The position numbers and the translations under genes were made by a program. The notes beneath the pieces were generated by a model, which saw only the letters and a program-made list of their open reading frames with translations, did no database searches and had not been told where the DNA came from. Below, in pieces: positions 1 to 64,000 of a stretch of DNA of 64,000 nt. Source of the stretch: Fibrobacterota bacterium. Its GTDB lineage: Bacteria > Fibrobacterota > Fibrobacteria > UBA11236. Location: NCBI GenBank assembly GCA_028287465.1, contig JAQBPO010000012.1, positions 1 to 64,000 of the forward strand, read 5' to 3'. Each line of letters begins with the position of its first letter. Position 1 is the stretch's first letter.

Positions 1-1400
1 ACAGCACCGGTTGGGCCAGTCAGTCCTATTGGACCCTGAGGGCCGGTGGCCCCGACGTCACCCTTGGCACCCGTTGCTCCGATGTCACCCTGGTCGCCCT
101 TTGCACCGGTCAATCCAGTGAGTCCAATCAGACCCTGGGGACCAATGGCTCCGACGTCTCCCTTGGCGCCCGTTGCGCCAGTCGCGCCGACGTCACCCTG
201 ATCGCCTTTGTCGCCCTTGGCGCCGGTCAACCCGGTGAGACCAATCGGTCCCTGGGGACCGATGGCCCCGACGTCACCCTTGGCACCTGTTGCCCCGATG
301 TCTCCTTGGTCGCCCTTGTCGCCCTTGGATCCGGTTGCACCGGTGGCCCCTAGGTCACCTTGGTCGCCCTTAGCTCCTGTTGCGCCGGTCAAACCGGTGA
401 GACCGATAGGACCCTGGGGTCCGATGGCACCGGTTGCACCGATATCACCCTGATCTCCCTTGGCGCCGGTCAATCCAGTGAGACCAATCGGGCCTTGGGC
501 GCCGATGGCTCCGGTGGCCCCGACGTCACCTTGGTCGCCCTTGGCTCCGGTCAATCCAGTGAGACCGATCGGACCCTGAGGACCGATGGCGCCGGTGGCG
601 CCGACATCTCCCTTGTCACCCTTCGCGCCGGTGGGGCCGATAGGCCCTTGAGCGCCGGTGGCTCCGGTCAATCCGGTGAGACCAATCGGGCCCTGGGGGC
701 CGATCGCGCCTACGTCGCCCTTATCACCGGTAGCGCCGGTCAATCCAATGAGGCCTTGGGCCCCGGTCGCACCCGTCAGTCCGGTCAGTCCGATGGGACC
801 CTGGGGACCTACCGGCCCGGTAGCTCCGGTCAGGCCAGTCGCGCCTTTAGGACCGATTGGCCCAATCGCCCCTGTCGCACCGGTTGCGCCTGTAAAGCCG
901 ATCGGACCCTGGGGGCCGGTCGGTCCTGCCAGACCCTGGATTCCCTGCACGCCCTGGGGACCGACGGTTCCATAGGTGAAATAGGCGCCTGCAATGGTAT
1001 TGATGTCCACGAACGTGCCCACGGTATTGATCTTGCGCAGAACCACGATGTGGGAGCCGGCAACGGGAACCGAACCCAAGGTCGCGGTCACGTTTTTGGT
1101 GGTCGAATTATAGGTTCCGAGAACGACGGCATTGTTGAATTGCACATAGACGGCGCCGGAGATGGGCGTTTGGACATGGATGGTGATGCTCGTTCCCGTT
1201 ACCAGGACCTTATCGATTTTCACCAAGGCCTGGTCATAATCGATGGCCGCTCCAAGGGCGGGCACGGCAAGGGTGATCGGCGCCGCTATGGCGAAAAGAG
1301 CCAAAGCGAGAGGCCGCGAAGCGCGCATGACGGGGCTCGATGAGGAGGCCTGCGACCTCGCTTTTTTCGCCTCTTGATTCGAAAAATGAAAGCCCTTCAT
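1..1400 (-). CDS. Exported collagen-like (Gly-X-Y repeat) protein, partial at left edge
   Basis: The minus strand reads as one open frame from about 1400 to the window edge, so the C-terminus is missing. After a hydrophobic signal-like segment ([20 protein letters not shown]) comes a non-repetitive domain of roughly 100 residues. From about position 972 down to 1 every third residue is glycine, in collagen-like triplets such as [16 protein letters not shown] and [12 protein letters not shown], giving more than 100 triplets. Such bacterial collagens form rigid trimeric stalks on the surface or in the matrix. Two starts are possible. ATG at 1400 has a good ribosome binding site (GAAGGGG, 4 nt away) but gives a long n-region. 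ATG at 1328 starts directly at the signal peptide (442 residues in the window) but has no clear site. Proline-rich frames on the plus strand here are antisense shadows. The collagen call is directly visible; the function is inferred. Confidence 0.85.
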
Positions 1401-1776
1401 GTCGCCCCTTCGGATGGTGTTTGTATTGCTTGGAACGGAAACGGTTTTTTTACCGAGCGGAATATAACACCAATTATGAAGCGTTAAGGAACCGTAAAAA
1501 AATATTTCATAAAATCACGAACATCACGGAATTCCCCTTTTATGCCTGGAAATGGCCTTTTGCGGGGTATCTTCCGGATTCATCCAGGATCGTTAAACCC
1601 TATAATCGCGATTCAATGGTGTCCAGCCAGGGTAACCGATACGCTAACGGCAAGGGAAATTGAGAAGGTTGTGGCTTCGCCTACGGTCCGAATTCCGGAG
1701 GTCTATGGATCGATGGGAGCAGGGCTAGCCGCCATTTAGACCAGTAAAGATGGTTGCCGAGTCGGCGGGAGCGGAG
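1401..1776. other. Intergenic region, no gene seen
   Basis: This gap lies between the collagen-like gene, which reads leftward, and the end of the HTH gene, which also reads leftward. It is more AT-rich than its surroundings around 1440-1540 and probably contains the promoter of the collagen-like gene; a TATATT box is at 1466-1461 on the minus strand, but no convincing -35 goes with it. A plus-strand frame at 1340-1663 has no recognisable features and unusual composition, so I do not call it. No RNA gene was recognised. Confidence 0.4.
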
Positions 1777-2040
1777 CTAGGGCTTTTCCGAAGCCGGTTT
1801 CACGGCCGGGCAAAGAGCCTGTTTCACCACGGGGAATATCCGCATCAACTGCATCAGCCGAATGATCGGGGCCAACGGTTTGGACTTTCCGATTTCCCAA
1901 CCCTGCACGGTCCTGGCGCTTACTCCCAGGCAGTCCGAAAGGCCCTTCTGGGTCAGGTCGAGTTCCTTCGTACGGAATTCCTGGAGCTCTTTACCCGTCA
2001 TGGAGCTTTGGAAAAGTTTGGAAAAATCGAATCCGCCCAT
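1777..2040 (-). CDS. Small XRE-type helix-turn-helix regulator
   Basis: This is an 87-residue protein that is almost entirely one DNA-binding domain. It follows the pattern of XRE/Cro HTH proteins: helix 1 (TGKELQEFRTKELDLT), then QKGLSDCLGVSARTVQGWE as the helix-turn-helix, ending in GKSKPLAPIIRLMQLM. I chose ATG 2040 because GGAGG stands 4 nt before it; longer frames up to 2115 have no better site. It resembles antitoxin-type regulators (HigA/NadS-like), but no toxin-like frame lies next to it, so it is called only as a solo regulator. It sits downstream of the tRNA-Glu gene and its terminator on the same strand. Target genes cannot be read from the sequence. Confidence 0.8.
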   Translation of the reverse strand: MGGFDFSKLFQSSMTGKELQEFRTKELDLTQKGLSDCLGVSARTVQGWEIGKSKPLAPIIRLMQLMRIFPVVKQALCPAVKPASEKP

Positions 2041-2160
2041 ATCGCCTCCGTTGCCGCCTTTCCATTCCCAGGTCGCGTCTTGCAGGGAAAGTACGGATGT
2101 AGGAGGGCCAGGCAAGGATTTTTGAGCGGAAAATGCGGAAACGGAGCCGATCGGGCATGA

Positions 2161-2197
2161 AAAAGCCCCCTCCGCGATTTCCTGCGAAGGGGGCTTG
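2161..2197 (-). terminator. Intrinsic terminator after tRNA-Glu(TTC)
   Basis: On the minus strand an AAGCCCCCTTCGC / GCGGAGGGGGCTT stem with a short loop is followed by a T run. It lies directly downstream of the tRNA gene. Confidence 0.85.
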
Positions 2198-2201
2198 AAA
2201 G

Positions 2202-2277
2202 TGGCGTTCCCAAGGGGATTCGAACCCCTGTCGGCGCCGTGAAAGGGCGCTGTCCTAGGCCTCTAGACGATGGGAAC
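2202..2277 (-). tRNA. tRNA-Glu (anticodon TTC)
   Basis: The minus strand folds as a complete cloverleaf. The acceptor GTTCCCA pairs with TGGGAAC, the D arm starts GTCTAGAGG, the anticodon loop is CCTTTCACG with TTC, and the T arm is AGGGG-TTCGAAT-CCCCT. The discriminator G and the 3' CCA are encoded. It reads GAA/GAG codons. Confidence 0.95.
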
Positions 2278-2346
2278 AAGACCTGCTGAGGGGGGTAAAC
2301 ATAATACCAAACGGGGATTTTTGAAAGCCCCGGGTCGGCACCATTT

Positions 2347-4323
2347 TCAGGTTTTGACCTCGTAAACCCGGCCATCCACGAAGATTTGGAAAAGCTCCGG
2401 GTCGATTTTACCGGCTTTGACCTCAAAGTTTATGATGTCCAGGGCCTTTTCCGCGGGCATGGACTTCTTATAGGGACGGTCGGTGGCGGCCAAGGCATCG
2501 TAAATGTCGCAGACGGTCATGATCTGGGCGGAAAGGGGAATGGCGTCGCCTACAAGCTTTCGCGGATACCCGGAACCGTCCAGCTTTTCATGATGGGCGA
2601 AGGCGATGTGGGGGACCTGGCGCAGGTCATGGGTCCAGGGGATCTGGGACAGGAATTTCCAGGTATGGGAGACGTGCGAGTTGATCTCGTCCCGCTCCGA
2701 GTTGCTCAGGGTGCCGGAGGGGATCATCAGCCTGGAGAGTTCCTCCGGCTTCAGGAAGCCCGTGGCAGCGCCGGCGATGTCCGGGTAGGTGCGCCGGCCG
2801 AGGCCCTTCAGGTATTCCATGGTTGCTTCGTCCAGTCGCATGGGTTCATTGGCTTTGCGGATGACCTCGTAGAAGGACTCCACGCTTTCCAACTGCTTCC
2901 TCTCCTCCTCTTCCAGGCGCCGCAAGGCCGTTTCCGGATCCGCCTCCCGGCCCGAACGCAGCATCTCGACCTTGGCCTTTTCCGATTCCCAGTTGATGGT
3001 CCGCTTGATGAAGTCGGAGCGGAGGCGGATGCTTTCCATCTCCTCCGGGAAGAGTTTCTTGGCCTTGGTGAGGATGTTCTCCCTAACCCCGATCTTGCCG
3101 AAGTCGTGGAGAAGAGCCGCGTAGCGCATTTCGCGCACCTGGATGTCGTTGAGGCGCACCTCCCGGTATTTCCCCGTCTGCATGCGGCCCACGCACTCGG
3201 AAAGGCGGACGCAATACTCCGCCACCCGGTTCGAATGGCCCGAGGTGGTGGGGTCGCGGGATTCGATGGCGGTCACGCTGGCATTGATGAATCCTTCGAA
3301 AAGATTCTGGATGTCGCGCTCGTATTGGGCGTTGAGCAAGGCCACCGACGCCTGGGAGGCCAGGGAAAGGGAAAGGTTCAGGTCCTCCTGCTTATACGCC
3401 GTGACCTGGTCATCCGCCTCCTTGAGGGAAGTGATGGGCTTGGTCTTGTTGCGGCATTTGTTGATCAATTGGATGGCGCCCACCACCTGATTGCGATGGT
3501 CCTTCATCGGCAGGGTCAGCATGGAGCGGGTGCGGTAGCCTGAGGTCTGGTCGAAGCCATGGTTGTGGCGGAACTCGGCGGATTCCGGGATGGCGTAGAC
3601 ATCGGGAATGTTGAGGGGTTTGCCTTCCAGCATGGTGAATCCGGTTATGGAGGACTTGCTGGGGTTCATGGTCATCTCGGCGAAGTTGAACACCACCGAG
3701 CCGTTTCGAGTGAGCTTGAATCGGATGCGTTTGTTGGCCCAATAATCGCCGGCCACCTCCTCCGCGTCGTCCTTGGGTTCCACGAGGTAGAGGCATCCCG
3801 CATCGCTTCCGGTGAGCTCCATGGCCTTTTCGAGGATCATGTTCAGCAACTGGTCCAGGTTCTTCTCGGACATCAGGGCGATGCCGACCTGGTTCAATTG
3901 CCGGTTCCGCGTTTCCGTGATGGCATTGGCATTATGGAGCTTCAGGCATTGTTCTTTGAGTTCCAGGAGCCGGAGCATGTGTCCGCAGGCCAGGTACAGT
4001 TCCGAGGCGGTGGGTTTGCGGCTCAGGCGGATGTCCACCCACGGAGGCAGGGTGGAACCGATGGTTTCGGAAGGGTCCCAAAGCATCACGCCGACATGCT
4101 GGAAAAGGAAGTCGTAATCCTCGCCGGGTTCGAGGGATCCGGGTTCGATGACGAGTATGCTGAAGGGGTAAATGTCCTTCAATGACAACGACTTCCGGCT
4201 TTCGAGCCGGATGCCGGAAGGGAGGGTTTCCGGGAACTCCAGGGTCGTGAAATTATGGATTAAAACGACGGGAAAGCCGGCCTTTCGGCCGCGGTCGGCG
4301 TTTTCGGGAATAGGCGGGGCCAC
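2347..4323 (-). CDS. GAF and HD-GYP domain protein (probable c-di-GMP phosphodiesterase)
   Basis: This is a 658-residue cytoplasmic protein. Residues 1-120 are a receiver-like or unassigned region. A GAF sensor domain spans about 145-335 (LPMKDHRNQVVGAIQLINK near its end). An HD-GYP phosphohydrolase domain spans about 345-650, with H363, the HD pair in HDFGKIG (406-407), HHE (577-579) and GYP (585-587). HD-GYP enzymes hydrolyse cyclic di-GMP, and all expected metal-ligand motifs are present, so activity is likely. Between the HD and HHE motifs is a charged insertion of about 110 residues (425-535). The start is GTG, only 5 nt after a perfect TATAAT box, which suggests a leaderless transcript. 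The ligand of the GAF domain is unknown. Confidence 0.92.
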   Translation of the reverse strand: MAPPIPENADRGRKAGFPVVLIHNFTTLEFPETLPSGIRLESRKSLSLKDIYPFSILVIEPGSLEPGEDYDFLFQHVGVMLWDPSETIGSTLPPWVDIRLSRKPTASELYLACGHMLRLLELKEQCLKLHNANAITETRNRQLNQVGIALMSEKNLDQLLNMILEKAMELTGSDAGCLYLVEPKDDAEEVAGDYWANKRIRFKLTRNGSVVFNFAEMTMNPSKSSITGFTMLEGKPLNIPDVYAIPESAEFRHNHGFDQTSGYRTRSMLTLPMKDHRNQVVGAIQLINKCRNKTKPITSLKEADDQVTAYKQEDLNLSLSLASQASVALLNAQYERDIQNLFEGFINASVTAIESRDPTTSGHSNRVAEYCVRLSECVGRMQTGKYREVRLNDIQVREMRYAALLHDFGKIGVRENILTKAKKLFPEEMESIRLRSDFIKRTINWESEKAKVEMLRSGREADPETALRRLEEEERKQLESVESFYEVIRKANEPMRLDEATMEYLKGLGRRTYPDIAGAATGFLKPEELSRLMIPSGTLSNSERDEINSHVSHTWKFLSQIPWTHDLRQVPHIAFAHHEKLDGSGYPRKLVGDAIPLSAQIMTVCDIYDALAATDRPYKKSMPAEKALDIINFEVKAGKIDPELFQIFVDGRVYEVKT

Positions 4324-4328
4324 GACGG

Positions 4329-4358
4329 ATTATAACCCTTTTTTGACGGCGGTTTCAG
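4329..4358 (-). promoter_or_regulatory. Promoter of the GAF/HD-GYP gene
   Basis: On the minus strand CTGAAA (4358-4353) and TATAAT (4334-4329) are separated by 18 bp. The predicted transcription start falls at or within a base or two of the GTG start codon. Confidence 0.6.
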
Positions 4359-4510
4359 CCTAGAAAAGGAGCCGGCATCAAACTCCGGGACCCCGAAAGG
4401 GACCGGAAGGAATACCGTCAGGCAGCCGTTCATGGGCCTTTATCTTTCACCAAAACTATTTTAAACTATAGTCTTATGAAAAATCGGCTCCGGGGAAGGG
4501 TGAGCGCCAC

Positions 4511-5239
4511 GTGAAATACGGCATTTACTCGGACATCCACAGCAACCTCGAAGCCCTGGAAAAAGTCCTCGAAACCATGGAAAGCATGGGAGTGGACCGG
4601 CGGATCTGCCTCGGCGACGCCGTCGGTTACGGCGCCAACCCCAACGAATGCGTCAACCTCATCAAGAATGTCAGCGCGGTCACCCTGCTCGGGAACCATG
4701 ATTCCGTGGCACTCGGCCGCGAGTCCTCCGAGAATTTCAATTTCTACGCGCGCAAGGCCATCGAATGGACCAAGGAGAACCTCGACAAGCCATCGGTGGA
4801 CTTCCTGGACAAGCTGCCTTATGTGGTCGATGAGCCGCCGCTCACCTTCGTGCATGCGAGCCCCCGCTCCCCGGTCGATTGGTATTACATCACCAGCTTC
4901 GACGACGCCATCGACGCCTTCTCCTTCTTCAGCGAGAAGATCTGCTTCGTCGGCCATACGCATATCCCGTCCATCGTGGTCATGGAGAACGAGCAATCCT
5001 TCTGGGTTTCGGAAACCCTTTCTCACAAGCTCCTGCCCAACCAGCGCATCCTCGTCAACGTGGGCAGCGTAGGCCAGCCGCGCGATCGCATCCCGCTGGC
5101 CAGCTGGTGCCTGTGCGATACCACGGCCATGACCGTGGAGATCGTGCGCGTCACCTACGATATCCCCAAGACCCAGGAACGCATGCGCCGCCTGGGTTTC
5201 GCGGAATTCCTGATCAACCGCCTCGCCGAAGGGCGGTGA
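4511..5239 (+). CDS. Metallophosphoesterase of the YfcE/MJ0936 type
   Basis: This 242-residue protein has the complete calcineurin-like metal-binding set: DIHSN near the N-terminus, GDAVGYG, GNHD, and GHTH in the C-terminal half. Proteins of this class are phosphodiesterases or phosphatases acting on small molecules or nucleotides; the substrate cannot be inferred. The frame begins at GTG, giving MKYGIYSDIHSN, the usual family N-terminus. It stands alone between a divergent HD-GYP gene and the downstream helicase, 158 bp away. The upstream region is AT-rich (TATTTTAAACTATAGT) and probably holds its promoter. Confidence 0.9.
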   Translation: MKYGIYSDIHSNLEALEKVLETMESMGVDRRICLGDAVGYGANPNECVNLIKNVSAVTLLGNHDSVALGRESSENFNFYARKAIEWTKENLDKPSVDFLDKLPYVVDEPPLTFVHASPRSPVDWYYITSFDDAIDAFSFFSEKICFVGHTHIPSIVVMENEQSFWVSETLSHKLLPNQRILVNVGSVGQPRDRIPLASWCLCDTTAMTVEIVRVTYDIPKTQERMRRLGFAEFLINRLAEGR

Positions 5240-5397
5240 CCCCGATCGGGACCCGGGTTTTCCGAGTCCCTTTCCCCTCAACAGGTTAGGTCCATCGGAA
5301 GCCGTTTTTCCTCCCGAATCCGTCCCCATTCCGCTCCGCTTCTTTTCCTTTCCCCGTACCTTTCCGCCCGATTCCGTTTTATAATTTTCCCACGCGC

Positions 5398-7539
5398 ATG
5401 AAGCCTCGCCATTTCCGTTCCCAGAAATCCCGTACCGCCTCCGAAGCCGCCAATGGCGGGCCTTCCCAAGGGGCGGGACCGCAAGCGGGCAAGGCCGAGG
5501 GCGCGGGTGGCCGCAAGGGCAAAGGATCGCGCGCCCCTCTTCCTCCCCACGTGATCCAGGAAGCCTCGCGAAGGCTGCTCGAAGGATTGAACGCGGAACA
5601 GGCCGCCGCCGCCGTCGCGCCGGCCGGACCCGTGCTGGTCCTGGCGGGAGCGGGTTCGGGAAAGACCCGGGTGCTCGTCACGCGCATCGTCCATCTTATC
5701 GCGTCCACGTCCTCCCCGCCGGAAAGCGTGGTGGCCCTCACCTTCAGCAACCGCGCCGCCCGCGAGATGGAAGCGCGGCTGAAATCCTACGCGGGCCGTT
5801 CCGCGGAAGGCGTTTCCATCAGCACCTTCCATTCCCTTGGCCTGCGCCTGGTGCGCGAGCATTCCGAAGCGCTCGGATTGGGACGCGATCCCGGCATCCT
5901 CGACATGCATTCGCGGCTTTCCCTGATCGTGAGCCAGGCAGCCAAATACGGGGCCCGGAACAAGAAATTCGATCCCCAGGATCTTTCCACCGTTCTCGCG
6001 AACCTCAAGGAGAAAGGCGTAACGCCCGACGCTTGCCCCGTCGATACCGAGTACGGTACGCGCCTGCCGAAAATCTACAAAGGCTATGAAAAGTCCAAGC
6101 TCGCCGGCAATCTGGTCGATTTCGAAGATCTGATCCGAATGCCCATCCGCCTGATGTCCTCGCGTCCGGACATAGCCGCCCAAGTGCGCGAACGGTGGCG
6201 GCATTTCCTGGTGGACGAATTCCAGGACACCAACGGCGCCCAGCTGGAAATGCTGCGGTTGCTGGTGGGGGAGGGCGGCAGCGTCTTCGTGGTGGGCGAC
6301 GACGATCAGAGCATCTACGGTTGGCGGGGGGCGGAGATGCGCAACCTGCTGGACTTCGAGACCCATTTCCCCGGAGCCGTCCTGGTCAAGTTGCAGCGCA
6401 ATTACCGCTCCAGCGGGAATATCATCAGCGCATCTAACGCCGTGATCCACAAGAACACCCTGCGGCGGCCCAAGCATGTTTTCACGTCCAGGGAGGATGG
6501 GGATCCGTTGTTCCACCATGTAGCCGACGATGAGAAGGGCGAGATGGATTGGCTGGTGGCCAAGGTCAAGGAGCTTAACGCGGTGGAAGGCCTGGACTGG
6601 CGGCAGATGGCCTTGCTGGTCCGCACCAATATCCAATTGCGGGAATACATGGATCAGTTCATCGTGACGGGAGTGCCGTTCATGGTGAAAGGAGCCAACA
6701 ACCTGCTGGAGCGGTCGGAGGTGCAGGCCGTGCTGGCCTATGCGAAGCTGATGGCCAACCCCCACGACGAACTCTCCCTGGCCAAGGTCCTGCGCTTCCC
6801 CAATCGCGGCTTCCCCAAGGACCTGCTCGATCTGGTCCCGCGCTCGGAGGAGGTCCCCGTCCTGGATTCCATCCGCGCGCATTGCGGAATGCTGGGAACC
6901 CCCTGGACCAGGGAGCTGCTGGCCTTGCTGGACATGGTCGATACCTGCGCCGCGGCGGTCAAGGCGGGAGCCTTCTATGCGCCCTTGAGCGACCTGTTGT
7001 CCTACGCGAAGGTGGTGGAGGCCTTCACGGAAGGGACTCCCAAGCGGAATCGAGTGGAGGAATTCCTCCGCCTGTTCCAGAAGGAAGAGACGCGCAATCC
7101 CGACGCCCGCCTGGCCGAAGTCCTCAATGCCCTGGCGCTGGACACCCAGGCCGACGACGATACGGACGAGAAGCCCGGCCTGCGCCTGATGACCGTGCAT
7201 GCGGCCAAGGGTTTGGAGTTCCACACCGTATTCATCCCGCAACTGGACGACGACGCCTTTCCCGCCAAGCCCAACCATACGGATACCGGGATCGAAGAGG
7301 AGCGGCGGCTGTTCTACGTGGCCATGACCCGCGCCAAGAAAAGGCTTTTCCTTTCCTGGCCTGCCACGAAAATCCATTACCGGGTGATCAAGGACGTCAT
7401 GCCCTCGCGATTCCTCTTCGAAATCCCCGAAGAGCGCTGGGACGGGCCCCTGGGCAAGAAGGACAAGGAGGAGAAGAAGGAATTCCTGGACAATTTCTTC
7501 GCGTCCCTTCGTTCCTCCTTTTCCGAAGATCCCGCCTGA
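5398..7539 (+). CDS. UvrD/Rep-family superfamily 1 DNA helicase
   Basis: This 713-residue protein carries the SF1A helicase motifs in order: Walker A GAGSGKT (about 84-90), LTFSNRAAREM (Ia), VDEFQDTN (II, about 271), VGDDDQSIYGWRGA (III), LQRNYRS (IV), MTVHAAKGLEF (V) and EEERRLFYVAMTRAKKRL (VI). These enzymes unwind DNA 3'-5' in repair and replication restart. It is slightly longer than Rep and close to PcrA/UvrD, so the exact subtype is left open. The first 60 residues are basic and low in complexity. A TATAAT box lies 12 nt upstream of the ATG with no Shine-Dalgarno, so the leader is probably very short. Confidence 0.93.
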   Translation: MKPRHFRSQKSRTASEAANGGPSQGAGPQAGKAEGAGGRKGKGSRAPLPPHVIQEASRRLLEGLNAEQAAAAVAPAGPVLVLAGAGSGKTRVLVTRIVHLIASTSSPPESVVALTFSNRAAREMEARLKSYAGRSAEGVSISTFHSLGLRLVREHSEALGLGRDPGILDMHSRLSLIVSQAAKYGARNKKFDPQDLSTVLANLKEKGVTPDACPVDTEYGTRLPKIYKGYEKSKLAGNLVDFEDLIRMPIRLMSSRPDIAAQVRERWRHFLVDEFQDTNGAQLEMLRLLVGEGGSVFVVGDDDQSIYGWRGAEMRNLLDFETHFPGAVLVKLQRNYRSSGNIISASNAVIHKNTLRRPKHVFTSREDGDPLFHHVADDEKGEMDWLVAKVKELNAVEGLDWRQMALLVRTNIQLREYMDQFIVTGVPFMVKGANNLLERSEVQAVLAYAKLMANPHDELSLAKVLRFPNRGFPKDLLDLVPRSEEVPVLDSIRAHCGMLGTPWTRELLALLDMVDTCAAAVKAGAFYAPLSDLLSYAKVVEAFTEGTPKRNRVEEFLRLFQKEETRNPDARLAEVLNALALDTQADDDTDEKPGLRLMTVHAAKGLEFHTVFIPQLDDDAFPAKPNHTDTGIEEERRLFYVAMTRAKKRLFLSWPATKIHYRVIKDVMPSRFLFEIPEERWDGPLGKKDKEEKKEFLDNFFASLRSSFSEDPA

Positions 7540-7599
7540 AGCGGGCCGAGGCCCGGTCCCGATCCCGCTTTGCGCCGCTTCCGGACCCGGCCCGGCTGC

Positions 7600-7628
7600 T
7601 TGGGGCGCCCGCCGAATATGCCTACCTT
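7600..7628 (+). promoter_or_regulatory. Probable promoter of the NTF2-like gene
   Basis: TTGGGG (7600-7605) and TACCTT (7623-7628) are 17 bp apart. The -10 element ends 7 nt before ATG 7636, again leaving almost no leader. Confidence 0.45.
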
Positions 7629-7635
7629 TAAGGCC

Positions 7636-8151
7636 ATGACCGCCAAGAACGAAACCGGGACGGCCGGAACCGAGACCGCCCTTCTGGAAACGTTCTACTC
7701 CTGCTTCGCCAAGCGCGACCATCAGGGCATGGCGGCCTGCTACCACCCGGACATCGCCTTCAAGGATCCCGTTTTCAACCTTCAGGGCAGGAGCGTCGCC
7801 GCGATGTGGCATATGCTCTGCGAGGGCGGCAAGGACTTGCGGATCGAAGCCTCGGGAATCGGCGCGGCGAACGGCAAGGGCCGGGCCCATTGGGTCGCGA
7901 CCTACACCTTCTCCCGCACCGGACGCAAGGTCGTGAACGTCATCGACTCGGCCTTCCGGTTCCAGGACGGGAAGATCATCGAGGAGCGCGACGAGTTCGA
8001 TTTCTGGAAGTGGTCACGCCAGGCGCTCGGGCCGGCCGGTTTTTTCCTGGGCTGGATGCCGCGACTGCTCCAGACCGTCCAGGCGACCGCAAAGGGGAAC
8101 CTGGAAAAATTCATCCAGGCGCATCCGGAATACGCGGACCGGAAAGATTGA
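7636..8151 (+). CDS. NTF2-like (SnoaL-type) protein
   Basis: This is a 171-residue alpha+beta barrel-type protein. It has the SnoaL/NTF2 pattern: an N-terminal helix (ALLETFYSCFAKRDHQGMAACYHPDIAFKDPV is spread over the first strands), then GKGRAHWVATYTF and VNVIDSAFRFQDGKIIEERDEFDFWKW. The family includes isomerases and many proteins of unknown substrate, so no reaction is assigned. ATG 7636 was chosen because the conserved domain starts just after it and a promoter-like pair ends 7 nt upstream; ATG 7618 and TTG 7570 are possible in the same frame. It is 9 bp upstream of rlmH and may be co-transcribed with it. Confidence 0.8.
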   Translation: MTAKNETGTAGTETALLETFYSCFAKRDHQGMAACYHPDIAFKDPVFNLQGRSVAAMWHMLCEGGKDLRIEASGIGAANGKGRAHWVATYTFSRTGRKVVNVIDSAFRFQDGKIIEERDEFDFWKWSRQALGPAGFFLGWMPRLLQTVQATAKGNLEKFIQAHPEYADRKD

Positions 8152-8160
8152 TCGGGTTCG

Positions 8161-8622
8161 ATGAAGATACGATTCGTTTGCGTCGGGAAGCTCGCGAACC
8201 CCCACCTGAAGGCCTTGGCCGATGATTACCGTAAACGGCTCGATCGCGTATTCGACCTGGAGATCGTGGAAGTGAAGGATTCCGATGATCGGGACGGAGC
8301 CGCGCGCCTGGCCAAGGAAGCCGATCGTATCCGCGCGGCCGCGGAACCGCTGTCCGAATGCATGCTCTGGGACGAACTGGGCGAGGCCATGGACTCCCGC
8401 GGATTCAGCGTCCTGTTGGTCAAGCTGGAAAACCAATCGTCGAAGCGCCTCACCATGATCATCGGGTCGTCCCATGGCGTAGCGGATTCCCTTAAGGCGG
8501 AAATCCCCCGCAAGGTGCAACTGAGCAAGTTCACCTTCACCCATGAATGGGCCAGGGTCCTGGCCCTGGAGCAGTTGTACCGGGCGCGCTGCATCCAGAA
8601 GAACCTCCCGTACCACCACTAG
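8161..8622 (+). CDS. rlmH: 23S rRNA (pseudouridine-1915 N3)-methyltransferase RlmH
   Basis: The protein has 153 residues, the usual RlmH length. It is a SPOUT-fold methyltransferase that methylates N3 of pseudouridine 1915 in helix 69 of 23S rRNA. Visible signatures are the N-terminal strand MKIRFVCVGKL, the central LWDELGEAMDSRGFS, the cofactor-loop region MIIGSSHGV (usually IGG-x-G, here IGS) and the C-terminal block THEWARVLALEQLYRA with the terminal PYHH. It lies 1.8 kb from an RluA-family pseudouridine synthase, which may supply its substrate. Confidence 0.95.
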   Translation: MKIRFVCVGKLANPHLKALADDYRKRLDRVFDLEIVEVKDSDDRDGAARLAKEADRIRAAAEPLSECMLWDELGEAMDSRGFSVLLVKLENQSSKRLTMIIGSSHGVADSLKAEIPRKVQLSKFTFTHEWARVLALEQLYRARCIQKNLPYHH

Positions 8623-8640
8623 GGCGGGACGACGAAACCC

Positions 8641-10419
8641 ATGCAAACCAACCAACCTTCCTCCGAACCCGGCCGCGCCTATCAGCTCAGGGAGCTCGCG
8701 GTCCCGGCCGCGGACCTGGATCCGGATCTGCCCGCCGCCATCGCAGCCTTCCTCCGCATCAAGCGGTCGCGGGTGGGAGCGGTCAAAATCCTTCGCAAGT
8801 CCCTGGATTCCCGCAAACGCAACCAACCCCTATGGCGCTATACCCTGGAGTTCACCTATCCCGGGGATTTGAAGCACCCGAAGGTTTCGCCGGTGCCGAC
8901 GGGAAGCCCCGCGGCCAGGGCCACGTCGCATACCCCGCCACCGTCCAGTGGCGCGAAGGGGAAATCCGGCCAGGGCCCCGAACATTCCGGAACGCCGGGC
9001 GAACGGCCTGAAGGGGCGGTTCCGAAGTACAAACCGGCCGGTTCGCGCGTCGCCGTGATCGGCTGCGGGCCCGCTGGGATGGCGGCCGCCATGGGATTGG
9101 CCCGTAAAGGGTACAGCGTCACCGTGTTCGAGCAGGGGAGCGATGTCGGCCGGCGTTTCGGCGATATCCGCAAGTTCCTTAAAGGGAACGTCTTCAATCC
9201 CCATTCCAACATCCTTTTCGGGGAAGGCGGGGCCGGCACCTTCTCGGACGGCAAACTCACCTGCCGCACGCGCACGCGCTTCACGGAAACCTTCCTCAAG
9301 GAACTGGTCGCCAGCGGCGCGGACGAGGATATCGTCTACCTGTCCCACCCGCATATCGGAACGGATCGGTTGCAGTTCATCGTCAAGGAATGGCGGGAAC
9401 GCTGCAAGGCCCTGGGGTGCGAATTCCGGTTCAACACGCCCGTCGAATCCATCCTGACGGAATCGGGCCGTATCTCCGGGGTTACCGTGGGCGGCGCCCA
9501 AGAACGGTTCGACGCCCTGGTGCTGGCGGCAGGGCATTCCTCGCGGCCCTTGTACCGGCGGCTGGCTGAACTCGGCGTGACCATGGAGCGCAAGCCGTTC
9601 TCGGTGGGCGTGCGCGTGGAACATCCCCAGGAGATGGTCAATCGCCGCCAACGGGGGGAAAAGGTCGACCCCTCCGTGACGGGCGCGGCCGAGTATTACC
9701 TGACCTGGAACGCCGAAGCCGAGGGCCTGAGCGCCTATTCCTTCTGCATGTGCCCGGGCGGCGTGGTTGTCCCCTGCGCAGATGCCGAGGACGGCCTGTT
9801 CACCAACGGCATGAGCTATTCCAACCGCGCGGGCGCCTTCGCGAATTCCGCCGTGGTGGTCCCGGTCGCCCCGGCCGATCTGCCCGGCGCGGACGTGCTC
9901 GCCGGGATGGATTTCATCCGCGATATCGAGGTCAAGGCCTTCGGCCTGGGCGGCGGTGATTTCACCTTCCCGGCCCAGACCATCCAGGCTTACCTGGAGG
10001 ATCGCGTCGACGAAGGGCCGGCGCCCAAAACCTCCTTCCCCAAGCCGGTGAAATGGGTCAATCTCCGTCCCCTGTTCACGCCGAAGATCGCTCTGGCCCT
10101 CCAGGAATCCTTCCGGAACTTCGATCGCAAGCTGCCCGGCTTCATCGAGCACGGCCTCATCATCGGCCCTGAATCCCGCACCTCGTCGCCCGTGCGTATC
10201 CTGCGCGATACGGCCACCCTGGAATCCCTGTCCACTCCCGGTCTGTTCCCCTTGGGGGAAGGCGCGGGCTATTCGGGCGGGATCGTCTCCTCCGGCGCGG
10301 ACGGGTTCCGGTTGGCGGAAGCGTGGGAAAGCTGGGGCGAACCCATCGGCCGCTCCAAGGCCGCCCAGGACTCCGTGGCCGCGGCGTCGGTCGCCGGTTC
10401 CGGAGCGACGACGGCCTAG
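8641..10419 (+). CDS. FAD-dependent dehydrogenase of the COG2509 family
   Basis: This is a 592-residue flavoprotein. The N-terminal 100 residues form a small alpha/beta domain followed by a Pro/Gly-rich linker. The dinucleotide-binding motif VIGCGPAGMAAAMGLA starts at about residue 138. Further family landmarks are FGEGGAGTFSDGKL, the GIVSSGADGFRLAE block near the C-terminus that closes the FAD site, and VLAAGHSSRPLY. COG2509 members are widespread, but their substrate is not established. The gene starts 18 bp after rlmH and ends 8 bp before the pseudouridine synthase gene, so it sits inside one transcription unit. Confidence 0.88.
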   Translation: MQTNQPSSEPGRAYQLRELAVPAADLDPDLPAAIAAFLRIKRSRVGAVKILRKSLDSRKRNQPLWRYTLEFTYPGDLKHPKVSPVPTGSPAARATSHTPPPSSGAKGKSGQGPEHSGTPGERPEGAVPKYKPAGSRVAVIGCGPAGMAAAMGLARKGYSVTVFEQGSDVGRRFGDIRKFLKGNVFNPHSNILFGEGGAGTFSDGKLTCRTRTRFTETFLKELVASGADEDIVYLSHPHIGTDRLQFIVKEWRERCKALGCEFRFNTPVESILTESGRISGVTVGGAQERFDALVLAAGHSSRPLYRRLAELGVTMERKPFSVGVRVEHPQEMVNRRQRGEKVDPSVTGAAEYYLTWNAEAEGLSAYSFCMCPGGVVVPCADAEDGLFTNGMSYSNRAGAFANSAVVVPVAPADLPGADVLAGMDFIRDIEVKAFGLGGGDFTFPAQTIQAYLEDRVDEGPAPKTSFPKPVKWVNLRPLFTPKIALALQESFRNFDRKLPGFIEHGLIIGPESRTSSPVRILRDTATLESLSTPGLFPLGEGAGYSGGIVSSGADGFRLAEAWESWGEPIGRSKAAQDSVAAASVAGSGATTA

Positions 10420-10427
10420 GCCCTACC

Positions 10428-11486
10428 ATGTTGGTCGAATTCACGGTCAGCCGCAATGACGCGGGCCAGAGGGCCGAACGGTATCTCCGTAGGCGCCTCG
10501 CGGCCATGAGCCTCGATCGGCTGCACTCCTTGTTCCGTCGCAAGGAAATCAAGATTGCCCGGAAGCCCATCAAGAAGAACCACCTTCTCCTCGAAGACGA
10601 TATCATCCAAATCTACGGGCTCCGGCCCGAAGACGCGGTCGATACCGACGGTCCGGGATATGCCGCGGCGGCCACTGAAAAGGCATTGACCGCCATGGAA
10701 GGCGGCGCGGAAGGGCAACCTGGTGGTCGTCCATTCCTGGGTATCCCCATCCTGCATGAGGATGCGGATCTGCTGGTCCTGGACAAGCCCGCCAACCTGG
10801 CGGTCCATCCCGGTACCGGCATCGTTACGGGAGACACCGTCATCGAGAAGGTCCGCATCTACCTGGCGGGGGAGAGGCGCAGGGACGAGATCTTCCAACC
10901 CTCCCTGGTCCATCGCCTGGATAAGGATACCTCCGGGGTCCTCGTGGTCGCGAAAACGGGGGAAAGCCTGCGCCGTCTGACCGAGTCCTTGCGGGACGGA
11001 GGCTTCACCAAAAAGTACCTGGCCCTTGTGGAAGGGGTCCCCTCCCCTCGCAACGGTGAGATTTCCGGCATGCTGCAGAGGGTGGACAGCCGCTCCGGAG
11101 GGGCCAAGGCGGAAGTCTCGCAAGAGGACGGGAAATGGTCGGTTACGCGGTACCGGACGGTAAAAGATTTCGGGAATTTTAGCCTGCTGGGTGTTATTAT
11201 TGAGACCGGCAGGATGCATCAAATCAGGGCACATTTGGCGAGCCAGGGGCACCCCCTGGTCGGGGATCCGCGCTACGGTTCCTTCGAGCGTAACCGTGCC
11301 TATCGGAAAACCCTAGGATTGAAACGCACCTTCCTCCATGCCGCCGATCTGGAAATCGACATGGGCGATGGCAGGATGCTCGCCTTCCATGCCCCCCTCC
11401 CGAAAGACCTGGCCCTGGCCTTGGATCGAATCCCCACCCATCCTGAAATCCCGGATCCGACCGCGCCCCGGAAGGGTCCGCAATGA
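10428..11486 (+). CDS. RluA-family rRNA pseudouridine synthase (RluC/RluD type)
   Basis: The protein has 352 residues. An S4 RNA-binding domain covers about residues 1-70 (YLRRRLAAMSLDRLHSLFRRKEI), followed by the synthase domain with catalytic motif HRLDKDTSG; D165 is the expected catalytic aspartate. The substrate-binding block GRMHQIRAHLASQGHPLVGD is intact. RluC and RluD cannot be separated from the sequence alone. RluD makes the pseudouridine 1915 that RlmH methylates, which would fit the neighbourhood. I chose ATG 10428 because the S4 domain begins there; the frame is open further upstream. Its stop overlaps the next start (ATGA). Confidence 0.92.
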   Translation: MLVEFTVSRNDAGQRAERYLRRRLAAMSLDRLHSLFRRKEIKIARKPIKKNHLLLEDDIIQIYGLRPEDAVDTDGPGYAAAATEKALTAMEGGAEGQPGGRPFLGIPILHEDADLLVLDKPANLAVHPGTGIVTGDTVIEKVRIYLAGERRRDEIFQPSLVHRLDKDTSGVLVVAKTGESLRRLTESLRDGGFTKKYLALVEGVPSPRNGEISGMLQRVDSRSGGAKAEVSQEDGKWSVTRYRTVKDFGNFSLLGVIIETGRMHQIRAHLASQGHPLVGDPRYGSFERNRAYRKTLGLKRTFLHAADLEIDMGDGRMLAFHAPLPKDLALALDRIPTHPEIPDPTAPRKGPQ

Positions 11487-14341
11487 ACCCCCTGGCGCCG
11501 CAACCCCCGCCCTTCAATCCCCGCTCCAATCCTTTGCCGGGGGCGGCACCGGCGACCGGCGCGATCCCCAATACGGGCACCAATCCCTTGACGGGCACCA
11601 ATCCCTTGACCCAGGCCACGGCCAATTCGCTTTTGCAGGTCCAGGTGGGCGGCCGCCTGGGCAAATACGTCATCCTGTCCGAACTCGGCCGCGGCGGCAT
11701 GGCGGTCGTATTCAAGGCCCATCAGCCGGATCTCGATCGCCTGGTGGCCATCAAGGTCCTCTTCGGAACCGTGCTGCAGCAGCGCTTCGTGGAACGCTTC
11801 CAGGCCGAGGCGCGCTCCGTGGCCAAGATGAACCATCCGAACGTGATCCGCATCTTCGAGGTGGGGGAGCAGAACGGCGTCCATTATCTGGTGATGGAAT
11901 ACATCCAGGGCATGGACCTGCTCGCGTTCCTGCACGAGAAGAAGCCCAGCTTCAACGAAGTGGTGGAGATCGTGAACCAGGTCTCGGAGGCCCTCGCCTA
12001 TTGCCATCGCCAGGGCATCATCCACCGGGATTTGAAGCCGACCAACATCCTGATGCGCGGCACCACGCCCATCGTCATCGATTTCGGCCTGGCCAAGGCG
12101 GTCGATCCCAACCTCAACGTCACCCTCACGCTCTCGGGCGAGGTGGTGGGCTCGCCCGCCTACATGTCCCCGGAACAGGCAATGGGTCATTCGGTGGGGA
12201 CCCTCTCGGACGTATGCTCCGTGGGCATCATCATGTACGAGCTCATCTCGTTCAAGAACCCTTATCTGGATCCGCGCTCCCTGCACCAGACCGCGCTCAA
12301 CGCCATCAAGGCCGAACCGGTGCCCCTGCGTTACCTTTCCCCCTGGCTGGATTCGGACTTCGCCGCCATCGTGCAGACCAGCATGGCCAAGGATCTCAAG
12401 GACCGGTACCAGAGCATCGAACTGCTGCTCAAGGATCTGTATTCCTACCGGAACGGCCTGCCCATCATGGCCAAGCCGCCCAGCGCCATCAACCTGGCGT
12501 GGCGCTTCGTCAAGGCCAATCCCATCCTGTACCTGGGGGCGGGATTCCTGCTGCTCATTGCCGGCGTCGTCTTCGGCCTCGTCAGCCTCCAGGAGGAAAG
12601 CAAAAAGGCCCCTTGGGGCCTGGTTCAGGAGGAGACCTTCAACAAGACGGACTCCTCTCTCAAGTTCGTTTCCTTCGATCGCGTGAACGGGGCCTGGGTG
12701 CCATCCGAATCCTGGAAGGTGGCGCGCGGCAGGCTCGAGGCCTTCTCTTCCGGGCAATCCTTCGCCGTGGCCAACCAGGAATTCTTCGGGGACCTGAAAA
12801 TCGAGTTCACCGTCAAGGGCCTCAACGGCAGCAACAACGATTTCAACGCCTTCCTGTTCGGCGCCACGCCGGATGACGCGTTCCGGTTTTCGCTGGGGGA
12901 ATGGGGCACCTCGGTCGCCAACATCGATTACGGCAAGACCGCGCGGTACGCCTTCAATACCGCCCCGGTCAAGCTCAACGGCGGCGTCATCTACAAGGTG
13001 ACCATCGAAAAAGAGGACAACGTCATCCAGCTGTTCCTGAACGATGTGCTGCTCGTGCGGAAGTACTACACCCTGCCCGTCAAGGTGGAACGCAGCAGCA
13101 AGTTCGGCTTCTACACCTGGAACTCCAGCCTGGCCATCGACGACCTCCGCATCTACAAGAAGGCGGTCGCCCTCTCGGCCAAACCGACCGTGGTGGCGGA
13201 CGCTTACCTCGAAGAGGGCTTCATCACCAACAGCATCCCGGCATACAAGCACGTGATCGAGGCCTATCCCAACAAGAGCATCTCGTACGAAGCCCATATG
13301 AAGATGGGGGAGAGCTTCATGGTGCTGAAGAACTACAGCGGCGCCATCCAGAACCTCACCCTGGCGGCCAGCAATTCCAAGGATCCCAAAATCATCCCCG
13401 AGGCCCTGTTCCAGCTGGCGCAATGCTATTTCGACCTCGGCAAGGCGAGTTCCGGCTACGATAAGCTGAAATTGCTCCCTTCCGGCTTCCCGGAATCCGA
13501 TTTCAACAACGTGGTCGTGCAGTCGCGGATCGAGGCGGTCTATCAGTGCCTGAACAGCGGCGAGAACCCCGACCTCTGCGCGGCCCGCATGATAGACGAA
13601 TTCCGCTTCCTGATCCAGTTCGAGGACGCGCGCCGCCTTTCCTTCGGCCGCTTCTACGCGGACATGACGGAGATATTCCGGCGCCTCGGGCAGTCCTCGC
13701 CCATGCAGAACGCGCAGCATCTCCTGACCTATTACCAGGAAAGCGATGAGATCACCTGTTCCCTGCGGCTCATCCTGGCGAAATACTACCTGGGCATGCG
13801 CGATCCGGCCCGGGCCCTGTTCATGCTCCAGTCCGCTCCCCAGGGGGACAACGTGGCGCGGGAGCTGAAGGCCGAGAAGGACTTCCTGACGGCGGAAATG
13901 GCCTTCCTGGAAGGCAAGAACTCCCAGGCGGCCGAGCTCTACGATCGGACCTATCGGCAGTTCAATTCCGTTAACGGCATGGCCTTCAAATGCATCCTCC
14001 ATTCCTTGGTCATAAAGACCGTGGCGGACATCCCCGTGCTCCCGGTGGATCGGAAGCTGTACCTGAACGAAGCCGCGTCCCGTAAAGAACGGATGCAGAT
14101 GGCGTTCCTGGCGGACAAGATCCCGGAGGATTATTTCCGCCGGGGCGTCCCCGCCGGTTTCGGTCCGCCGGAATCCCTGGAGGACATGCTGGTCTATTTC
14201 CTGAAGATTGAGGGGACCGAAGGTTCCGCCAAGGCCGCAGCCTACCTGGAAGCCGGCCTGGCGCGCTTTCCCGCCACGACCTTCGAATACCGCTACCTGG
14301 AATTCCTGTTGAAGCGGTTCAAGGAAGAGAAGCGGGTTTGA
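11483..14341 (+). CDS. Transmembrane Ser/Thr protein kinase with extracytoplasmic jelly-roll and TPR region
   Basis: The 952-residue protein begins with a Pro/Asn/Thr-rich tail (1-55) containing tandem GTNPLT units. The Hanks-type kinase domain spans about 60-325: glycine loop LGRGGMAVVFK, lysine in VAIKVL (K91), HRDLKPTN (about 180) and DFG (about 200). A single membrane span (about 345-368, YLGAGFLLLIAGVVFGLV) follows. The outer part has a beta-sandwich resembling 3-keto-disaccharide hydrolase/LamG folds (about 375-570) and then helical TPR-like repeats to the end. All catalytic residues are present, so it should be active. The outer domain probably senses an envelope ligand (inference). 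It overlaps the upstream synthase gene by 4 bp. Confidence 0.92.
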   Translation: MNPLAPQPPPFNPRSNPLPGAAPATGAIPNTGTNPLTGTNPLTQATANSLLQVQVGGRLGKYVILSELGRGGMAVVFKAHQPDLDRLVAIKVLFGTVLQQRFVERFQAEARSVAKMNHPNVIRIFEVGEQNGVHYLVMEYIQGMDLLAFLHEKKPSFNEVVEIVNQVSEALAYCHRQGIIHRDLKPTNILMRGTTPIVIDFGLAKAVDPNLNVTLTLSGEVVGSPAYMSPEQAMGHSVGTLSDVCSVGIIMYELISFKNPYLDPRSLHQTALNAIKAEPVPLRYLSPWLDSDFAAIVQTSMAKDLKDRYQSIELLLKDLYSYRNGLPIMAKPPSAINLAWRFVKANPILYLGAGFLLLIAGVVFGLVSLQEESKKAPWGLVQEETFNKTDSSLKFVSFDRVNGAWVPSESWKVARGRLEAFSSGQSFAVANQEFFGDLKIEFTVKGLNGSNNDFNAFLFGATPDDAFRFSLGEWGTSVANIDYGKTARYAFNTAPVKLNGGVIYKVTIEKEDNVIQLFLNDVLLVRKYYTLPVKVERSSKFGFYTWNSSLAIDDLRIYKKAVALSAKPTVVADAYLEEGFITNSIPAYKHVIEAYPNKSISYEAHMKMGESFMVLKNYSGAIQNLTLAASNSKDPKIIPEALFQLAQCYFDLGKASSGYDKLKLLPSGFPESDFNNVVVQSRIEAVYQCLNSGENPDLCAARMIDEFRFLIQFEDARRLSFGRFYADMTEIFRRLGQSSPMQNAQHLLTYYQESDEITCSLRLILAKYYLGMRDPARALFMLQSAPQGDNVARELKAEKDFLTAEMAFLEGKNSQAAELYDRTYRQFNSVNGMAFKCILHSLVIKTVADIPVLPVDRKLYLNEAASRKERMQMAFLADKIPEDYFRRGVPAGFGPPESLEDMLVYFLKIEGTEGSAKAAAYLEAGLARFPATTFEYRYLEFLLKRFKEEKRV

Positions 14342-14419
14342 CCGGGACCCGATCCGCGCCTGAATCCCTTTTCCCCTTCGATTTTCCATTTTCAGATTGC
14401 GAAATCAGATTCGCGAAGT

Positions 14420-15274
14420 TTGGTTGTCCAAGTGAGCCGTAATAACCTTCCCGCCTCCATCCTCGCCTTCGCGTGCCTTGCCCTGATTTCCTGCGAATTC
14501 CAATCCCGCAGGGCGACCTGGCGGCTCGACTCCAAGGTAACGTATAAGATACGGTATGCCGCCGAACTGAGGGCCAAGGCCGACGGGAGCTGGGGCAGCA
14601 GCCCTTACGTCTCCGCCGCCGATGCGGAGTTCTCCGGCCGCGCCGCCACGGATACGGGAAAGGGGCAGATCGAGCTCTCCCTGGCCGTCGATACCGTGGC
14701 CTACCGCAGTTCCGAACGAGGGCCCGAAGAGGACCGGTACATGACGGGCAGGCTCCGGAAATACCGCGCCAAGGCCACCTTATCCCGCACGGGCCAGGTC
14801 CTGGCCCTGGAAGAGGAGCCGGGATTGCCCCCGGTGGAATTCACCCCCCTCAATTTCGGCCGCTACCTGGCCTACGCCCTTCCGTCCTTCCCCGATGCCC
14901 CCATCAAAAAGGGCAGTCGATGGGAAACGGTCCAGCCCTTATTGGATAAATTCCATCCCGATTCCCGGGTTCTCAAGCGCTTCACCCTCTCCGCCATCCG
15001 GGAAACCCCCGAAGGGGACCTTGCCGTCTGCTCCGTGGAAATGGAAGCCTTTCTGGACGAAGACCTGGGGGATGGGGCGGATACCACCAAACCGTCCCTG
15101 ACCGGGAGGGGCCAGATGGTCTTCAACCTCGGCAAGGGCCGTCCGGTGTCCTCGGAATTGGAGCTCGAAGGCCGTTTCATGAGCCGGCTTCCCCAAAAGG
15201 CCGGGGATTCCACCCAGCCGGAACCGCTTCCCTTGCGGCTCCAGGAAAAGGTGAAGCTGGAATTCTCCGAATAA
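14420..15274 (+). CDS. Predicted lipoprotein of unknown function
   Basis: This 284-residue protein has a lipoprotein signal: a short polar start, the hydrophobic stretch PASILAFACLALIS, then lipobox LISC. The rest is beta-rich and has no motif I can assign with confidence. The layout (a threshold-like LPSFPDAPIKKGSRWETVQPL block followed by GRGQMVFNLGKGRPVSSELELEG) recalls DUF6263-type lipoproteins, but that is only a resemblance. The start is TTG 14420; GTG 14432 is equally plausible, and no clear ribosome binding site is visible. It follows the transmembrane kinase by 78 bp and precedes the coiled-coil gene set, so it may act in the same envelope process. Confidence 0.7.
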   Translation: MVVQVSRNNLPASILAFACLALISCEFQSRRATWRLDSKVTYKIRYAAELRAKADGSWGSSPYVSAADAEFSGRAATDTGKGQIELSLAVDTVAYRSSERGPEEDRYMTGRLRKYRAKATLSRTGQVLALEEEPGLPPVEFTPLNFGRYLAYALPSFPDAPIKKGSRWETVQPLLDKFHPDSRVLKRFTLSAIRETPEGDLAVCSVEMEAFLDEDLGDGADTTKPSLTGRGQMVFNLGKGRPVSSELELEGRFMSRLPQKAGDSTQPEPLPLRLQEKVKLEFSE

Positions 15275-15382
15275 GCGGTTCCGATTGAAGGGGTTTTTGA
15301 GCCCGGTGCCGGACCCGGCCCGGTTCGAATCCCGGCCGCCCTCCACCGGCCGTATTTATTGGCCCGGGGGCCCGCCGCGCGG

Positions 15383-15411
15383 CTGACCGGAAGGCGATAA
15401 ACCACTATATT
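15383..15411 (+). promoter_or_regulatory. Promoter of the 15.4-19.1 kb three-gene operon
   Basis: CTGACC (15383-15388) and TATATT (15406-15411) are separated by 17 bp. The start codon TTG 15422 is 10 nt after the -10 box and has no Shine-Dalgarno, so the message is nearly leaderless. Confidence 0.5.
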
Positions 15412-15421
15412 TCCTCACCTA

Positions 15422-16396
15422 TTGAGCCACCGATTGATCCAAAGTTACAAGGCCTTCACGTCCAAGGATTGGCCTGATTCCCTCGCGGCTCCCGCGCCTT
15501 CGGGCAAGGGTTCCCATGTCCCGAAGGGTTCCGGATCGGATCCCCGCAACGTACTCGGGTTCGTGACCGGTCTGGCGGATCCCAACCATAGCATCCTCAT
15601 CCGCGCGCTCCTGGATCGGGAGTCCCTGCCCGTTTCCGATACCGCTTCGGATTTCTCCGGCCTCTCCGCCGGCCCATCCGCCTATTCCATGGTGCAGGAC
15701 CGTATCGAACGCATCCGCGAGGAATCTTCGTTGAAGTTCATGGAATTCCGGGACAAATGGCGCAAGCGGCTGGCCTTCGTGCAATTGCATCCCTTCCTCC
15801 AGCGCAACCAATGGTTCCAGCAGGAGATCGGAGGGTATTCCCTGGTGGGGAAGGGCACCCGCAAGGAAGCGAAGATGCTCTACCTGCAGTCCCTGCACGA
15901 CATGGCGTCCGACGGGGAGCGCCAGGTATCCGCCCTGAGCGGCCATATGTTCCGCCTGCAAGGCGAACTGGCCGCGGTATGGCACCGGGAGTCCATCACC
16001 GACGACCGGAGCAAGCTGCTGCCGGCCCTGGAAGCCGCGCTTCGCGCGGGAGAGGCGGAATTGTTCAAACGTCTCCGCTTATCCCTGGGGGACCTCGCCC
16101 TGGAAACCTTCACCGAGCGCGTGGCCAAATGGGACAAGCGCATCTACGGTTCGGAAGAGGAGATGTTCCGCGGCATCGCCTGGCCCTGGCTGAGCGCCCG
16201 GTACCGAAGCGGCTTCGAGGGTTTCATGGAAACCTTCGCGGACCTGTCGGAAGCCATCTGCGAATCCATGATCGTGCATTACGAGGGCAAATGGGACCTC
16301 ATGCTGCGCGGCCTGGCCCCGACCCAGCTATCCATCTTTCCGCGCCTCGCCTTTTCGGCGGGCGCGCCGCGCGCATCCGAACCACCGGCAGCCTGA
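15422..16396 (+). CDS. Uncharacterised helical protein, DUF3348-like
   Basis: This 324-residue soluble protein has no signal peptide or membrane span. The N-terminal 100 residues are mixed. The remainder is predicted helical, with a conserved-looking C-terminal block (residues about 195-310) rich in Trp, Arg and Glu. Its layout, and above all its place before a two-TM coiled-coil gene and a third soluble gene, resemble the DUF3348 protein that opens DUF3348/DUF802/(OmpA)/DUF2894 clusters in proteobacteria. I have this from memory of those families and could not test it. The start is TTG, supported by a promoter 10 nt upstream. The function is unknown. Confidence 0.7.
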   Translation: MSHRLIQSYKAFTSKDWPDSLAAPAPSGKGSHVPKGSGSDPRNVLGFVTGLADPNHSILIRALLDRESLPVSDTASDFSGLSAGPSAYSMVQDRIERIREESSLKFMEFRDKWRKRLAFVQLHPFLQRNQWFQQEIGGYSLVGKGTRKEAKMLYLQSLHDMASDGERQVSALSGHMFRLQGELAAVWHRESITDDRSKLLPALEAALRAGEAELFKRLRLSLGDLALETFTERVAKWDKRIYGSEEEMFRGIAWPWLSARYRSGFEGFMETFADLSEAICESMIVHYEGKWDLMLRGLAPTQLSIFPRLAFSAGAPRASEPPAA

Positions 16397-16444
16397 GCGC
16401 CGGCAACGTCACTTTTCCGCTTTTCGCCATCTGGAGAACCATCC

Positions 16445-18100
16445 ATGTCACAAAGAAGAAATTACGGCCGACTCCTCCTGCTCGCCAGCCTGGTGCTCGG
16501 CGTGTTCCTGCTCACCGGGTCCTTCATCTGGATGCAGGACAAGGCCAACATGATCCTGGCCGTCTTCGTCCTCATCCTGTACGGCATCGGCCAATGGATG
16601 ACGATCGCCTACTGGCAGAACATCCAGTCCGATTGGGAATCCACCGGGGAAGTGCTGGCGCGCCTGCAGCAGGCCGTCAGCGATATCCCCGCCGCCCTGG
16701 ACTCCAATCTCAAGTCCATCGCCACCCGCTTGAGCGAAGGCCAGGCCCAAGCGCTCTCCAAGCTGCAGAGCGAAGTGAGTTCCGGAGCCAAGGAAACCCT
16801 GGAGAAGGGGTCCGTGATGATCGGCGACAGCCTGGCCAAGAACCTGGCCTCGCCCTTGGAAGCCATGAAAGCCCTCCTGACCGGCTTCGCGGAGAAGTCG
16901 GCCGACCAGACCGCGCAACTCCAGGCCCTGACCCAAAGCGTCCGCGATGACTCCCGCAAGGCGCTGACCGAAGGCGCCGCTCTCATCACCGGAAGCCTGG
17001 ACAAGAACCTTCGCGCTCCGCTGTCCTCCCTTGAAGCCACCATGGGTTCCTGGCAACAGCAGGCGGCCGCCCAGATCGAAGCTTCGCGCGCCTTCGGCGA
17101 AGAAGTCCGCAAGGCCCAGCGGGAATGGTCCGAAAAGGCCCAGCGCCTGGCCGACGGCCTCTCCTCCGAATTCAAATCCCTGGCCGCCTCCACCGCCCAA
17201 TCCGGCGAGGATTCGCGGACCGCATGGGCCGAACGCGCCGCCGAGGTCCAGACGGCTTGGGAGACGCAAATCCAAGGGCTCCAGTCCCGGCTCCTCGAGG
17301 ATGTGGTGTCCCGGGTGGAAGGCCTGCAATCGGCCCAAAGCGAAACCCAGGACGAGATCCTGGAACGCGCCCTCTCCGGCCTGGAAGGCCAAGCCAAGGT
17401 CGTCAAGGACGCGTCCGCCGAGCAGGCCAGGACCTTGCAGGAGGCCGCCGCCAACCAGGCCAAGGCCATGAAGGACGCCGCAGCGGCCTTCGAGGCCGGC
17501 CTCGAGCGCATGCGCGAAACCTCCCTGCGCCTCGTCGGGGACGTCGATGCCAAGGCGACCGAAGGCCAGGCCCGGCTCATCGAAAGCATCTCCGCGGGAC
17601 AGACCCGTTTGGTGGAGGAAATCTCCGCAGGGCAGAACCGCCTGGTCGAGGAGATCTCCGGGCTCCAGCGCCAGACCCTCGGCGAAGCGGCCAAATCCCT
17701 GGAGGCCCAAGGCCAACTGGGCTTGGAAGTCGCCGGCAAGGTATCCGAACTGGCCGATTCCATGCGCCAGGGCTCCAAGGATCTCGGAGAGCTCGCCCAT
17801 GTCTCGCAAATCAACCAGACGGAAATGCAGGCCGGCGTGGCCATGCTCAATTCCGGATTGTCCTCCATCCTCGATCGCCTCGAGAAACAGGCGGATGCCG
17901 GCGACGGGTACCAGACCTTGTTGGCCGAGCTGGGACGCACCTTGGCCTCTTTCCAGGAGCGCGCGGGAGAGGTCCTGGTCGAGAACGCCATGAAGACCCA
18001 GGAAATCCTGATGGAAGTCCTTCACCATCAGGAAGTCCGCGGCGGTTCCTCCGGGGAATCCAACCAGTCCCCGGAACAGGCCCTGGCTTCGGTCCAGTAG
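16445..18100 (+). CDS. Two-TM membrane protein with long coiled coil, DUF802-like
   Basis: The 551-residue protein has two adjacent membrane spans (about 10-29 and 36-56), then almost 500 residues of Ala/Glu/Gln/Lys-rich coiled coil that should lie in the cytoplasm or periplasm as a rod. Two 55-residue repeats are visible (from about K116 and R171), each with a SL-x-KNL-x-x-PL core. Further on there are several 11-residue repeats (for example AGQTRLVEEIS and AGQNRLVEEIS, about 365-395). This repeat pattern and the gene context fit DUF802 proteins, which are linked to ZorA-like stator proteins, but the ZorA/MotA-like TM core is not visible here. The start is ATG, 49 bp after the upstream gene. 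Confidence 0.78.
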   Translation: MSQRRNYGRLLLLASLVLGVFLLTGSFIWMQDKANMILAVFVLILYGIGQWMTIAYWQNIQSDWESTGEVLARLQQAVSDIPAALDSNLKSIATRLSEGQAQALSKLQSEVSSGAKETLEKGSVMIGDSLAKNLASPLEAMKALLTGFAEKSADQTAQLQALTQSVRDDSRKALTEGAALITGSLDKNLRAPLSSLEATMGSWQQQAAAQIEASRAFGEEVRKAQREWSEKAQRLADGLSSEFKSLAASTAQSGEDSRTAWAERAAEVQTAWETQIQGLQSRLLEDVVSRVEGLQSAQSETQDEILERALSGLEGQAKVVKDASAEQARTLQEAAANQAKAMKDAAAAFEAGLERMRETSLRLVGDVDAKATEGQARLIESISAGQTRLVEEISAGQNRLVEEISGLQRQTLGEAAKSLEAQGQLGLEVAGKVSELADSMRQGSKDLGELAHVSQINQTEMQAGVAMLNSGLSSILDRLEKQADAGDGYQTLLAELGRTLASFQERAGEVLVENAMKTQEILMEVLHHQEVRGGSSGESNQSPEQALASVQ

Positions 18101-18124
18101 ACGGAACACGGGAACGGATCGGCC

Positions 18125-19078
18125 ATGTCGGAAGCGGAAGTCATGCGGACAACGGAGGGGAGCGGGGACCTCGCGCCATCGGTGGCGGAAACCCTGGCGG
18201 CAAGGCTCGCCCGGTTCCAGGGCACGGCCTATCGCAAGGCATACCTGGCCGACCTCCTGAAAAGCGGAACGAGCTTCGAGGCTTCGGGCAACTCCCGCGG
18301 GGCCGAATATTGTTTCGCCAAGGTCGCCGACGGCCTGAAAGGCGAGCCGGATCCCTCCGAAGACGCGGATGGCTTGGATCGGGCGGACGCATCCGTGTCC
18401 GAAGAGTCCCATGACGGGGAACCGGTTCCCGAAGCCGGACCGGACTCCGGCCCCCAACCGGGCACGGAGAACGGGACATCCGTGAACGAGCCTCGGCTGC
18501 GCAAGCCCAGGTCCGCGCCCGCGAAGCCCCGTGAGAAGAACCTGACTCCCATCGAACTCATCCGCCGCAAATGGCGTACGGAGCGCCTGAAGGATGCGGA
18601 AGAGGTCCTGGACCGCCATGCCGGCCGCCTCTCCTCGCTCGAGAATCGGACCTACCGCGAGAAGCTGGACAAATTGCGATTGAGCGGCTTGTCGGCCGCA
18701 ACGCCCGCGCAATCGTCCCGGGCCGATGCCGGTCTCTTGGAATTGCGCCGCCGTCTCTATAATCGCATCCTGAAATCGCAGAAGATCTCGCTGACGCGCA
18801 GCCGGATGCCCGTTACCCTGGGACGGCTGGCCCTGCCGCCGTCACGTCCGGGAACCAAGTCCGCTGGGCCCGCCGCTCTTCCTGCCGTCGTAACGGGCGT
18901 CCGGGTCGATACGGCCTGGCAGCCCGTCACCGGACCTTACAATGATCGCTACAACATGGAGGACCTGCTCGGACTGATCGCGGAAGCCGATGCGGCCTGG
19001 GTGGAAGAGTTCCTGGAACTGTACCGCGGTCTCTCCGGCTTGCAAAACCTGATGCACTCGATCGCGCCTAAGAAATAG
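18125..19078 (+). CDS. Uncharacterised protein, DUF2894-like
   Basis: The 317-residue protein has an N-terminal helical part (1-75), an acidic, Pro/Ser-rich linker (76-140), a basic helical middle (KNLTPIELIRRKWRTERLKD onward) and a C-terminal conserved-looking block. That last block (about 265-310: a GPYNDRYN motif followed by two helices, VEEFLELYRGLSGLQNL) resembles the C-terminal end of DUF2894 proteins as I remember them. It lies 24 bp after the coiled-coil gene and closes the operon before a strong terminator. There is no catalytic motif or signal peptide, and the function is unknown. Confidence 0.72.
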   Translation: MSEAEVMRTTEGSGDLAPSVAETLAARLARFQGTAYRKAYLADLLKSGTSFEASGNSRGAEYCFAKVADGLKGEPDPSEDADGLDRADASVSEESHDGEPVPEAGPDSGPQPGTENGTSVNEPRLRKPRSAPAKPREKNLTPIELIRRKWRTERLKDAEEVLDRHAGRLSSLENRTYREKLDKLRLSGLSAATPAQSSRADAGLLELRRRLYNRILKSQKISLTRSRMPVTLGRLALPPSRPGTKSAGPAALPAVVTGVRVDTAWQPVTGPYNDRYNMEDLLGLIAEADAAWVEEFLELYRGLSGLQNLMHSIAPKK

Positions 19079-19103
19079 TCCGGGGACGATTCCGGCTCCA
19101 AAG

Positions 19104-19133
19104 AAAAAGCCCGGTCTTGGACCGGGCTTTTTC
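19104..19133. terminator. Bidirectional intrinsic terminator
   Basis: A perfect AAGCCCGGTC / GACCGGGCTT stem with a TT-type loop is flanked by A5 and T5 runs. It ends the 15.4-19.1 kb operon on the plus strand and the KaiC-like gene on the minus strand. Confidence 0.9.
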
Positions 19134-19182
19134 CATTCGTCTTGAGCCGGGGATCCGGCGGCTTTCACGGCTTGCGAACCGC

Positions 19183-19935
19183 CTATTTGCGGGCGGGCCG
19201 GGCCTGGATGCCGGTTCCCAGGAATATCCCGGAAACCCCGGTGAACTTCTCGCCCACCTGCAGGCCGCCCTGATCGATCTTGTATTCGCGTATGTCCTTG
19301 TCATGGTCGCTGCCGCGCATCTTGAGCACCATCAGGCAGCGCTTGATCTCCGATTCCATTTCCAGGTAACGGAGCAGGATATAGGTGTCCACGATGAACG
19401 GTATCTTGTTGGACGAAACGTCCCACTTGCCGAGGACGTTCGCGTTCTCCTTGAGGAAGATCGCGGTCATGCCTTCGCGCTTGACGCCGTTCACGATGTC
19501 GGTCTCGATGGAACGCAAATGCCCGATGTCCTTGGAAAGCTTCTCGAAATGGGTGATGCTGTCCAGCACGATGCGCTTGGTACCGAACTCGGCCAGGATC
19601 TTCGCGATCTTGCCTTCGGGGTCGTCCAATTCGTCGAGGAAATCCTCGGGGGTGGTGAAGACCACGTGGATCTTCTTCTCGGCCTGGAGGGCGCGCAGGT
19701 CCCAACCCAATTCGCCGGCGCAATCGTAGTATTGTTCCGGGAACTGCTCGAAGGTGAAGATGAGCCCGTGCTCGCCTTCCTTCACTCCCTGCATGATGAA
19801 TTGCAGGGCGAGGGTGGTCTTGCCGGTGCCGGCGGACCCTTCGATGAGGGTGGCGGATCCTTCCAACAGACCTCCGCGGAGAATCTCATCGAGCCCGGTG
19901 CATCCCGTTTTGACTCTTTTGGTGGTGACGCTCAA
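19183..19935 (-). CDS. KaiC-like RecA-superfamily ATPase (single domain)
   Basis: The 250-residue protein is a single KaiC/RadA-type ATPase domain. The Walker A motif is GSAGTGKTT (about 34-42), the Walker B-like strand is RIVLDSITHF, and the start of the domain (TGCTGLDEILRGGLLEGSATLI) is typical of KaiC-like proteins. Unlike clock KaiC it has only one domain, and there is no kaiA or kaiB nearby. Such solo proteins often act with receiver or histidine-kinase partners in signalling; here the partner is unknown. The start is TTG, with AGGCAGG upstream. It shares the bidirectional terminator with the facing operon. holA lies 70 bp upstream on the same strand. Confidence 0.88.
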   Translation of the reverse strand: MSVTTKRVKTGCTGLDEILRGGLLEGSATLIEGSAGTGKTTLALQFIMQGVKEGEHGLIFTFEQFPEQYYDCAGELGWDLRALQAEKKIHVVFTTPEDFLDELDDPEGKIAKILAEFGTKRIVLDSITHFEKLSKDIGHLRSIETDIVNGVKREGMTAIFLKENANVLGKWDVSSNKIPFIVDTYILLRYLEMESEIKRCLMVLKMRGSDHDKDIREYKIDQGGLQVGEKFTGVSGIFLGTGIQARPARK

Positions 19936-20005
19936 CCTAACCTGCCTTTATGGCCAATCGAAGTGGCCTGATCCCGTTTCCGGGGGTACTGATCAGAAAA
20001 TAATA

Positions 20006-20980
20006 TTAAACCATCCCCGCGAAGGCCATTTCAACCTCGAAGCGGTGGGGATATCGCCCTTGTTTCAATTCGATCTCGAAGCGCGCCAGGCGCGTCAGCA
20101 GCTTTTTCCACGTTTCGGCGGGGCGGGTCCTCGCCTGATCCAGGTAGCGCTCCTTTTGCACGATGAAGGGAGGCCGCTTGATGGTAGGCGTGATTTCCTG
20201 CTCCCGCATGCCCTGATCGAGCATGGTCCGGATTTTCAGCAAGGTCAGGAAATGCCCGAAAAGCATCTGCGCCACCACGAACGGCGCATCCTTGAAATCG
20301 TTTTCCAGCAGGTTCCTCAGGGCGGGAAGCATGTCCGCCTTCTTGCGCAGGCCCATGGTCTTCTGGAATTCGAAAATCCCCACCACCTTGGTCGGGCTGA
20401 CCAGGTCCTGTATGTCCGCGGCGGCGATGGCGCCGCCCTTGGGAAGGAAGGTGTCCAGCTTCTCGAGTTCATGATCCAGCTCCGCGAGGCTTTTCCCGAC
20501 GATATCCAGGAGCAATTGGGCGTCGACCAGGTTGAGCCGGCGGCCGTACTTCTCCCGGGCGCGCTGGCTCAGCCACTGCGGGATCTTGTCCTCGTAGGGG
20601 AGCTTGAATTCGAACAGGGATCCGGAGGCTTTCAGGGCCTTGGGCAGGGCGGACCGGCCGTCCAGCTTTTCCGCGGTGATGAACACGCCCACGGTGGGAC
20701 TGCCGGATCGGAAAACCTCTTCCAGGTTCTTCTGATGGGCCGCGTGGAGCTTGTCCCAATTCTTGACGATGATGACTTTGCGGGAAGCGAACAGATCCTG
20801 GGTCTGATACGATTCGGCCGCGAGTTCCCAGCGCATGTCTTCGCCGAAAAAGACTTCCCGAACGCAGCTGTCCGCGCTCCCTTCCTCTGCGGAACCCGGG
20901 CCACGCCACTGGGCGACCGCGGATTCGAGGGCTTCCTGCTTGCGGAGATCATCGTCCCCGAGGAAGGCTTGGAACGTCAC
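20006..20980 (-). CDS. holA: DNA polymerase III delta subunit
   Basis: This 324-residue protein matches HolA in length and layout: an N-terminal FLGDDDLRKQEAL nucleotide-fold start, VIIVKNWDKLHAAHQKNLEEVF in domain I, then LNLVDAQLLLDIVGKSLAELDHELEKL, and the C-terminal all-helical collar domain with FQKTMGLRKKADMLPALRNLL. Delta opens the sliding clamp in the clamp-loader complex. The Walker A lysine is absent, as expected for delta. The start codon is GTG and overlaps the greA stop by 4 bp (GTGA), so translation of the two is coupled. Confidence 0.9.
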   Translation of the reverse strand: MTFQAFLGDDDLRKQEALESAVAQWRGPGSAEEGSADSCVREVFFGEDMRWELAAESYQTQDLFASRKVIIVKNWDKLHAAHQKNLEEVFRSGSPTVGVFITAEKLDGRSALPKALKASGSLFEFKLPYEDKIPQWLSQRAREKYGRRLNLVDAQLLLDIVGKSLAELDHELEKLDTFLPKGGAIAAADIQDLVSPTKVVGIFEFQKTMGLRKKADMLPALRNLLENDFKDAPFVVAQMLFGHFLTLLKIRTMLDQGMREQEITPTIKRPPFIVQKERYLDQARTRPAETWKKLLTRLARFEIELKQGRYPHRFEVEMAFAGMV

Positions 20981-21447
20981 TTGAAGTCCAGGATCTCCAA
21001 CTTCAGGGTTCCTTTGGGGATCTGCACCTCGACCTTATCCCCGGGTTTTTTCCCCATGAGGCTCTTGCCGATAGGGGAGACCGAAGAGATCTTGCCCGAG
21101 ATGACGTCCACGTCTTCCGGTCCGACCAAGGTGTACTGCTGCACTTTCTTGGTATCCAGGTTCTTGACCGAAACGACGTTGCCGAAAATGATATGGTCGC
21201 TGTTGATGGGGGCATTGGATAGGATTTCCGCGCGGTGGATCTTGTCTTCCAACTCGTTGATCTTCGATTCCAGCTGGCCCTGCTTTTCCTTGGCGGCATG
21301 GTATTCGGCATTTTCGGAAAGATCGCCTTGGGCGCGCGCCACGGAGATTTCCTCGATGATATACGGGCGCTCCACCTTTTTCAGGTTGTCCAATTCACCG
21401 GCCAGGCGGTCATATGCTTGCTGCGTCATCGGGATTCTATTATTCAC
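20977..21447 (-). CDS. greA: Transcription elongation factor GreA
   Basis: With the GTG start at 21447 the protein has 156 residues, close to E. coli GreA (158). The N-terminal coiled coil carries the family signature (KKVERPYIIEEISVARAQGD, then LSENAEYHAAKEKQ), and the C-terminal FKBP-like domain ends with PKGTLKLEILDF. GreA rescues backtracked RNA polymerase by stimulating transcript cleavage through the two acidic residues at the coiled-coil tip. The GTG start is preferred over ATG 21429 because GAGAAGGA stands 4 nt before it and the resulting NNRIPMT aligns with the QAIPMT start of E. coli GreA. It is co-transcribed with holA. Confidence 0.94.
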   Translation of the reverse strand: MNNRIPMTQQAYDRLAGELDNLKKVERPYIIEEISVARAQGDLSENAEYHAAKEKQGQLESKINELEDKIHRAEILSNAPINSDHIIFGNVVSVKNLDTKKVQQYTLVGPEDVDVISGKISSVSPIGKSLMGKKPGDKVEVQIPKGTLKLEILDFK

Positions 21448-21806
21448 GATATCCTTCTCCAGGAACTCCCCGAGACATGAAAGTCCAGGGCAAATCCGAG
21501 ATTTGCCGCCATCGCCTAAGCGGAGAACCAAGCGTCTCCGACAGGTTTACGGGAAATGAAAAATCAGGTCACTCTCGTGAAGGAGTCAAACTTTCACGCA
21601 TGGCTTTATCGCCAACTCATCAAATAAGTAGAAAATTATCCCTTTTGCCGCACAATTTCCTATCTATTTTGCAAATTTTCGCGGGTTTTCCGGCCAATTA
21701 TGGGCCTTTCGACCCCGATTAATCGGTTCCGGCATCCTGCCTATTCCGTGAATACGGAAGAGGATGTCGTCGCCCGCTTTCCCTTCCCCAGGAGAATCCG
21801 CCAGCC
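21448..21806. other. Divergent intergenic region between greA and argJ
   Basis: This 359-bp gap separates two divergent genes and must hold both promoters. It has an AT-rich core at about 21600-21730, unlike its GC-rich surroundings. No RNA gene or convincing coding frame was recognised. argJ itself has AGGAGA 12 nt before its ATG. Confidence 0.5.
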
Positions 21807-23006
21807 ATGGAAGACGTTTCATTTCCCAAGGGGTTCCAGGCCTGGGGCCTTGCCTGTGGTATCAAGAAGAACGGGAAGCCCGATTTGGGGATACTGGTTT
21901 CCGAACCGCCCGCCCAGGTTTTCAGCGCCTTTACGCGCAATGCGGTAAAAGCCGCTCCGGTCCTCTTCGACCAGGAGGTCGCCTCCGGGGGAGGGAAATT
22001 GAGCCATGTCCTGGTCAATAGCGGCAATGCCAATGCCTGCACGGGCGCGCGCGGATATGCCGACGTGACGGCGGAGGTCGCCTTGGTCCGGGCCTTGGCC
22101 GCTCCCAAGGGCGAGGTGATGGTCTCGTCCACGGGCGTGATCGGCGAGTATCTGCCCATGGATAAGATCAAGGCCGGTATCGCGCGACTCTTCAAGAAGG
22201 GCGCGGCTGAGGGCGCCGGAGAAACCTTCGGCCCTTTCGTCCATTCCATAATGACCACGGATACCTTCGAGAAGAAGACGATGAAATCCCTGGTGCTGGA
22301 AGGGAAGGAAGTGCGCCTGGGAGGAGTGGCCAAAGGGGCGGGGATGATACGGCCCAATATGGCCACCATGCTCTCCTATATCACCACGGACCTGGACCTG
22401 GACGCGGGATACGCCCCGACCTTCCTGGCCGCGGTGGAGAAATCCTTCAATTCCATCTCCGTGGACGGGGACATGAGCACGAACGATACCGCGCTCCTGC
22501 TGGCCAACGGGGCTTCCGGCGTGCGATACGCATCCCTTGGCGGGGAGGCGCGCAAGGCTTTCGATGACGGGCTCCGGGATGTCATGGAAGAGCTCGCCAA
22601 ACTCATCATCCGCGACGGGGAAGGCGCCACCAAGCTCGTCACCATCGAAACGGTAGGCGCCCGCACTTCCGAGGACGCCAAAGCGGTCTGCCGCGCGATC
22701 GCCAATTCCCCCTTGGTCAAGACCGCCTTTTTCGGCGGGGACGCCAATTGGGGCCGCGTACTTGCCGCGGCGGGCTCCTCCGGCGCGGAACTGGTGCCTG
22801 AGAAGACGGCCCTGGAATTCTGCGGCGTCCAGGTGATGGCCCAAGGCGGCGCCTTGGCCTACGACGAGGATGATCTCGCCGAGCGCATGAAATCGAAGGA
22901 CGTCTCGGTCAAGGTGGATCTCGGTCTGGGCAAGGAAGCCTGGACCTATTGGACCTGCGATCTCAGCTACGAGTACGTGAAGATCAACGCGGCCTACCGG
23001 ACCTGA
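21807..23006 (+). CDS. argJ: Bifunctional ornithine acetyltransferase / N-acetylglutamate synthase ArgJ
   Basis: The 399-residue protein matches ArgJ throughout: VNSGNANACTGARGYAD near the start, SSTGVIGEYLPMDKI, the self-cleavage region KGAGMIRPNMATML whose Thr (about 188) becomes the nucleophile of the beta chain, and SISVDGDMSTNDTALLLANG. ArgJ transfers the acetyl group from N-acetylornithine to glutamate in the cyclic arginine pathway; some members also use acetyl-CoA, which cannot be decided here. No other arg gene lies in the window. A small hairpin with a T tract (about 23091-23110) may end the message. Confidence 0.95.
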   Translation: MEDVSFPKGFQAWGLACGIKKNGKPDLGILVSEPPAQVFSAFTRNAVKAAPVLFDQEVASGGGKLSHVLVNSGNANACTGARGYADVTAEVALVRALAAPKGEVMVSSTGVIGEYLPMDKIKAGIARLFKKGAAEGAGETFGPFVHSIMTTDTFEKKTMKSLVLEGKEVRLGGVAKGAGMIRPNMATMLSYITTDLDLDAGYAPTFLAAVEKSFNSISVDGDMSTNDTALLLANGASGVRYASLGGEARKAFDDGLRDVMEELAKLIIRDGEGATKLVTIETVGARTSEDAKAVCRAIANSPLVKTAFFGGDANWGRVLAAAGSSGAELVPEKTALEFCGVQVMAQGGALAYDEDDLAERMKSKDVSVKVDLGLGKEAWTYWTCDLSYEYVKINAAYRT

Positions 23007-23012
23007 ACCGCC

Positions 23013-23110
23013 CCCCGACCAGGAGCGCGGATCGGGACGATGGCGAAGCCCGTATCGAAACCTTCACCTGGTCGGGGCAATAGCCCCAACCCCTGGATTT
23101 TCAGGGTTTT
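23013..23110 (+). promoter_or_regulatory. Structured leader candidate upstream of glyA
   Basis: CCCCGACCAGG (23013-23023) is perfectly complementary to CCTGGTCGGGG (23067-23077). The 3' arm overlaps a second, competing hairpin GGGGC-AATA-GCCCC (23074-23087). A third hairpin, CCCTG/CAGGG, follows and is trailed by TTTT (23091-23110). Mutually exclusive stems followed by a terminator-like hairpin look like an attenuator or riboswitch. No known riboswitch consensus fits well. Part of it may simply be the argJ terminator. Confidence 0.4.
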
Positions 23111-23205
23111 AGGGGATTTCCACGCCACCCCGGACCCCTTAATCCCATAGGCCCCACGGGGTTTTTCTATCTTTACCCGCACACTCAAACGGGCAAGGAC
23201 GCCGC

Positions 23206-24450
23206 ATGCAGCATCTCAGGGAAACGGACCCGGAAATCGACGCCATCATCGCCAAGGAAGCCCTCCGCCAGGAGGACGGGCTGGAACTGATCGCGTCCGA
23301 GAACTCCACCAGCCTGGCCGTGATGGAAGCCATGGGCTCGGTGCTCACCAACAAGTATTCCGAAGGTTACGTGGGCAAGCGTTACTATGGCGGTAACGAG
23401 GTCATCGACGAGATGGAATCGCTTGCCATTGCGCGCGCCAAGGAACTCTTCGGCGCCGAACACGTGAACGTGCAACCCCTGTCCGGGTCCCCCGCCAACC
23501 TGGCGGTCTACATGGCCGCGGTCAAGCCCGGCGACAAGGTGCTGGGCCTCAAGCTGGATCATGGCGGCCATCTCTCCCACGGCCATCCCGTGAACTTCTC
23601 CGGCCTCAACTACAGCTTCTCCCAATACGAGGTGGACGAGAAGACCCAGCGCATCGACATGAACAAGGTGCGCGAAGTGGCCCTGCGCGAGCGCCCCAAG
23701 ATGATCATCGCCGGCTTCTCGGCCTACTCCCGGGACATCGACTGGAAGGCTTTCAAGTCCATCGCGGACGAGGTCGGCGCGGTCACCTTCGGGGACATCG
23801 CCCATATCGCCGGCTTGATCGCGGGCAAGGCCCTCGAGAACCCGGTCCCGATTTTCGATATCGTGACCACCACGACCCACAAGACCCTGCGCGGCCCGCG
23901 CGGCGCCATCATCATGTGCAAACAGCAGTTCGCGAAGGATGTCGATCGCACGGTATTCCCCGGCATCCAGGGCGGCCCCCACGATCACGTGAACGCGGCC
24001 AAGGCCGTTTGCTTCAAGGAGGCCCTGCAGCCGTCCTTCCGCGATTACGCGCGCCAGACCATCAAGAACGCCCAGGCCATGGCCGGCGAGCTGATGAAGC
24101 GGGGCTACAAGATCCTCACGGACGGAACCGATAACCATCTCATGGTGGTCGACCTGCGCAGCAAGGACATCACCGGCAAGATCGCCGAAGTGGCCCTGGA
24201 AAAGGTTGGCATGTCCTGCAGCCGGAGCACCATCCCCTTCGACACCCGCAAGGCCATGGACCCCTCGGGCATCCGCCTGGGCACCCCGTCCCTGACCACC
24301 CGCGGCATGGGCACCGGCGAAGCCGTCATGGTTGCCGATCTTATCGACGAGGCCATCAAGAACAACGCCAACGAGGCCAAGCTCCAGGCCATCCGGTCCC
24401 AGGTGCGCGAACTTTGCCGCAAGTTCCCCGTCTACGGAGGCGCGGCCTAA
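23206..24450 (+). CDS. glyA: Serine hydroxymethyltransferase
   Basis: The 414-residue protein is a full-length GlyA. It converts serine and tetrahydrofolate into glycine and 5,10-methylene-THF with pyridoxal phosphate. Landmarks are ELIASENSTS, SEGYVGKRYYGG, VNVQPLSGSPANLAVY, and TTTHKTLRGPRG with the PLP lysine at 226. The start ATG has AAGGA 6 nt upstream. A TATCTT -10 box lies at about 23169, giving a leader of about 30 nt, downstream of the hairpins described separately. Confidence 0.97.
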   Translation: MQHLRETDPEIDAIIAKEALRQEDGLELIASENSTSLAVMEAMGSVLTNKYSEGYVGKRYYGGNEVIDEMESLAIARAKELFGAEHVNVQPLSGSPANLAVYMAAVKPGDKVLGLKLDHGGHLSHGHPVNFSGLNYSFSQYEVDEKTQRIDMNKVREVALRERPKMIIAGFSAYSRDIDWKAFKSIADEVGAVTFGDIAHIAGLIAGKALENPVPIFDIVTTTTHKTLRGPRGAIIMCKQQFAKDVDRTVFPGIQGGPHDHVNAAKAVCFKEALQPSFRDYARQTIKNAQAMAGELMKRGYKILTDGTDNHLMVVDLRSKDITGKIAEVALEKVGMSCSRSTIPFDTRKAMDPSGIRLGTPSLTTRGMGTGEAVMVADLIDEAIKNNANEAKLQAIRSQVRELCRKFPVYGGAA

Positions 24451-24486
24451 GGCCCGGTCCTTCCGGTTCCTGAAGGCCCTTCCGCC

Positions 24487-25602
24487 ATGATTGCGGCGTC
24501 ACCGCAAAGCCTGGTGGAACGGGCCAAACGCGTCAACCGCGGATACGGGGTAGGGGGGAGGGATATTTTCCCCAACGTCTACCTGGCTCCGATGTCCGGT
24601 GTGACGGACATCTCCTTCCGCCGCCTGATTTCCCGCCTTTCCGGAGGCCGCACGGGTCTCCTGGTCTCGGAATTCATCACCGTCGAAGGTCTCACCAAGC
24701 TCAATCCCCGCATCTGCCGCCAGATGGCCTTCGCCCCCGAAGAACGCCCGTTCACCGTGCAGATCTACGGCGGCGAGGCGGAAAAGATGGCCTGGGGCGC
24801 TTCCATGGTCGAAGAGGCCGGCGCGGACTTCGTGGAGATCAATTGCGGCTGCCCTGCCCCCAAGATCGTCCGCAGGGGCGGGGGTTCGGGCCTGCTGCGG
24901 GATCATGAGAACCTCAAGGCCATCATCGCGGGAGTGAAGAAGGCCGTGAAGATCCCGGTAACCGTCAAGGTACGGGTCGGGTGGGCCGAGGATTCCATCA
25001 ACCTGCTCGAGACCCAGAAAGTGGTCGAGGGCGAAGGCGCCGCCGCGCTGGTCATCCACGGCCGCACGCGCCAGCAAGGTTATAAGGGCCTGGCCAATTG
25101 GGACCTGATCGCCTTGGCAAAGTCGCGCGGGGCAATCCCCGTCATCGGCAACGGGGACATCCTCAAGGTCGAGGACGTCATCGAAAAGCTTGAGAGGTAC
25201 GGCGTGGACGGCGTGGCCGTCGGCCGCGGTGCCATGCACAATCCCTGGATCTTCAACCAGATCGCGGACCTATACGAGGGCAAGGTCCCCAAGGAACCCA
25301 CCCTGGAGGAGCATGCGGCTCTTTTCACCCTTTACCTGGATTTGCTTCGCGAGGAACAGGACGTAGAGGGACGGGTGCTGGGCAAGCTAAAGCAGATGGG
25401 CGCCCGGGTCCTCAAGTGCCTGCCCAATTCCAAGGGCGGCCGCACGGAGGTGCTCCGATCCGGTACCGTCGCCGAATTCTTCGACAACCTGCACAAGTTG
25501 CTCGGGGGCATCCCGGACTATAACGGGCGGGAAATGGATTTCCGCGAACTCAACGGCAAGGATGCCGTCGACCCGATCCAAGGCGTCGACTACCGAAACT
25601 GA
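24487..25602 (+). CDS. dusB: tRNA-dihydrouridine synthase, DusB-type
   Basis: The 371-residue flavoenzyme reduces uridines in the tRNA D arm. Visible signatures are the N-terminal LAPMSGVTDISFRRL, the catalytic cysteine in EINCGCPAPKIV followed by GGGSGLLRD, VTVKVRVGW, and VIHGRTRQQGYKGLANW with GNGDI and GVAVGRGAMHNPWIF. It is about 50 residues longer than E. coli DusB, the excess lying mostly in the helical C-terminal domain. It is 36 bp downstream of glyA and probably co-transcribed with it. Confidence 0.93.
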   Translation: MIAASPQSLVERAKRVNRGYGVGGRDIFPNVYLAPMSGVTDISFRRLISRLSGGRTGLLVSEFITVEGLTKLNPRICRQMAFAPEERPFTVQIYGGEAEKMAWGASMVEEAGADFVEINCGCPAPKIVRRGGGSGLLRDHENLKAIIAGVKKAVKIPVTVKVRVGWAEDSINLLETQKVVEGEGAAALVIHGRTRQQGYKGLANWDLIALAKSRGAIPVIGNGDILKVEDVIEKLERYGVDGVAVGRGAMHNPWIFNQIADLYEGKVPKEPTLEEHAALFTLYLDLLREEQDVEGRVLGKLKQMGARVLKCLPNSKGGRTEVLRSGTVAEFFDNLHKLLGGIPDYNGREMDFRELNGKDAVDPIQGVDYRN

Positions 25603-25631
25603 AACGGGCTCCGCGCTTTGAGGCGCTGGGC

Positions 25632-25647
25632 GACCGTCCGGACGGTC
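25632..25647. repeat. 16-bp perfect palindrome between convergent genes
   Basis: GACCGTCCGGACGGTC is its own reverse complement and sits in the 70-bp gap between the ends of dusB and the phosphohexomutase gene. No T tract follows, so it is not a classical terminator. Confidence 0.6.
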
Positions 25648-25672
25648 CCTACCCGCGCCGGTCCGCCTGCCT

Positions 25673-27043
25673 TCAGTGCGAAGAACCGATCTTGATCTCC
25701 CCGAACTCCTGAAGCTTGGAGAGGATCGCATCCTTGATTTCATCGCAGCGCTTCTGGGTAACGCCTTCGAACCGGGTCACCAGGCTGGGTTGGGTGTTGG
25801 AGGCGCGCACCAGGCCCCAGCCGTCCGGGAACAGGATGCGCACGCCGTCGATGTCGATGACCTTGGCGGTCTTGGAATAGTACTCGATCGCCTTTTGCGC
25901 GATGCGGAATTTCTCCTCGTCGTCCTTGCATTCGCAGCGGATTTCCGGAGTATTGAAATACTTGGGCACGCCATCGAGCAAGGCCGAAGTGGCCTTGCCG
26001 GACTTGTCCAGGATCTCCAGGATGCGGCAGCCCGCGTAGATCGCGTCGTCGTAGCCGAAATACCGGTCCGCGAAGAAGATGTGGCCGCTGACCTCGCCCG
26101 CCAGGGGCGCTTTTTCCTCGGACATCTTCTTCTTCAACAGGGAATGCCCGACCTTCCACATGATCGGTTGCCCGCCGGCCTTGGTGATTTCCTGTTCCAG
26201 GGCCATGGAGGACTTCACCTCATAGATGATTTTGGCGCCTTTGTCCGTCTTCAGGATGTCCTTGGCGTAGATCAGGGTCAGGAGATCGCCTGGAATCAGG
26301 TTCCCCTTTTCGTCAATGACGCCGATGCGATCGGAGTCCCCGTCCAGGCCGATTCCGAGGGCGGCTCCGGTGGCCTTGACCTTTTCCGACAACTCGACAA
26401 CGTTCTCCCAGATGGTGGGATCGGGATGATGGTTCGGGAACCGTCCGTCCACGGTATCATTGATGGCGATGACTTCCGCGCCGATCCGCTCGTAGACCTT
26501 TTTCGCGAACAGGGCCCCCGTGGCATTCGCCGGATCGAGGACCATCTTGATCCGTTTGGAGAGTTTGAACTTGGACTCGAGGTACTTGATATAGTCCTCG
26601 GTGATGTCCTTTTCCTCGCGTTTGCCCGCGCCGCTCGCGAAAACGCCCTTGGCCGCGCGCTCCTTGATGTCCACGATATCGGATCCGAAAATCGTGGTCT
26701 TGCCGATGCCCAGCTTGAGGCCGTTGTATTCCTTGGGGTTGTGGCTGGCCGTGATCATGGCGAAGCCGTCGATATCCAGGTGGAAGGCGCTGAAGTAGCA
26801 GAGCGGCGAAGTGATGATTCCGATGTCTATCACGTCGATGCCGGTCGCATTGACCCCGGCGATGAATCCTTCCTTGATCTCCTCCGTATGCAGGCGCACG
26901 TCCCCGCCCACGGAGATCCTCTTCAATCCCCGTTCCTTCAATACCGTACCGAAGGCCATGGCGATGCGGCGGACCGTGTCGGGAGTCAGGTCCTGGGGAT
27001 GGAGGCCCCGGATATCATATTCGCGGAAGATGGAATTGTTCAT
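25673..27043 (-). CDS. Phosphomannomutase/phosphoglucomutase
   Basis: The 456-residue alpha-D-phosphohexomutase has the phosphoserine loop TASHNP (S100), the metal-binding DGDSDRIG, the sugar-binding GEVSGHIFF, and a C-terminal phosphate-binding RASNTQPSLVTRFEG. The start FREYDIRG is typical of the AlgC/ManB branch, which interconverts mannose-6-P/mannose-1-P and glucose-6-P/glucose-1-P. It lies 51 bp downstream of glgC on the same strand and could supply glucose-1-phosphate to it. AGGGAAAG precedes the ATG. Confidence 0.94.
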   Translation of the reverse strand: MNNSIFREYDIRGLHPQDLTPDTVRRIAMAFGTVLKERGLKRISVGGDVRLHTEEIKEGFIAGVNATGIDVIDIGIITSPLCYFSAFHLDIDGFAMITASHNPKEYNGLKLGIGKTTIFGSDIVDIKERAAKGVFASGAGKREEKDITEDYIKYLESKFKLSKRIKMVLDPANATGALFAKKVYERIGAEVIAINDTVDGRFPNHHPDPTIWENVVELSEKVKATGAALGIGLDGDSDRIGVIDEKGNLIPGDLLTLIYAKDILKTDKGAKIIYEVKSSMALEQEITKAGGQPIMWKVGHSLLKKKMSEEKAPLAGEVSGHIFFADRYFGYDDAIYAGCRILEILDKSGKATSALLDGVPKYFNTPEIRCECKDDEEKFRIAQKAIEYYSKTAKVIDIDGVRILFPDGWGLVRASNTQPSLVTRFEGVTQKRCDEIKDAILSKLQEFGEIKIGSSH

Positions 27044-27094
27044 TTCTTTCCCTGATGCCGTTCGGAAGTGGATTGAGATTTGCGCATGGACGGC

Positions 27095-28330
27095 CTAGGC
27101 CTCGATAATCGTATCCTTCGCGATTACGACTATCCCGGTGTCCGTGACGTGGAAGCGTTCCCGATCCTTTTCAGGGTTCACGCCCACTTCGAATCCGGGA
27201 GGGATCTTGATGCCCTTTTCCACGATGGCCCGATGTACGCGCGCCCCGCGGCCCACGTCCACGTTCGGGAACAGGATCGAATCCGTCACCATGGCATGGC
27301 TGTGGATCTGGCAACCGGGAGAGAGGATGGAATGGTTGGTCTCGCCACCGGAAAGGATGCAGCCTTCGCAGACGATCGAATCGTATGAAGCGCCCTTACG
27401 GCCTTCGGGATCGTTCTCGCCGAAGACGAACTTCGCGGGCGGCAGGTTCCAGTTCACCGTGCGCAGGGGCCACTTGTTGTTGTACAGGTTGAAGATGGGG
27501 GAGACCGCGCAGCAGTCCATGTTGGCCTCGAAAAAGGCTTCCAGGGTCCCGATGTCCTTCCAGTAGCCGTGGCTCGCCTCGTTCTCGCCCTTGATCCGGT
27601 TTTCGGCGAAGTCGTAAACGTAGACCGGGTGATGATTATAGATGGAGGGAAGGATGTCGCGGCCGAAGTCGTGATGGGAGTTGGCCAGCTTGCTGTCCGA
27701 AAGCAGTTCCCGGACCAGGAACTTGCTGTTGAAGATGTAGTTGCCCATGGAGGCCAAGGACCAACCCGGGCGTCCCGGCATGGACTTGGGACGGCTCGGC
27801 TTTTCCTCGAACCCAATCATGCGGCCATCATCATCCACTTCCACCACGCCGAAGCTGCGCGCTTCCTCCTGGGGGACCGGGATGCAGGATATGGTCGCCA
27901 AGGCGCCCTTGGCCAGGTGGAATTCCAGCATCTGGTTCACGGCCATCTTATAGATATGGTCGCCGCCGAAAACGGCCACATGGTCCGGGCGTACGTCCCG
28001 TATCAGATTCACGTTCTGGTAGATGGCGTCCGCCGTGCCCATGTACCAGGAATTGCCGATCCGCATCTGGGCCGGAACCAGGTCCACGTACTGGTCCAGG
28101 TTCCGATTGAGATCCCAGGCTTGGGACACATGACGGTTGAGGGAATCCGACTTGAACTGGGTGAGGATCTTGACCTGGTAAAACCCTGAATTCACGAAAT
28201 TATTGAGGACAAAGTCGATAACCCGGTATTTTCCCGCGAAGTGGACGGCCGGCTTGGCTCGGTCGTTCGTCAGGGGTTGGAGCCGGGAACCTTGGCCGCC
28301 GGCCAGAATCATCGCCAACAAGTTTTCCAT
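27095..28330 (-). CDS. glgC: Glucose-1-phosphate adenylyltransferase
   Basis: The 411-residue enzyme makes ADP-glucose, the glycogen precursor. The nucleotidyltransferase signature [20 protein letters not shown], the substrate loop [21 protein letters not shown], and the glucose-1-P binding FEEKPSRPK are all present. The C-terminal left-handed beta-helix carries [20 protein letters not shown]. The N-terminus is typical of allosteric bacterial GlgC. It forms a two-gene unit with the downstream phosphohexomutase, pointing to glycogen synthesis. Confidence 0.96.
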
Positions 28331-28507
28331 GGAAGCTTAACCTTGGGGTGGGAGGGAGTGACTTTTGGAGCCGGTCGGACCCGGTTTCGGGCGAGGAAGA
28401 GTAGAACCCATTATCGTTCGGGAAAATAGGATTTACGGGGATTTTACGCAAGCATTTGGATAGATTAAGGAAAATGGTTCTTGTGGGTTTGGGATTCGGA
28501 TGGGGGG

Positions 28508-28542
28508 AAAATGAAAGGGGACGCTCCGAATGAAGCGTCCCC
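28508..28542 (-). terminator. Intrinsic terminator after tRNA-Glu(CTC)
   Basis: On the minus strand GGGGACGCT and AGCGTCCCC form a 9-bp stem with a short loop, followed by a T-rich tail. It lies just downstream of the tRNA. Confidence 0.85.
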
Positions 28543-28551
28543 GATCAAGAC

Positions 28552-28626
28552 TGGTAGTGCGTAGGGGAGTTGAACCCCTGCTTCCGCCGTGAGAGGGCAG
28601 CGTCCTAACCACTAGACGAACACACC
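28552..28626 (-). tRNA. tRNA-Glu (anticodon CTC)
   Basis: The minus strand gives a cloverleaf with acceptor GGTGTGT/ACGCACT (two G-T wobbles), D arm GTCTAGTGGTTAGGAC, anticodon loop CCCTCTCACG with CTC, and T arm AGGGG-TTCAACT-CCCCT. The 3' CCA is encoded. It reads GAG codons. Confidence 0.94.
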
Positions 28627-28819
28627 AACACTATCAAATTTAATAAGAATATCTACTTTTTGCTATGGCAGCTTACTACTTTTTCGAGTTAATTGCGGGA
28701 ATTAAGGCACATTCGCTCCAGTTTGCTCAAGGAGCTTGGGAAGCGCCGTTTTGAACGTTTTTGACGAAAGCTGTCATTTTTCGGGCCGCGGAATCCCCGC
28801 GGTGAGGGGATCATCAGTT

Positions 28820-31800
28820 ATGCGGAAGCTCTTTTCGGGTTTGTCCTTGGTCCTGCTTTCCCTGGGTAGCGGTTACGCGGCCTGCAACGACACTACCATA
28901 GTAGTCACCTCCTCCCCATATACGCCTGGAACGGCCGGTACGGGCATCAATGCCATCATTGCCGGCTGTACCGATGCCACCATGACGGTCCACCTGCGGT
29001 TCGCAGGTGATACCCTTAAACTGGCCAATGAAATCGTGGTTTCCGGCCGAAGCGGCAAGACCACCCGCATCGTCGGTGAGAATTCTGCCAACGACTCAAT
29101 TCTGACCCTGGTTGAAAACACCCTTTCCGATCCGCAGTTGCTGAACGTGAACGTGGGAAATACAACCATCCTTTCCAACCTCGGTTTCGCCCGTAAGACC
29201 ATTGGTCCGGGAACCACCTCCCCTTCAGTTCTGATTTCGGCGGACAGTTCGTCCGTCTCGGGATGTCATTTCTGGATGGCCGACAATTCCACCAGCGGTA
29301 CCGGGCCCTTGCTGGACATCTCCGCCAATTCCGTCCTGGTCGAACGCTGCCTGTTCCGCGCCCCGCCCGACGGCGTCGGCCGGTCCATCGGCCTGCATAC
29401 GGGCGGCTCGGCCACCCGGGTGGAAATCCGTTCCAGCGTCTTTTTCTCAACCGGTCTGCAATTGGCCGCCACGGGTACCGTCCACGTCATCGCCAACACC
29501 TTTACCGGATCCCGCAACGAATGGAACGCCATCATCATCGGCTCCAGCGTGACGACTCCGGAAAAAAGCGTCGTTATCCAGCACAACCTCTTCGCCCATA
29601 AAGCCGATACCTTGCCTCCCATCGCCTTCAGCACCGCCTTGGCCGCTTCGGACAGCATCCTGAAGAATGCCTGGTCGCGCGGCAAATCCAACATGCCCCT
29701 CGCGGTCAATTCCGGAAGCGTGGCCATTACCCTGAACGGGAACTCGGGCGCCAATATCAATACCCCGCTTCCCCGGGGCTTTTCGAACTTTGGACCGTCG
29801 TCCAGTGATGTGAAGGATTTTCCTCTGACCGAGTTGCGGAGCGATCCGACCCTGGTGCGCAAGAACAATGATTTCGGGAAGATGTTCCGGGTTTACACCA
29901 CCACCAACTGGACCGGAATGTCCGATATAAAGGACCTCGGCGCCAGCAAGCTCTACTTCCCCGGTTTCACTCCGTTCCTGGCCGGCCGCACCTGGCTCGC
30001 CAATGTCAAGGTCGGGGCGTTCGTGGATCAGGATACCTATGAAACCCCCAGTCCCTTGGATTCCGGAACCCTGGGAGCGAGCCTTAAGTTTTCGCCTCTC
30101 AAATCCGACTCCACCAAAATCAAACTTACAGGCAGGACCTTCGACGGGAATTACTACAAGTCGACCACCTTGACCCCGGAGTTCATGCAATTCTTCTTCA
30201 GCGATACCTTGGCCAAATTGACGGCGTCCAATGATTCCAACGCCCTCAAGGCCTCGGTAAAGACCAGCGGCTACATCCGTAAGACCTTCCTGGGGGACGA
30301 TTCCATCCTTACCGTTCCCAAGGAAGTGCGCCTAGGCTCCCAGACCCCGTTTTACGTGAAGATGCTCCATTATCGCCAGGGCCAGCAGGCGCCCGTGCTC
30401 TCGAGCGCCGCCATCGCCACGGTCTTGGGCGTGCCCTCTTATCCCATCAATGACTTGACCTTGAAATTGGACCCGGCCGCAAGCGATTTCCCGAATGGCC
30501 GGGCCAATATCACCGTGACCCGTGGAAGCGAAGCGATCGACAGCGTCGCGGTCGTGGTCGCCACGGAAAACGGGCAAGGGGTGGATACCATCGCGAAAGC
30601 GGCATCCGGATCCAGCCTCGCCTACGCCATCGACGTTCCCAAGGGCACCTTCGTATTCTATGCGATACCCATCGCGAAATTGGGCTCCACGGTCAAATAC
30701 GGCCAGGCCACCCCGAACTCCGCTCCAGCCACCTTCCGCACTTCGGCGAGCGATACCGTCTTCGTCACGTATAAGACCACGGCCTGCCCCACGGCGGACG
30801 GCACCCAGCTCCTGCCGTATTGCAGCCTCGACTCCGCCATGAAGGACATTTCGACCCGCAATGGCGGTACCGTCATCATCAAGAACGGCAATCCCGCGGT
30901 GGCGATGGAGGACATCACCATCGCTCCCATCAATGGTACGGACGTCGGGCCGGTCAACATCATCACCAACCAGGTGCCGGGCAAATACGAGGAGAACCGG
31001 CCCGTTTTCCGGGGCAAGACCAAGGAAGCCCTGACCATCACCCGCAAGAACGTGACCCTTAAAGGATTCTTCATCGAAATGCCCGCGGCCAGCGGGAATA
31101 CGGCCCTGAACATCAAGGCATCCGGCGCCGTCATCGAAGGGAATATCTTCCGTGCGGTCGCCAGGGGCGCGGTCGAAGGTGCGGCGGTCAATATCGACGT
31201 GGGCGGCACGGCGGATGCCCGGTTCGTGAACAACCTGGTCTGGGGTTTCACAAAGAACGTCCAGGTAACCAATGCCGCCTCGGCCAATGTCCGCGTCATC
31301 AACAATACCTTCGTTGACGATGCGAGCCTCTCCAATACCGGAAAGACCGTCGGCGTGCTCCAGTCCGGCACCGGCACCGTCAGCATGGTGCTGGCCAATA
31401 ATTTCTTCTCCGGGATCGCCACTCCCATCGATGCGACCCTCAAAAACAAGACCCCTCCTCCCACCTTGGACCATAACGTCTATACGGGTAAACCGGATCT
31501 CCAGGGTCTGACCGATGCAGGCGATCTGGATCCCTCCTCCCGCATCCTGAGCGCGGATATCTGGGCCACGAATTACATCGGGATCCTCGAAGGCGCCTTG
31601 GCCTCGCCGATTGAATGCGGAACCATCTCCCCCTGCAACGCCCTGTATGCGGGAAGCATCAATACCGCCACCATTTACAGTACTACCATCGACAAGGACG
31701 TCCTGGGCAAGAGCCGGAGCAACCGCAAGGAAATCGGGGCCTTTGAACTCAATGCCAATCCGGCTACGGTAATGGGCGTCCTGGCCATCAACCCCTCGAA

Positions 31801-34573
31801 AATCGACAATGACTTCACCCGGATCAATTGGACGGTATCGGCCAAGACTTTCGATCCCGTAGAAGCGGATTCCTTGCACGTGTTCTGGTCAACCAGCGAT
31901 TTGGGGCTCATCAGCGATGCCTCCCTGTCGACCATTCCGGCCGCTCAGCAGAAGCATTTCCCCATCAGCGCCCTCAGTTCGGGGAACATCTCCGATTTCG
32001 CTGGCGGTATCAAGGATGAGGCGACCCTGTTCCATTTCTATGCCGCCCTGGGTCGGACCTCCAAAACCGGAACGCGGACCCTCGGGTATTCCTATCGGGA
32101 CACCATCACTTCCGGGGTCGACGTGGATTCAGGGGATTGCGAAATCACGACGATGCGATCCGCATGCCCGAGCACGAACGGCCAATTCATCGTCAAGGAC
32201 GGTGCCTATGCCGGCAAATTCGTATCCCGCGTTACCTTCACCGAACCGGTTTCCACCGGCCTGGTGAAGAACCCCGGATTCGACGCCATCTCGGTGCCCA
32301 AGGTTTTCAATCTTGACCTCACCTCTCCGCTCCCAGCCATCAAATTGAACGTGACCTTGCCTGGATTGGGCGCGGTCGATTCGAAACAGACCTTCAAGGC
32401 CGATATCACCATGGACGCCCTTCCGGACCTGTCCGGTTTCGACCTCTTCCTTATCCCTTCGGACGCTTCCGGCATGGCGAGCTATGTTTCGAACTGGACG
32501 GTGAAACAGGAAGGCGGTAAAACCCGGATCACCATCGAATCCAACCGGTCGGGTTCCCAGACCTATGCCTTCGGGAAGATGCAGGCTTCCATGGAACCGG
32601 GTTCCATCATCGGGACCGACGCCTCCGTACCCGTCTTCGATTTCACCACCACCAAGGACAGCGTCTTCGTGCACGTCCCGGTCAAGTTCAAGGGAACGGG
32701 TTTCAAGACCGCGAATCCACTAGTCCTCATCACGGTACTCCCTGCGGGGGGAATGGTATCGGGCGTCTTCGGGGGGACCTACCACTCGCATACCATCGCC
32801 CTCAGTTCCGGATTCGCCAACCTCGCGGACAGCCTGAAAAGGGATCGCTTCTACAAATATTACCTGAAAGCGGCCGCCTCCGAACCCATCTCCTCCATGA
32901 CCACCGTCCAGCAGAAACCTTTCCTGCTCGATTCGACCGTGTCCGCCGAAAACTTCGCGGCTTCCACGGAAATCCATGCGGCCGACGTGACCGTGGCCGG
33001 GGGTAATCTGGACGAGACCACGGTGATCCTCCCCATCCTGCGGAACTTCAAGGACTTCGCCAAGTATGCGGATCTGACCGGCAAGGCTTCCCGCAGCATC
33101 GAAGTCGAATACACGGTTTTCGATGGCGCGGAGATTTCCCGCAGCCGCACCTTCATCCGCACCAGGTTCTCGGATCAGGAACTGCATATCTCGGAAAAGA
33201 AGGAACGGGGATTCGAAAACTCGACCAGCGCGACCAAGGTCTGGAACCTGTTCGGATACCCATGGGACGAGGCCGATACCGGAAGCCTGGCAAGGGTAGT
33301 GAACCGGCCCCGCTGGGACAATGACAATATGCGGCTGATGCGTTACAAAGGAAACGGTTCGGGCGCGGATGCCTTCAATGTGTATGATGGCTCCAATCCG
33401 GACGTCATCAAGTACGATGCGGGCCAGGCGTCCTGGTCCGGGTCGACTTCGCCTTACACGCCGTCCAGCGCAACCGGCATGTCCCTGGATTTCGAGACCT
33501 TCAGCATGCCCTTGTCGCCGAACCAATGGACCGATATCGCCCTGCCGTTCAATTTCCCGATCAAATGGATCGATGTGCTGGACTCCTCCGGGATCGCGCG
33601 CGATGCGGCTCCGGCCGCCTGGAAATTCGATCCGAAGGACAAGGTTACCGGTAAGCCGTCGTGGAAGGCCCTCGAGGTCGGAAGCGCTAATCCCCCCGTG
33701 GCAAGCACCATCCTCAGGCCTTGGGAGGGATATACCATCCGTCCCAAGACGGCCGTAACCTTGAAGTTCCCGATCCTGGATACCATGCGCTCGATGTCCG
33801 CTGTCGCCAAGGTATCCGCGAAGTCGGCTTCCCAGGCAGGCGAGTCCTGGACCGCGCGCCTGGTTGCATCCAGCGATAAGGCTTCCATGTTCCTGCGCAT
33901 CGGGATGGGAGCTTCGGAATCGACCACTCCGGAAGCACCCGACGTGCCCGGCCAGGATTTCCGGGTCGCTCTGAAGCATGATCGTCCCTCCGGGGCCGAA
34001 TCGGTATCCGGGTTCATCCGTCCGATGACCGGATCCTGGCAGGGGCATTGGGCGCTGCAAGGCCATGCGGCGAACGGAGGCAAAGGTATCAACCTGCGCC
34101 TCGCCGATGCCAGCCGTTCCGTGCCCGTATACCTGGTGGAAACCTTGCATAAGACCGCCATCCCCCTGAGCGGGGACGCGCCCATCGGCCTGTCGGAATC
34201 GGATTTGAAGGCCAATGACTACCATATCGTGGCCGGGGACAAGGACTACCTGAATTCGGTCCTGGAAGGCCTGGTGCCCTTGCACCTTCTCGCCTTGTCG
34301 AATTACCCCAATCCCTTCGCGGGCTCGACCCTTATCCGTTACGCGCTTCCGGAGGGTTTCGGCAAGGTGGCCTTCGACCTGAAGGTCCGCGACTTCCGCG
34401 GCCGCACCGTCTGGGAAAAATCCATACGCGGCGGCAGTTCCTTGAACTACCTCTGGGACGGGAAGGACCGGCAGAACTCGCCGCTACCCGCCGGAGTGTA
34501 CACCCTGAGCCTCGAGGCCTCCGCTACCGGCAAGCCCGTCTTCAAGGCCACCCGTCGCATGCTCCGGATGTAA
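28820..34573 (+). CDS. Giant secreted beta-helix protein with FlgD/type-IX-like C-terminal module
   Basis: The 1,917-residue protein starts with a signal peptide (KLFSGLSLVLLSLGSGYA). At least two right-handed parallel beta-helix regions follow: about 60-330, and 655-895 with repeated N-x-F/V-turn patterns such as VRVINNTFVDD. Then come several beta-sandwich-like segments, and from about 1,825 a terminal module containing NYPNPFAGSTLIRYALPEG and PLPAGVYTLSLEA. That last module is the FlgD-like/por-secretion type found in FCB-group secreted proteins. No catalytic residues could be assigned, so a polysaccharide-binding or lyase role is only a guess. ATG 28820 was chosen because the signal peptide starts there and GAGGGGA precedes it. 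It has its own terminator. Confidence 0.88.
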   Translation: MRKLFSGLSLVLLSLGSGYAACNDTTIVVTSSPYTPGTAGTGINAIIAGCTDATMTVHLRFAGDTLKLANEIVVSGRSGKTTRIVGENSANDSILTLVENTLSDPQLLNVNVGNTTILSNLGFARKTIGPGTTSPSVLISADSSSVSGCHFWMADNSTSGTGPLLDISANSVLVERCLFRAPPDGVGRSIGLHTGGSATRVEIRSSVFFSTGLQLAATGTVHVIANTFTGSRNEWNAIIIGSSVTTPEKSVVIQHNLFAHKADTLPPIAFSTALAASDSILKNAWSRGKSNMPLAVNSGSVAITLNGNSGANINTPLPRGFSNFGPSSSDVKDFPLTELRSDPTLVRKNNDFGKMFRVYTTTNWTGMSDIKDLGASKLYFPGFTPFLAGRTWLANVKVGAFVDQDTYETPSPLDSGTLGASLKFSPLKSDSTKIKLTGRTFDGNYYKSTTLTPEFMQFFFSDTLAKLTASNDSNALKASVKTSGYIRKTFLGDDSILTVPKEVRLGSQTPFYVKMLHYRQGQQAPVLSSAAIATVLGVPSYPINDLTLKLDPAASDFPNGRANITVTRGSEAIDSVAVVVATENGQGVDTIAKAASGSSLAYAIDVPKGTFVFYAIPIAKLGSTVKYGQATPNSAPATFRTSASDTVFVTYKTTACPTADGTQLLPYCSLDSAMKDISTRNGGTVIIKNGNPAVAMEDITIAPINGTDVGPVNIITNQVPGKYEENRPVFRGKTKEALTITRKNVTLKGFFIEMPAASGNTALNIKASGAVIEGNIFRAVARGAVEGAAVNIDVGGTADARFVNNLVWGFTKNVQVTNAASANVRVINNTFVDDASLSNTGKTVGVLQSGTGTVSMVLANNFFSGIATPIDATLKNKTPPPTLDHNVYTGKPDLQGLTDAGDLDPSSRILSADIWATNYIGILEGALASPIECGTISPCNALYAGSINTATIYSTTIDKDVLGKSRSNRKEIGAFELNANPATVMGVLAINPSKIDNDFTRINWTVSAKTFDPVEADSLHVFWSTSDLGLISDASLSTIPAAQQKHFPISALSSGNISDFAGGIKDEATLFHFYAALGRTSKTGTRTLGYSYRDTITSGVDVDSGDCEITTMRSACPSTNGQFIVKDGAYAGKFVSRVTFTEPVSTGLVKNPGFDAISVPKVFNLDLTSPLPAIKLNVTLPGLGAVDSKQTFKADITMDALPDLSGFDLFLIPSDASGMASYVSNWTVKQEGGKTRITIESNRSGSQTYAFGKMQASMEPGSIIGTDASVPVFDFTTTKDSVFVHVPVKFKGTGFKTANPLVLITVLPAGGMVSGVFGGTYHSHTIALSSGFANLADSLKRDRFYKYYLKAAASEPISSMTTVQQKPFLLDSTVSAENFAASTEIHAADVTVAGGNLDETTVILPILRNFKDFAKYADLTGKASRSIEVEYTVFDGAEISRSRTFIRTRFSDQELHISEKKERGFENSTSATKVWNLFGYPWDEADTGSLARVVNRPRWDNDNMRLMRYKGNGSGADAFNVYDGSNPDVIKYDAGQASWSGSTSPYTPSSATGMSLDFETFSMPLSPNQWTDIALPFNFPIKWIDVLDSSGIARDAAPAAWKFDPKDKVTGKPSWKALEVGSANPPVASTILRPWEGYTIRPKTAVTLKFPILDTMRSMSAVAKVSAKSASQAGESWTARLVASSDKASMFLRIGMGASESTTPEAPDVPGQDFRVALKHDRPSGAESVSGFIRPMTGSWQGHWALQGHAANGGKGINLRLADASRSVPVYLVETLHKTAIPLSGDAPIGLSESDLKANDYHIVAGDKDYLNSVLEGLVPLHLLALSNYPNPFAGSTLIRYALPEGFGKVAFDLKVRDFRGRTVWEKSIRGGSSLNYLWDGKDRQNSPLPAGVYTLSLEASATGKPVFKATRRMLRM

Positions 34574-34608
34574 CGGGCCCCGCCCGGCAACAGCCGGGGA
34601 TAAGAATA

Positions 34609-34646
34609 AAAAGGCCCGATCCGGATATTCCGGATCGGGCCTTTTG
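34609..34646. terminator. Bidirectional intrinsic terminator
   Basis: AAAAGGCCCGATCCGG pairs with CCGGATCGGGCCTTTT around a small loop, making a perfect stem with A and T tracts on both sides. It serves the giant plus-strand gene and the facing response regulator gene. Confidence 0.93.
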
Positions 34647-34673
34647 TTTGGCGGTACCCCGCGGAACCCCTGA

Positions 34674-35735
34674 CTATTTCTCGGAATACTCGCTTTGGAT
34701 GGAAATGAACTCGGGGAGCCTCGATAGGAAGATCTCCACCATCCGCGGGTCGAAGTGCTTGCCTTTGCCTTCGGTGATGATGTTCACGGACTGCTCGAGC
34801 GAGAACGGGGGCTTGTAGCATCGCTTCATGGTCAGGGCGTCGAAGACATCGGCGACGGCGGTAATGCGTCCCAGGAGCGGTATCTCCTCGCCCTTGAGGC
34901 CGCGCGGATAACCGCTACCGTCCCATTTTTCGTGATGGGACATGGCGACCGTCTCGGCCACCTGGAGCACGCGCGAATTGGCGTTCTTCAGGATCTGCCC
35001 GCCTATCTCCGCATGCTTCTTCATGATCTCGAATTCCTCGACCGTCAGGCGGCCGGGCTTCAGAAGGATGGAGTCCGGGATCCCGATCTTGCCGATATCG
35101 TGCAACGGGCTGGCCTTGCTCAGCAGCCAGGTTTCCTCCTCGGAAAGTCCCACCCCGCGGGCCAGCACTTCGCAATACTTGCTGATACGCAGGACATGGT
35201 AGCCGGTCTCATCGTCACGGTATTCCGCGGCCTGGCACAATCGGTTAATCGTATCCAGATGCGATCCTTCCAGCATCTGCATCGCTTCCTTGATCTGGTT
35301 GGTCCGCTCGGTCACCAGCTTTTCGAGGTTGCGTTGGTAGTTCTGCAACTCCATCTTCATGCGCTTCTTTTCCAGGGCATTGGTGATGCTATGGATCACC
35401 TGCTTCAGCTGGATGGGCTTGAGGATGAAATCGTAGGCGCCTTCTTGCATCGAGGCCACCGCGGTATGGATTTCCGCGTTTCCGGTGAACAGGATGACCG
35501 CCATCTCCGGCCAATTGGTCTTCACTTCCCTGAGGAGATCGATTCCGGTCTTGCCCGGCATCTTGATGTCCGAAAGGATGCAATCCACTCCTTGCACGGT
35601 CTGCAGGATCTGCAGAGCGGAGTCCACGGCATTGGCGCTCGCGCAATTGTAGCCTTGCAAGCGGAGATAATCGCAGATGACCGTGCAGATGGACGGTTCA
35701 TCATCAACAATCAGTATGTTTCCTTTGGAGTCCAA
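34674..35735 (-). CDS. RpfG-like response regulator with HD-GYP domain
   Basis: The 353-residue protein joins a receiver domain (about 7-120; ILIVDDEPS, phospho-acceptor D56 in LSDIKMPGKTG, and ILKPIQL) to a helical linker (about 125-165) and an HD-GYP domain (about 170-345) with HDIGKIGIPD, HHEKWDGSGYP and the DVFDALTMKR block. All metal ligands and the GYP motif are present, so phosphorylation-controlled c-di-GMP hydrolysis is likely. No sensor kinase gene is adjacent. The start is TTG with AGAGG 4 nt upstream; it is the only good start. Confidence 0.94.
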   Translation of the reverse strand: MDSKGNILIVDDEPSICTVICDYLRLQGYNCASANAVDSALQILQTVQGVDCILSDIKMPGKTGIDLLREVKTNWPEMAVILFTGNAEIHTAVASMQEGAYDFILKPIQLKQVIHSITNALEKKRMKMELQNYQRNLEKLVTERTNQIKEAMQMLEGSHLDTINRLCQAAEYRDDETGYHVLRISKYCEVLARGVGLSEEETWLLSKASPLHDIGKIGIPDSILLKPGRLTVEEFEIMKKHAEIGGQILKNANSRVLQVAETVAMSHHEKWDGSGYPRGLKGEEIPLLGRITAVADVFDALTMKRCYKPPFSLEQSVNIITEGKGKHFDPRMVEIFLSRLPEFISIQSEYSEK

Positions 35736-35950
35736 TTTGCCTCTTGGGGTTATAACCTCGTTGATCTTAAAGGCCGGTAGGATCCAAAGCCAACATTAAA
35801 ATTCCTTATCTTCCGGGGAATTCCGGGAGGACAAGGGCTGCAATAGCCTGAAATGGTTGTGGAGTTTTGGGGAAGGTGGCCGAAAACGGCGTAAAGGGCG
35901 CTCAGGCCCGTAAGACCGGGGTTTCCGGAATACGGCGAGCTCGGAAAGGA

Positions 35951-36094
35951 TTAGTGGAAAAGCTCTTTGAACATGGCCCATCCCGAGGCCGAGATGGGCT
36001 TGGTTCCCAAGGAGGACGTTAGGGTCTTGCTGAATACGTTCCCGAGACCCGCCAAGGCGAAGCTGATCAGGGTCAGTATGATAAGCTTTTTCAT
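35951..36094 (-). CDS. 47-residue secreted or membrane microprotein
   Basis: This short frame encodes a Lys-Lys start, a hydrophobic stretch (LIILTLISFALAGLGNVF) and a 25-residue polar tail ending in GWAMFKELFH. The ATG has AGGA 4 nt upstream. It fits a signal peptide with a tiny mature part or a single-span membrane protein. I do not recognise it. It stands alone between the response regulator and foldase genes, on the same strand as both. Its small size makes chance possible, but the site, the start and the signal-like composition agree. Confidence 0.6.
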   Translation of the reverse strand: MKKLIILTLISFALAGLGNVFSKTLTSSLGTKPISASGWAMFKELFH

Positions 36095-36231
36095 CGTTTC
36101 CTAAGATACCAAGTTACCAGGGCCGGGCAAGCATGGCATGCCCCTTTTTCCGTATTCCCATTGTATACGGGGCCTTCTCCGCCCCGGACGCCCCGGAAAA
36201 ATAAGGGTAAAGCAGGCCCTCGCCCCCAGGA

Positions 36232-36253
36232 CCGGTCCGGATTACCGGACCGG
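36232..36253 (-). terminator. Strong hairpin after the PpiD-like gene, no T tract
   Basis: CCGGTCCGG and CCGGACCGG form a 9-bp perfect stem around a 4-nt loop, 11 bp after the stop codon. No T run follows directly, so the terminator call is tentative. Confidence 0.45.
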
Positions 36254-36264
36254 CGCCAATTTCC

Positions 36265-38121
36265 CTAATTTCGGAAGACCAAATCCATCGTATTCTCGAC
36301 CTTCGCCGATTTCGGCAGATTGGTCACGAAATCCTGGTAGATACCTGAAACCGCATACGGATCGGCCTGCATCAGTTGGGCTTGAACTTTGTTCGCCAGT
36401 TCCGTTCCGGGCACGGGCACCTTCTCGGTGACCTTGGCCAGGACCGCGCCGATATCGGTGGTGAGGACCGGACCCCATGAGCCGACGGGTTGGTTGAAGA
36501 CCTGGAACAGGACCGGGCTGGAATACCCGAATCCCGAAAGCCAATTGTCGGCGGAGATAGGACCGGCGGCGGTGCTGTCGAGAACGGCTTTGCCGATATG
36601 CGGAGGCAGGGCGCCTTCGGGCGCGGCGGCGATCGCGGATTTCTGCGCTTCAAGTTCCTTCTTGGCCAGGTTCAGTTTCTCTTCCTTCGCCAGGTCGGCC
36701 GCGATCTGGGGCTTTGCCCGTTCGAAATTGCGGCCCTTGTCGAATTTGGCTTCGCGCTCGAAGAGGTAGATGCCGTCATCGGACTGCAAGGCTTCCGAAA
36801 TCTCTTCCTTCGCTTCGAACTTGCTGAAGGCGAACGAGTTCGCGCCTTGGACGTATCCGCCGCCGAGAGGGGAGAGGTTGCTCTTCTCGAAGATCGGGGT
36901 CTTCTCGAGGGTGATGTTGAACTCCTTCGCGGCCTTCTCCAGGCCGTCCTTCTGGGCCGAGGCCCGGATCTTCTCGGCCTGTCCCATCAGGCTATCGATG
37001 GTTTCGGTCCCGGGAGTCACCTTGAGCAGGATATGGCTGACCTCGACCTTTTCCGTGCTGTCCACCTTCTTTCGATCATGCAGCAGGATGATGTGGTAGC
37101 CGAACTGGCTCAGCACCGGATCCGAGATCTCTCCGGGCTTCAGGGCGAATGCGGCGTTCGCGAAGGCGGGATCGAGGCCTTCGCGTCCGCGCAGGCCTTC
37201 CAGCTTGCCGCCTTTTTCCGCGCTGCCGGGGTCGTTGGAGTAATCCTTGGCGAGGTCGGCGAACTTCTCGCCGTTGGCGACGCGTTCCTTCAGCTCCTTG
37301 GCGAACTCGGCCATCAGGGCGCTGTCCGTACGGGAGGGGCGCAAGGGCAGGCGCACGTAGGCGAGGCGGGCGGCCTCGTCATGGAAGTAGAAGCTGTCCG
37401 GATGCGCTTCGTAGTAGGCCTTCAGGTCCGCATCCTTGAATTTGTCCGGGCTCACGGAAAAGGAATCGGCGGGCACATGGTAGAATTTCACGCGCGCCTT
37501 GTTTTCCCGCATCGAGACGGTGAACGCCTCCTCCAGGGGGGTGCGATGGATCTGGGACTTCATGATCTGCTGCAGTTGCACCTGGGGGATCACCGAGGTC
37601 TTCAACTGCTGCTCGAGCTCCTGCATGGAATAGCGATCGTAGATGGAATCCTGCGCCAACCAGTTCTCGAAGCGGGCTTGATCGATTGAGGAGTCCGCCA
37701 GGAAGGGAGGCATTTCCTCATAGCCTTTGTAGCGGGCTATATGTCCCGCGACTTCCTGGGGATGCTTGACCACGTAGTCCATCATCTCTTCCCGGGACGC
37801 GTGCAACTGGTAGCCGTCGAAAATCTTCTGCATCAGCACCGACTGTACCTTGAAATTGAACAAGCCTTCGCGGATTTGCGCGAGCTGCAGGCCTTCGGGG
37901 GCCTTGCCGTTCTGGGCTTCCTGGCCGCGGAGGTAATTCTTGAGTTCGCTCTGGAAGCGGTCGGTCGGGATTTCCTCGCCATTGACCTTTCCCACGATGT
38001 TGTGATGGCGATCGGAGCGGTAGCTGCCGGCTCGATCCATCATGACCAAGCCCCCGAGTATGAACAACCCGAAGATACCGATCACCCACTTGGCCTGTTT
38101 CTTCATCCATTCCAATGTCAT
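36265..38121 (-). CDS. PpiD/SurA-like membrane-anchored peptidyl-prolyl isomerase
   Basis: The 618-residue protein has one N-terminal membrane span (WVIGIFGLFILGGLVMM, about 12-28), a SurA-N-type chaperone domain starting at HNIVGKVNGEEI, then a parvulin rotamase domain (about 320-400) with LKERVANGEKFADLAKDYSN, DPGSAEKGGKLEGL and ISDPVLSQFGYHIILLHDRK. A second, less conserved parvulin-like segment and a long helical C-terminus follow. The layout is that of PpiD, a periplasmic foldase at the Sec translocon. I start at ATG 38121 rather than 38214 because the membrane span then lies at the usual place. It is divergent to nadB. Confidence 0.88.
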   Translation of the reverse strand: MTLEWMKKQAKWVIGIFGLFILGGLVMMDRAGSYRSDRHHNIVGKVNGEEIPTDRFQSELKNYLRGQEAQNGKAPEGLQLAQIREGLFNFKVQSVLMQKIFDGYQLHASREEMMDYVVKHPQEVAGHIARYKGYEEMPPFLADSSIDQARFENWLAQDSIYDRYSMQELEQQLKTSVIPQVQLQQIMKSQIHRTPLEEAFTVSMRENKARVKFYHVPADSFSVSPDKFKDADLKAYYEAHPDSFYFHDEAARLAYVRLPLRPSRTDSALMAEFAKELKERVANGEKFADLAKDYSNDPGSAEKGGKLEGLRGREGLDPAFANAAFALKPGEISDPVLSQFGYHIILLHDRKKVDSTEKVEVSHILLKVTPGTETIDSLMGQAEKIRASAQKDGLEKAAKEFNITLEKTPIFEKSNLSPLGGGYVQGANSFAFSKFEAKEEISEALQSDDGIYLFEREAKFDKGRNFERAKPQIAADLAKEEKLNLAKKELEAQKSAIAAAPEGALPPHIGKAVLDSTAAGPISADNWLSGFGYSSPVLFQVFNQPVGSWGPVLTTDIGAVLAKVTEKVPVPGTELANKVQAQLMQADPYAVSGIYQDFVTNLPKSAKVENTMDLVFRN

Positions 38122-38237
38122 AGCGGAAATGCTCCAATCCTGAGACGGCCGGAAATCGGCCCAATGGGTAAATTTATATATTTGGCCGAATCCGGTCGAG
38201 TTTTCGACCGTCATGGTCCAGCGCGGGCGGAGATCCG

Positions 38238-39875
38238 ATGGCGGAATATGATTTCATCGTGGTCGGGTCCGGAATCGCGGGACTCTCCTTCGCCCTGAAG
38301 GCGGCCTCCCATGGCAAGGTCCTGGTCCTGACTAAGAAACTCAGCTGGTCCGGTTCCACCAATCTGGCCCAGGGGGGCATCGCCTCCGTAATGGACCCCA
38401 CCGATTCCGTGGAACGCCATGCCCAGGACACCCTGGTCGCCGGCGCAGGCCTCTGCCGGGAAGACCGGGTCCGTATCCTGGTCAACCGGGGGCCCCAGGC
38501 CATCCGGGACCTGGTCGACTGGGGCGTCCGGTTCACCATGGCCTCCGGCAAGAACGGTTCCGGGTCCAAAGGACGCGGCAAAAAGCCGCCTGCCCCGTTC
38601 CATCTGGCCAGGGAAGGCGGTCATTCCAGCTCCCGGATCGTCCATGCCGACGATTTGACCGGGCATGAAATCCAGCGCGCCCTCATCGAGGCCGCCGCCG
38701 GGCACGGGAATATCACCATCCTGGAAAACTACCTGGCCATCGATCTGGTGACGCGGAAGCATCTGCGAAAGGGCGAACGGGAGGGCGGACCCCGGCGATG
38801 CTACGGCCTGTACGCCCTGGACGTGAAAGGGGACAAGATCGACCTGTTCCTGGGCGCGGCAACCGTTCTGTGCACGGGCGGGGTCGGCCAGATCTACGCC
38901 CATTCGACCAATGATCTGGTCTCGACCGGGGACGGTATCGCCATGGCCTTCCGCGCCGGCGCCGCGGTGGAGGACATGGAGTTCATGCAGTTCCATCCCA
39001 CCGCCCTCTACAATCCCGGCCATCCCACCTACCTGATCTCCGAGGCCATGCGCGGCCATGGAGGCGTGCTCCGCAACCACCGTGGCGAGGCTTTCATGGA
39101 CAAGGTCCACCCCCTCAAGTCCCTCGCCCCACGCGATATCGTAGCACGGGCGATCGACGCGGAGATGAAGCGCACGGGGCAGCCCTGCATGTACCTGGAC
39201 GTCACCAAGACGGACAAGACCGATCTTCTGCGCCATTTCCCGAACATCTATAAGCATTGCAAGGAAATGGGCCTGGACATTTCGGAGCAATGGATCCCCG
39301 TGGTCCCGGCCGCCCATTTCATGTGCGGCGGGGTGAAGGTGGACGTCAATTCCGCCGCCGAACTGGCCGGCCTTTACGCAGTCGGGGAGACGGCCTGCAC
39401 CGGAGTGCATGGCGCCAACCGCCTGGCCAGCAATTCCCTCCTGGAAGGGGTGGTGTTCGCGGAGCGCGCCTTGGCCCACATCGTGGCGAATCCCTCTCCC
39501 AAGCCCTCCCGCAAGCGGTTCAAGACCTGGAACAGCCTGGCCCTCAAGCCCGCGCCGGAAACCATCATCTACTCGCATTCGCTGGAAACCATCAAATCCA
39601 CCATGTGGCACTACGTCGGGATAGTGCGGAGCGATTTCCGCCTGGCCCGCGCGGAAGAGTTCATCCGCGTCATCAGCCGGCAGATCCACAAGGATTATTG
39701 GTCCTTTTCGATGGTACCCGATCTGATCGAACTCAGGAATCTGACCTTGTGCGCCGAGCTTATCATCCAGAGCGCCCGCAAACGCAAGGAATCGCGCGGT
39801 CTCCACTATAACCTGGACCACCCCAAGACTTCCGCCAAGGCGAAGCATACGACATTGAGACTGAAGCCCGAGTAG
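38238..39875 (+). CDS. nadB: L-aspartate oxidase
   Basis: The 545-residue flavoenzyme oxidises L-aspartate to iminoaspartate, the first step of de novo NAD synthesis. Visible are the FAD-binding VVGSGIAGLSFALKA, the SGSTNLAQGGIASVM block, HAQDTLVAGAGLC, RIVHADDLTGHEIQ, HPTALYN, and AVGETACTGVHGANRLASNSLLEG. The N-terminal dinucleotide fold, the capping domain and the C-terminal helical domain are all complete. nadA and nadC are not in the window. AGATCC-type spacing with GGCGGAG precedes the ATG. It may be co-transcribed with the VWA gene 6 bp downstream. Confidence 0.95.
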   Translation: MAEYDFIVVGSGIAGLSFALKAASHGKVLVLTKKLSWSGSTNLAQGGIASVMDPTDSVERHAQDTLVAGAGLCREDRVRILVNRGPQAIRDLVDWGVRFTMASGKNGSGSKGRGKKPPAPFHLAREGGHSSSRIVHADDLTGHEIQRALIEAAAGHGNITILENYLAIDLVTRKHLRKGEREGGPRRCYGLYALDVKGDKIDLFLGAATVLCTGGVGQIYAHSTNDLVSTGDGIAMAFRAGAAVEDMEFMQFHPTALYNPGHPTYLISEAMRGHGGVLRNHRGEAFMDKVHPLKSLAPRDIVARAIDAEMKRTGQPCMYLDVTKTDKTDLLRHFPNIYKHCKEMGLDISEQWIPVVPAAHFMCGGVKVDVNSAAELAGLYAVGETACTGVHGANRLASNSLLEGVVFAERALAHIVANPSPKPSRKRFKTWNSLALKPAPETIIYSHSLETIKSTMWHYVGIVRSDFRLARAEEFIRVISRQIHKDYWSFSMVPDLIELRNLTLCAELIIQSARKRKESRGLHYNLDHPKTSAKAKHTTLRLKPE

Positions 39876-39881
39876 CAGGCG

Positions 39882-41996
39882 ATGTACTCCCTCCATCTCA
39901 CCGGCTCTCCCTGGTTCCTGCTCCTCATCCCTCCCGGGCTCTGGATCCTATGGCGACAGTACCTGGACGGATCCGCGGCCGGAGGTTCGACCGCTTCCCG
40001 GTTCCCGCGCACCGGCCGTATCCTCTTCGCCCTCCAGGCCGCGGCCATGACCATGCTGGCCGTATCCCTTACCGCTCCGGAGCTCCGGAGGCACCGGGTG
40101 GAATTCCACAACCCGGCCATCCTGATCCTCCGGGACCAGAGCGCCAGCTTCCGCGCGGGGGCGTACCTGGGTCTCGGCGGATCGTACCGGGAATTCGAAA
40201 AACGCCTGGTTGAAGGATACCGGGCCCGCAAATTCGACGTGCGCGTCGCGGACTTCGCGGAATCCGCCTGGCCCGTTTCCGGTTTCCCGCGCATGGGCCG
40301 CCAGGAGGCCAGGGACCCCGGCGGCGCTGAAGAACCGCATCTGACGAGTCTCGCGGCCTTGGCCGACTTCGTGGATTCGGCAGCGGTGCCCAACCTGCAG
40401 GCAGCATTCCTTTTTTCCGATGGGCGGGCCAACCTGGATTCCGGCCGCTCCAGCCGGACCTGGCGCATTCCGCTCTTCCCCGTGGTTTTCCGTCCGGATT
40501 CGATCGCGGAAATCCAGCCGGAGGAAGTCCGTATCTCCCTGAACCCGGATGCCCCTTCCGTCCGGACCGACCTGGAAGTCTCTTGGCGACCGGTCGGCAA
40601 GGCCGGTGAAGGCCCTTCCCTGAAGCTCCTTCAAGGCGGAAAGACCCTGCTGACGCGCAAACTTCCGGCCGCGGCTTCGCCTGACGCGGGCGTGTTCCGC
40701 TTTCCGTGGATCCCGGAAAAGCCTTTCCAGGAAGGCCGCATGCCGGTCCTGGCCGTGGTAACGCCTTCCGATAAGGGCGCCGACTTCAATCCTTATAACG
40801 ATACCCTGGGGGTATCCTTTCCCCAGGGCCGCGCCGAACGGGTCGTGCACGTATTCCGGCCCGTGCGCAGCCTGGACGAGAAGGGCATGCTGGCGGGCCT
40901 GCAATCATGGGAGGGAACCAGGGTCTCCTTCTTCGGGATCGAGGATATCGGCCGCTTGGCCCTGTCCACGAAGGATCAGGTCTGGGTGGAAGCGGGGTCA
41001 GCGGGTCCCGGGCGCCTCCAGTCATGGCTGGGGACGATTCCCGCCAAGGTCGTGGTCTACTCCCGTATCGAACCGGGGCGTACCCCGCAGGTTACCGAAT
41101 CGGGCAAGGCGGTCTGGCGGACCTTTTCCCCGGTTGCCGAAATCAAGCCCGTCCGGGCGGCCGCGGAAGCATTCCCGGACGAGGTGGTGCGCCTGAAAAG
41201 CCTCGCTGATGCGTCCCTGGACGCGCCAGAATGGGGCGGGGAGACCCTGGTCGAGATTCGCGAAGGCGCCAAACGCGGGATGCTGATGGGGCGCATCCCC
41301 CTTGGTACGGGAAAACGGGCCTTCTTTTTCTGCCTGCCCGCCGTTTGGGGGCCGCTTTTCGATCCCCAGGGGGATTTCGCCACGCGCGAGAATATCGCCG
41401 CATACGTCAGGGCCGCGCAAAGGCTGGCCGCGGTGGAAGAAGGCGCCGTGAGCGCTTCCCGTCCGGCGCGCGCCTACCACCTGGTCCCCTTCGACGTCGG
41501 GATCCGCCTTCCGGAAAAACGGGAGGCGGAGGCGGGGAAATCCCATGCAGGCCCCCTGGTATTCTCGATCTCGGGAGGGGGATTCTCGCGGGAATGGCCG
41601 CGCCCGGAGGGGAACGGGGCAGGGGAGTTCCTGGTGAAGGGCATCGCCGTTCCCAAAGGCGATTACCGCATGGAACTCCGCGCAGGGACGCAAATCCTAT
41701 GGAGCGATTCCTTGCCGGTCGCTCCCAAGGCGGCGCTGGAATTGGCGCGGATAGGCTTCGATCGCGCGATCCTGGGGGACGCGGCATCCCGCTCGGGTGG
41801 GCGCGTCCTGGAGCCGGAGTTGGAGGGGCATGCGCCGGGCGGGGTAACATCTATGTTACCTACGCTGCCAGGAGCCCAGATCCGCATGGAGAAGACCTCG
41901 GCCATCCACCTTTACAATACCCTCGCCCAATGCCTCTTCATCCTCGCCTTGCTCTCCCTCTCCTGGTTCCTCAGGAAGAAGTGGGACATAGACTGA
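39882..41996 (+). CDS. Membrane protein with VWA-like domain (BatA-type layout)
   Basis: The 704-residue protein has two N-terminal membrane spans (about 10-25 and 46-62), a von Willebrand A-like segment directly after them with the metal-site motif DQSAS (D85, the DxSxS pattern), a long beta-rich extracytoplasmic part, and a final membrane span (about 683-700) with a basic tail. This layout is seen in BatA/BatB-like and related aerotolerance-type membrane proteins, but no MoxR ATPase partner is adjacent, so the function is left open. It begins 6 bp after nadB and ends 259 bp before mraZ. Confidence 0.78.
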   Translation: MYSLHLTGSPWFLLLIPPGLWILWRQYLDGSAAGGSTASRFPRTGRILFALQAAAMTMLAVSLTAPELRRHRVEFHNPAILILRDQSASFRAGAYLGLGGSYREFEKRLVEGYRARKFDVRVADFAESAWPVSGFPRMGRQEARDPGGAEEPHLTSLAALADFVDSAAVPNLQAAFLFSDGRANLDSGRSSRTWRIPLFPVVFRPDSIAEIQPEEVRISLNPDAPSVRTDLEVSWRPVGKAGEGPSLKLLQGGKTLLTRKLPAAASPDAGVFRFPWIPEKPFQEGRMPVLAVVTPSDKGADFNPYNDTLGVSFPQGRAERVVHVFRPVRSLDEKGMLAGLQSWEGTRVSFFGIEDIGRLALSTKDQVWVEAGSAGPGRLQSWLGTIPAKVVVYSRIEPGRTPQVTESGKAVWRTFSPVAEIKPVRAAAEAFPDEVVRLKSLADASLDAPEWGGETLVEIREGAKRGMLMGRIPLGTGKRAFFFCLPAVWGPLFDPQGDFATRENIAAYVRAAQRLAAVEEGAVSASRPARAYHLVPFDVGIRLPEKREAEAGKSHAGPLVFSISGGGFSREWPRPEGNGAGEFLVKGIAVPKGDYRMELRAGTQILWSDSLPVAPKAALELARIGFDRAILGDAASRSGGRVLEPELEGHAPGGVTSMLPTLPGAQIRMEKTSAIHLYNTLAQCLFILALLSLSWFLRKKWDID

Positions 41997-42255
41997 GCTG
42001 CCCAGACGGGCATTACTAGTCGGAGCGCTTTCCGGTTTTGCCTCTTCGCCCGGATCCGGGACTTTTCCTCCCCCAGAGGTTAAGTCCATGATTTCACTTC
42101 CCTTATCTTTTCGGGTACCTTAGTTACACCCCCCGACCTGCGTTTCGACTCGGCCAATACAGCTTTTTGAGGCGTATAGGGAAAATTTATTTTCGGGACC
42201 TTTTTTTGCAATTTGTAGGGTAATTATGGTAGATTTTGGGTAAAATTGGTTAACA
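41997..42255 (+). other. Leader and promoter region of the dcw cluster
   Basis: The AT content rises sharply here, from about 42160 onward. It contains the probable mraZ promoter and the MraZ-type operator described separately. The first 150 bp carry no recognisable gene or hairpin. Confidence 0.5.
42206..42255 (+). promoter_or_regulatory. mraZ promoter with four-repeat MraZ-type operator
   Basis: Four direct repeats start at 42218, 42228, 42238 and 42248, exactly 10 bp apart. Each begins with GG (for example GGGTAATTAT and GGGTAAAATT), and three of the four follow a T. MraZ is known to bind direct TGGGN repeats with 10-bp spacing just upstream of its own gene. TTGCAA (42206) and TAGATT (42230) with an 18-bp spacer could be the promoter; the repeats would cover its -10 box, which fits autorepression. 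Confidence 0.72.
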
Positions 42256-42717
42256 ATGGCTGACGCAAAGAACACCATCAAATTAGAGTCCTTCATCGGG
42301 AAGGCCACGGTCGCGATCGACGCGACGGGCCGCACCAATTTCCCGAAGGACTTCCGCAAGATCCTGAAGGACGAGGCGGGCGGACAGGTGATCGTCACCA
42401 TCGCGGAAGGCAAGACCCTGGCTCTCTATCCGGTCTACGAATGGAACAACTACATCCAGTATCTCGAGAGCCTGGGCCGCGGAACCGACGTTTCCAAATT
42501 CCGCACCCGCATCACCTCCATGGCCAAGCTTTCGGTCCTGGACGGTCAGAACCGGATTTCCCTCAGCGCTGAACTCATGGCCTATGCCGGTATCGGCGGC
42601 GAAGTGACCTTCGTCGGCGACGGCAAGCGCGTCCGCCTGTGGGCTCCCGAGAAGTACTCGCAGCAAATCGAAGTGATCTCGCCGGATGAAGAGAAGCAAT
42701 TCGAGAACTGGTTCTGA
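42256..42717 (+). CDS. mraZ: MraZ, transcriptional regulator of the dcw cluster
   Basis: The 153-residue protein is of usual MraZ length and carries two SpoVT/AbrB-like half-domains. The first has IGKATVAIDATGRTNFPKDFR, the second LSVLDGQNRISLSAELMAYAG with GEVTFVGDGKRVRLW. MraZ forms ring-shaped oligomers that bind repeats upstream of its own operon and repress it. It is the first gene of the cluster. Its stop overlaps the rsmH start by one base (TGATG). Confidence 0.95.
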   Translation: MADAKNTIKLESFIGKATVAIDATGRTNFPKDFRKILKDEAGGQVIVTIAEGKTLALYPVYEWNNYIQYLESLGRGTDVSKFRTRITSMAKLSVLDGQNRISLSAELMAYAGIGGEVTFVGDGKRVRLWAPEKYSQQIEVISPDEEKQFENWF

Positions 42718-43679
42718 TGGGCCGGTCCGATGCGCGTCCACGCAACCCGTCGAATCAAGGGCATGGATACCACCTGCCGGTCATGGCGGATGAAATCGCT
42801 GAACTCATGGTGGTTGACCCGGACGGCCGGTATCTGGACGCCACCCTCGGAGGCGGCGGCCATGCCGGACGGATCCTGGAGAAGTTGAGCCCCAAGGGCG
42901 GGCTGATCGGGTTGGACAGGGACATGGAAGCGGTAGAACGGAATAAACTGGCCTTCGAGAACGAGCCTCGCATGCGCGTGGAACGGGCGGAATTCTCCCG
43001 CCTGGCGGAATTCTGCCCTCCGGGAAGCCTTTCCGGCGCCTTGTTCGACCTGGGCGTAAGCTCTCGCCAATTGGACGCGAAGGAACGCGGTTTCTCCTTC
43101 GTCCCCGGCACGGCCCTGGACATGCGCATGGGAAGCGAAGGACCCGCCGCCTCCGACCTGATTTCCGGATGGGACGAATGGGAGCTGGCCAGCATACTGC
43201 GCCGCAATTCCGATATCGACGAAGCCAAGCGCTTGGCGCGGACCATCCTCGAAGCCGTCGAGGCGGGGGAGGAGATGACGAGCGATTTGATCCGCAAGGC
43301 CGTGGACAAGCTCCCGGGCATGCGCGATGAGAACCGCAATTCCATGCTGGCGCGCGTTTTCCAGGCCATCCGGATGGAAGTGAACGATGAGATGGGCCAG
43401 GTCCAGACCGGAATGAGGGCGGCGGTGGCGGCGCTGAAGACCGGCGGGCGGCTCTGCGTCCTCAGCTACCATTCCGTGGAGGATCGTAAGGTCAAGGAGA
43501 CCTTGGCCGAGTTCGAGAAGGATTGCATCTGCGCGCCCAACCTGCCCGTGTGCATGTGCGGCGGCAACAACCGGAGCATCCGTAAGGTCCTGCGAAAGCC
43601 GGGATTGCCCTCCGACGCGGAGAGGGAACGGAATCCCCGGGCCCGGAGCGCCAAGTTGCGGGTGGTGGAGAAGATATGA
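42717..43679 (+). CDS. rsmH: 16S rRNA (cytosine-1402 N4)-methyltransferase RsmH
   Basis: The 320-residue SAM-dependent methyltransferase modifies C1402 in the ribosomal P site. Landmarks are the N-terminal HLPVMADEIAELM, SAM-binding DATLGGGGHAGRIL, LFDLGVSSRQLD, ERGFSF, RMGSEGP, RVFQAIRMEVNDE and VLSYHSVEDRKVK. It is complete. It starts within the mraZ stop and ends in an ATGA overlap with ftsL, showing tight translational coupling. Confidence 0.96.
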   Translation: MGRSDARPRNPSNQGHGYHLPVMADEIAELMVVDPDGRYLDATLGGGGHAGRILEKLSPKGGLIGLDRDMEAVERNKLAFENEPRMRVERAEFSRLAEFCPPGSLSGALFDLGVSSRQLDAKERGFSFVPGTALDMRMGSEGPAASDLISGWDEWELASILRRNSDIDEAKRLARTILEAVEAGEEMTSDLIRKAVDKLPGMRDENRNSMLARVFQAIRMEVNDEMGQVQTGMRAAVAALKTGGRLCVLSYHSVEDRKVKETLAEFEKDCICAPNLPVCMCGGNNRSIRKVLRKPGLPSDAERERNPRARSAKLRVVEKI

Positions 43680-44086
43680 AGGGCCTGAAGCTGAGGACCA
43701 TAGTCGGCCTTTTCCTCCTGGTGCTGTGCGCCGCGGGAGTGCTGGTCGCGCATGTATGGAAGCAGAACGCCTACGTGCGCATTTCCATGGGCGCGGTCCG
43801 GCTGGCCAAGCAACGCGCCCAGCTCCGCAACGACATCGCTTTGTTGGAAGTCTCCGTAGGCGGATTGAAGAAGATTTCCCGCATCGAGGCCTTGGCCAAA
43901 GGACGCTTCGGCCTGGAATACGGGAAGGCCCCGGTCCTGGTCTACCTGGGCGGCGATGCATCCCTGGGTGATGAAGGGGGCTCGGCCCGCACGGCGCAGG
44001 CGGGGATGGCCGGCAGGCGCGAGACAAGAGGCGAAGGCAGGGGCCTGGAATCCGGAAAGGTCGCATGGCGAACAAACGGATTGTGA
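43676..44086 (+). CDS. ftsL: FtsL-like division protein
   Basis: The 136-residue bitopic protein has a short basic cytoplasmic start, a membrane span (about 10-28, TIVGLFLLVLCAAGVLVAHVW), and a helical, leucine/valine-spaced periplasmic region (LAKQRAQLRNDIALLEVSV, then SRIEALAKGRFGLEYG) typical of FtsL. About 35 residues of low-complexity, Gly/Arg-rich tail follow. FtsL bridges FtsB and FtsQ and helps activate FtsWI. Identity rests on position and layout, since FtsL proteins are poorly conserved. It overlaps rsmH by 4 bp and ftsI by 22 bp. Confidence 0.82.
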   Translation: MKGLKLRTIVGLFLLVLCAAGVLVAHVWKQNAYVRISMGAVRLAKQRAQLRNDIALLEVSVGGLKKISRIEALAKGRFGLEYGKAPVLVYLGGDASLGDEGGSARTAQAGMAGRRETRGEGRGLESGKVAWRTNGL

Positions 44087-45990
44087 CCCTCGGCTTCTTC
44101 CTCGCCGTCGCTTGGCTGGGCATGTTGCTGCGCGTATCCTGGGTGCAGGTGGTGAAGGCCGGGTACTACCGCGAGATGGCGTCCAGCCAGAGCATCCGCC
44201 GGAACGTCGTATCCCCGAAACGCGGGGAAATCCTGGATCGGGACATGCAGAAGCTCGTGGTCAACGCGGACGTGGAAATGGAATCCGGCATGCGTTCGGA
44301 TTCCAAAGGGAACAATATCGGCACGCGCATGCGCAGGTTGAGCCGGGTATGCCCCCAGGGAGCCTTGGCGGGGCAGGTGCTCGGGACCGTCGGCAAGGAC
44401 GGCTACGGCCAGTTGGGCCTGGAATACTTCCTGGACAAGGAATTGCGCGGCACGGACGGGTGGAAGTACCTGCGGCACGACGTGAAGAACCGCTATTATC
44501 CCGGGTTCCAGGAACGCCAGAAGGAAGCCATCAACGGCATGAACGTGGTCCTGACCCTCGATTCCAAGCTCCAGGAGATCGTGGAGCATGCCCTGGAACG
44601 CGGCGTGCAGAAGGCCGGGGCAAAGCAGGGGGTGGCCATCGTGGTGGATCCTTACACCGGCGACATCCTCTCAATGGCGAATTACCCCTTCTATAATCCC
44701 AATACCCGGGACGGCGAGGACAAGGACGCTTGGAAGAACCAGGCGGTGGTCAAGGTTTACGAGCCCGGTTCCACCTTCAAGGCCATCACCAGCGCGGCCC
44801 TGATCGAGGAAAAGCTGATCGCTCCCACCGACACCGTGGACGGAGAGAACGGTCAATACAAGATATCCGGGCAGACCATCAAGGATACCCATCCCCACGG
44901 CCGCATCAGCTTTACCGACGCCTTGGCGTATTCCAGCAATATCTGCTTCGCCAAGGTCTCCACCCGCCTGCGCCCTGAGACCTTCTATAAATACATCCGC
45001 TCTTTCGGGATCGGCATGAAGTCCGGTTTGGGGCTTCCCGCGGAGGAAAGCGGCGTGCTCAAGGCCGTGGGGGAATGGAGCGGGCGCACCCAGGCGACCA
45101 TCGCTTTCGGACATGAGATTTCCACCACCCCCTTGCAGATGGCCATGGCCCTGGCGGCATTCGCCAATGGCGGCATCCTGATGAAGCCCCGCCTGGTGAA
45201 GGCCTGGGCGGACAACAATGGCCAGGTGGTCCAGGAACTCCCGCCCCGCACCGTGCGCCGCGTGATGTCCGAGGAAACCGCGGAAAAGGTGAAGGCAATG
45301 ATGGCGGCCGTGGTGGAATACGGTACGGCCGCGGATATCAAGAGCGATCGCATCGCCTTGGCGGGCAAGACGGGCACGGCGGAGAAAATCGACGCCGAGA
45401 CCGGAAAATACGTCCACGGGCTCTTCAACTCCTCCTTCATGGGAATGGCCCCGGTGGACCGCCCCGAGTTCGTCTGCCTGGTGCTGATCGACGAACCGTC
45501 CCTGTTCAAGTACGGCGGGCAGAGCGCAGCCCCGATTTTCCGCGAGATCGTGGACCGGGTGATGGCGAATCCGGACTATCCCCTGGCCCGCCGCGCCAGC
45601 AAGCCGGTCGAAGTCGCGGCCTCTCCCGACTCGGCCATGGTTCCCGACCTGGTCGGGTACAAGTATGCCGATGCGCGCCAGGTGCTGTCCGGGACGGGCC
45701 ATGGCGTGAAGGCCGAAGGGGTGGGGGAGACCGTCCTCAATCAGGAGCCGCGCCCCGGGACCCGCGCACGCGCGACGGATTCCCTGAAGATCTCGCTGGG
45801 ATCCGTGGATGGCCGGGTGATGCCGGACCTCAACAACAATACCCTCCGCGATGCGCTGCTCAAGCTCAAACGCTTGGGCATGGACGTGGAGTATTCCGGC
45901 ACGGGCCGCATCATCCGCCAGGAACCTCCCGTCGGGTCTACGGTGAAACCCCGCCAGAAATGCGTTCTTACCCTCGGATGGATGGGCTGA
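44065..45990 (+). CDS. ftsI: Septal penicillin-binding protein FtsI (PBP3) with PASTA domains
   Basis: The 641-residue transpeptidase has a membrane anchor (about 7-23), a dimerisation domain (SPKRGEILDRD near its start) and a catalytic domain with SxxK STFK (S236), SxN SSN (290-292) and KTG (435-437). After the enzyme part come two PASTA domains (about 525-641; MVPDLVGYKYADARQVL and VMPDLNNNTLRDALLKLK). PASTA repeats are usual in Gram-positive and Spo-type PBPs, and also occur in several diderm phyla. It cross-links septal peptidoglycan. GGAAAGG precedes the ATG, which lies within the end of ftsL. Confidence 0.95.
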   Translation: MANKRIVTLGFFLAVAWLGMLLRVSWVQVVKAGYYREMASSQSIRRNVVSPKRGEILDRDMQKLVVNADVEMESGMRSDSKGNNIGTRMRRLSRVCPQGALAGQVLGTVGKDGYGQLGLEYFLDKELRGTDGWKYLRHDVKNRYYPGFQERQKEAINGMNVVLTLDSKLQEIVEHALERGVQKAGAKQGVAIVVDPYTGDILSMANYPFYNPNTRDGEDKDAWKNQAVVKVYEPGSTFKAITSAALIEEKLIAPTDTVDGENGQYKISGQTIKDTHPHGRISFTDALAYSSNICFAKVSTRLRPETFYKYIRSFGIGMKSGLGLPAEESGVLKAVGEWSGRTQATIAFGHEISTTPLQMAMALAAFANGGILMKPRLVKAWADNNGQVVQELPPRTVRRVMSEETAEKVKAMMAAVVEYGTAADIKSDRIALAGKTGTAEKIDAETGKYVHGLFNSSFMGMAPVDRPEFVCLVLIDEPSLFKYGGQSAAPIFREIVDRVMANPDYPLARRASKPVEVAASPDSAMVPDLVGYKYADARQVLSGTGHGVKAEGVGETVLNQEPRPGTRARATDSLKISLGSVDGRVMPDLNNNTLRDALLKLKRLGMDVEYSGTGRIIRQEPPVGSTVKPRQKCVLTLGWMG

Positions 45991-45991
45991 A

Positions 45992-47527
45992 ATGAAGTTG
46001 TCCTCGCTCATGCGCGAAGCCGGCCTTGGTCTCCAGGCCTCGACCGATCCGGAAATAACCGGAGTGCGCCTCGATTCCCGCAAGGTGGGGAAGGGGAACC
46101 TGTTCCTGGCCCTGAAGGGCGCCCATGACGATGGGTCCCGGTACGTTGCGGACGTGATCGTGCGCGGGGCCGCCGCGGTCCTTTCGGAAGGCAATTCCCA
46201 TCCCGCCCTGGAAGGCGCCATCGAACCGCATCCCGGCGCCGAAATCATACCCTGCCCTGGCCTGCGGGCCCATGTGGGCGACGTATTCAATGCCTGGTAC
46301 GGCCGCCCCGCCGAAGGGATGGAAACCGTCGCCGTGACCGGGACCAACGGCAAATCCACCATCACCAAGCTGGCCACCGGCCTTCTGAAGGCAGCCGGCA
46401 GGAAGGTGATTTCCCTCGGGACCATCAGCTACGATATCGATGGGGAAGCCCTCCCTTCCGATCTGACCACTCCCGGCCCGGACGAGTTCTTCGCGATGCT
46501 CCGCATGGGCGCGGATCGGAAGTGCACGGCCTTGTCCATGGAAGTCTCCTCCCACGCGCTCAGCCAGGAGCGGATCCGCGGGGTCCTTTTCTCCCGGGCC
46601 ATCTTCACCAACCTGACCCGCGACCATATGGATTACCATCGGGACTTCGAGGACTACTACCAGGCCAAGAAGCGCTTGTTCACGTCCTACCTCCGCCCCG
46701 GCGGCATCGCCATCCTGAACGCCGATTCCCAGGAAGGCCTCCGCCTGGGCCGCGAGCTTACCTGCGACCGCCTGACCTTCGCCCGCAGCGGAACCGCGGA
46801 CGTGGTACTGACCCGGAGCGATCTGTCCCTGTCCGGCACCTCATTCGACGTTTCCTTCCGCGGGGTTCCTTTCAAGTTCAGGTCCAGGCTGGTGGGCGCC
46901 ATCAACCTGGAAAACCTGCTGGCCGCGGTGACCCTGGGCTTCTCCCTGGGCATGGACGCGGGCACAATCGACAAAGGCATCCGGGATGTCACGGTAATGG
47001 GGCGGAACCAGGTTTTCAGCCTGCCCCAGCGGGCCTATGCCGTCGTGGATTACGCCCATACGCCCGACGCCCTCGAGCGCGTGCTCATCAGCCTTCGCCC
47101 TCTCACCAAGGGCCGACTGGTCTGCCTGTTCGGTTGCGGCGGGGACCGCGATCGCACCAAGCGTCCCATCATGGGCGGCATCGCCGCGGAACGCGCCGAT
47201 ATCGCATTCCTCACCAGCGACAATCCCCGCACGGAGAATCCCGCCGCCATCCTGGAAGAGGTCCTGGGCGGCATTCCCGACCGGAGCAAGGTCACCGTGG
47301 TCGCCGATCGCCGCGAGGCCATCCGCGCGGCCCTGGATTGCCTGGGAGAGGGCGATTGCCTGCTCATCGCGGGCAAGGGACACGAAGACTACCAGATCAT
47401 CGGCAAGGAAAAAAGGCATTTCAGCGACCAGGAGGAAATCCTGGTCTGGGCCGAAAGCAAGGCCCCGCCGGCCAAGCTTGAGGCCGGCCGGGAAGCCGGC
47501 GGAACGGGAGGCGGCCATGGAGCTTAG
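45992..47527 (+). CDS. murE: UDP-MurNAc-tripeptide synthetase MurE
   Basis: The 511-residue ligase adds the third residue to the peptidoglycan stem. The ATP-binding motif is GTNGKST (about 116-122), and EVSSHAL and HTPDALERVL are present. The motif DNPR (about 410-413, in SDNPRTENP) is the one associated with meso-diaminopimelate specificity, so the cell wall should contain DAP. It is one base after the ftsI stop and overlaps murF by 11 bp. Confidence 0.96.
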   Translation: MKLSSLMREAGLGLQASTDPEITGVRLDSRKVGKGNLFLALKGAHDDGSRYVADVIVRGAAAVLSEGNSHPALEGAIEPHPGAEIIPCPGLRAHVGDVFNAWYGRPAEGMETVAVTGTNGKSTITKLATGLLKAAGRKVISLGTISYDIDGEALPSDLTTPGPDEFFAMLRMGADRKCTALSMEVSSHALSQERIRGVLFSRAIFTNLTRDHMDYHRDFEDYYQAKKRLFTSYLRPGGIAILNADSQEGLRLGRELTCDRLTFARSGTADVVLTRSDLSLSGTSFDVSFRGVPFKFRSRLVGAINLENLLAAVTLGFSLGMDAGTIDKGIRDVTVMGRNQVFSLPQRAYAVVDYAHTPDALERVLISLRPLTKGRLVCLFGCGGDRDRTKRPIMGGIAAERADIAFLTSDNPRTENPAAILEEVLGGIPDRSKVTVVADRREAIRAALDCLGEGDCLLIAGKGHEDYQIIGKEKRHFSDQEEILVWAESKAPPAKLEAGREAGGTGGGHGA

Positions 47528-48929
47528 GCTTTCCGAACTCGCCGCCATGCTGAAAACGGAAGTGCGCGGCAAGCATCGCGGCTCCAAAGCGGTGCGCCTC
47601 TGCACCGATTCACGCGCCCTCAAAAGCGGCCAGGTCTTCTGGGCGCTCAAGGGAGAGAATTTCGATGGGCATGTATTCGCGAACGAAGCGTTCACCAAGG
47701 GAGGGTATGCAGCCGTGGTAGATGAAAAATGGTTACTCGAGAACGGCAAACCCGTGAACGTCTATATCCCCGTCAAGGACACCAACCTGGCACTGCTGGA
47801 TTTGGCGCGCGGTTACGCGGCCAAGTTCCGCATCCCAAAGGTCGCGGTCACGGGATCGAACGGCAAGACCACGACCAAGGACATGATCGCCAGGGTGCTC
47901 GCCAAGGTAGGCCCGACCCTTTCAACCCAGGGCAATTTCAACAATCAGGTGGGCGTCCCGCTCACCCTGTTCGAACTTAAGGCCTCGCACCGTTTCGCCG
48001 TCATCGAGATGGGGACCAACCATCCCGGCGAGATCGCGCCCCTTTCGCTTTGCACCAGGCCTTCCATCGCCGTGATCACCAATATCGGCTACAGCCACCT
48101 TGAGCATTTCGGCACCAAGGAGAAGATCCGCGAAGAGAAGTTGACCATCACCGCAGGCTTCGATCCCAAAGGGACCCTGATCCTCAATGTGGACGATCCC
48201 TTGCTGGCCGAGGTGCGGGCGAATTCCCGGCAGAAGCTCTTGACCTTCGGCATCGACCGCGGCCAGATCCGCCCGGCCGACCTGACCTTCAACGACGACG
48301 GCTGCGCCTCCTTCCGGATCGGCCGCACCAAGTTCTCCTTGCAGGTACCGGGCCGCCATAACGTCTACAATGCGCTGGCCGCAATCGCCGTGGGCACCCA
48401 GCTACGCATCCCCAAGGCCTTGATAGCGGAGGCTTTGCATGCCTTCACCGCAAGCAAGAACAGAATGCAGATGAAGAAGCTTCCGGGACTCACGGTGCTG
48501 GACGACTGCTACAATGCGAACCCCTCTTCCATGCGCTCCGCGCTCTCCACCCTGGGCGGGATGCGCGCCGCCGGCCGCCGCGTCGCGGTGCTGGGCGACA
48601 TGCTGGAGCTGGGACCGGACGGTGAAAAGCTGCACCGTGAGATGGGCCAATACCTCGTCGAGATGGGCGTTGACGAATTGTTCACCTTCGGGAACCTGAG
48701 CCGGCACATCAACAGCGGAGCCCGCGAAAAGGGCCTGCCCCGCAATCGGGCCCACCATTTCTCGGATTTCGATCTCATGACCCAGGAGCTGATGCGCTTC
48801 ATCATGGCCGGGGACGTAGTGCTCGTCAAAGGCTCGCGCGGAATGAAGCTGGAACGGGTTTTCGAATTCCTGAAAGAGAAGGCCAAGAGCGGAGCCCTCA
48901 GCGCGGAAAGCCGGAAGGCCGATTTCTGA
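47517..48929 (+). CDS. murF: UDP-MurNAc-tripeptide-D-Ala-D-Ala ligase MurF
   Basis: The 470-residue protein has the MurF layout: an N-terminal UDP-binding domain (CTDSRALKSGQVFWALKG), ATP-binding GSNGKTTTKDM, NFNNQVGVPLTLF, EMGTNHPGEI, and C-terminal VLDDCYNANPSSM with VLGDMLELG. It adds D-Ala-D-Ala, completing the UDP-MurNAc-pentapeptide. The frame is open far upstream, but ATG 47517 is the domain start and overlaps murE. In most dcw clusters mraY and murD follow; here the next gene is ftsW, 54 bp away. Confidence 0.96.
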   Translation: MELRLSELAAMLKTEVRGKHRGSKAVRLCTDSRALKSGQVFWALKGENFDGHVFANEAFTKGGYAAVVDEKWLLENGKPVNVYIPVKDTNLALLDLARGYAAKFRIPKVAVTGSNGKTTTKDMIARVLAKVGPTLSTQGNFNNQVGVPLTLFELKASHRFAVIEMGTNHPGEIAPLSLCTRPSIAVITNIGYSHLEHFGTKEKIREEKLTITAGFDPKGTLILNVDDPLLAEVRANSRQKLLTFGIDRGQIRPADLTFNDDGCASFRIGRTKFSLQVPGRHNVYNALAAIAVGTQLRIPKALIAEALHAFTASKNRMQMKKLPGLTVLDDCYNANPSSMRSALSTLGGMRAAGRRVAVLGDMLELGPDGEKLHREMGQYLVEMGVDELFTFGNLSRHINSGAREKGLPRNRAHHFSDFDLMTQELMRFIMAGDVVLVKGSRGMKLERVFEFLKEKAKSGALSAESRKADF

Positions 48930-48983
48930 GGCTTCCGGAACGTATGAACGGATTAAAGGAAATAGGAACCAGGTCGTAACCCG

Positions 48984-50192
48984 ATGAAACAACTCAGGAT
49001 AGACATTTTCCTCCTGCTCGGCGTCCTGGCGTTGGTGGGCATGGGGATCGTTATCATCTATTCGTCCTCGGCGGCCTTCGCGCAAGGGCGCGGGCTTCCC
49101 GATTCCTTTTACCTGGTGAACCATATCAAGAAGGTCATCATCGGTTTCGTGGCCTTCCTGATCGGCCTGAGCGTTCCCTATAAGACCTGGGAAAAGGTGG
49201 CGCGCCCGGTGATGATCCTGGCCTTGCTGCTTTTGTGCGTGGTGATGACCATGGGAATGTCGGCCCATGGCGCCCGCCGCTGGATCCAGTTCGCCAGCTT
49301 CGGCCTGCAGCCCTCGGAACTCGCCAAGGTGGCCATGGTCTTCTTCCTGGCCCGCCTGCTCACGGAAAAGGCCGAAGTGATGGGTACATTCCGAAAGGGC
49401 TTCGTCGCTTCCCTGCTCGTTTCCATGTTCACCTTCGTGCTCATTCTCAAGCAGCCCAATTACAGCACCGCGGCGACCGTTCTGGCCATCTCCGTGGCCA
49501 TGGTATTCGCCGGCGGCTGCCGCGTGGCCCACTTGATGAGCGTCGGCCTGGTGGCCATCCCCGCCCTGGGCGCCCTGATGGTGAGCAGCCCTTACCGCAT
49601 GAAGCGCGTCATGGCCTTCATCCACCCGGACGACAATCCCGCCAGTTCCTACCAGAGCCTGCAGGCCCTGATCAGCCTGGGCAACGGCGGCCTGTTCGGG
49701 ACCGGATTGGGAACCAGCACGCAGAAGCTCGGATACCTGCCCATGCCGTTCACCGATACCATCTTCTCCATCCTCGGCGAGGAATTGGGCCTGATGGGGA
49801 CCGTTCTTTGCCTGTCCCTGTTCGCCATGGTCATATGGCGCGGGTTGCGCGTTTCCTTCCATTGCCCGGATCGGTTCGGAAGCCTCGCCGCGCTCGGCAT
49901 CGTGGTCTCGCTCTCGGTCAATGTCATCATGCATGTGGGGGTATGCGCAAAATTCTTCCCGACCACGGGCCAGACCCTTCCGTTCGTATCCTACGGCGGC
50001 ACCTCGCTTTGCGCTTGCCTGTTCTCCATGGGCGTATTGCTCAACATTTCCGGGCACTCCATGGAATCCATCCCGGAATCCTGGCGCGAGAACCCCAAGA
50101 AATGGCAGATGCTCGCCGGCGCGGCCCAGAACCGTCCCGGACGGAGCCAGCGCGGCCCGGCCCGCGGCGTACGCGGGAAGGTGGCGGCATGA
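48984..50192 (+). CDS. ftsW: Peptidoglycan glycosyltransferase FtsW
   Basis: The 402-residue SEDS-family protein has about ten membrane spans. The family marks are GARRWIQFASFGLQPSELAK, the segment ending LKQPNYSTAATV, GLGTSTQKLGYLPMPFTDTIFSILGEELG (split by a turn) and TLPFVSYGGTSL. FtsW polymerises glycan strands at the septum with its partner FtsI, encoded four genes upstream. The last 40 residues are a basic cytoplasmic tail. The stop overlaps murC by ATGA. Confidence 0.95.
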   Translation: MKQLRIDIFLLLGVLALVGMGIVIIYSSSAAFAQGRGLPDSFYLVNHIKKVIIGFVAFLIGLSVPYKTWEKVARPVMILALLLLCVVMTMGMSAHGARRWIQFASFGLQPSELAKVAMVFFLARLLTEKAEVMGTFRKGFVASLLVSMFTFVLILKQPNYSTAATVLAISVAMVFAGGCRVAHLMSVGLVAIPALGALMVSSPYRMKRVMAFIHPDDNPASSYQSLQALISLGNGGLFGTGLGTSTQKLGYLPMPFTDTIFSILGEELGLMGTVLCLSLFAMVIWRGLRVSFHCPDRFGSLAALGIVVSLSVNVIMHVGVCAKFFPTTGQTLPFVSYGGTSLCACLFSMGVLLNISGHSMESIPESWRENPKKWQMLAGAAQNRPGRSQRGPARGVRGKVAA

Positions 50193-51586
50193 AGCCCTCC
50201 CCGCGCCTGAGCAGGCTGCATTTCATCGGCATCGGCGGCTCCGGCATGAGCGTATTGGCGGAGGTCCTGGCATCCTGGGGATTCCGGATTTCCGGTTCGG
50301 ACGGGCAGGCGGGGGAGGCCCTGGCCCATCTCAAGGCGCTGGGCATGCGCGTCGAGGTAGGGCATCGCGCCGAAAACGTGGGCGAGGCCAATGCCGTGAT
50401 CTACAGTTCCGCGGTTCCCGATTCCAATCCGGAACTGGTTGAGGCCCGCCGCCGCGGCCTGCCCGCCGTCAAGCGCGCGGAGATGCTGGGCGAGGCCATG
50501 CGCGGCAAATATTCCCTCGCGGTTTCCGGCACCCATGGCAAGACCACCACCACCACCATGCTCGGCCGTATCTGGCTCCATGCGGGCAAGGATCCGACCC
50601 TGCTCGCGGGAGGCACGGCCAGGGGCGAGAACCTCTCCGCGGTCGCCGGTCAGGGCGAGGTCCTGATCGTGGAAGCGGACGAATTCGATCGCTCTTTCCT
50701 GTCCATGCGTCCGGCCTCCGCCATCATCGGCAATATCGACTCCGATCACCTGGACATCTACGGTACCCTTATCGCGATACAGGAAGCGTTCGCCGCGTTC
50801 GCCAACGGCCTTCCCTTTTACGGCCTGATCGTCGCCAACCGCGATGACGAGGGCGTCCGCGCCATCCTTCCCAGGCTCACGCGCCGCGTCGTGACCTATG
50901 GCCGGTCCAAGGAGGCGGAATACCGCGCCGTGGACGTCCGGCCCGATGGCCTGGGCATGGCCTTCACCCTGGAACGCAGGGGCATCAAGCTTGGCGAGAT
51001 AGGTTTGAAGGTGCCGGGTATCCACAATGTCTACAACGCCTTAGGGGCCGCGGCGCTTTCCCTTGAAGAAGGCCTTTCCTTCAAGGACGTGGAGCGGGGC
51101 CTGCGGGAATTCCCCGGCGTGAAGCGCCGCCTGGAATACCGCGGCCAGAAATCCGGCGTCACTTTCTACGACGATTACGCCCATCATCCGACCGAAGTCG
51201 CCGCGGCCCTGCAGGCCGCACGAGGCCTGGTCTCGGCGAACGCTTCCGGATCCGGCCGCCTGGTGGCCGTTTTCCAGCCCCATCTCTACAGCCGCACCCA
51301 ACAGCTGCATTCGGAATTCGCCCAGGCTTTCAAGGGATGCGATGAACTGTTCGTCACCCGGGTATTCCCGGCCAGGGAAAAGCCGATTCCCGGGGTGGAA
51401 GGCGATTTGATCGCGAACGAAGCCAGGAACGGCGTCCTTCCGGCGGATAAGGTGCATTACGCGGCGGATCTGGACGCCTTGCCCCAAATGGTGGCGGCCA
51501 CCTTGCGCGCCGGGGACCTGCTCGTGACCATGGGGGCCGGCGATATCGGCCTCCGTTGCACGTATATCATGGAGGCCTTGGCATGA
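50189..51586 (+). CDS. murC: UDP-N-acetylmuramate-L-alanine ligase MurC
   Basis: The 465-residue enzyme adds L-alanine to UDP-MurNAc. Motifs are the N-terminal FIGIGGSGMSVLAEVL, ATP-binding SGTHGKTTTTTM, EADEFDRSFL, HNVYNALGAAA, the MurC-typical DDYAHHPTEV and FQPHLYSRTQQL. The frame is open upstream inside ftsW, but ATG 50189 begins the domain and overlaps the ftsW stop. murG, usually between ftsW and murC, is missing. The stop overlaps ftsQ by ATGA. Confidence 0.96.
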   Translation: MKPSPRLSRLHFIGIGGSGMSVLAEVLASWGFRISGSDGQAGEALAHLKALGMRVEVGHRAENVGEANAVIYSSAVPDSNPELVEARRRGLPAVKRAEMLGEAMRGKYSLAVSGTHGKTTTTTMLGRIWLHAGKDPTLLAGGTARGENLSAVAGQGEVLIVEADEFDRSFLSMRPASAIIGNIDSDHLDIYGTLIAIQEAFAAFANGLPFYGLIVANRDDEGVRAILPRLTRRVVTYGRSKEAEYRAVDVRPDGLGMAFTLERRGIKLGEIGLKVPGIHNVYNALGAAALSLEEGLSFKDVERGLREFPGVKRRLEYRGQKSGVTFYDDYAHHPTEVAAALQAARGLVSANASGSGRLVAVFQPHLYSRTQQLHSEFAQAFKGCDELFVTRVFPAREKPIPGVEGDLIANEARNGVLPADKVHYAADLDALPQMVAATLRAGDLLVTMGAGDIGLRCTYIMEALA

Positions 51587-52533
51587 ACCGCCCCCGACCG
51601 GGTTCCAATGGGCCCAGGCGCAGTCCCGGACCCCGCAGCAACAAGGCCAGGACCGCCTTGCGCAACGTGCCGCCGCCCACGGCCCGGCGCGGCGTGAATT
51701 CGCAAAAGACCGATAAGGCGAAGCAGGATCGCACCCGCGCGCGCCGCACGGGGATTTTCCGCCGGGCCTGGGTGATCGCACGGACCTTGATCCTGGCGTC
51801 CCTGGTCACGGGGGGACTGGGAGCGGCCGGCGTGGCGGGCTGGCGGGCATTCCAAAGCAACGGATTCCTGGCCCTGCGCCAAGTGGACGTGATAGGCAAT
51901 AAGCTCGTGGGCAAGACGGTAATCCTAGAGAAGGCCGGTCTGGAATTGGGGACCAAGCTCCCTTCGGTGCCGGTGGGCCTGGTTGAAGCCTCGCTTCGCG
52001 GCCTGCCCGGTATCGGCGAAGTCGAGGTCAGGCGTATCTTCCCGTCCCGCATAGAGATCCGCGTGAAAGAGAAGGAGCCCGTGGCCATGGGTTACGCCCG
52101 CGGCTGGTACGGATTGGCGCCTGACGGCTCCCGCATCGCCGGATTGGATTGGGGCCAGTCCGATCTTCCGGTGATCGATGGATTCGCGGCGCTCGATACC
52201 GCGGCGCGCGCTGCCATAGGGGGATTCCTCGACGCGGCCCGGAGCGGATACCCGGCCCTGTTCGCCAACTTCTCCCAAATGTCCCTGCGCGGACCGGACG
52301 GTCTGGAAATAGTCCTGCGCGATGGGCGCCTTAAAGTCCTGCTGGGCCTGGATGTAAAGGCCCTGGAAGCCGAGCGCCTGAGGGCCGCGGCCGGAAAACC
52401 GACTAATCGCGAATCCAATAAGTCATTGAATTCATTGGAATTCCTGCAAGCGCTGATGGCCCAGCAGGGCGCGGCGCTCGATGCGGGGAAGACGGTCGAC
52501 CTGCGGGTCGAAGGGTATGCCTATGTGCGGTGA
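51583..52533 (+). CDS. ftsQ: Division protein FtsQ/DivIB
   Basis: The 316-residue protein has a long basic, Pro-rich cytoplasmic tail (about 1-65), one membrane span (about 68-88, ILASLVTGGLGAAGVAGW) and a POTRA domain starting at ALRQVDVIGNKLVGK, followed by the FtsQ beta domain (VRRIFPSRIEIRVKEKEPVAM). It links early and late division proteins in the periplasm. ATG 51583 overlaps the murC stop. The 66-residue cytoplasmic tail is longer than in E. coli (about 25). Confidence 0.9.
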   Translation: MNRPRPGSNGPRRSPGPRSNKARTALRNVPPPTARRGVNSQKTDKAKQDRTRARRTGIFRRAWVIARTLILASLVTGGLGAAGVAGWRAFQSNGFLALRQVDVIGNKLVGKTVILEKAGLELGTKLPSVPVGLVEASLRGLPGIGEVEVRRIFPSRIEIRVKEKEPVAMGYARGWYGLAPDGSRIAGLDWGQSDLPVIDGFAALDTAARAAIGGFLDAARSGYPALFANFSQMSLRGPDGLEIVLRDGRLKVLLGLDVKALEAERLRAAAGKPTNRESNKSLNSLEFLQALMAQQGAALDAGKTVDLRVEGYAYVR

Positions 52534-52678
52534 GATCGCTTCCGGAGCCGCATTGTACGGGCTTCCCGCGGGGGGTGCGACGGATGTTACCCCCTCGGGC
52601 GTCCCGGTTCCGGATCGGATGGAATATTTCGCGCGGCGAAAGATAGATGCGGAAACCGCCAAAGAAGAATTACTATAA
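52523..52678 (+). CDS. Possible 51-residue small protein between ftsQ and ftsA
   Basis: A short frame starts at an ATG that overlaps the ftsQ stop and ends 15 bp before the ftsA ATG. Its C-terminal half (VPVPDRMEYFARRKIDAETA) looks like a helical protein segment. No clear ribosome binding site is present, and the stretch may instead be untranslated space. I do not recognise it. Confidence 0.3.
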   Translation: MCGEIASGAALYGLPAGGATDVTPSGVPVPDRMEYFARRKIDAETAKEELL

Positions 52679-52693
52679 TTGAAGGAGATCCCC

Positions 52694-53929
52694 ATGGCAA
52701 ACCCAATAGTCGGATTGGACATCGGCACCACCAAGATCGGCGTAATCATCGGCGAGGTGGATGCGAACGGCCAATTGAAAATCGTAGGCGTGGGCACCAG
52801 CCCCAGCGAAGGCCTGCGAAAGGGCGTGGTGGTCAACATCGAGAAGACCGTGAAGAGCATCCATCGCGCGGTCGAGGAAGCCGAGCTGATGGCCGGTGTC
52901 GACGTGGTGGAAGTCTTCGTGGGCATCGCCGGGGACCATATCCGCTCCATCAACAGCAGGGGCGTGATTGCCGTATCGCGCACGGACAATGAGATCACCC
53001 GCCAGGACGTGGCCCGCGTGATCGAAGCCGCCCGCGCCGTGGCCATCCCCATGGACAGGGAGATGCTGCATGTCATCCCGCAGGAATTCATCGTCGACGA
53101 TCAGCCCGGCATCAAGGACCCCGTCGGGATGTCCGGCGTGCGCCTGGAAGGCGACGTCCATATCGTGACCGGAGCCATCACCTCCGCGCAGAACATCTAC
53201 AAGAGCGTCGAGAAGGCCGGCCTCAAGGTCGCGGACATCGTTCTCGAGCCCCTGGCCTCCTCCTACTCGGTACTCGAGGACGACGAGCGCGAGCTCGGCG
53301 CCGCCGTGATCGATATGGGCGGCGGCACCACCGACCTCATCGTCTTCATCGAGGACAGCGTCCGCCATACCGCCAGCATCGGGCTGGGCGGCAAGAACGT
53401 GACCAACGACCTGGCCATCGGCATCCGGACCCCCCTGGAGCGCGCCGAAGAGATCAAGCGGAACCACGGCACCTGCCTTCGCAGCGGCCTGGAGAACTCG
53501 GAATACATCGCCGTTCCCGGAGTGGGCGGCCGCGAGCAGCGCGAGGTGAGCCGCGCGGTGCTGGCATCCATCATCGAGCCGCGCATGAGGGAGATCTTCA
53601 CCCTGATCATGCGCGAGCTCCAGAAGAACCACTACCTCGACATGCTCGGGGCGGGCGTGGTACTGACCGGCGGCGGCGCCCTCATGCATGGGGCCGTGGA
53701 GTTGGCTGAGCAGGTTTTCGGTATGCCGGTGAAGCTGGGGATTCCCAAGGGTTTCGGCGGTTTGGTGGACTCGGTAGCGACGCCCGTGCATGCCACGGGA
53801 GTGGGCCTGGTCCAATACGGCGTCATGCGCTCCAGCCAGAACCGGGACGAACAGGCGTTCGTGCAGGGCAGCGACAGGTTCAAAGAGATTTTGCGTAAGA
53901 TGACCGATTGGGTCAAACAATACGTATGA
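52694..53929 (+). CDS. ftsA: Cell division protein FtsA
   Basis: The 411-residue actin-like ATPase tethers FtsZ to the membrane. Visible are phosphate-1 VGLDIGTTKIGVIIGEV, VEEAELMAGVDVVEVFVGIAG with the 1C (SHS2) domain after it, phosphate-2 VIDMGGGTTDLIVF, and the adenosine motif VVLTGGGALMHG. The C-terminus (FKEILRKMTDWVKQYV) forms the amphipathic membrane-targeting helix typical of FtsA. I start at ATG 52694, which has a strong AAGGAGAT site; the TTG at 52679 covers that site. ftsZ follows after 99 bp. Confidence 0.96.
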   Translation: MANPIVGLDIGTTKIGVIIGEVDANGQLKIVGVGTSPSEGLRKGVVVNIEKTVKSIHRAVEEAELMAGVDVVEVFVGIAGDHIRSINSRGVIAVSRTDNEITRQDVARVIEAARAVAIPMDREMLHVIPQEFIVDDQPGIKDPVGMSGVRLEGDVHIVTGAITSAQNIYKSVEKAGLKVADIVLEPLASSYSVLEDDERELGAAVIDMGGGTTDLIVFIEDSVRHTASIGLGGKNVTNDLAIGIRTPLERAEEIKRNHGTCLRSGLENSEYIAVPGVGGREQREVSRAVLASIIEPRMREIFTLIMRELQKNHYLDMLGAGVVLTGGGALMHGAVELAEQVFGMPVKLGIPKGFGGLVDSVATPVHATGVGLVQYGVMRSSQNRDEQAFVQGSDRFKEILRKMTDWVKQYV

Positions 53930-54028
53930 GAATGGCGAAGGAAGATAATGTAAGCGAGGAGCGTGGAGTGTGCGGCAACTCCAGAGCGGCGAGCCTGCTT
54001 AAAACCTTTAAGGGCAAGGAGATTTAAC

Positions 54029-55501
54029 ATGGTTTTTTCATTCGACGACAGCGTCAAGACGGTGGCCAAGCTGAAGGTGGTGGGCGTCGGCGGAGCCGGC
54101 GGCAACGCCATCAACCGCATGGTCACTTCCGGCCTGCAAGGGGTTGAGTTCATTGCCGTTAACACGGATGCGATGGCCCTGGAGCACAACCGGGCGGACA
54201 TCAAGATCCAGATCGGCACCAAGCTGACCGGCGGCCTCGGAGCCGGGGCGAATCCCTCCGTGGGCAACATGTCCATGCAGGAGGATCGCGAACGCGTGCG
54301 CGCCCAGCTCGAAGGCGCGGACATGGTCTTCATCGCGGCAGGCATGGGCGGCGGAACCGGTACCGGTGCCGCTCCGGTCGTGGCCGAGATTGCCCGCGAG
54401 ATGGGCATCCTGACGGTCGCGGTCGTGACCAAGCCCTTCCTGTGGGAAGGCCCCGTTCGCGACAAGAACGCCACCGGCGGCCTGGATCTGCTCCGCAAGA
54501 ACGTGGACACGGTCATCGTGGTCCCGAACCAGAAGCTGCTCTCCGTCGTCTCCAAGACCACGCCCCTGCGTGAAGCCTTCAAGATGGCCGATGACATCCT
54601 GAGCTCGGCCACCCGCGGCATCTCCGAAATAATCCTCAAGCACGGCGATATCCAGGTCGACTTCGCCGACGTGCGCGCCATCATGTCCCAGGGCGGGGAC
54701 GCCCTGATGGGCACCGGCCATGCCAGCGGCGAGAATCGCGCCACCATCGCCGCGGACCGCGCCATCCATTCGCCCCTCCTCGACAATGTCAGCATCGCCG
54801 GCGCCACCGGCGTGCTGGTGAACATCACCGGCGGGGACGACCTCGGCATCATGGAGGTCAACGACGCCATGAATTTCATCTACGAGGCCGTAGGCACCGA
54901 GACCCAGGCGAATATCATCTTCGGAACCGTCATCAACCCGGATTTCAAGGACGAGATCGCCATCACCGTCATCGCTACCGGCTTCGGCCAGGTGCATACG
55001 CCCAAGCAGTTCGGCCCAAAGCTCACCGCCGGCCTGGACAACAAGCGCCCCGCTCCTTCGTATCCGACCTACGCTGAACCCAAGCAGCCCATCGTAGAGC
55101 CGTTCAAGGACATGGGCTATGACCGCCCCGCCGCCCAGCCGGAACGCGTGGTCCTGCCCGAGCGGGTCGTGCCTCCGGAACGCCTGGCCCCGCCCGAGCG
55201 CGTGGTGGGCTTCCAGGATCGCATCATCGATCGGTCGCCGAAGGCTCCCGAAGAAAACCCGCCGGCGCGCGCGCCCTTCGCACGGCCCGCTCCCGGTCCG
55301 GTACCCGGCAAGGCCGGTTTCGGCCATGTGGCCCCGGCCCCGCGGGACGACGAGAACCGCGTCCTGTTCAACGACAGCGCGGATCAGCAGCCCCGCAAGT
55401 TCGGCACCTCGGCGCAGCCCCCTCAGAAGGGCCGCTACAAGGACCTGGATCCGGACATCGATTACGAGACCCCGGCCTTCCTCCGCAACCAGGCGGACTA
55501 G
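54029..55501 (+). CDS. ftsZ: Cell division protein FtsZ with extended repeat-containing linker
   Basis: The 490-residue tubulin-like GTPase forms the Z ring. The GTPase core (about 1-320) carries VGVGGAGGNAINRM, the tubulin signature GGGTGTGAAP, and NKAT-like KNATGGLDLL. Beyond it lies an unusually long Pro/Arg-rich linker (about 335-470) with four PERxxx hexapeptides (about 371-394), then the conserved C-terminal peptide DYETPAFLRNQAD that binds FtsA. The ATG has AAGGAGAT 5 nt upstream. It is the last gene of the cluster and is followed by a strong terminator. Confidence 0.97.
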   Translation: MVFSFDDSVKTVAKLKVVGVGGAGGNAINRMVTSGLQGVEFIAVNTDAMALEHNRADIKIQIGTKLTGGLGAGANPSVGNMSMQEDRERVRAQLEGADMVFIAAGMGGGTGTGAAPVVAEIAREMGILTVAVVTKPFLWEGPVRDKNATGGLDLLRKNVDTVIVVPNQKLLSVVSKTTPLREAFKMADDILSSATRGISEIILKHGDIQVDFADVRAIMSQGGDALMGTGHASGENRATIAADRAIHSPLLDNVSIAGATGVLVNITGGDDLGIMEVNDAMNFIYEAVGTETQANIIFGTVINPDFKDEIAITVIATGFGQVHTPKQFGPKLTAGLDNKRPAPSYPTYAEPKQPIVEPFKDMGYDRPAAQPERVVLPERVVPPERLAPPERVVGFQDRIIDRSPKAPEENPPARAPFARPAPGPVPGKAGFGHVAPAPRDDENRVLFNDSADQQPRKFGTSAQPPQKGRYKDLDPDIDYETPAFLRNQAD

Positions 55502-55540
55502 CCTTCCGGCCTCCGAATCCCGCCTTCCTCGCCCTTTTCC

Positions 55541-55572
55541 GGCCGCCCTCCCAAGAGGGCGGCCTTTTTTTC
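55541..55572 (+). terminator. Intrinsic terminator after ftsZ
   Basis: GGCCGCCCTC and GAGGGCGGCC form a perfect 10-bp stem around a CCAA loop, followed by seven T residues. Confidence 0.96.
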
Positions 55573-55692
55573 GGGTTCCCGCGAGGCAAAAAGGGGATGC
55601 CCGCCCGAGGCGGTTTCCCGGGACCGCGAGGAGGCGCCGGCGGAATGCCCCGCCGTCTGCCCAAGGCGCCCTTTCCTATATTCTCCTGAGCC

Positions 55693-56853
55693 ATGCCCCT
55701 TCCCATCCAACTCTACGTCCATGTCCCCTTTTGCGAGAAGAAGTGCCATTATTGCGACTTCGCCAGCTGGGAACTGCCTGCGGTCCAGCAACGCCGATGG
55801 ACGGAGATCATCCTGAAGGAACTGGCCGCGCGCGCTCCCATGGCCCAGGGCCGTCCAGTAGACACGGTTTTCTTCGGGGGCGGCACGCCGTCCCTGCTGG
55901 CCACGGAATTCCTGGAACGCATCCTGGCGGAAATCCGCTCCCTGTACGACCTCTCGCGGATGCGGGAGATGTCCATCGAATGCAATCCCAGCAGCCTGAA
56001 GAAGGACAAACTGGACCTCTACCATAGGCTCGGATTCACGCGCATGAGCATCGGGATCCAGAGCTTCCACGCGGATGAATTGACGCGCCTGGGCCGCGTG
56101 CATACGCCGGAAACGGCCAGGCTGGCCCTGGAGACCGTGGGAGCCGATGGCCGCTTCCAGTTCAGCGGCGATCTGATTTTCGGGGTACCGGGCCAGACGG
56201 AGGCGGCCTTCCTCGCGAGCCTGGCGGCCCTTTTGGAGTACGATACCGATCACGTATCCTTCTACGGCCTGACCATCGAGGACGGGACCGAGTTCGCGAA
56301 GCAACAGGCCTCCGGCGCCCTCATCATGCCCGAAGACGGTATCTACAACGGCATGTACACCGCCGGCGTTGAGCTTCTGCGCAGCCGCGGCTACGAGCGC
56401 TACGAAGTGTCGAACTTTTCCAAACCGGGCCGCCCCAGCCTGCACAACCAGGGCTATTGGAACGGGGTCGAATACCTGGCTTTCGGACCGGGGGCGCATA
56501 GCTTCTTCTCGGGAATCCGGGCGGTTTCGCCGCGGTCCTTCGAAGGGTACCTGGAGTGGGGCGCGCGCGGCTTCGACGATGCTTCCTGCGTGCGGGAGGA
56601 GCTGACCGTCGAAAACCTTTTTTCCGAAGCGGTACTTCTCGGCCTGCGCCAGGCGGATGGGGTGGACCTCGATCGCATCCGCGGCTTGGGATACGTTTTC
56701 CCTCCCGAAGTGCTGGCCAAATGGGAGAAGGTGGGGATGCTGGCCCGGGAAGGGCGGGTCATCCGCCTGATCGATGAGGGTTGGCTGTTCCTCGACGAGA
56801 TCAGTTCCGATCTGCTCGCGCGCGCGAACCCCGCCGCTACCGTTCCATCCTAG
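55693..56853 (+). CDS. hemW: HemW-like radical SAM protein (heme chaperone)
   Basis: The 386-residue protein is a radical-SAM enzyme of the HemN/HemW family. The cluster cysteines are C14, C18 and C21 (CEKKCHYC). VDTVFFGGGTPSLL, SIGIQSFHADELTRLGR and the HemW-specific HNQGYWNGVEYLAFGPGAHS are present. The extra cysteine of true HemN oxidases after CxxxCxxC is replaced by aspartate-phenylalanine, which argues for HemW, a heme-trafficking protein, rather than coproporphyrinogen oxidase. A TATATT box ends 10 nt before the ATG and there is no Shine-Dalgarno. Confidence 0.9.
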   Translation: MPLPIQLYVHVPFCEKKCHYCDFASWELPAVQQRRWTEIILKELAARAPMAQGRPVDTVFFGGGTPSLLATEFLERILAEIRSLYDLSRMREMSIECNPSSLKKDKLDLYHRLGFTRMSIGIQSFHADELTRLGRVHTPETARLALETVGADGRFQFSGDLIFGVPGQTEAAFLASLAALLEYDTDHVSFYGLTIEDGTEFAKQQASGALIMPEDGIYNGMYTAGVELLRSRGYERYEVSNFSKPGRPSLHNQGYWNGVEYLAFGPGAHSFFSGIRAVSPRSFEGYLEWGARGFDDASCVREELTVENLFSEAVLLGLRQADGVDLDRIRGLGYVFPPEVLAKWEKVGMLAREGRVIRLIDEGWLFLDEISSDLLARANPAATVPS

Positions 56854-56903
56854 GACGGAAGGGCCATCCTAGGGCGTCGGGTTGCCCGGCGGACGCTTGC
56901 CGA

Positions 56904-57668
56904 TCAAGCCTCGCAGATGAACTTGGGCGTATAGTCCAGGAAGTCGCACGAAACCAGGTGATAGACCACCCCTTGCAAATCCCCGAACGCGCTTTCCTGC
57001 ATGGTCTTCTTCACCGAGTGGAGATGCCCGAAAATCACGTGCCTGGCGCCCGTTTCCGCGTAGATGGCCGAGGCGCGCGAAGGCTTGAGCAGATGATCCA
57101 GGGGCGGATAGTGGCTGAGGCCGATGCGTACTCCGGGCAGGTCCGTGGGAATGGAGTCCGCGGACAGTTTGAGGCGCATGAGCTCCCTATCGTAGATGCG
57201 CTCCTGCTCGGCCAGATCGCCGCCGCTCTTCACTCCCGGGATGGAGCCCTTCTTGGGATCCCATTCGATGAGATCGAAAACGGAATACTCCTGTGTATCC
57301 CACATGCGGGAGCCGAAAAAGACGTACGGCCCGATCTTGACGTGGTTGTTCTGGATGAAAGAGATGCTAGGCGGCAATTCCCTTTCCATCAGGGCCGCGG
57401 AGGGCCACCAGATATCATGGTTGCCGCGCAAGATGACCTTGCGGCCGGGCAGTTCCCCCAGCCAGCGGAGATCCTCCAGGGCCGCCTCGAACTTCTTGGC
57501 CCAGCTCAGATCCCCCGTTACCGCCACCACATCATCGGCACCTACGAGGCGCTCCCAATTGGCCTTGATCTTGTCGGGATGGCGCACCCATTCCGGGCCG
57601 AACCGATCCATGGATTTGCCGGGCACGCCGAAGGAGAGATGCGGGTCGGAAAGGGCAAAAAGCTTCAT
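56904..57668 (-). CDS. Calcineurin-type metallophosphoesterase
   Basis: The 254-residue protein has the five metallophosphoesterase blocks: SDPHLSFG, TGDLSW, RGNHD (followed by IWW), LSHYPP and GHLHS. It differs from the YfcE-type enzyme at 4.5 kb in length and motif spacing and looks like the YkuE/MPPE-type branch, but its substrate cannot be given. ATG 57668 starts directly at MKLFALSDPHL; longer frames to 57764 have no family support. It is divergent to the exported protein at 57.8 kb and convergent with hemW. Confidence 0.9.
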   Translation of the reverse strand: MKLFALSDPHLSFGVPGKSMDRFGPEWVRHPDKIKANWERLVGADDVVAVTGDLSWAKKFEAALEDLRWLGELPGRKVILRGNHDIWWPSAALMERELPPSISFIQNNHVKIGPYVFFGSRMWDTQEYSVFDLIEWDPKKGSIPGVKSGGDLAEQERIYDRELMRLKLSADSIPTDLPGVRIGLSHYPPLDHLLKPSRASAIYAETGARHVIFGHLHSVKKTMQESAFGDLQGVVYHLVSCDFLDYTPKFICEA

Positions 57669-57812
57669 ATACGAAAGGTAGATCCCCGGGGAAAATAACA
57701 GATTGGACGGAATATTAACAAAGTCATCAGTTCCAAGGAACAAGATATTAAACGGCGGACACATCTTTTACCCGTCGCAAGTGGGTAAACTCGGGGAATC
57801 AGGAGAGAACGG

Positions 57813-59036
57813 ATGCATCCCAGTATTTTGAAAAGCGCCTTTTACCCAGGGACGGTATCGGCCGGATTGGCCGTCCTTGCGACCCTGCTCATGCCGGGAC
57901 CGTCGGCGGCCGCCACCGCCTTCAAATGGACCGGGGGCAAGCAACCAGGCAAGATCACCACTCCCAGGACAGGCCAGGTGAATATCGGCGAGTTCATCAA
58001 TCTGGGCGGCAAGGAAGAGTGGGGGAACGTCATCTATAACGTGGCCAACAAATTCCCGGGTTCCAAGCCCTGGATCACCTGGGGCGTGGGGGCCTGGCCC
58101 GAGCACAACGCCCCGCTCACCGATGACAAACATGAGGAATACCTGACCTACCTGGACGGCCTGGGGGTGGAGGTATTCCTGGAGGTGAGACCGGGATCGG
58201 CCAACGTCGTAAGCCTCATCGACACCTATATGAAGAAGTACTCCAAGCATCCCAGCATCAAGGGATTCGGGGTGGATCTGGAGTTCTATGCCTGGAAGGG
58301 CAACAAGGACGATGATGCCAAGGCGATGGACGACAAGCTGAAGTCCTTCAACCCGGCCTACCGGCTATTCTTCAAGCATTGGGAAGCGGGCAACATGCCG
58401 AAGTACCGCGGCAAAGGGGACATGATCTTCTTTTCCACGAGTTCGGAATCCTCCCCGGCCACCTTGATCAAAGGGCATGCGGATTTCTGCAATACCTTCG
58501 CCCCGGGCGGCGTTCCCACCGCGGCTTGCGGGTTCCAGATCGGATATCCCGCCGATGAGCCCTTGGGCAACGACCATGTCCACAACGGACCCTACGACGG
58601 CTGGTCCAGCTTCAAGGATCCGATCAAGGAATGGGGCGATGGTCTGCTGAAGGCGATCACGAGCAATACCCAGGAGCTCGGATTCGTCTGGGTTACGGTC
58701 AAGTCCGAACGGATCCCTTGGGATCTCACCAAAGGAGCGAACATCCCGACCTTCGTGGCCGCGACCTCGCCGTTCCAAGGCCGGTTCTTGCGGGTGGAAC
58801 GGAACGGATCCCGGCTGACCCTGAGGCTTTCGGATGGCGCCGCCCTGGTGGTCCCTTCCGCGGCGGACATCCTGGGCCGCAAGGTGACCCTGGGAGGTGC
58901 GGCCGGACCGGCGAGCGGGCGATACTTCCTGGCAGCAGGCGTCGAAACCGGGGCAAAGTCCGGAACCGCGCCCAGGAAGGGCATGGACGCCTCCGAGGTC
59001 TCAACCGCCAGGCCCGCCTTTACGGCCTTGGACTGA
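57813..59036 (+). CDS. Exported TIM-barrel-like protein, possible glycoside hydrolase
   Basis: The 407-residue protein has an N-terminal signal peptide (SAGLAVLATLLMPGPSAAA). The main part (about 45-310) alternates strands and helices as in a TIM barrel and contains VEVFLEVRPGSANVV and KGFGVDLEFYAW, in which the D-x-E triad stands where GH18-like enzymes hold their acid catalyst. The last 100 residues (RVERNGSRLTLRLSDGAALV) form a small beta domain, probably carbohydrate-binding or a sorting tag. No family was recognised with certainty, so hydrolase activity is a guess. AGGAGA precedes the ATG. Confidence 0.75.
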   Translation: MHPSILKSAFYPGTVSAGLAVLATLLMPGPSAAATAFKWTGGKQPGKITTPRTGQVNIGEFINLGGKEEWGNVIYNVANKFPGSKPWITWGVGAWPEHNAPLTDDKHEEYLTYLDGLGVEVFLEVRPGSANVVSLIDTYMKKYSKHPSIKGFGVDLEFYAWKGNKDDDAKAMDDKLKSFNPAYRLFFKHWEAGNMPKYRGKGDMIFFSTSSESSPATLIKGHADFCNTFAPGGVPTAACGFQIGYPADEPLGNDHVHNGPYDGWSSFKDPIKEWGDGLLKAITSNTQELGFVWVTVKSERIPWDLTKGANIPTFVAATSPFQGRFLRVERNGSRLTLRLSDGAALVVPSAADILGRKVTLGGAAGPASGRYFLAAGVETGAKSGTAPRKGMDASEVSTARPAFTALD

Positions 59037-59231
59037 GCAATCCCCCTCAATCCGGGGCCTGGGACCGTTTCAGGCGGGTCCTACGCTCCGATGCCCCGGC
59101 GGCCCTACCCGCACGCCGGGGCCCTTCCTTTCCCTGTTCCACGCCCGCCCTTCCCTTGGCTTGCTACTTTTCCCATACTGATCTGGACCTTCCGTTCAGC
59201 GCCGCGGCCGCGCCCGGAGGAAATGGAATCG

Positions 59232-60467
59232 ATGGGACCCATGGCTCAATCCGGCTTTCCCGACCGCATGATATTCCATGTGGACATGGATGCGTTCTAC
59301 GCCTCGGTGGAACAGCTAGAGAATCCGGCCTTGCGCGGCAAACCCGTGATCGTCGGCGGCGTCGACTCCAATCGCGGCGTGGTTTCGTCCGCCTCGTACG
59401 AGGCCCGCCTCTTCGGCGTGCATTCGGCCATGCCGGTCATGCAGGCCCGCAAGCGTTGCCCCCACGGCATCTTCGTTCCCGGCCGGCATTCCCTCTACGG
59501 AGATTATTCCCGGCGCCTGATGGACGTGTTTTCCGAATTCTCCCCTTCCCTGGAGCAGGTTTCCGTCGACGAAGCCTTCCTGGACATGACGGGCACGGAA
59601 GGCCTTTTCGGGGATGGCGAGGCTGCGGGGCGGAAACTGAAAGCCGCAATCGTCAAGCGCCTGGGAATCACGGCCTCCGTGGGGGTGGCCGAGAACAAAT
59701 TCCTCGCGAAACTCGCCTCGGACGCGAAGAAGCCGGACGGCATCGTGGTGGTGAAGCATGGGGAGGCCCAGGCGTTCCTGGATCCCATGCCGGTCGATCG
59801 GTTGTGGGGGGTGGGGAAGAAGACGGTGCTCGAACTCCACCGCGTGGGTTTCTATACCATCGCGCAACTTCGTGAACAGGCCCTGGAAACCCTGGTAGGC
59901 TACTTCGGGGACAACTTCGCGAACCACCTTTTCGAGCTCTCGCGCGGGCGGGACGACCGCGAGATCGTGACCGAGTCGCAGGAGAAGAGCATCTCGCACG
60001 AGAGGACCTACGAAACGGACACCGGGGACATGGATGCGATAGCGGCGACCCTCCTGGATCTTTCGGAGCGGGTGGCGCGCCGGGCCCGCAGGGAAGGCTT
60101 CGCCGGCCGCACCGTGACTTTCGTATGGCGGAACCCGGACTTCTCCCGGCAGTCACATGCGCGTTCCCTCCCGGATCCAACCAGCAACAGCCAGGTGATC
60201 TACGAGGCGGCCTTGGACCTTTTCCGCGGAATCGCCAAGGCGCGTCCGGACGCCTCCCGCTCGACCTCCTCTCCGCGCCAGGCCCGCAAGTTCCGCCTCA
60301 TCGGCGTGCGGCTTTCCAATTTCTCCCAGGACATCCAGCAACAATCGCTTTTCCAAAACCCCAAATCCGCCTCCAACCTGGACGCGGCCATGGACGCCGT
60401 ACGGAACAAGTTCGGGGAAAGCGCCATCCGGCGCGCGCGCCTGTCTTCCGCCGACGAAGAGGAATAG
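59232..60467 (+). CDS. dinB: DNA polymerase IV (Y-family)
   Basis: The 411-residue translesion polymerase has the palm motifs FHVDMDAFYASVEQ and SVDEAFLDMT with the catalytic acidic residues, GVAENKFLAKLAS, the helix-hairpin-helix VDRLWGVGKKT, and a little-finger domain. Near the C-terminus QQSLF is a sliding-clamp binding motif, as usual for DinB. ATG 59232 is 11 nt after GGAGG; ATG 59223 and 59241 are alternatives, and the conserved domain starts at about 59268. No LexA-box was searched for successfully. Confidence 0.94.
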   Translation: MGPMAQSGFPDRMIFHVDMDAFYASVEQLENPALRGKPVIVGGVDSNRGVVSSASYEARLFGVHSAMPVMQARKRCPHGIFVPGRHSLYGDYSRRLMDVFSEFSPSLEQVSVDEAFLDMTGTEGLFGDGEAAGRKLKAAIVKRLGITASVGVAENKFLAKLASDAKKPDGIVVVKHGEAQAFLDPMPVDRLWGVGKKTVLELHRVGFYTIAQLREQALETLVGYFGDNFANHLFELSRGRDDREIVTESQEKSISHERTYETDTGDMDAIAATLLDLSERVARRARREGFAGRTVTFVWRNPDFSRQSHARSLPDPTSNSQVIYEAALDLFRGIAKARPDASRSTSSPRQARKFRLIGVRLSNFSQDIQQQSLFQNPKSASNLDAAMDAVRNKFGESAIRRARLSSADEEE

Positions 60468-60694
60468 GCCGTCGAAAGCCTTTCAACGGAAGCCGTGATT
60501 CACGATTCCCCGATAGCGTTATCGCCTGCGCAAGAAAATATCCTGTCTCCGTCCCCGCGCGCGTCCGGAGACGGAATGGCCGCCATTCGGCGCGGATTTG
60601 GGTTTATTTTTCCCCCCATCCGGGTTACCTTACTCGGGAACCCGGAACAACCGCCGAAGCGGATCCGGGCATGGCGGTTCCAGAAAGGCGGATG

Positions 60695-62029
60695 ATGAAA
60701 ACGGAAACCTTGGTTGGGCAAGAGTCCCGGGTAAAAGTCCCGAATGGATTGGAAGGAAGCGCGAAGTGGATGGCTTTGGCCGCCGCCGTGCTGGGTTGGA
60801 TGTTCGACGGTCTTGAGATGGGGATATTCCCGCTCGTCGGCCGGCCCGCTTTGACGGAAATGCTCGGCGGGGCGGATATCGGCCCCTGGTTCGGGCGTAT
60901 CATCGCCGTGTTCCTGGTCGGCGCCGCGTTCGGCGGGTTCGCCCTGGGCTGGCTCGGCGATCGCATCGGCCGCACCCGCGCCATGGTCTGGAGCGTGCTC
61001 GCCTATTCGGTGTTCTCCGCTCTCGGCGCCGTCGCCACCGCTCCCTGGCATCTGGCCGTATTCCGCTTCCTGGCCGCCTTGGGCATGGGCGGCCAATGGG
61101 CCCTCGGCGTCGCCTTGGTCATGGAAATCTTCCCCAATAAATCCCGTCCCCTCATGGCCGGCATCATCGGCGCTTCCGCCAACATCGGCTTCCTGCTCAT
61201 AGCCGTGCTGGCCATCGGTCTCAGTTCCATCCTCGCCGGACTTTCCACCGTCCTGCACGGAGTGCTGCCCGACGCATGGGCCACGGTCCTGCTGCAGAAC
61301 GGCAGCTGGCGCCTGCTCATGATCCTGAGCGGATTCCCGGCCCTGCTCACCTTCCTCATCCGCGTGTTCGTACCGGAGTCCGAGATGTGGGAGGCGAATT
61401 CCAAGAAGGCCGACAGCAAGGTGGGGATCGCCGACCTGTTCAAGAACGGCCTCGGCAAACACACCGTCCTGGGGGCCGCCCTCGGTGCCGTCGCCTTGAT
61501 GGGCACCTGGGCTTCGGTGCAATGGATCCCCGCCTGGGCAGGAAAGATCGCGACGGGCGTTCCCAACGTGGCGGCCAAGGTCCAGATCGCTTCGGCGCTA
61601 GGCGCGATCCTGTTCAGCCTCGGCTTCGGCCTGATCGCCGAGAAGTTCAACCGGCGCAGCGCCTACTTCACCTTGTCATTATTGTCGCTCGTCTCCTGCG
61701 CCATCCTCTTCCGTCTCGACATGCGATTCGGCGCCGGATTCCTCTTCTGGACCTTCTTCGTGGGCGGCATCACCGCCGGCTTCTACGGTCTGCTTCCCCT
61801 GTACCTGCCCGAACTGTTCCCCACCCGCGTGCGCGCGATGGGCTCCGGCGTCACCTTCAATGCCGGCCGGTTCATCGCGGCGGGCGGCGCCATCTACGGG
61901 GGCACCATGGTCAAATCCTTCGGGGGCGATATCGCCCGGATGTGCTCGATCGTCAGCCTGGTCTACGTTCTGGGCCTGGTTCTCATCTGGCTGGCTCCGG
62001 AAACCAAGGGCAAGCCGCTGCCGGAATGA
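60695..62029 (+). CDS. Major facilitator superfamily transporter (sugar/organic-acid type)
   Basis: The 444-residue protein has about twelve membrane spans and the MFS signature GWLGDRIGRTRAMVWS between spans 2 and 3. WMFDGLEMGIFPLVGRPAL in span 1 and the ending FPTRVRAMGSGVTFNAGR are typical of the sialate/aromatic acid:H+ symporter branch. The substrate is not known. The next gene resembles D-apionate lactonase, so a sugar acid is a reasonable guess. I start at ATG 60695, which has AAAGG 6 nt upstream. Two hairpins end the gene. Confidence 0.88.
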   Translation: MKTETLVGQESRVKVPNGLEGSAKWMALAAAVLGWMFDGLEMGIFPLVGRPALTEMLGGADIGPWFGRIIAVFLVGAAFGGFALGWLGDRIGRTRAMVWSVLAYSVFSALGAVATAPWHLAVFRFLAALGMGGQWALGVALVMEIFPNKSRPLMAGIIGASANIGFLLIAVLAIGLSSILAGLSTVLHGVLPDAWATVLLQNGSWRLLMILSGFPALLTFLIRVFVPESEMWEANSKKADSKVGIADLFKNGLGKHTVLGAALGAVALMGTWASVQWIPAWAGKIATGVPNVAAKVQIASALGAILFSLGFGLIAEKFNRRSAYFTLSLLSLVSCAILFRLDMRFGAGFLFWTFFVGGITAGFYGLLPLYLPELFPTRVRAMGSGVTFNAGRFIAAGGAIYGGTMVKSFGGDIARMCSIVSLVYVLGLVLIWLAPETKGKPLPE

Positions 62030-62058
62030 CCCCAGGGTATCGGTTCAAGGCGAATGAC

Positions 62059-62134
62059 GGAAGCGCCTGCCTACTGAAGGGCGCTTCCTGTTCCCGCATC
62101 GGATTCCGAGGCCGGCTCCAAGCCGGCCTTTTGT
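62059..62134 (+). terminator. Two tandem hairpins ending the MFS gene
   Basis: GGAAGCGCC (62059-62067) pairs with GGCGCTTCC (62080-62088), 9 bp. The second hairpin, GGCCGGCT / AGCCGGCC with a CCA loop (62110-62128), has a TTTT tail and is a classical terminator. Confidence 0.88.
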
Positions 62135-62194
62135 ATTCGTGCGCGGCGCCATTCTGATTATTTTTAGGGCTCCCATAACCGGAGACGACCCTAG

Positions 62195-64000
62195 ATGGCA
62201 TCCCTGTCCATTCCCGCCCTGCGATGCGGCGGTCCCGCGTACATGCCGCAATCCCATTCCCTCAATGCCGGTCCATTCTCCTTGCTCTTCGAGGAAGGCC
62301 AACTGAGGCGGATCCGCCTGGGTAACCGGGAGGTCGTCCGCCGGATATACCTGACGGTCCGGGGACCTGACTGGAGCACCATCCCGGGACGGATCGAGGA
62401 TTTGCAGTTGGAGGCCGGGAACGGGGAATTCGTAATCCAGTTCAATTCCCATCATCGCCTGGGGGACGTCGACTTCTCCTGGACCGTGGGCATCCGAGGC
62501 TTCGCCACGGGGGAAATCCGCATGGAGGCGCACGGCAAGGCCGGATCCGCCTTCCTTACCAATCGCGTCGGGATCTGCGTCCTCCACCCCTTGCAGGAAT
62601 GCGCGGGCATGCCCGCCCTGATACGCGGGACGGACGATGAACCGCGGGAAGGGAAATTCCCCGAAGCCATCGAGCCGCAACAACCCTTCCTGGCCTTCAA
62701 GGAAATCGCCCATGTGGTGGAAAAGGAATGGCTCGCCCTGGTCCGCCTGGAAGGGGAAACGTTCGAGATGGAGGATCAGCGCAACTGGACGGACGGATCG
62801 TTCAAGACCTATTGCCCGCCCCAGGATCAGCCGAAACCCCGCAAGATGGACTCGGGATGGGAAACCATGCAGCGGGTGACCTTGCTTCTGCAGAACCCGG
62901 AAGGGAAGCCGGTCTCCGAACTTGTCGCCGCCTTGGCCCAATCCGGCGCCCTGGAAAACCGGACCGCCGCCGGCACGCCTTCCGAACCGTTTCCGATCCT
63001 CCGGCCGGATACGGGGAAAAGCATGCCGGTACCCGGATTCGGGTTCGGCATGCCCAGCCATGGCCAACCCTTGGCTCCCGAGGACGCACAACGCCTGAAG
63101 GCGCTTTCGCCTTTCCACCTGCGCGCGGACTTCCGCCTTTCCCACCCCGGATACCGCGAGGAGTTGGCCCGGGTGGCCGAATATGCCCTTGCCCTTTCCC
63201 TGCCCTTGGAGGTCGCCCTGGTGGTTCCCCCGGACGATGCCGGAGCCTTGGCGGAATTCGCGCAAGCCTGGTCCGACTCCGGAGCCGAGGTCGTACGCTG
63301 GCTGGTTTTTTCGGAGGAAAAGGACGCCACCACCGATCAGGCGATGACCGCCGCGCGCGCGCATCTGGGGTCCCTCGACCCGTTGGCCTCCTTCGCCCGG
63401 GGGTCAAAGGGCGACTTCGTGCTGCTCAACCGCAACCGACCCGCCCCCCAGCCTGGCATGGCCTTGGCGTACGGCATGTGCCCCCAGGTGCATCTTACCG
63501 ACAACCGCACCTTGGTGGAATCCCTCCAGGGGCAGGCCTGGACCTTGTTGACGGTGGCGGCCACCTGGCAAAGAGCCAGCGCAATCGTCACGCCGATCAC
63601 ATTGAAACGATCCCCTTTCTCGACGGCCCTCAAGAAGCCTCCGGCGGCGGATTCCGGATCGCCCGTCGCCTCCGTCTGGCGCGGCCAGGTGGATACGCGC
63701 CAGTTCTCCTTGTTCGGGGCGGGATGGACCATGGGTTCCCTGAAGAGGATGGCCCTGAACGGCGCCAATTCGGCCACCTATTTCGAGACGACGGGGCTGC
63801 TCGGAGTGATGGCCGGTCGCGGCATGCCGGCCGACCTGCTCAAGTCCGCGGCGTTCGATTTCGCCATCGAACCTGGCTGGGTCTACCCCATGTACCATGT
63901 CTTCGCCGACTATGCGGAATTCGTCGGGGGCAGCGCCTATGATATCACTTCCGATTCGCCTTTGCGTTTCGATGGCGTGCTGCTCCACGCCGGGGACAAG
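62195..64000 (+). CDS. apnL: D-apionate lactonase-like protein, partial at right edge
   Basis: The frame is open to the window end (602 codons), about the usual length of ApnL, so it is nearly complete. It matches the family layout as I remember it: LGNREVVRRIYLTVRGPDWS near the start, FNSHHRLGDVDFSWTVGIRG, NRVGICVLHPLQECAG, RGTDDEPREGKFPEAIEPQQ, the conserved EMEDQRNWTDGSFKTYC, and TYFETTGLLGVM near the end. ApnL opens D-apionolactone in apiose catabolism, an activity described for plant-derived sugars. No other apiose genes are in the window. The ATG has GGAG 10 nt upstream, after a terminator, so it has its own promoter. Confidence 0.82.
   Translation, partial: MASLSIPALRCGGPAYMPQSHSLNAGPFSLLFEEGQLRRIRLGNREVVRRIYLTVRGPDWSTIPGRIEDLQLEAGNGEFVIQFNSHHRLGDVDFSWTVGIRGFATGEIRMEAHGKAGSAFLTNRVGICVLHPLQECAGMPALIRGTDDEPREGKFPEAIEPQQPFLAFKEIAHVVEKEWLALVRLEGETFEMEDQRNWTDGSFKTYCPPQDQPKPRKMDSGWETMQRVTLLLQNPEGKPVSELVAALAQSGALENRTAAGTPSEPFPILRPDTGKSMPVPGFGFGMPSHGQPLAPEDAQRLKALSPFHLRADFRLSHPGYREELARVAEYALALSLPLEVALVVPPDDAGALAEFAQAWSDSGAEVVRWLVFSEEKDATTDQAMTAARAHLGSLDPLASFARGSKGDFVLLNRNRPAPQPGMALAYGMCPQVHLTDNRTLVESLQGQAWTLLTVAATWQRASAIVTPITLKRSPFSTALKKPPAADSGSPVASVWRGQVDTRQFSLFGAGWTMGSLKRMALNGANSATYFETTGLLGVMAGRGMPADLLKSAAFDFAIEPGWVYPMYHVFADYAEFVGGSAYDITSDSPLRFDGVLLHAGDK

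What the first reader, a model, noticed from the sequence alone, without database searches (positions are those of the whole stretch)
11483..19078. Uncharacterised envelope signalling block: transmembrane kinase, lipoprotein and DUF3348/DUF802/DUF2894-like trio
A Ser/Thr kinase with a sensor-like outer domain, a lipoprotein and three co-directional unknown genes lie in a row. The last three resemble, in order, size and internal repeats, the DUF3348-DUF802-(OmpA)-DUF2894 clusters of proteobacteria, whose DUF802 members are related to ZorA-type stator proteins. Here the OmpA partner and the MotA/ZorA-like membrane core are not seen, so this would be a stripped-down or divergent version in another phylum.
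Basis: partly seen in the sequence, partly recalled or inferred. Interest (0 to 1): 0.6.

Follow-up and report, generated by a model that had tools for sequence, protein, structure and literature searches.

The report
Motorless Zorya III-like gene trio
Three neighbouring genes in a Fibrobacteria genome are the left-over core of a gene cluster that in close relatives includes a complete ion-driven membrane motor of the Zorya type III kind; the motor has been lost at least twice while the three remaining genes are kept, so they must do something useful without it.

Summary
The genes are real. A (15422-16396), B (16445-18100) and C (18125-19078) occur together in every class Fibrobacteria locus examined, and A is in every class genome at least 90% complete. 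In Fibrobacter and its nearest relatives the same operon reads lipoprotein, beta-helix protein, A, B with a MotA/ZorA core, OmpA/MotB protein, C. The OmpA protein matches the Zorya type III model ZorB3 at 1.5e-44, and the gene order equals DUF3348-DUF802-OmpA-DUF2894 of proteobacteria, which PADLOC named Zorya type III. In the window's lineage, in two other families and in one Fibrobacter-related genus group, B has no motor core and the OmpA gene is gone, also from the rest of the genome. On a GyrA tree this most likely takes at least two losses. The trio is under purifying selection. The kinase is a genus-specific neighbour. Best reading: a membrane-tethered cytoplasmic scaffold (B anchor and tip, with A and C bound) that works without ion flow. 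Role unknown; core-genome inheritance argues against an ordinary mobile defence system.

The parts
15422..16396 (+). gene A, 324 aa soluble all-helical protein; occupies the DUF3348 (ZorF in the papers, ZorG3 in PADLOC-DB) position
   Evidence: class-wide profile hits; AlphaFold model pLDDT 79, pTM 0.78, no PDB fold match; homology to DUF3348 inconclusive
16445..18100 (+). gene B, 551 aa; membrane-anchored coiled-coil protein, ZorA/DUF802-like without the MotA core
16472..16606 (+). two transmembrane helices of B (aa 10-28 and 36-54), probable remnant of ZorA TM1-TM2
   Evidence: hydropathy; weak collinear match to motor-bearing B N-terminus (score 17.4 against 11.0 reversed)
17783..18034 (+). 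conserved C-terminal tip domain of B, shared by motor-bearing and motorless forms (boundaries approximate)
   Evidence: profile from motor-bearing B alone finds window B at 1e-23
18125..19078 (+). gene C, 317 aa; DUF2894-like, C-terminal GPYN...WVEEFLELY motif
18932..18943 (+). codons of the GPYN motif of C; G270 and N273 are invariant through proteobacterial DUF2894 proteins
14420..15274 (+). lipoprotein gene, ancestral neighbour of A (also upstream of A in motor-bearing Fibrobacteraceae), not found near the trio in several other lineages
15383..15411 (+). sigma-70-like promoter match before A (9 of 12; consensus match only)
19103..19133 (+). terminator-like hairpin after C, 14 pairs
11483..14341 (+). 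Ser/Thr kinase with one TM and TPR-like C-terminal part; genus-specific neighbour, not part of the trio

Best explanation
A-B-C is a reduced descendant of a Zorya type III-like motor cluster. Shown: relatives carry the same three genes plus the ion-channel half of B and a peptidoglycan-binding MotB/ZorB gene; in the window's lineage both motor pieces are absent, while the membrane anchor, the coiled-coil tail and the conserved tip of B, and both soluble partners, are kept under selection. Inferred: B is a membrane-tethered spacer whose tip gathers A and C at the inner face of the membrane. In motor-bearing relatives ion flow through a ZorA5B2-like motor would drive or gate this assembly; here it works as a static scaffold without ion flow or cell-wall anchoring. 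Inferred and less sure: because it is single-copy, syntenic and present in every near-complete genome of the class, it serves a core cell-envelope or membrane function rather than being an occasionally acquired phage defence.
For: Full motor form in Fibrobacteraceae (f3) and f5: OmpA protein hits ZorB3 at 1.5e-44, ion-path Asp in the FTDL motif, profile-profile to proteobacterial OmpA partners 6.6e-39 and B 1.7e-14. A motor-core query finds the four motor-bearing control genomes (E 1e-33 to 1e-60) and nothing convincing in 15 motorless ones. ZorB3-class proteins (E below 1e-37) occur only in f3 and f5, generic OmpA beginning at 1e-22. A B-tip profile made from motor-bearing sequences alone ranks the B of every motorless lineage first among 2205 ORFs: window 1e-23, g12/g14 1e-14 to 1e-18, f2 1e-24, f4 2e-4, next unrelated ORF 0.41. 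A C profile behaves the same way. GyrA tree: g12/g14 (motorless) nested inside motor-bearing f3+f5; f1+f2 and f4 also motorless; A tree congruent. dN/dS 0.11-0.32. A in 120 of 126 class genomes, missing only from assemblies at most 88% complete.
Against: No experiment. Binding of A and C to the B tip is inferred from co-occurrence only; no complex was modelled. Ancestry of the motor rests on shared gene order with proteobacteria: by bare parsimony on the GyrA tree, one gain in f3+f5 and one loss in g12/g14 costs fewer steps than three losses. The match of the B tip to proteobacterial DUF802 tails is weak (E 0.005), and A against DUF3348 is not significant.
Confidence: 0.6

Rival explanations
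1. A dedicated phage-defence system: a Zorya type III variant that defends without a motor, with A and C as effectors or regulators held at the membrane by B.
For: Gene order and ZorB3 relation of the relatives; a Zorya type III locus from Stenotrophomonas reduced plaquing in E. coli (PMC8565338).
Against: ZorA ion flow and ZorB peptidoglycan binding are needed in types I and II (PMC11890865), and both parts are absent here. The locus is in every near-complete class genome, in fixed housekeeping synteny (rluD ... kaiC, holA, greA, argJ, glyA), not in a defence island or on a mobile element.
Confidence: 0.25
2. The motorless trio is the ancestral state: a scaffold that later captured a MotA-like channel and an OmpA gene in the ancestor of f3+f5.
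For: Two steps instead of three on the GyrA tree.
Against: The OmpA gene sits between B and C exactly as in proteobacteria and belongs to ZorB3, which would need the same insertion twice or horizontal transfer; window B keeps a TM hairpin at the place of ZorA TM1-TM2.
Confidence: 0.2
3. Kinase, lipoprotein and trio form one envelope signalling pathway.
For: Adjacent in all six genomes of the window's genus.
Against: The kinase is next to the trio in no other genus and its nearest f4 relative lies on another contig; its start overlaps the stop of the upstream pseudouridine synthase gene (11483 against 11486), and A has its own promoter-like site.
Confidence: 0.08

Closest known systems
Zorya type III (zorA3-zorB3 with DUF3348 and DUF2894 genes)
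   Same: Gene order A-B-(O)-C; C resembles DUF2894; B has an N-terminal membrane anchor and long cytoplasmic tail; relatives' O protein is ZorB3 and relatives' B has the ZorA core.
   Different: Window form has no ZorB and no channel core in B; A not recognisably DUF3348; core-genome inheritance.
Motor-bearing cluster of Fibrobacteraceae (this work: L077, L080 and others)
   Same: Orthologous A, B tip and C, same order, upstream lipoprotein.
   Different: Has MotA-like TM3-TM4 core in B, an OmpA/MotB gene and a periplasmic beta-helix gene.
g12/g14 reduced trio (this work: L110-L116, L122, L123)
   Same: A, B, C without motor.
   Different: B only 168-239 aa: one TM, proline-rich PKIE spacer instead of coiled coil, then the tip; A shortened to about 250 aa.
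MotAB/TolQR/ExbBD 5:2 ion-driven motors
   Same: Distant relatives of the motor-bearing form.
   Different: The window form lacks the ion path altogether.

Membership tests
Zorya type III | ZorA with MotA/ExbB/TolQ channel core | tested here: not met
   Window B has two TM helices only; motor-core search negative in the whole genome. Met in f3/f5 relatives.
Zorya type III | ZorB (MotB/OmpA, PADLOC ZorB3) | tested here: not met
   No ZorB3-class protein in the window's genome; best is generic OmpA at 5e-18 on another contig. Met in f3/f5 (1.5e-44).
Zorya type III | DUF3348 protein (PF11828) | tested here: inconclusive
   No Pfam hit; profile-profile score within shuffled controls; same position in the operon.
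Zorya type III | DUF2894 protein (PF11445) | tested here: inconclusive
   No Pfam hit, but a proteobacterial DUF2894 profile ranks Fibrobacteria C proteins first among non-proteobacterial ORFs (E 0.001-0.04) and hhalign scores 31-39 against a highest reliable shuffle of 26-30; shared GPxN motif.
Zorya type III | anti-phage activity | not testable with these tools
   Needs plaque assays.
DUF802 (PF05650) | 53-residue repeats reaching the Pfam cut-off | tested here: not met
   No PF05650 hit in window B; Azoarcus B hits at 2.3e-32.

The most novel reading that the evidence does not exclude
An ion-driven membrane motor of the Zorya/MotAB kind has been stripped, at least twice and perhaps three times independently, of its ion channel and cell-wall anchor, while its tail tip and two soluble partners persist as a universal, selected core system of a bacterial class. 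The tail complex is then the primary functional unit and the motor an optional drive.
Probability: 0.45. Interest if true: 0.75.

Novelty: new variant of a known kind. Interest (0 to 1): 0.56.

Why it matters
What DUF3348 and DUF2894 proteins do, and whether Zorya type III is really a defence system, is open. A natural series with full motor, motorless coiled-coil form and minimal one-TM form separates motor from payload, and shows that the payload is kept when the motor goes. It makes the question testable in cultivable Fibrobacter, and it warns that ZorA/ZorB-like genes in a core genome need not mean phage defence.

Tried and rejected
Pfam, NCBIfam and PADLOC scans of the window trio: no family; the ZorA3 hit of B at 6e-5 lies in coiled coil. 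PDB sequence search for A and fold searches for A and C and viral fold search for A: only generic helical bundles. Viral and phage collections: no relatives of A or of DUF3348. A against DUF3348 by profile-profile, global mode and HMM ranking: no signal above controls; and once a few shuffles show scores above 100, which I take to be artefacts of the shuffled files and ignored. First GyrA tree used wrong reading frames for some rows and was replaced. Kinase as part of the system: rejected. Missing motor genes relocated elsewhere in the genome: not found.

Full report
What is there. The ORFs stand at the stated coordinates. The kinase (11483-14341) is a Pkinase protein with one transmembrane helix and a TPR-like outer part. 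The lipoprotein (14420-15274), A (15422-16396), B (16445-18100) and C (18125-19078) match no Pfam or NCBIfam family at a curated cut-off. B has two N-terminal membrane helices followed by a long coiled coil and a conserved tip. A 14-pair hairpin closes the unit at 19103-19133, and a promoter-like site lies just before A.

Conservation. A is found in all 41 nearest genomes and, with a profile, in 120 of 126 genomes of the class; the six without it are at most 88% complete, and no genome of the other classes of the phylum has a match. Named relatives are Fibrobacteria, Fibrobacteraceae and Fibrobacter MAGs, so the window is a member of class Fibrobacteria. B and C lie next to A in every locus that is long enough to show them. 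Around the window the order rluD, A, B, C, kaiC, holA, greA, argJ, glyA holds into another family (L072), so the trio looks like vertically inherited core genome. dN/dS inside the genus is 0.11-0.32 for A, B and C: these genes are maintained, not decaying.

The motor-bearing form. In Fibrobacteraceae the operon is lipoprotein, beta-helix protein, A, B, OmpA/MotB protein, C. There B carries the MotA/TolQ/ZorA TM3-TM4 motifs, and the OmpA protein matches PADLOC ZorB3 at 1.5e-44, far better than ZorB1 (8.9e-23), with the ion-path aspartate in an FTDL motif. Annotated proteobacterial loci read DUF3348, DUF802, OmpA, DUF2894 in the same order. PADLOC named that arrangement Zorya type III and showed protection against phages by one member (PMC8565338). 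Profile comparison links the two phyla: OmpA 6.6e-39, B 1.7e-14, C 3.3e-5. These are single-pair E-values, so they were checked against reversed and shuffled columns: OmpA, B and C stay above them, A does not. Part of the B signal is coiled coil (reversed B scores 48 against 121).

The motorless forms. The window's family f1, f2, f4 and the g12/g14 group inside f3 have A, B, C and no OmpA gene. B keeps one or two TM helices and the tip, and has no channel core. A query with the motor core finds four motor-bearing control genomes and nothing convincing in the 15 motorless genomes (one hit at E 0.008 elsewhere in G006). ZorB3-class proteins are confined to f3 and f5. In g12/g14 B has shrunk to 168-239 aa, with a proline-rich PKIE spacer where others have coiled coil, yet it keeps the tip; so the membrane tether and the tip are what selection holds, and the spacer is free to change. 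A tip profile made only from motor-bearing sequences finds the B of every motorless lineage ahead of all other ORFs (window 1e-23), and the same holds for C.

Evolution. On a GyrA tree g12/g14 are nested in motor-bearing f3+f5, which is one firm loss; f1+f2 and f4 are further motorless branches, and the A tree agrees. Shared gene order with proteobacteria makes the motor form the likely ancestor and gives two or three losses. By bare parsimony a gain in f3+f5 followed by the g12/g14 loss is one step shorter, so the direction for the window's own lineage is likely, not shown.

Mechanism. Shown: which parts are kept and which are absent. Inferred: B tethers A and C to the membrane through its tip; in relatives this assembly sits on an ion-driven motor anchored to peptidoglycan. 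In Zorya I and II ion flow, peptidoglycan binding and the ZorA tail are all needed (PMC11890865), so a motorless form cannot work the Zorya way. Universal inheritance points to a core envelope or membrane function. A is a confident all-helical model (pLDDT 79, pTM 0.78) with no PDB relative; C is modelled poorly overall (pTM 0.39).

The kinase. It adjoins the trio only in the window's genus and its start overlaps the stop of the upstream pseudouridine synthase gene. A relative with 48% identity exists in f4 on another contig. It is not part of the system. The lipoprotein is an ancestral neighbour (found beside A in g1 and f3), but no homologue was found near the trio in g2, f2, f4 and g14.

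Limits. Most genomes are MAGs, but the loci are contiguous in many of them and one motor-bearing genome is a single contig. No complex was modelled and no proteobacterial DUF3348 structure was available to compare with A.

Noticed in passing
window:19183-19935: A single-domain KaiC-family ATPase gene, convergent with C, stays next to the trio in the window's genus and in family f2 (L072) but was not seen in the fetched g2 loci.
   Followed up: partly
L110-L116, L122, L123: B proteins of the g12/g14 group have a repetitive proline-rich spacer (IPKIEIPKIE...) between one TM helix and the tip; a secreted protein of about 180 aa precedes A in these loci.
   Followed up: partly
L103 (PADLOC-DB models PDLC00652-00658): PADLOC-DB 2.0.0 names DUF3348 models ZorG3 and DUF2894 models ZorF3, the reverse of the names in the PADLOC and Nat Commun papers.
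   Followed up: yes
L077:7393-8094: Fibrobacteraceae carry a secreted right-handed beta-helix protein between the lipoprotein and A; possibly a periplasmic partner of the motor form.
   Followed up: no
window:11483-14341: Kinase very strongly conserved in the genus (dN/dS 0.07-0.10), more than the trio, and overlapping the stop codon of a pseudouridine synthase gene.
   Followed up: partly
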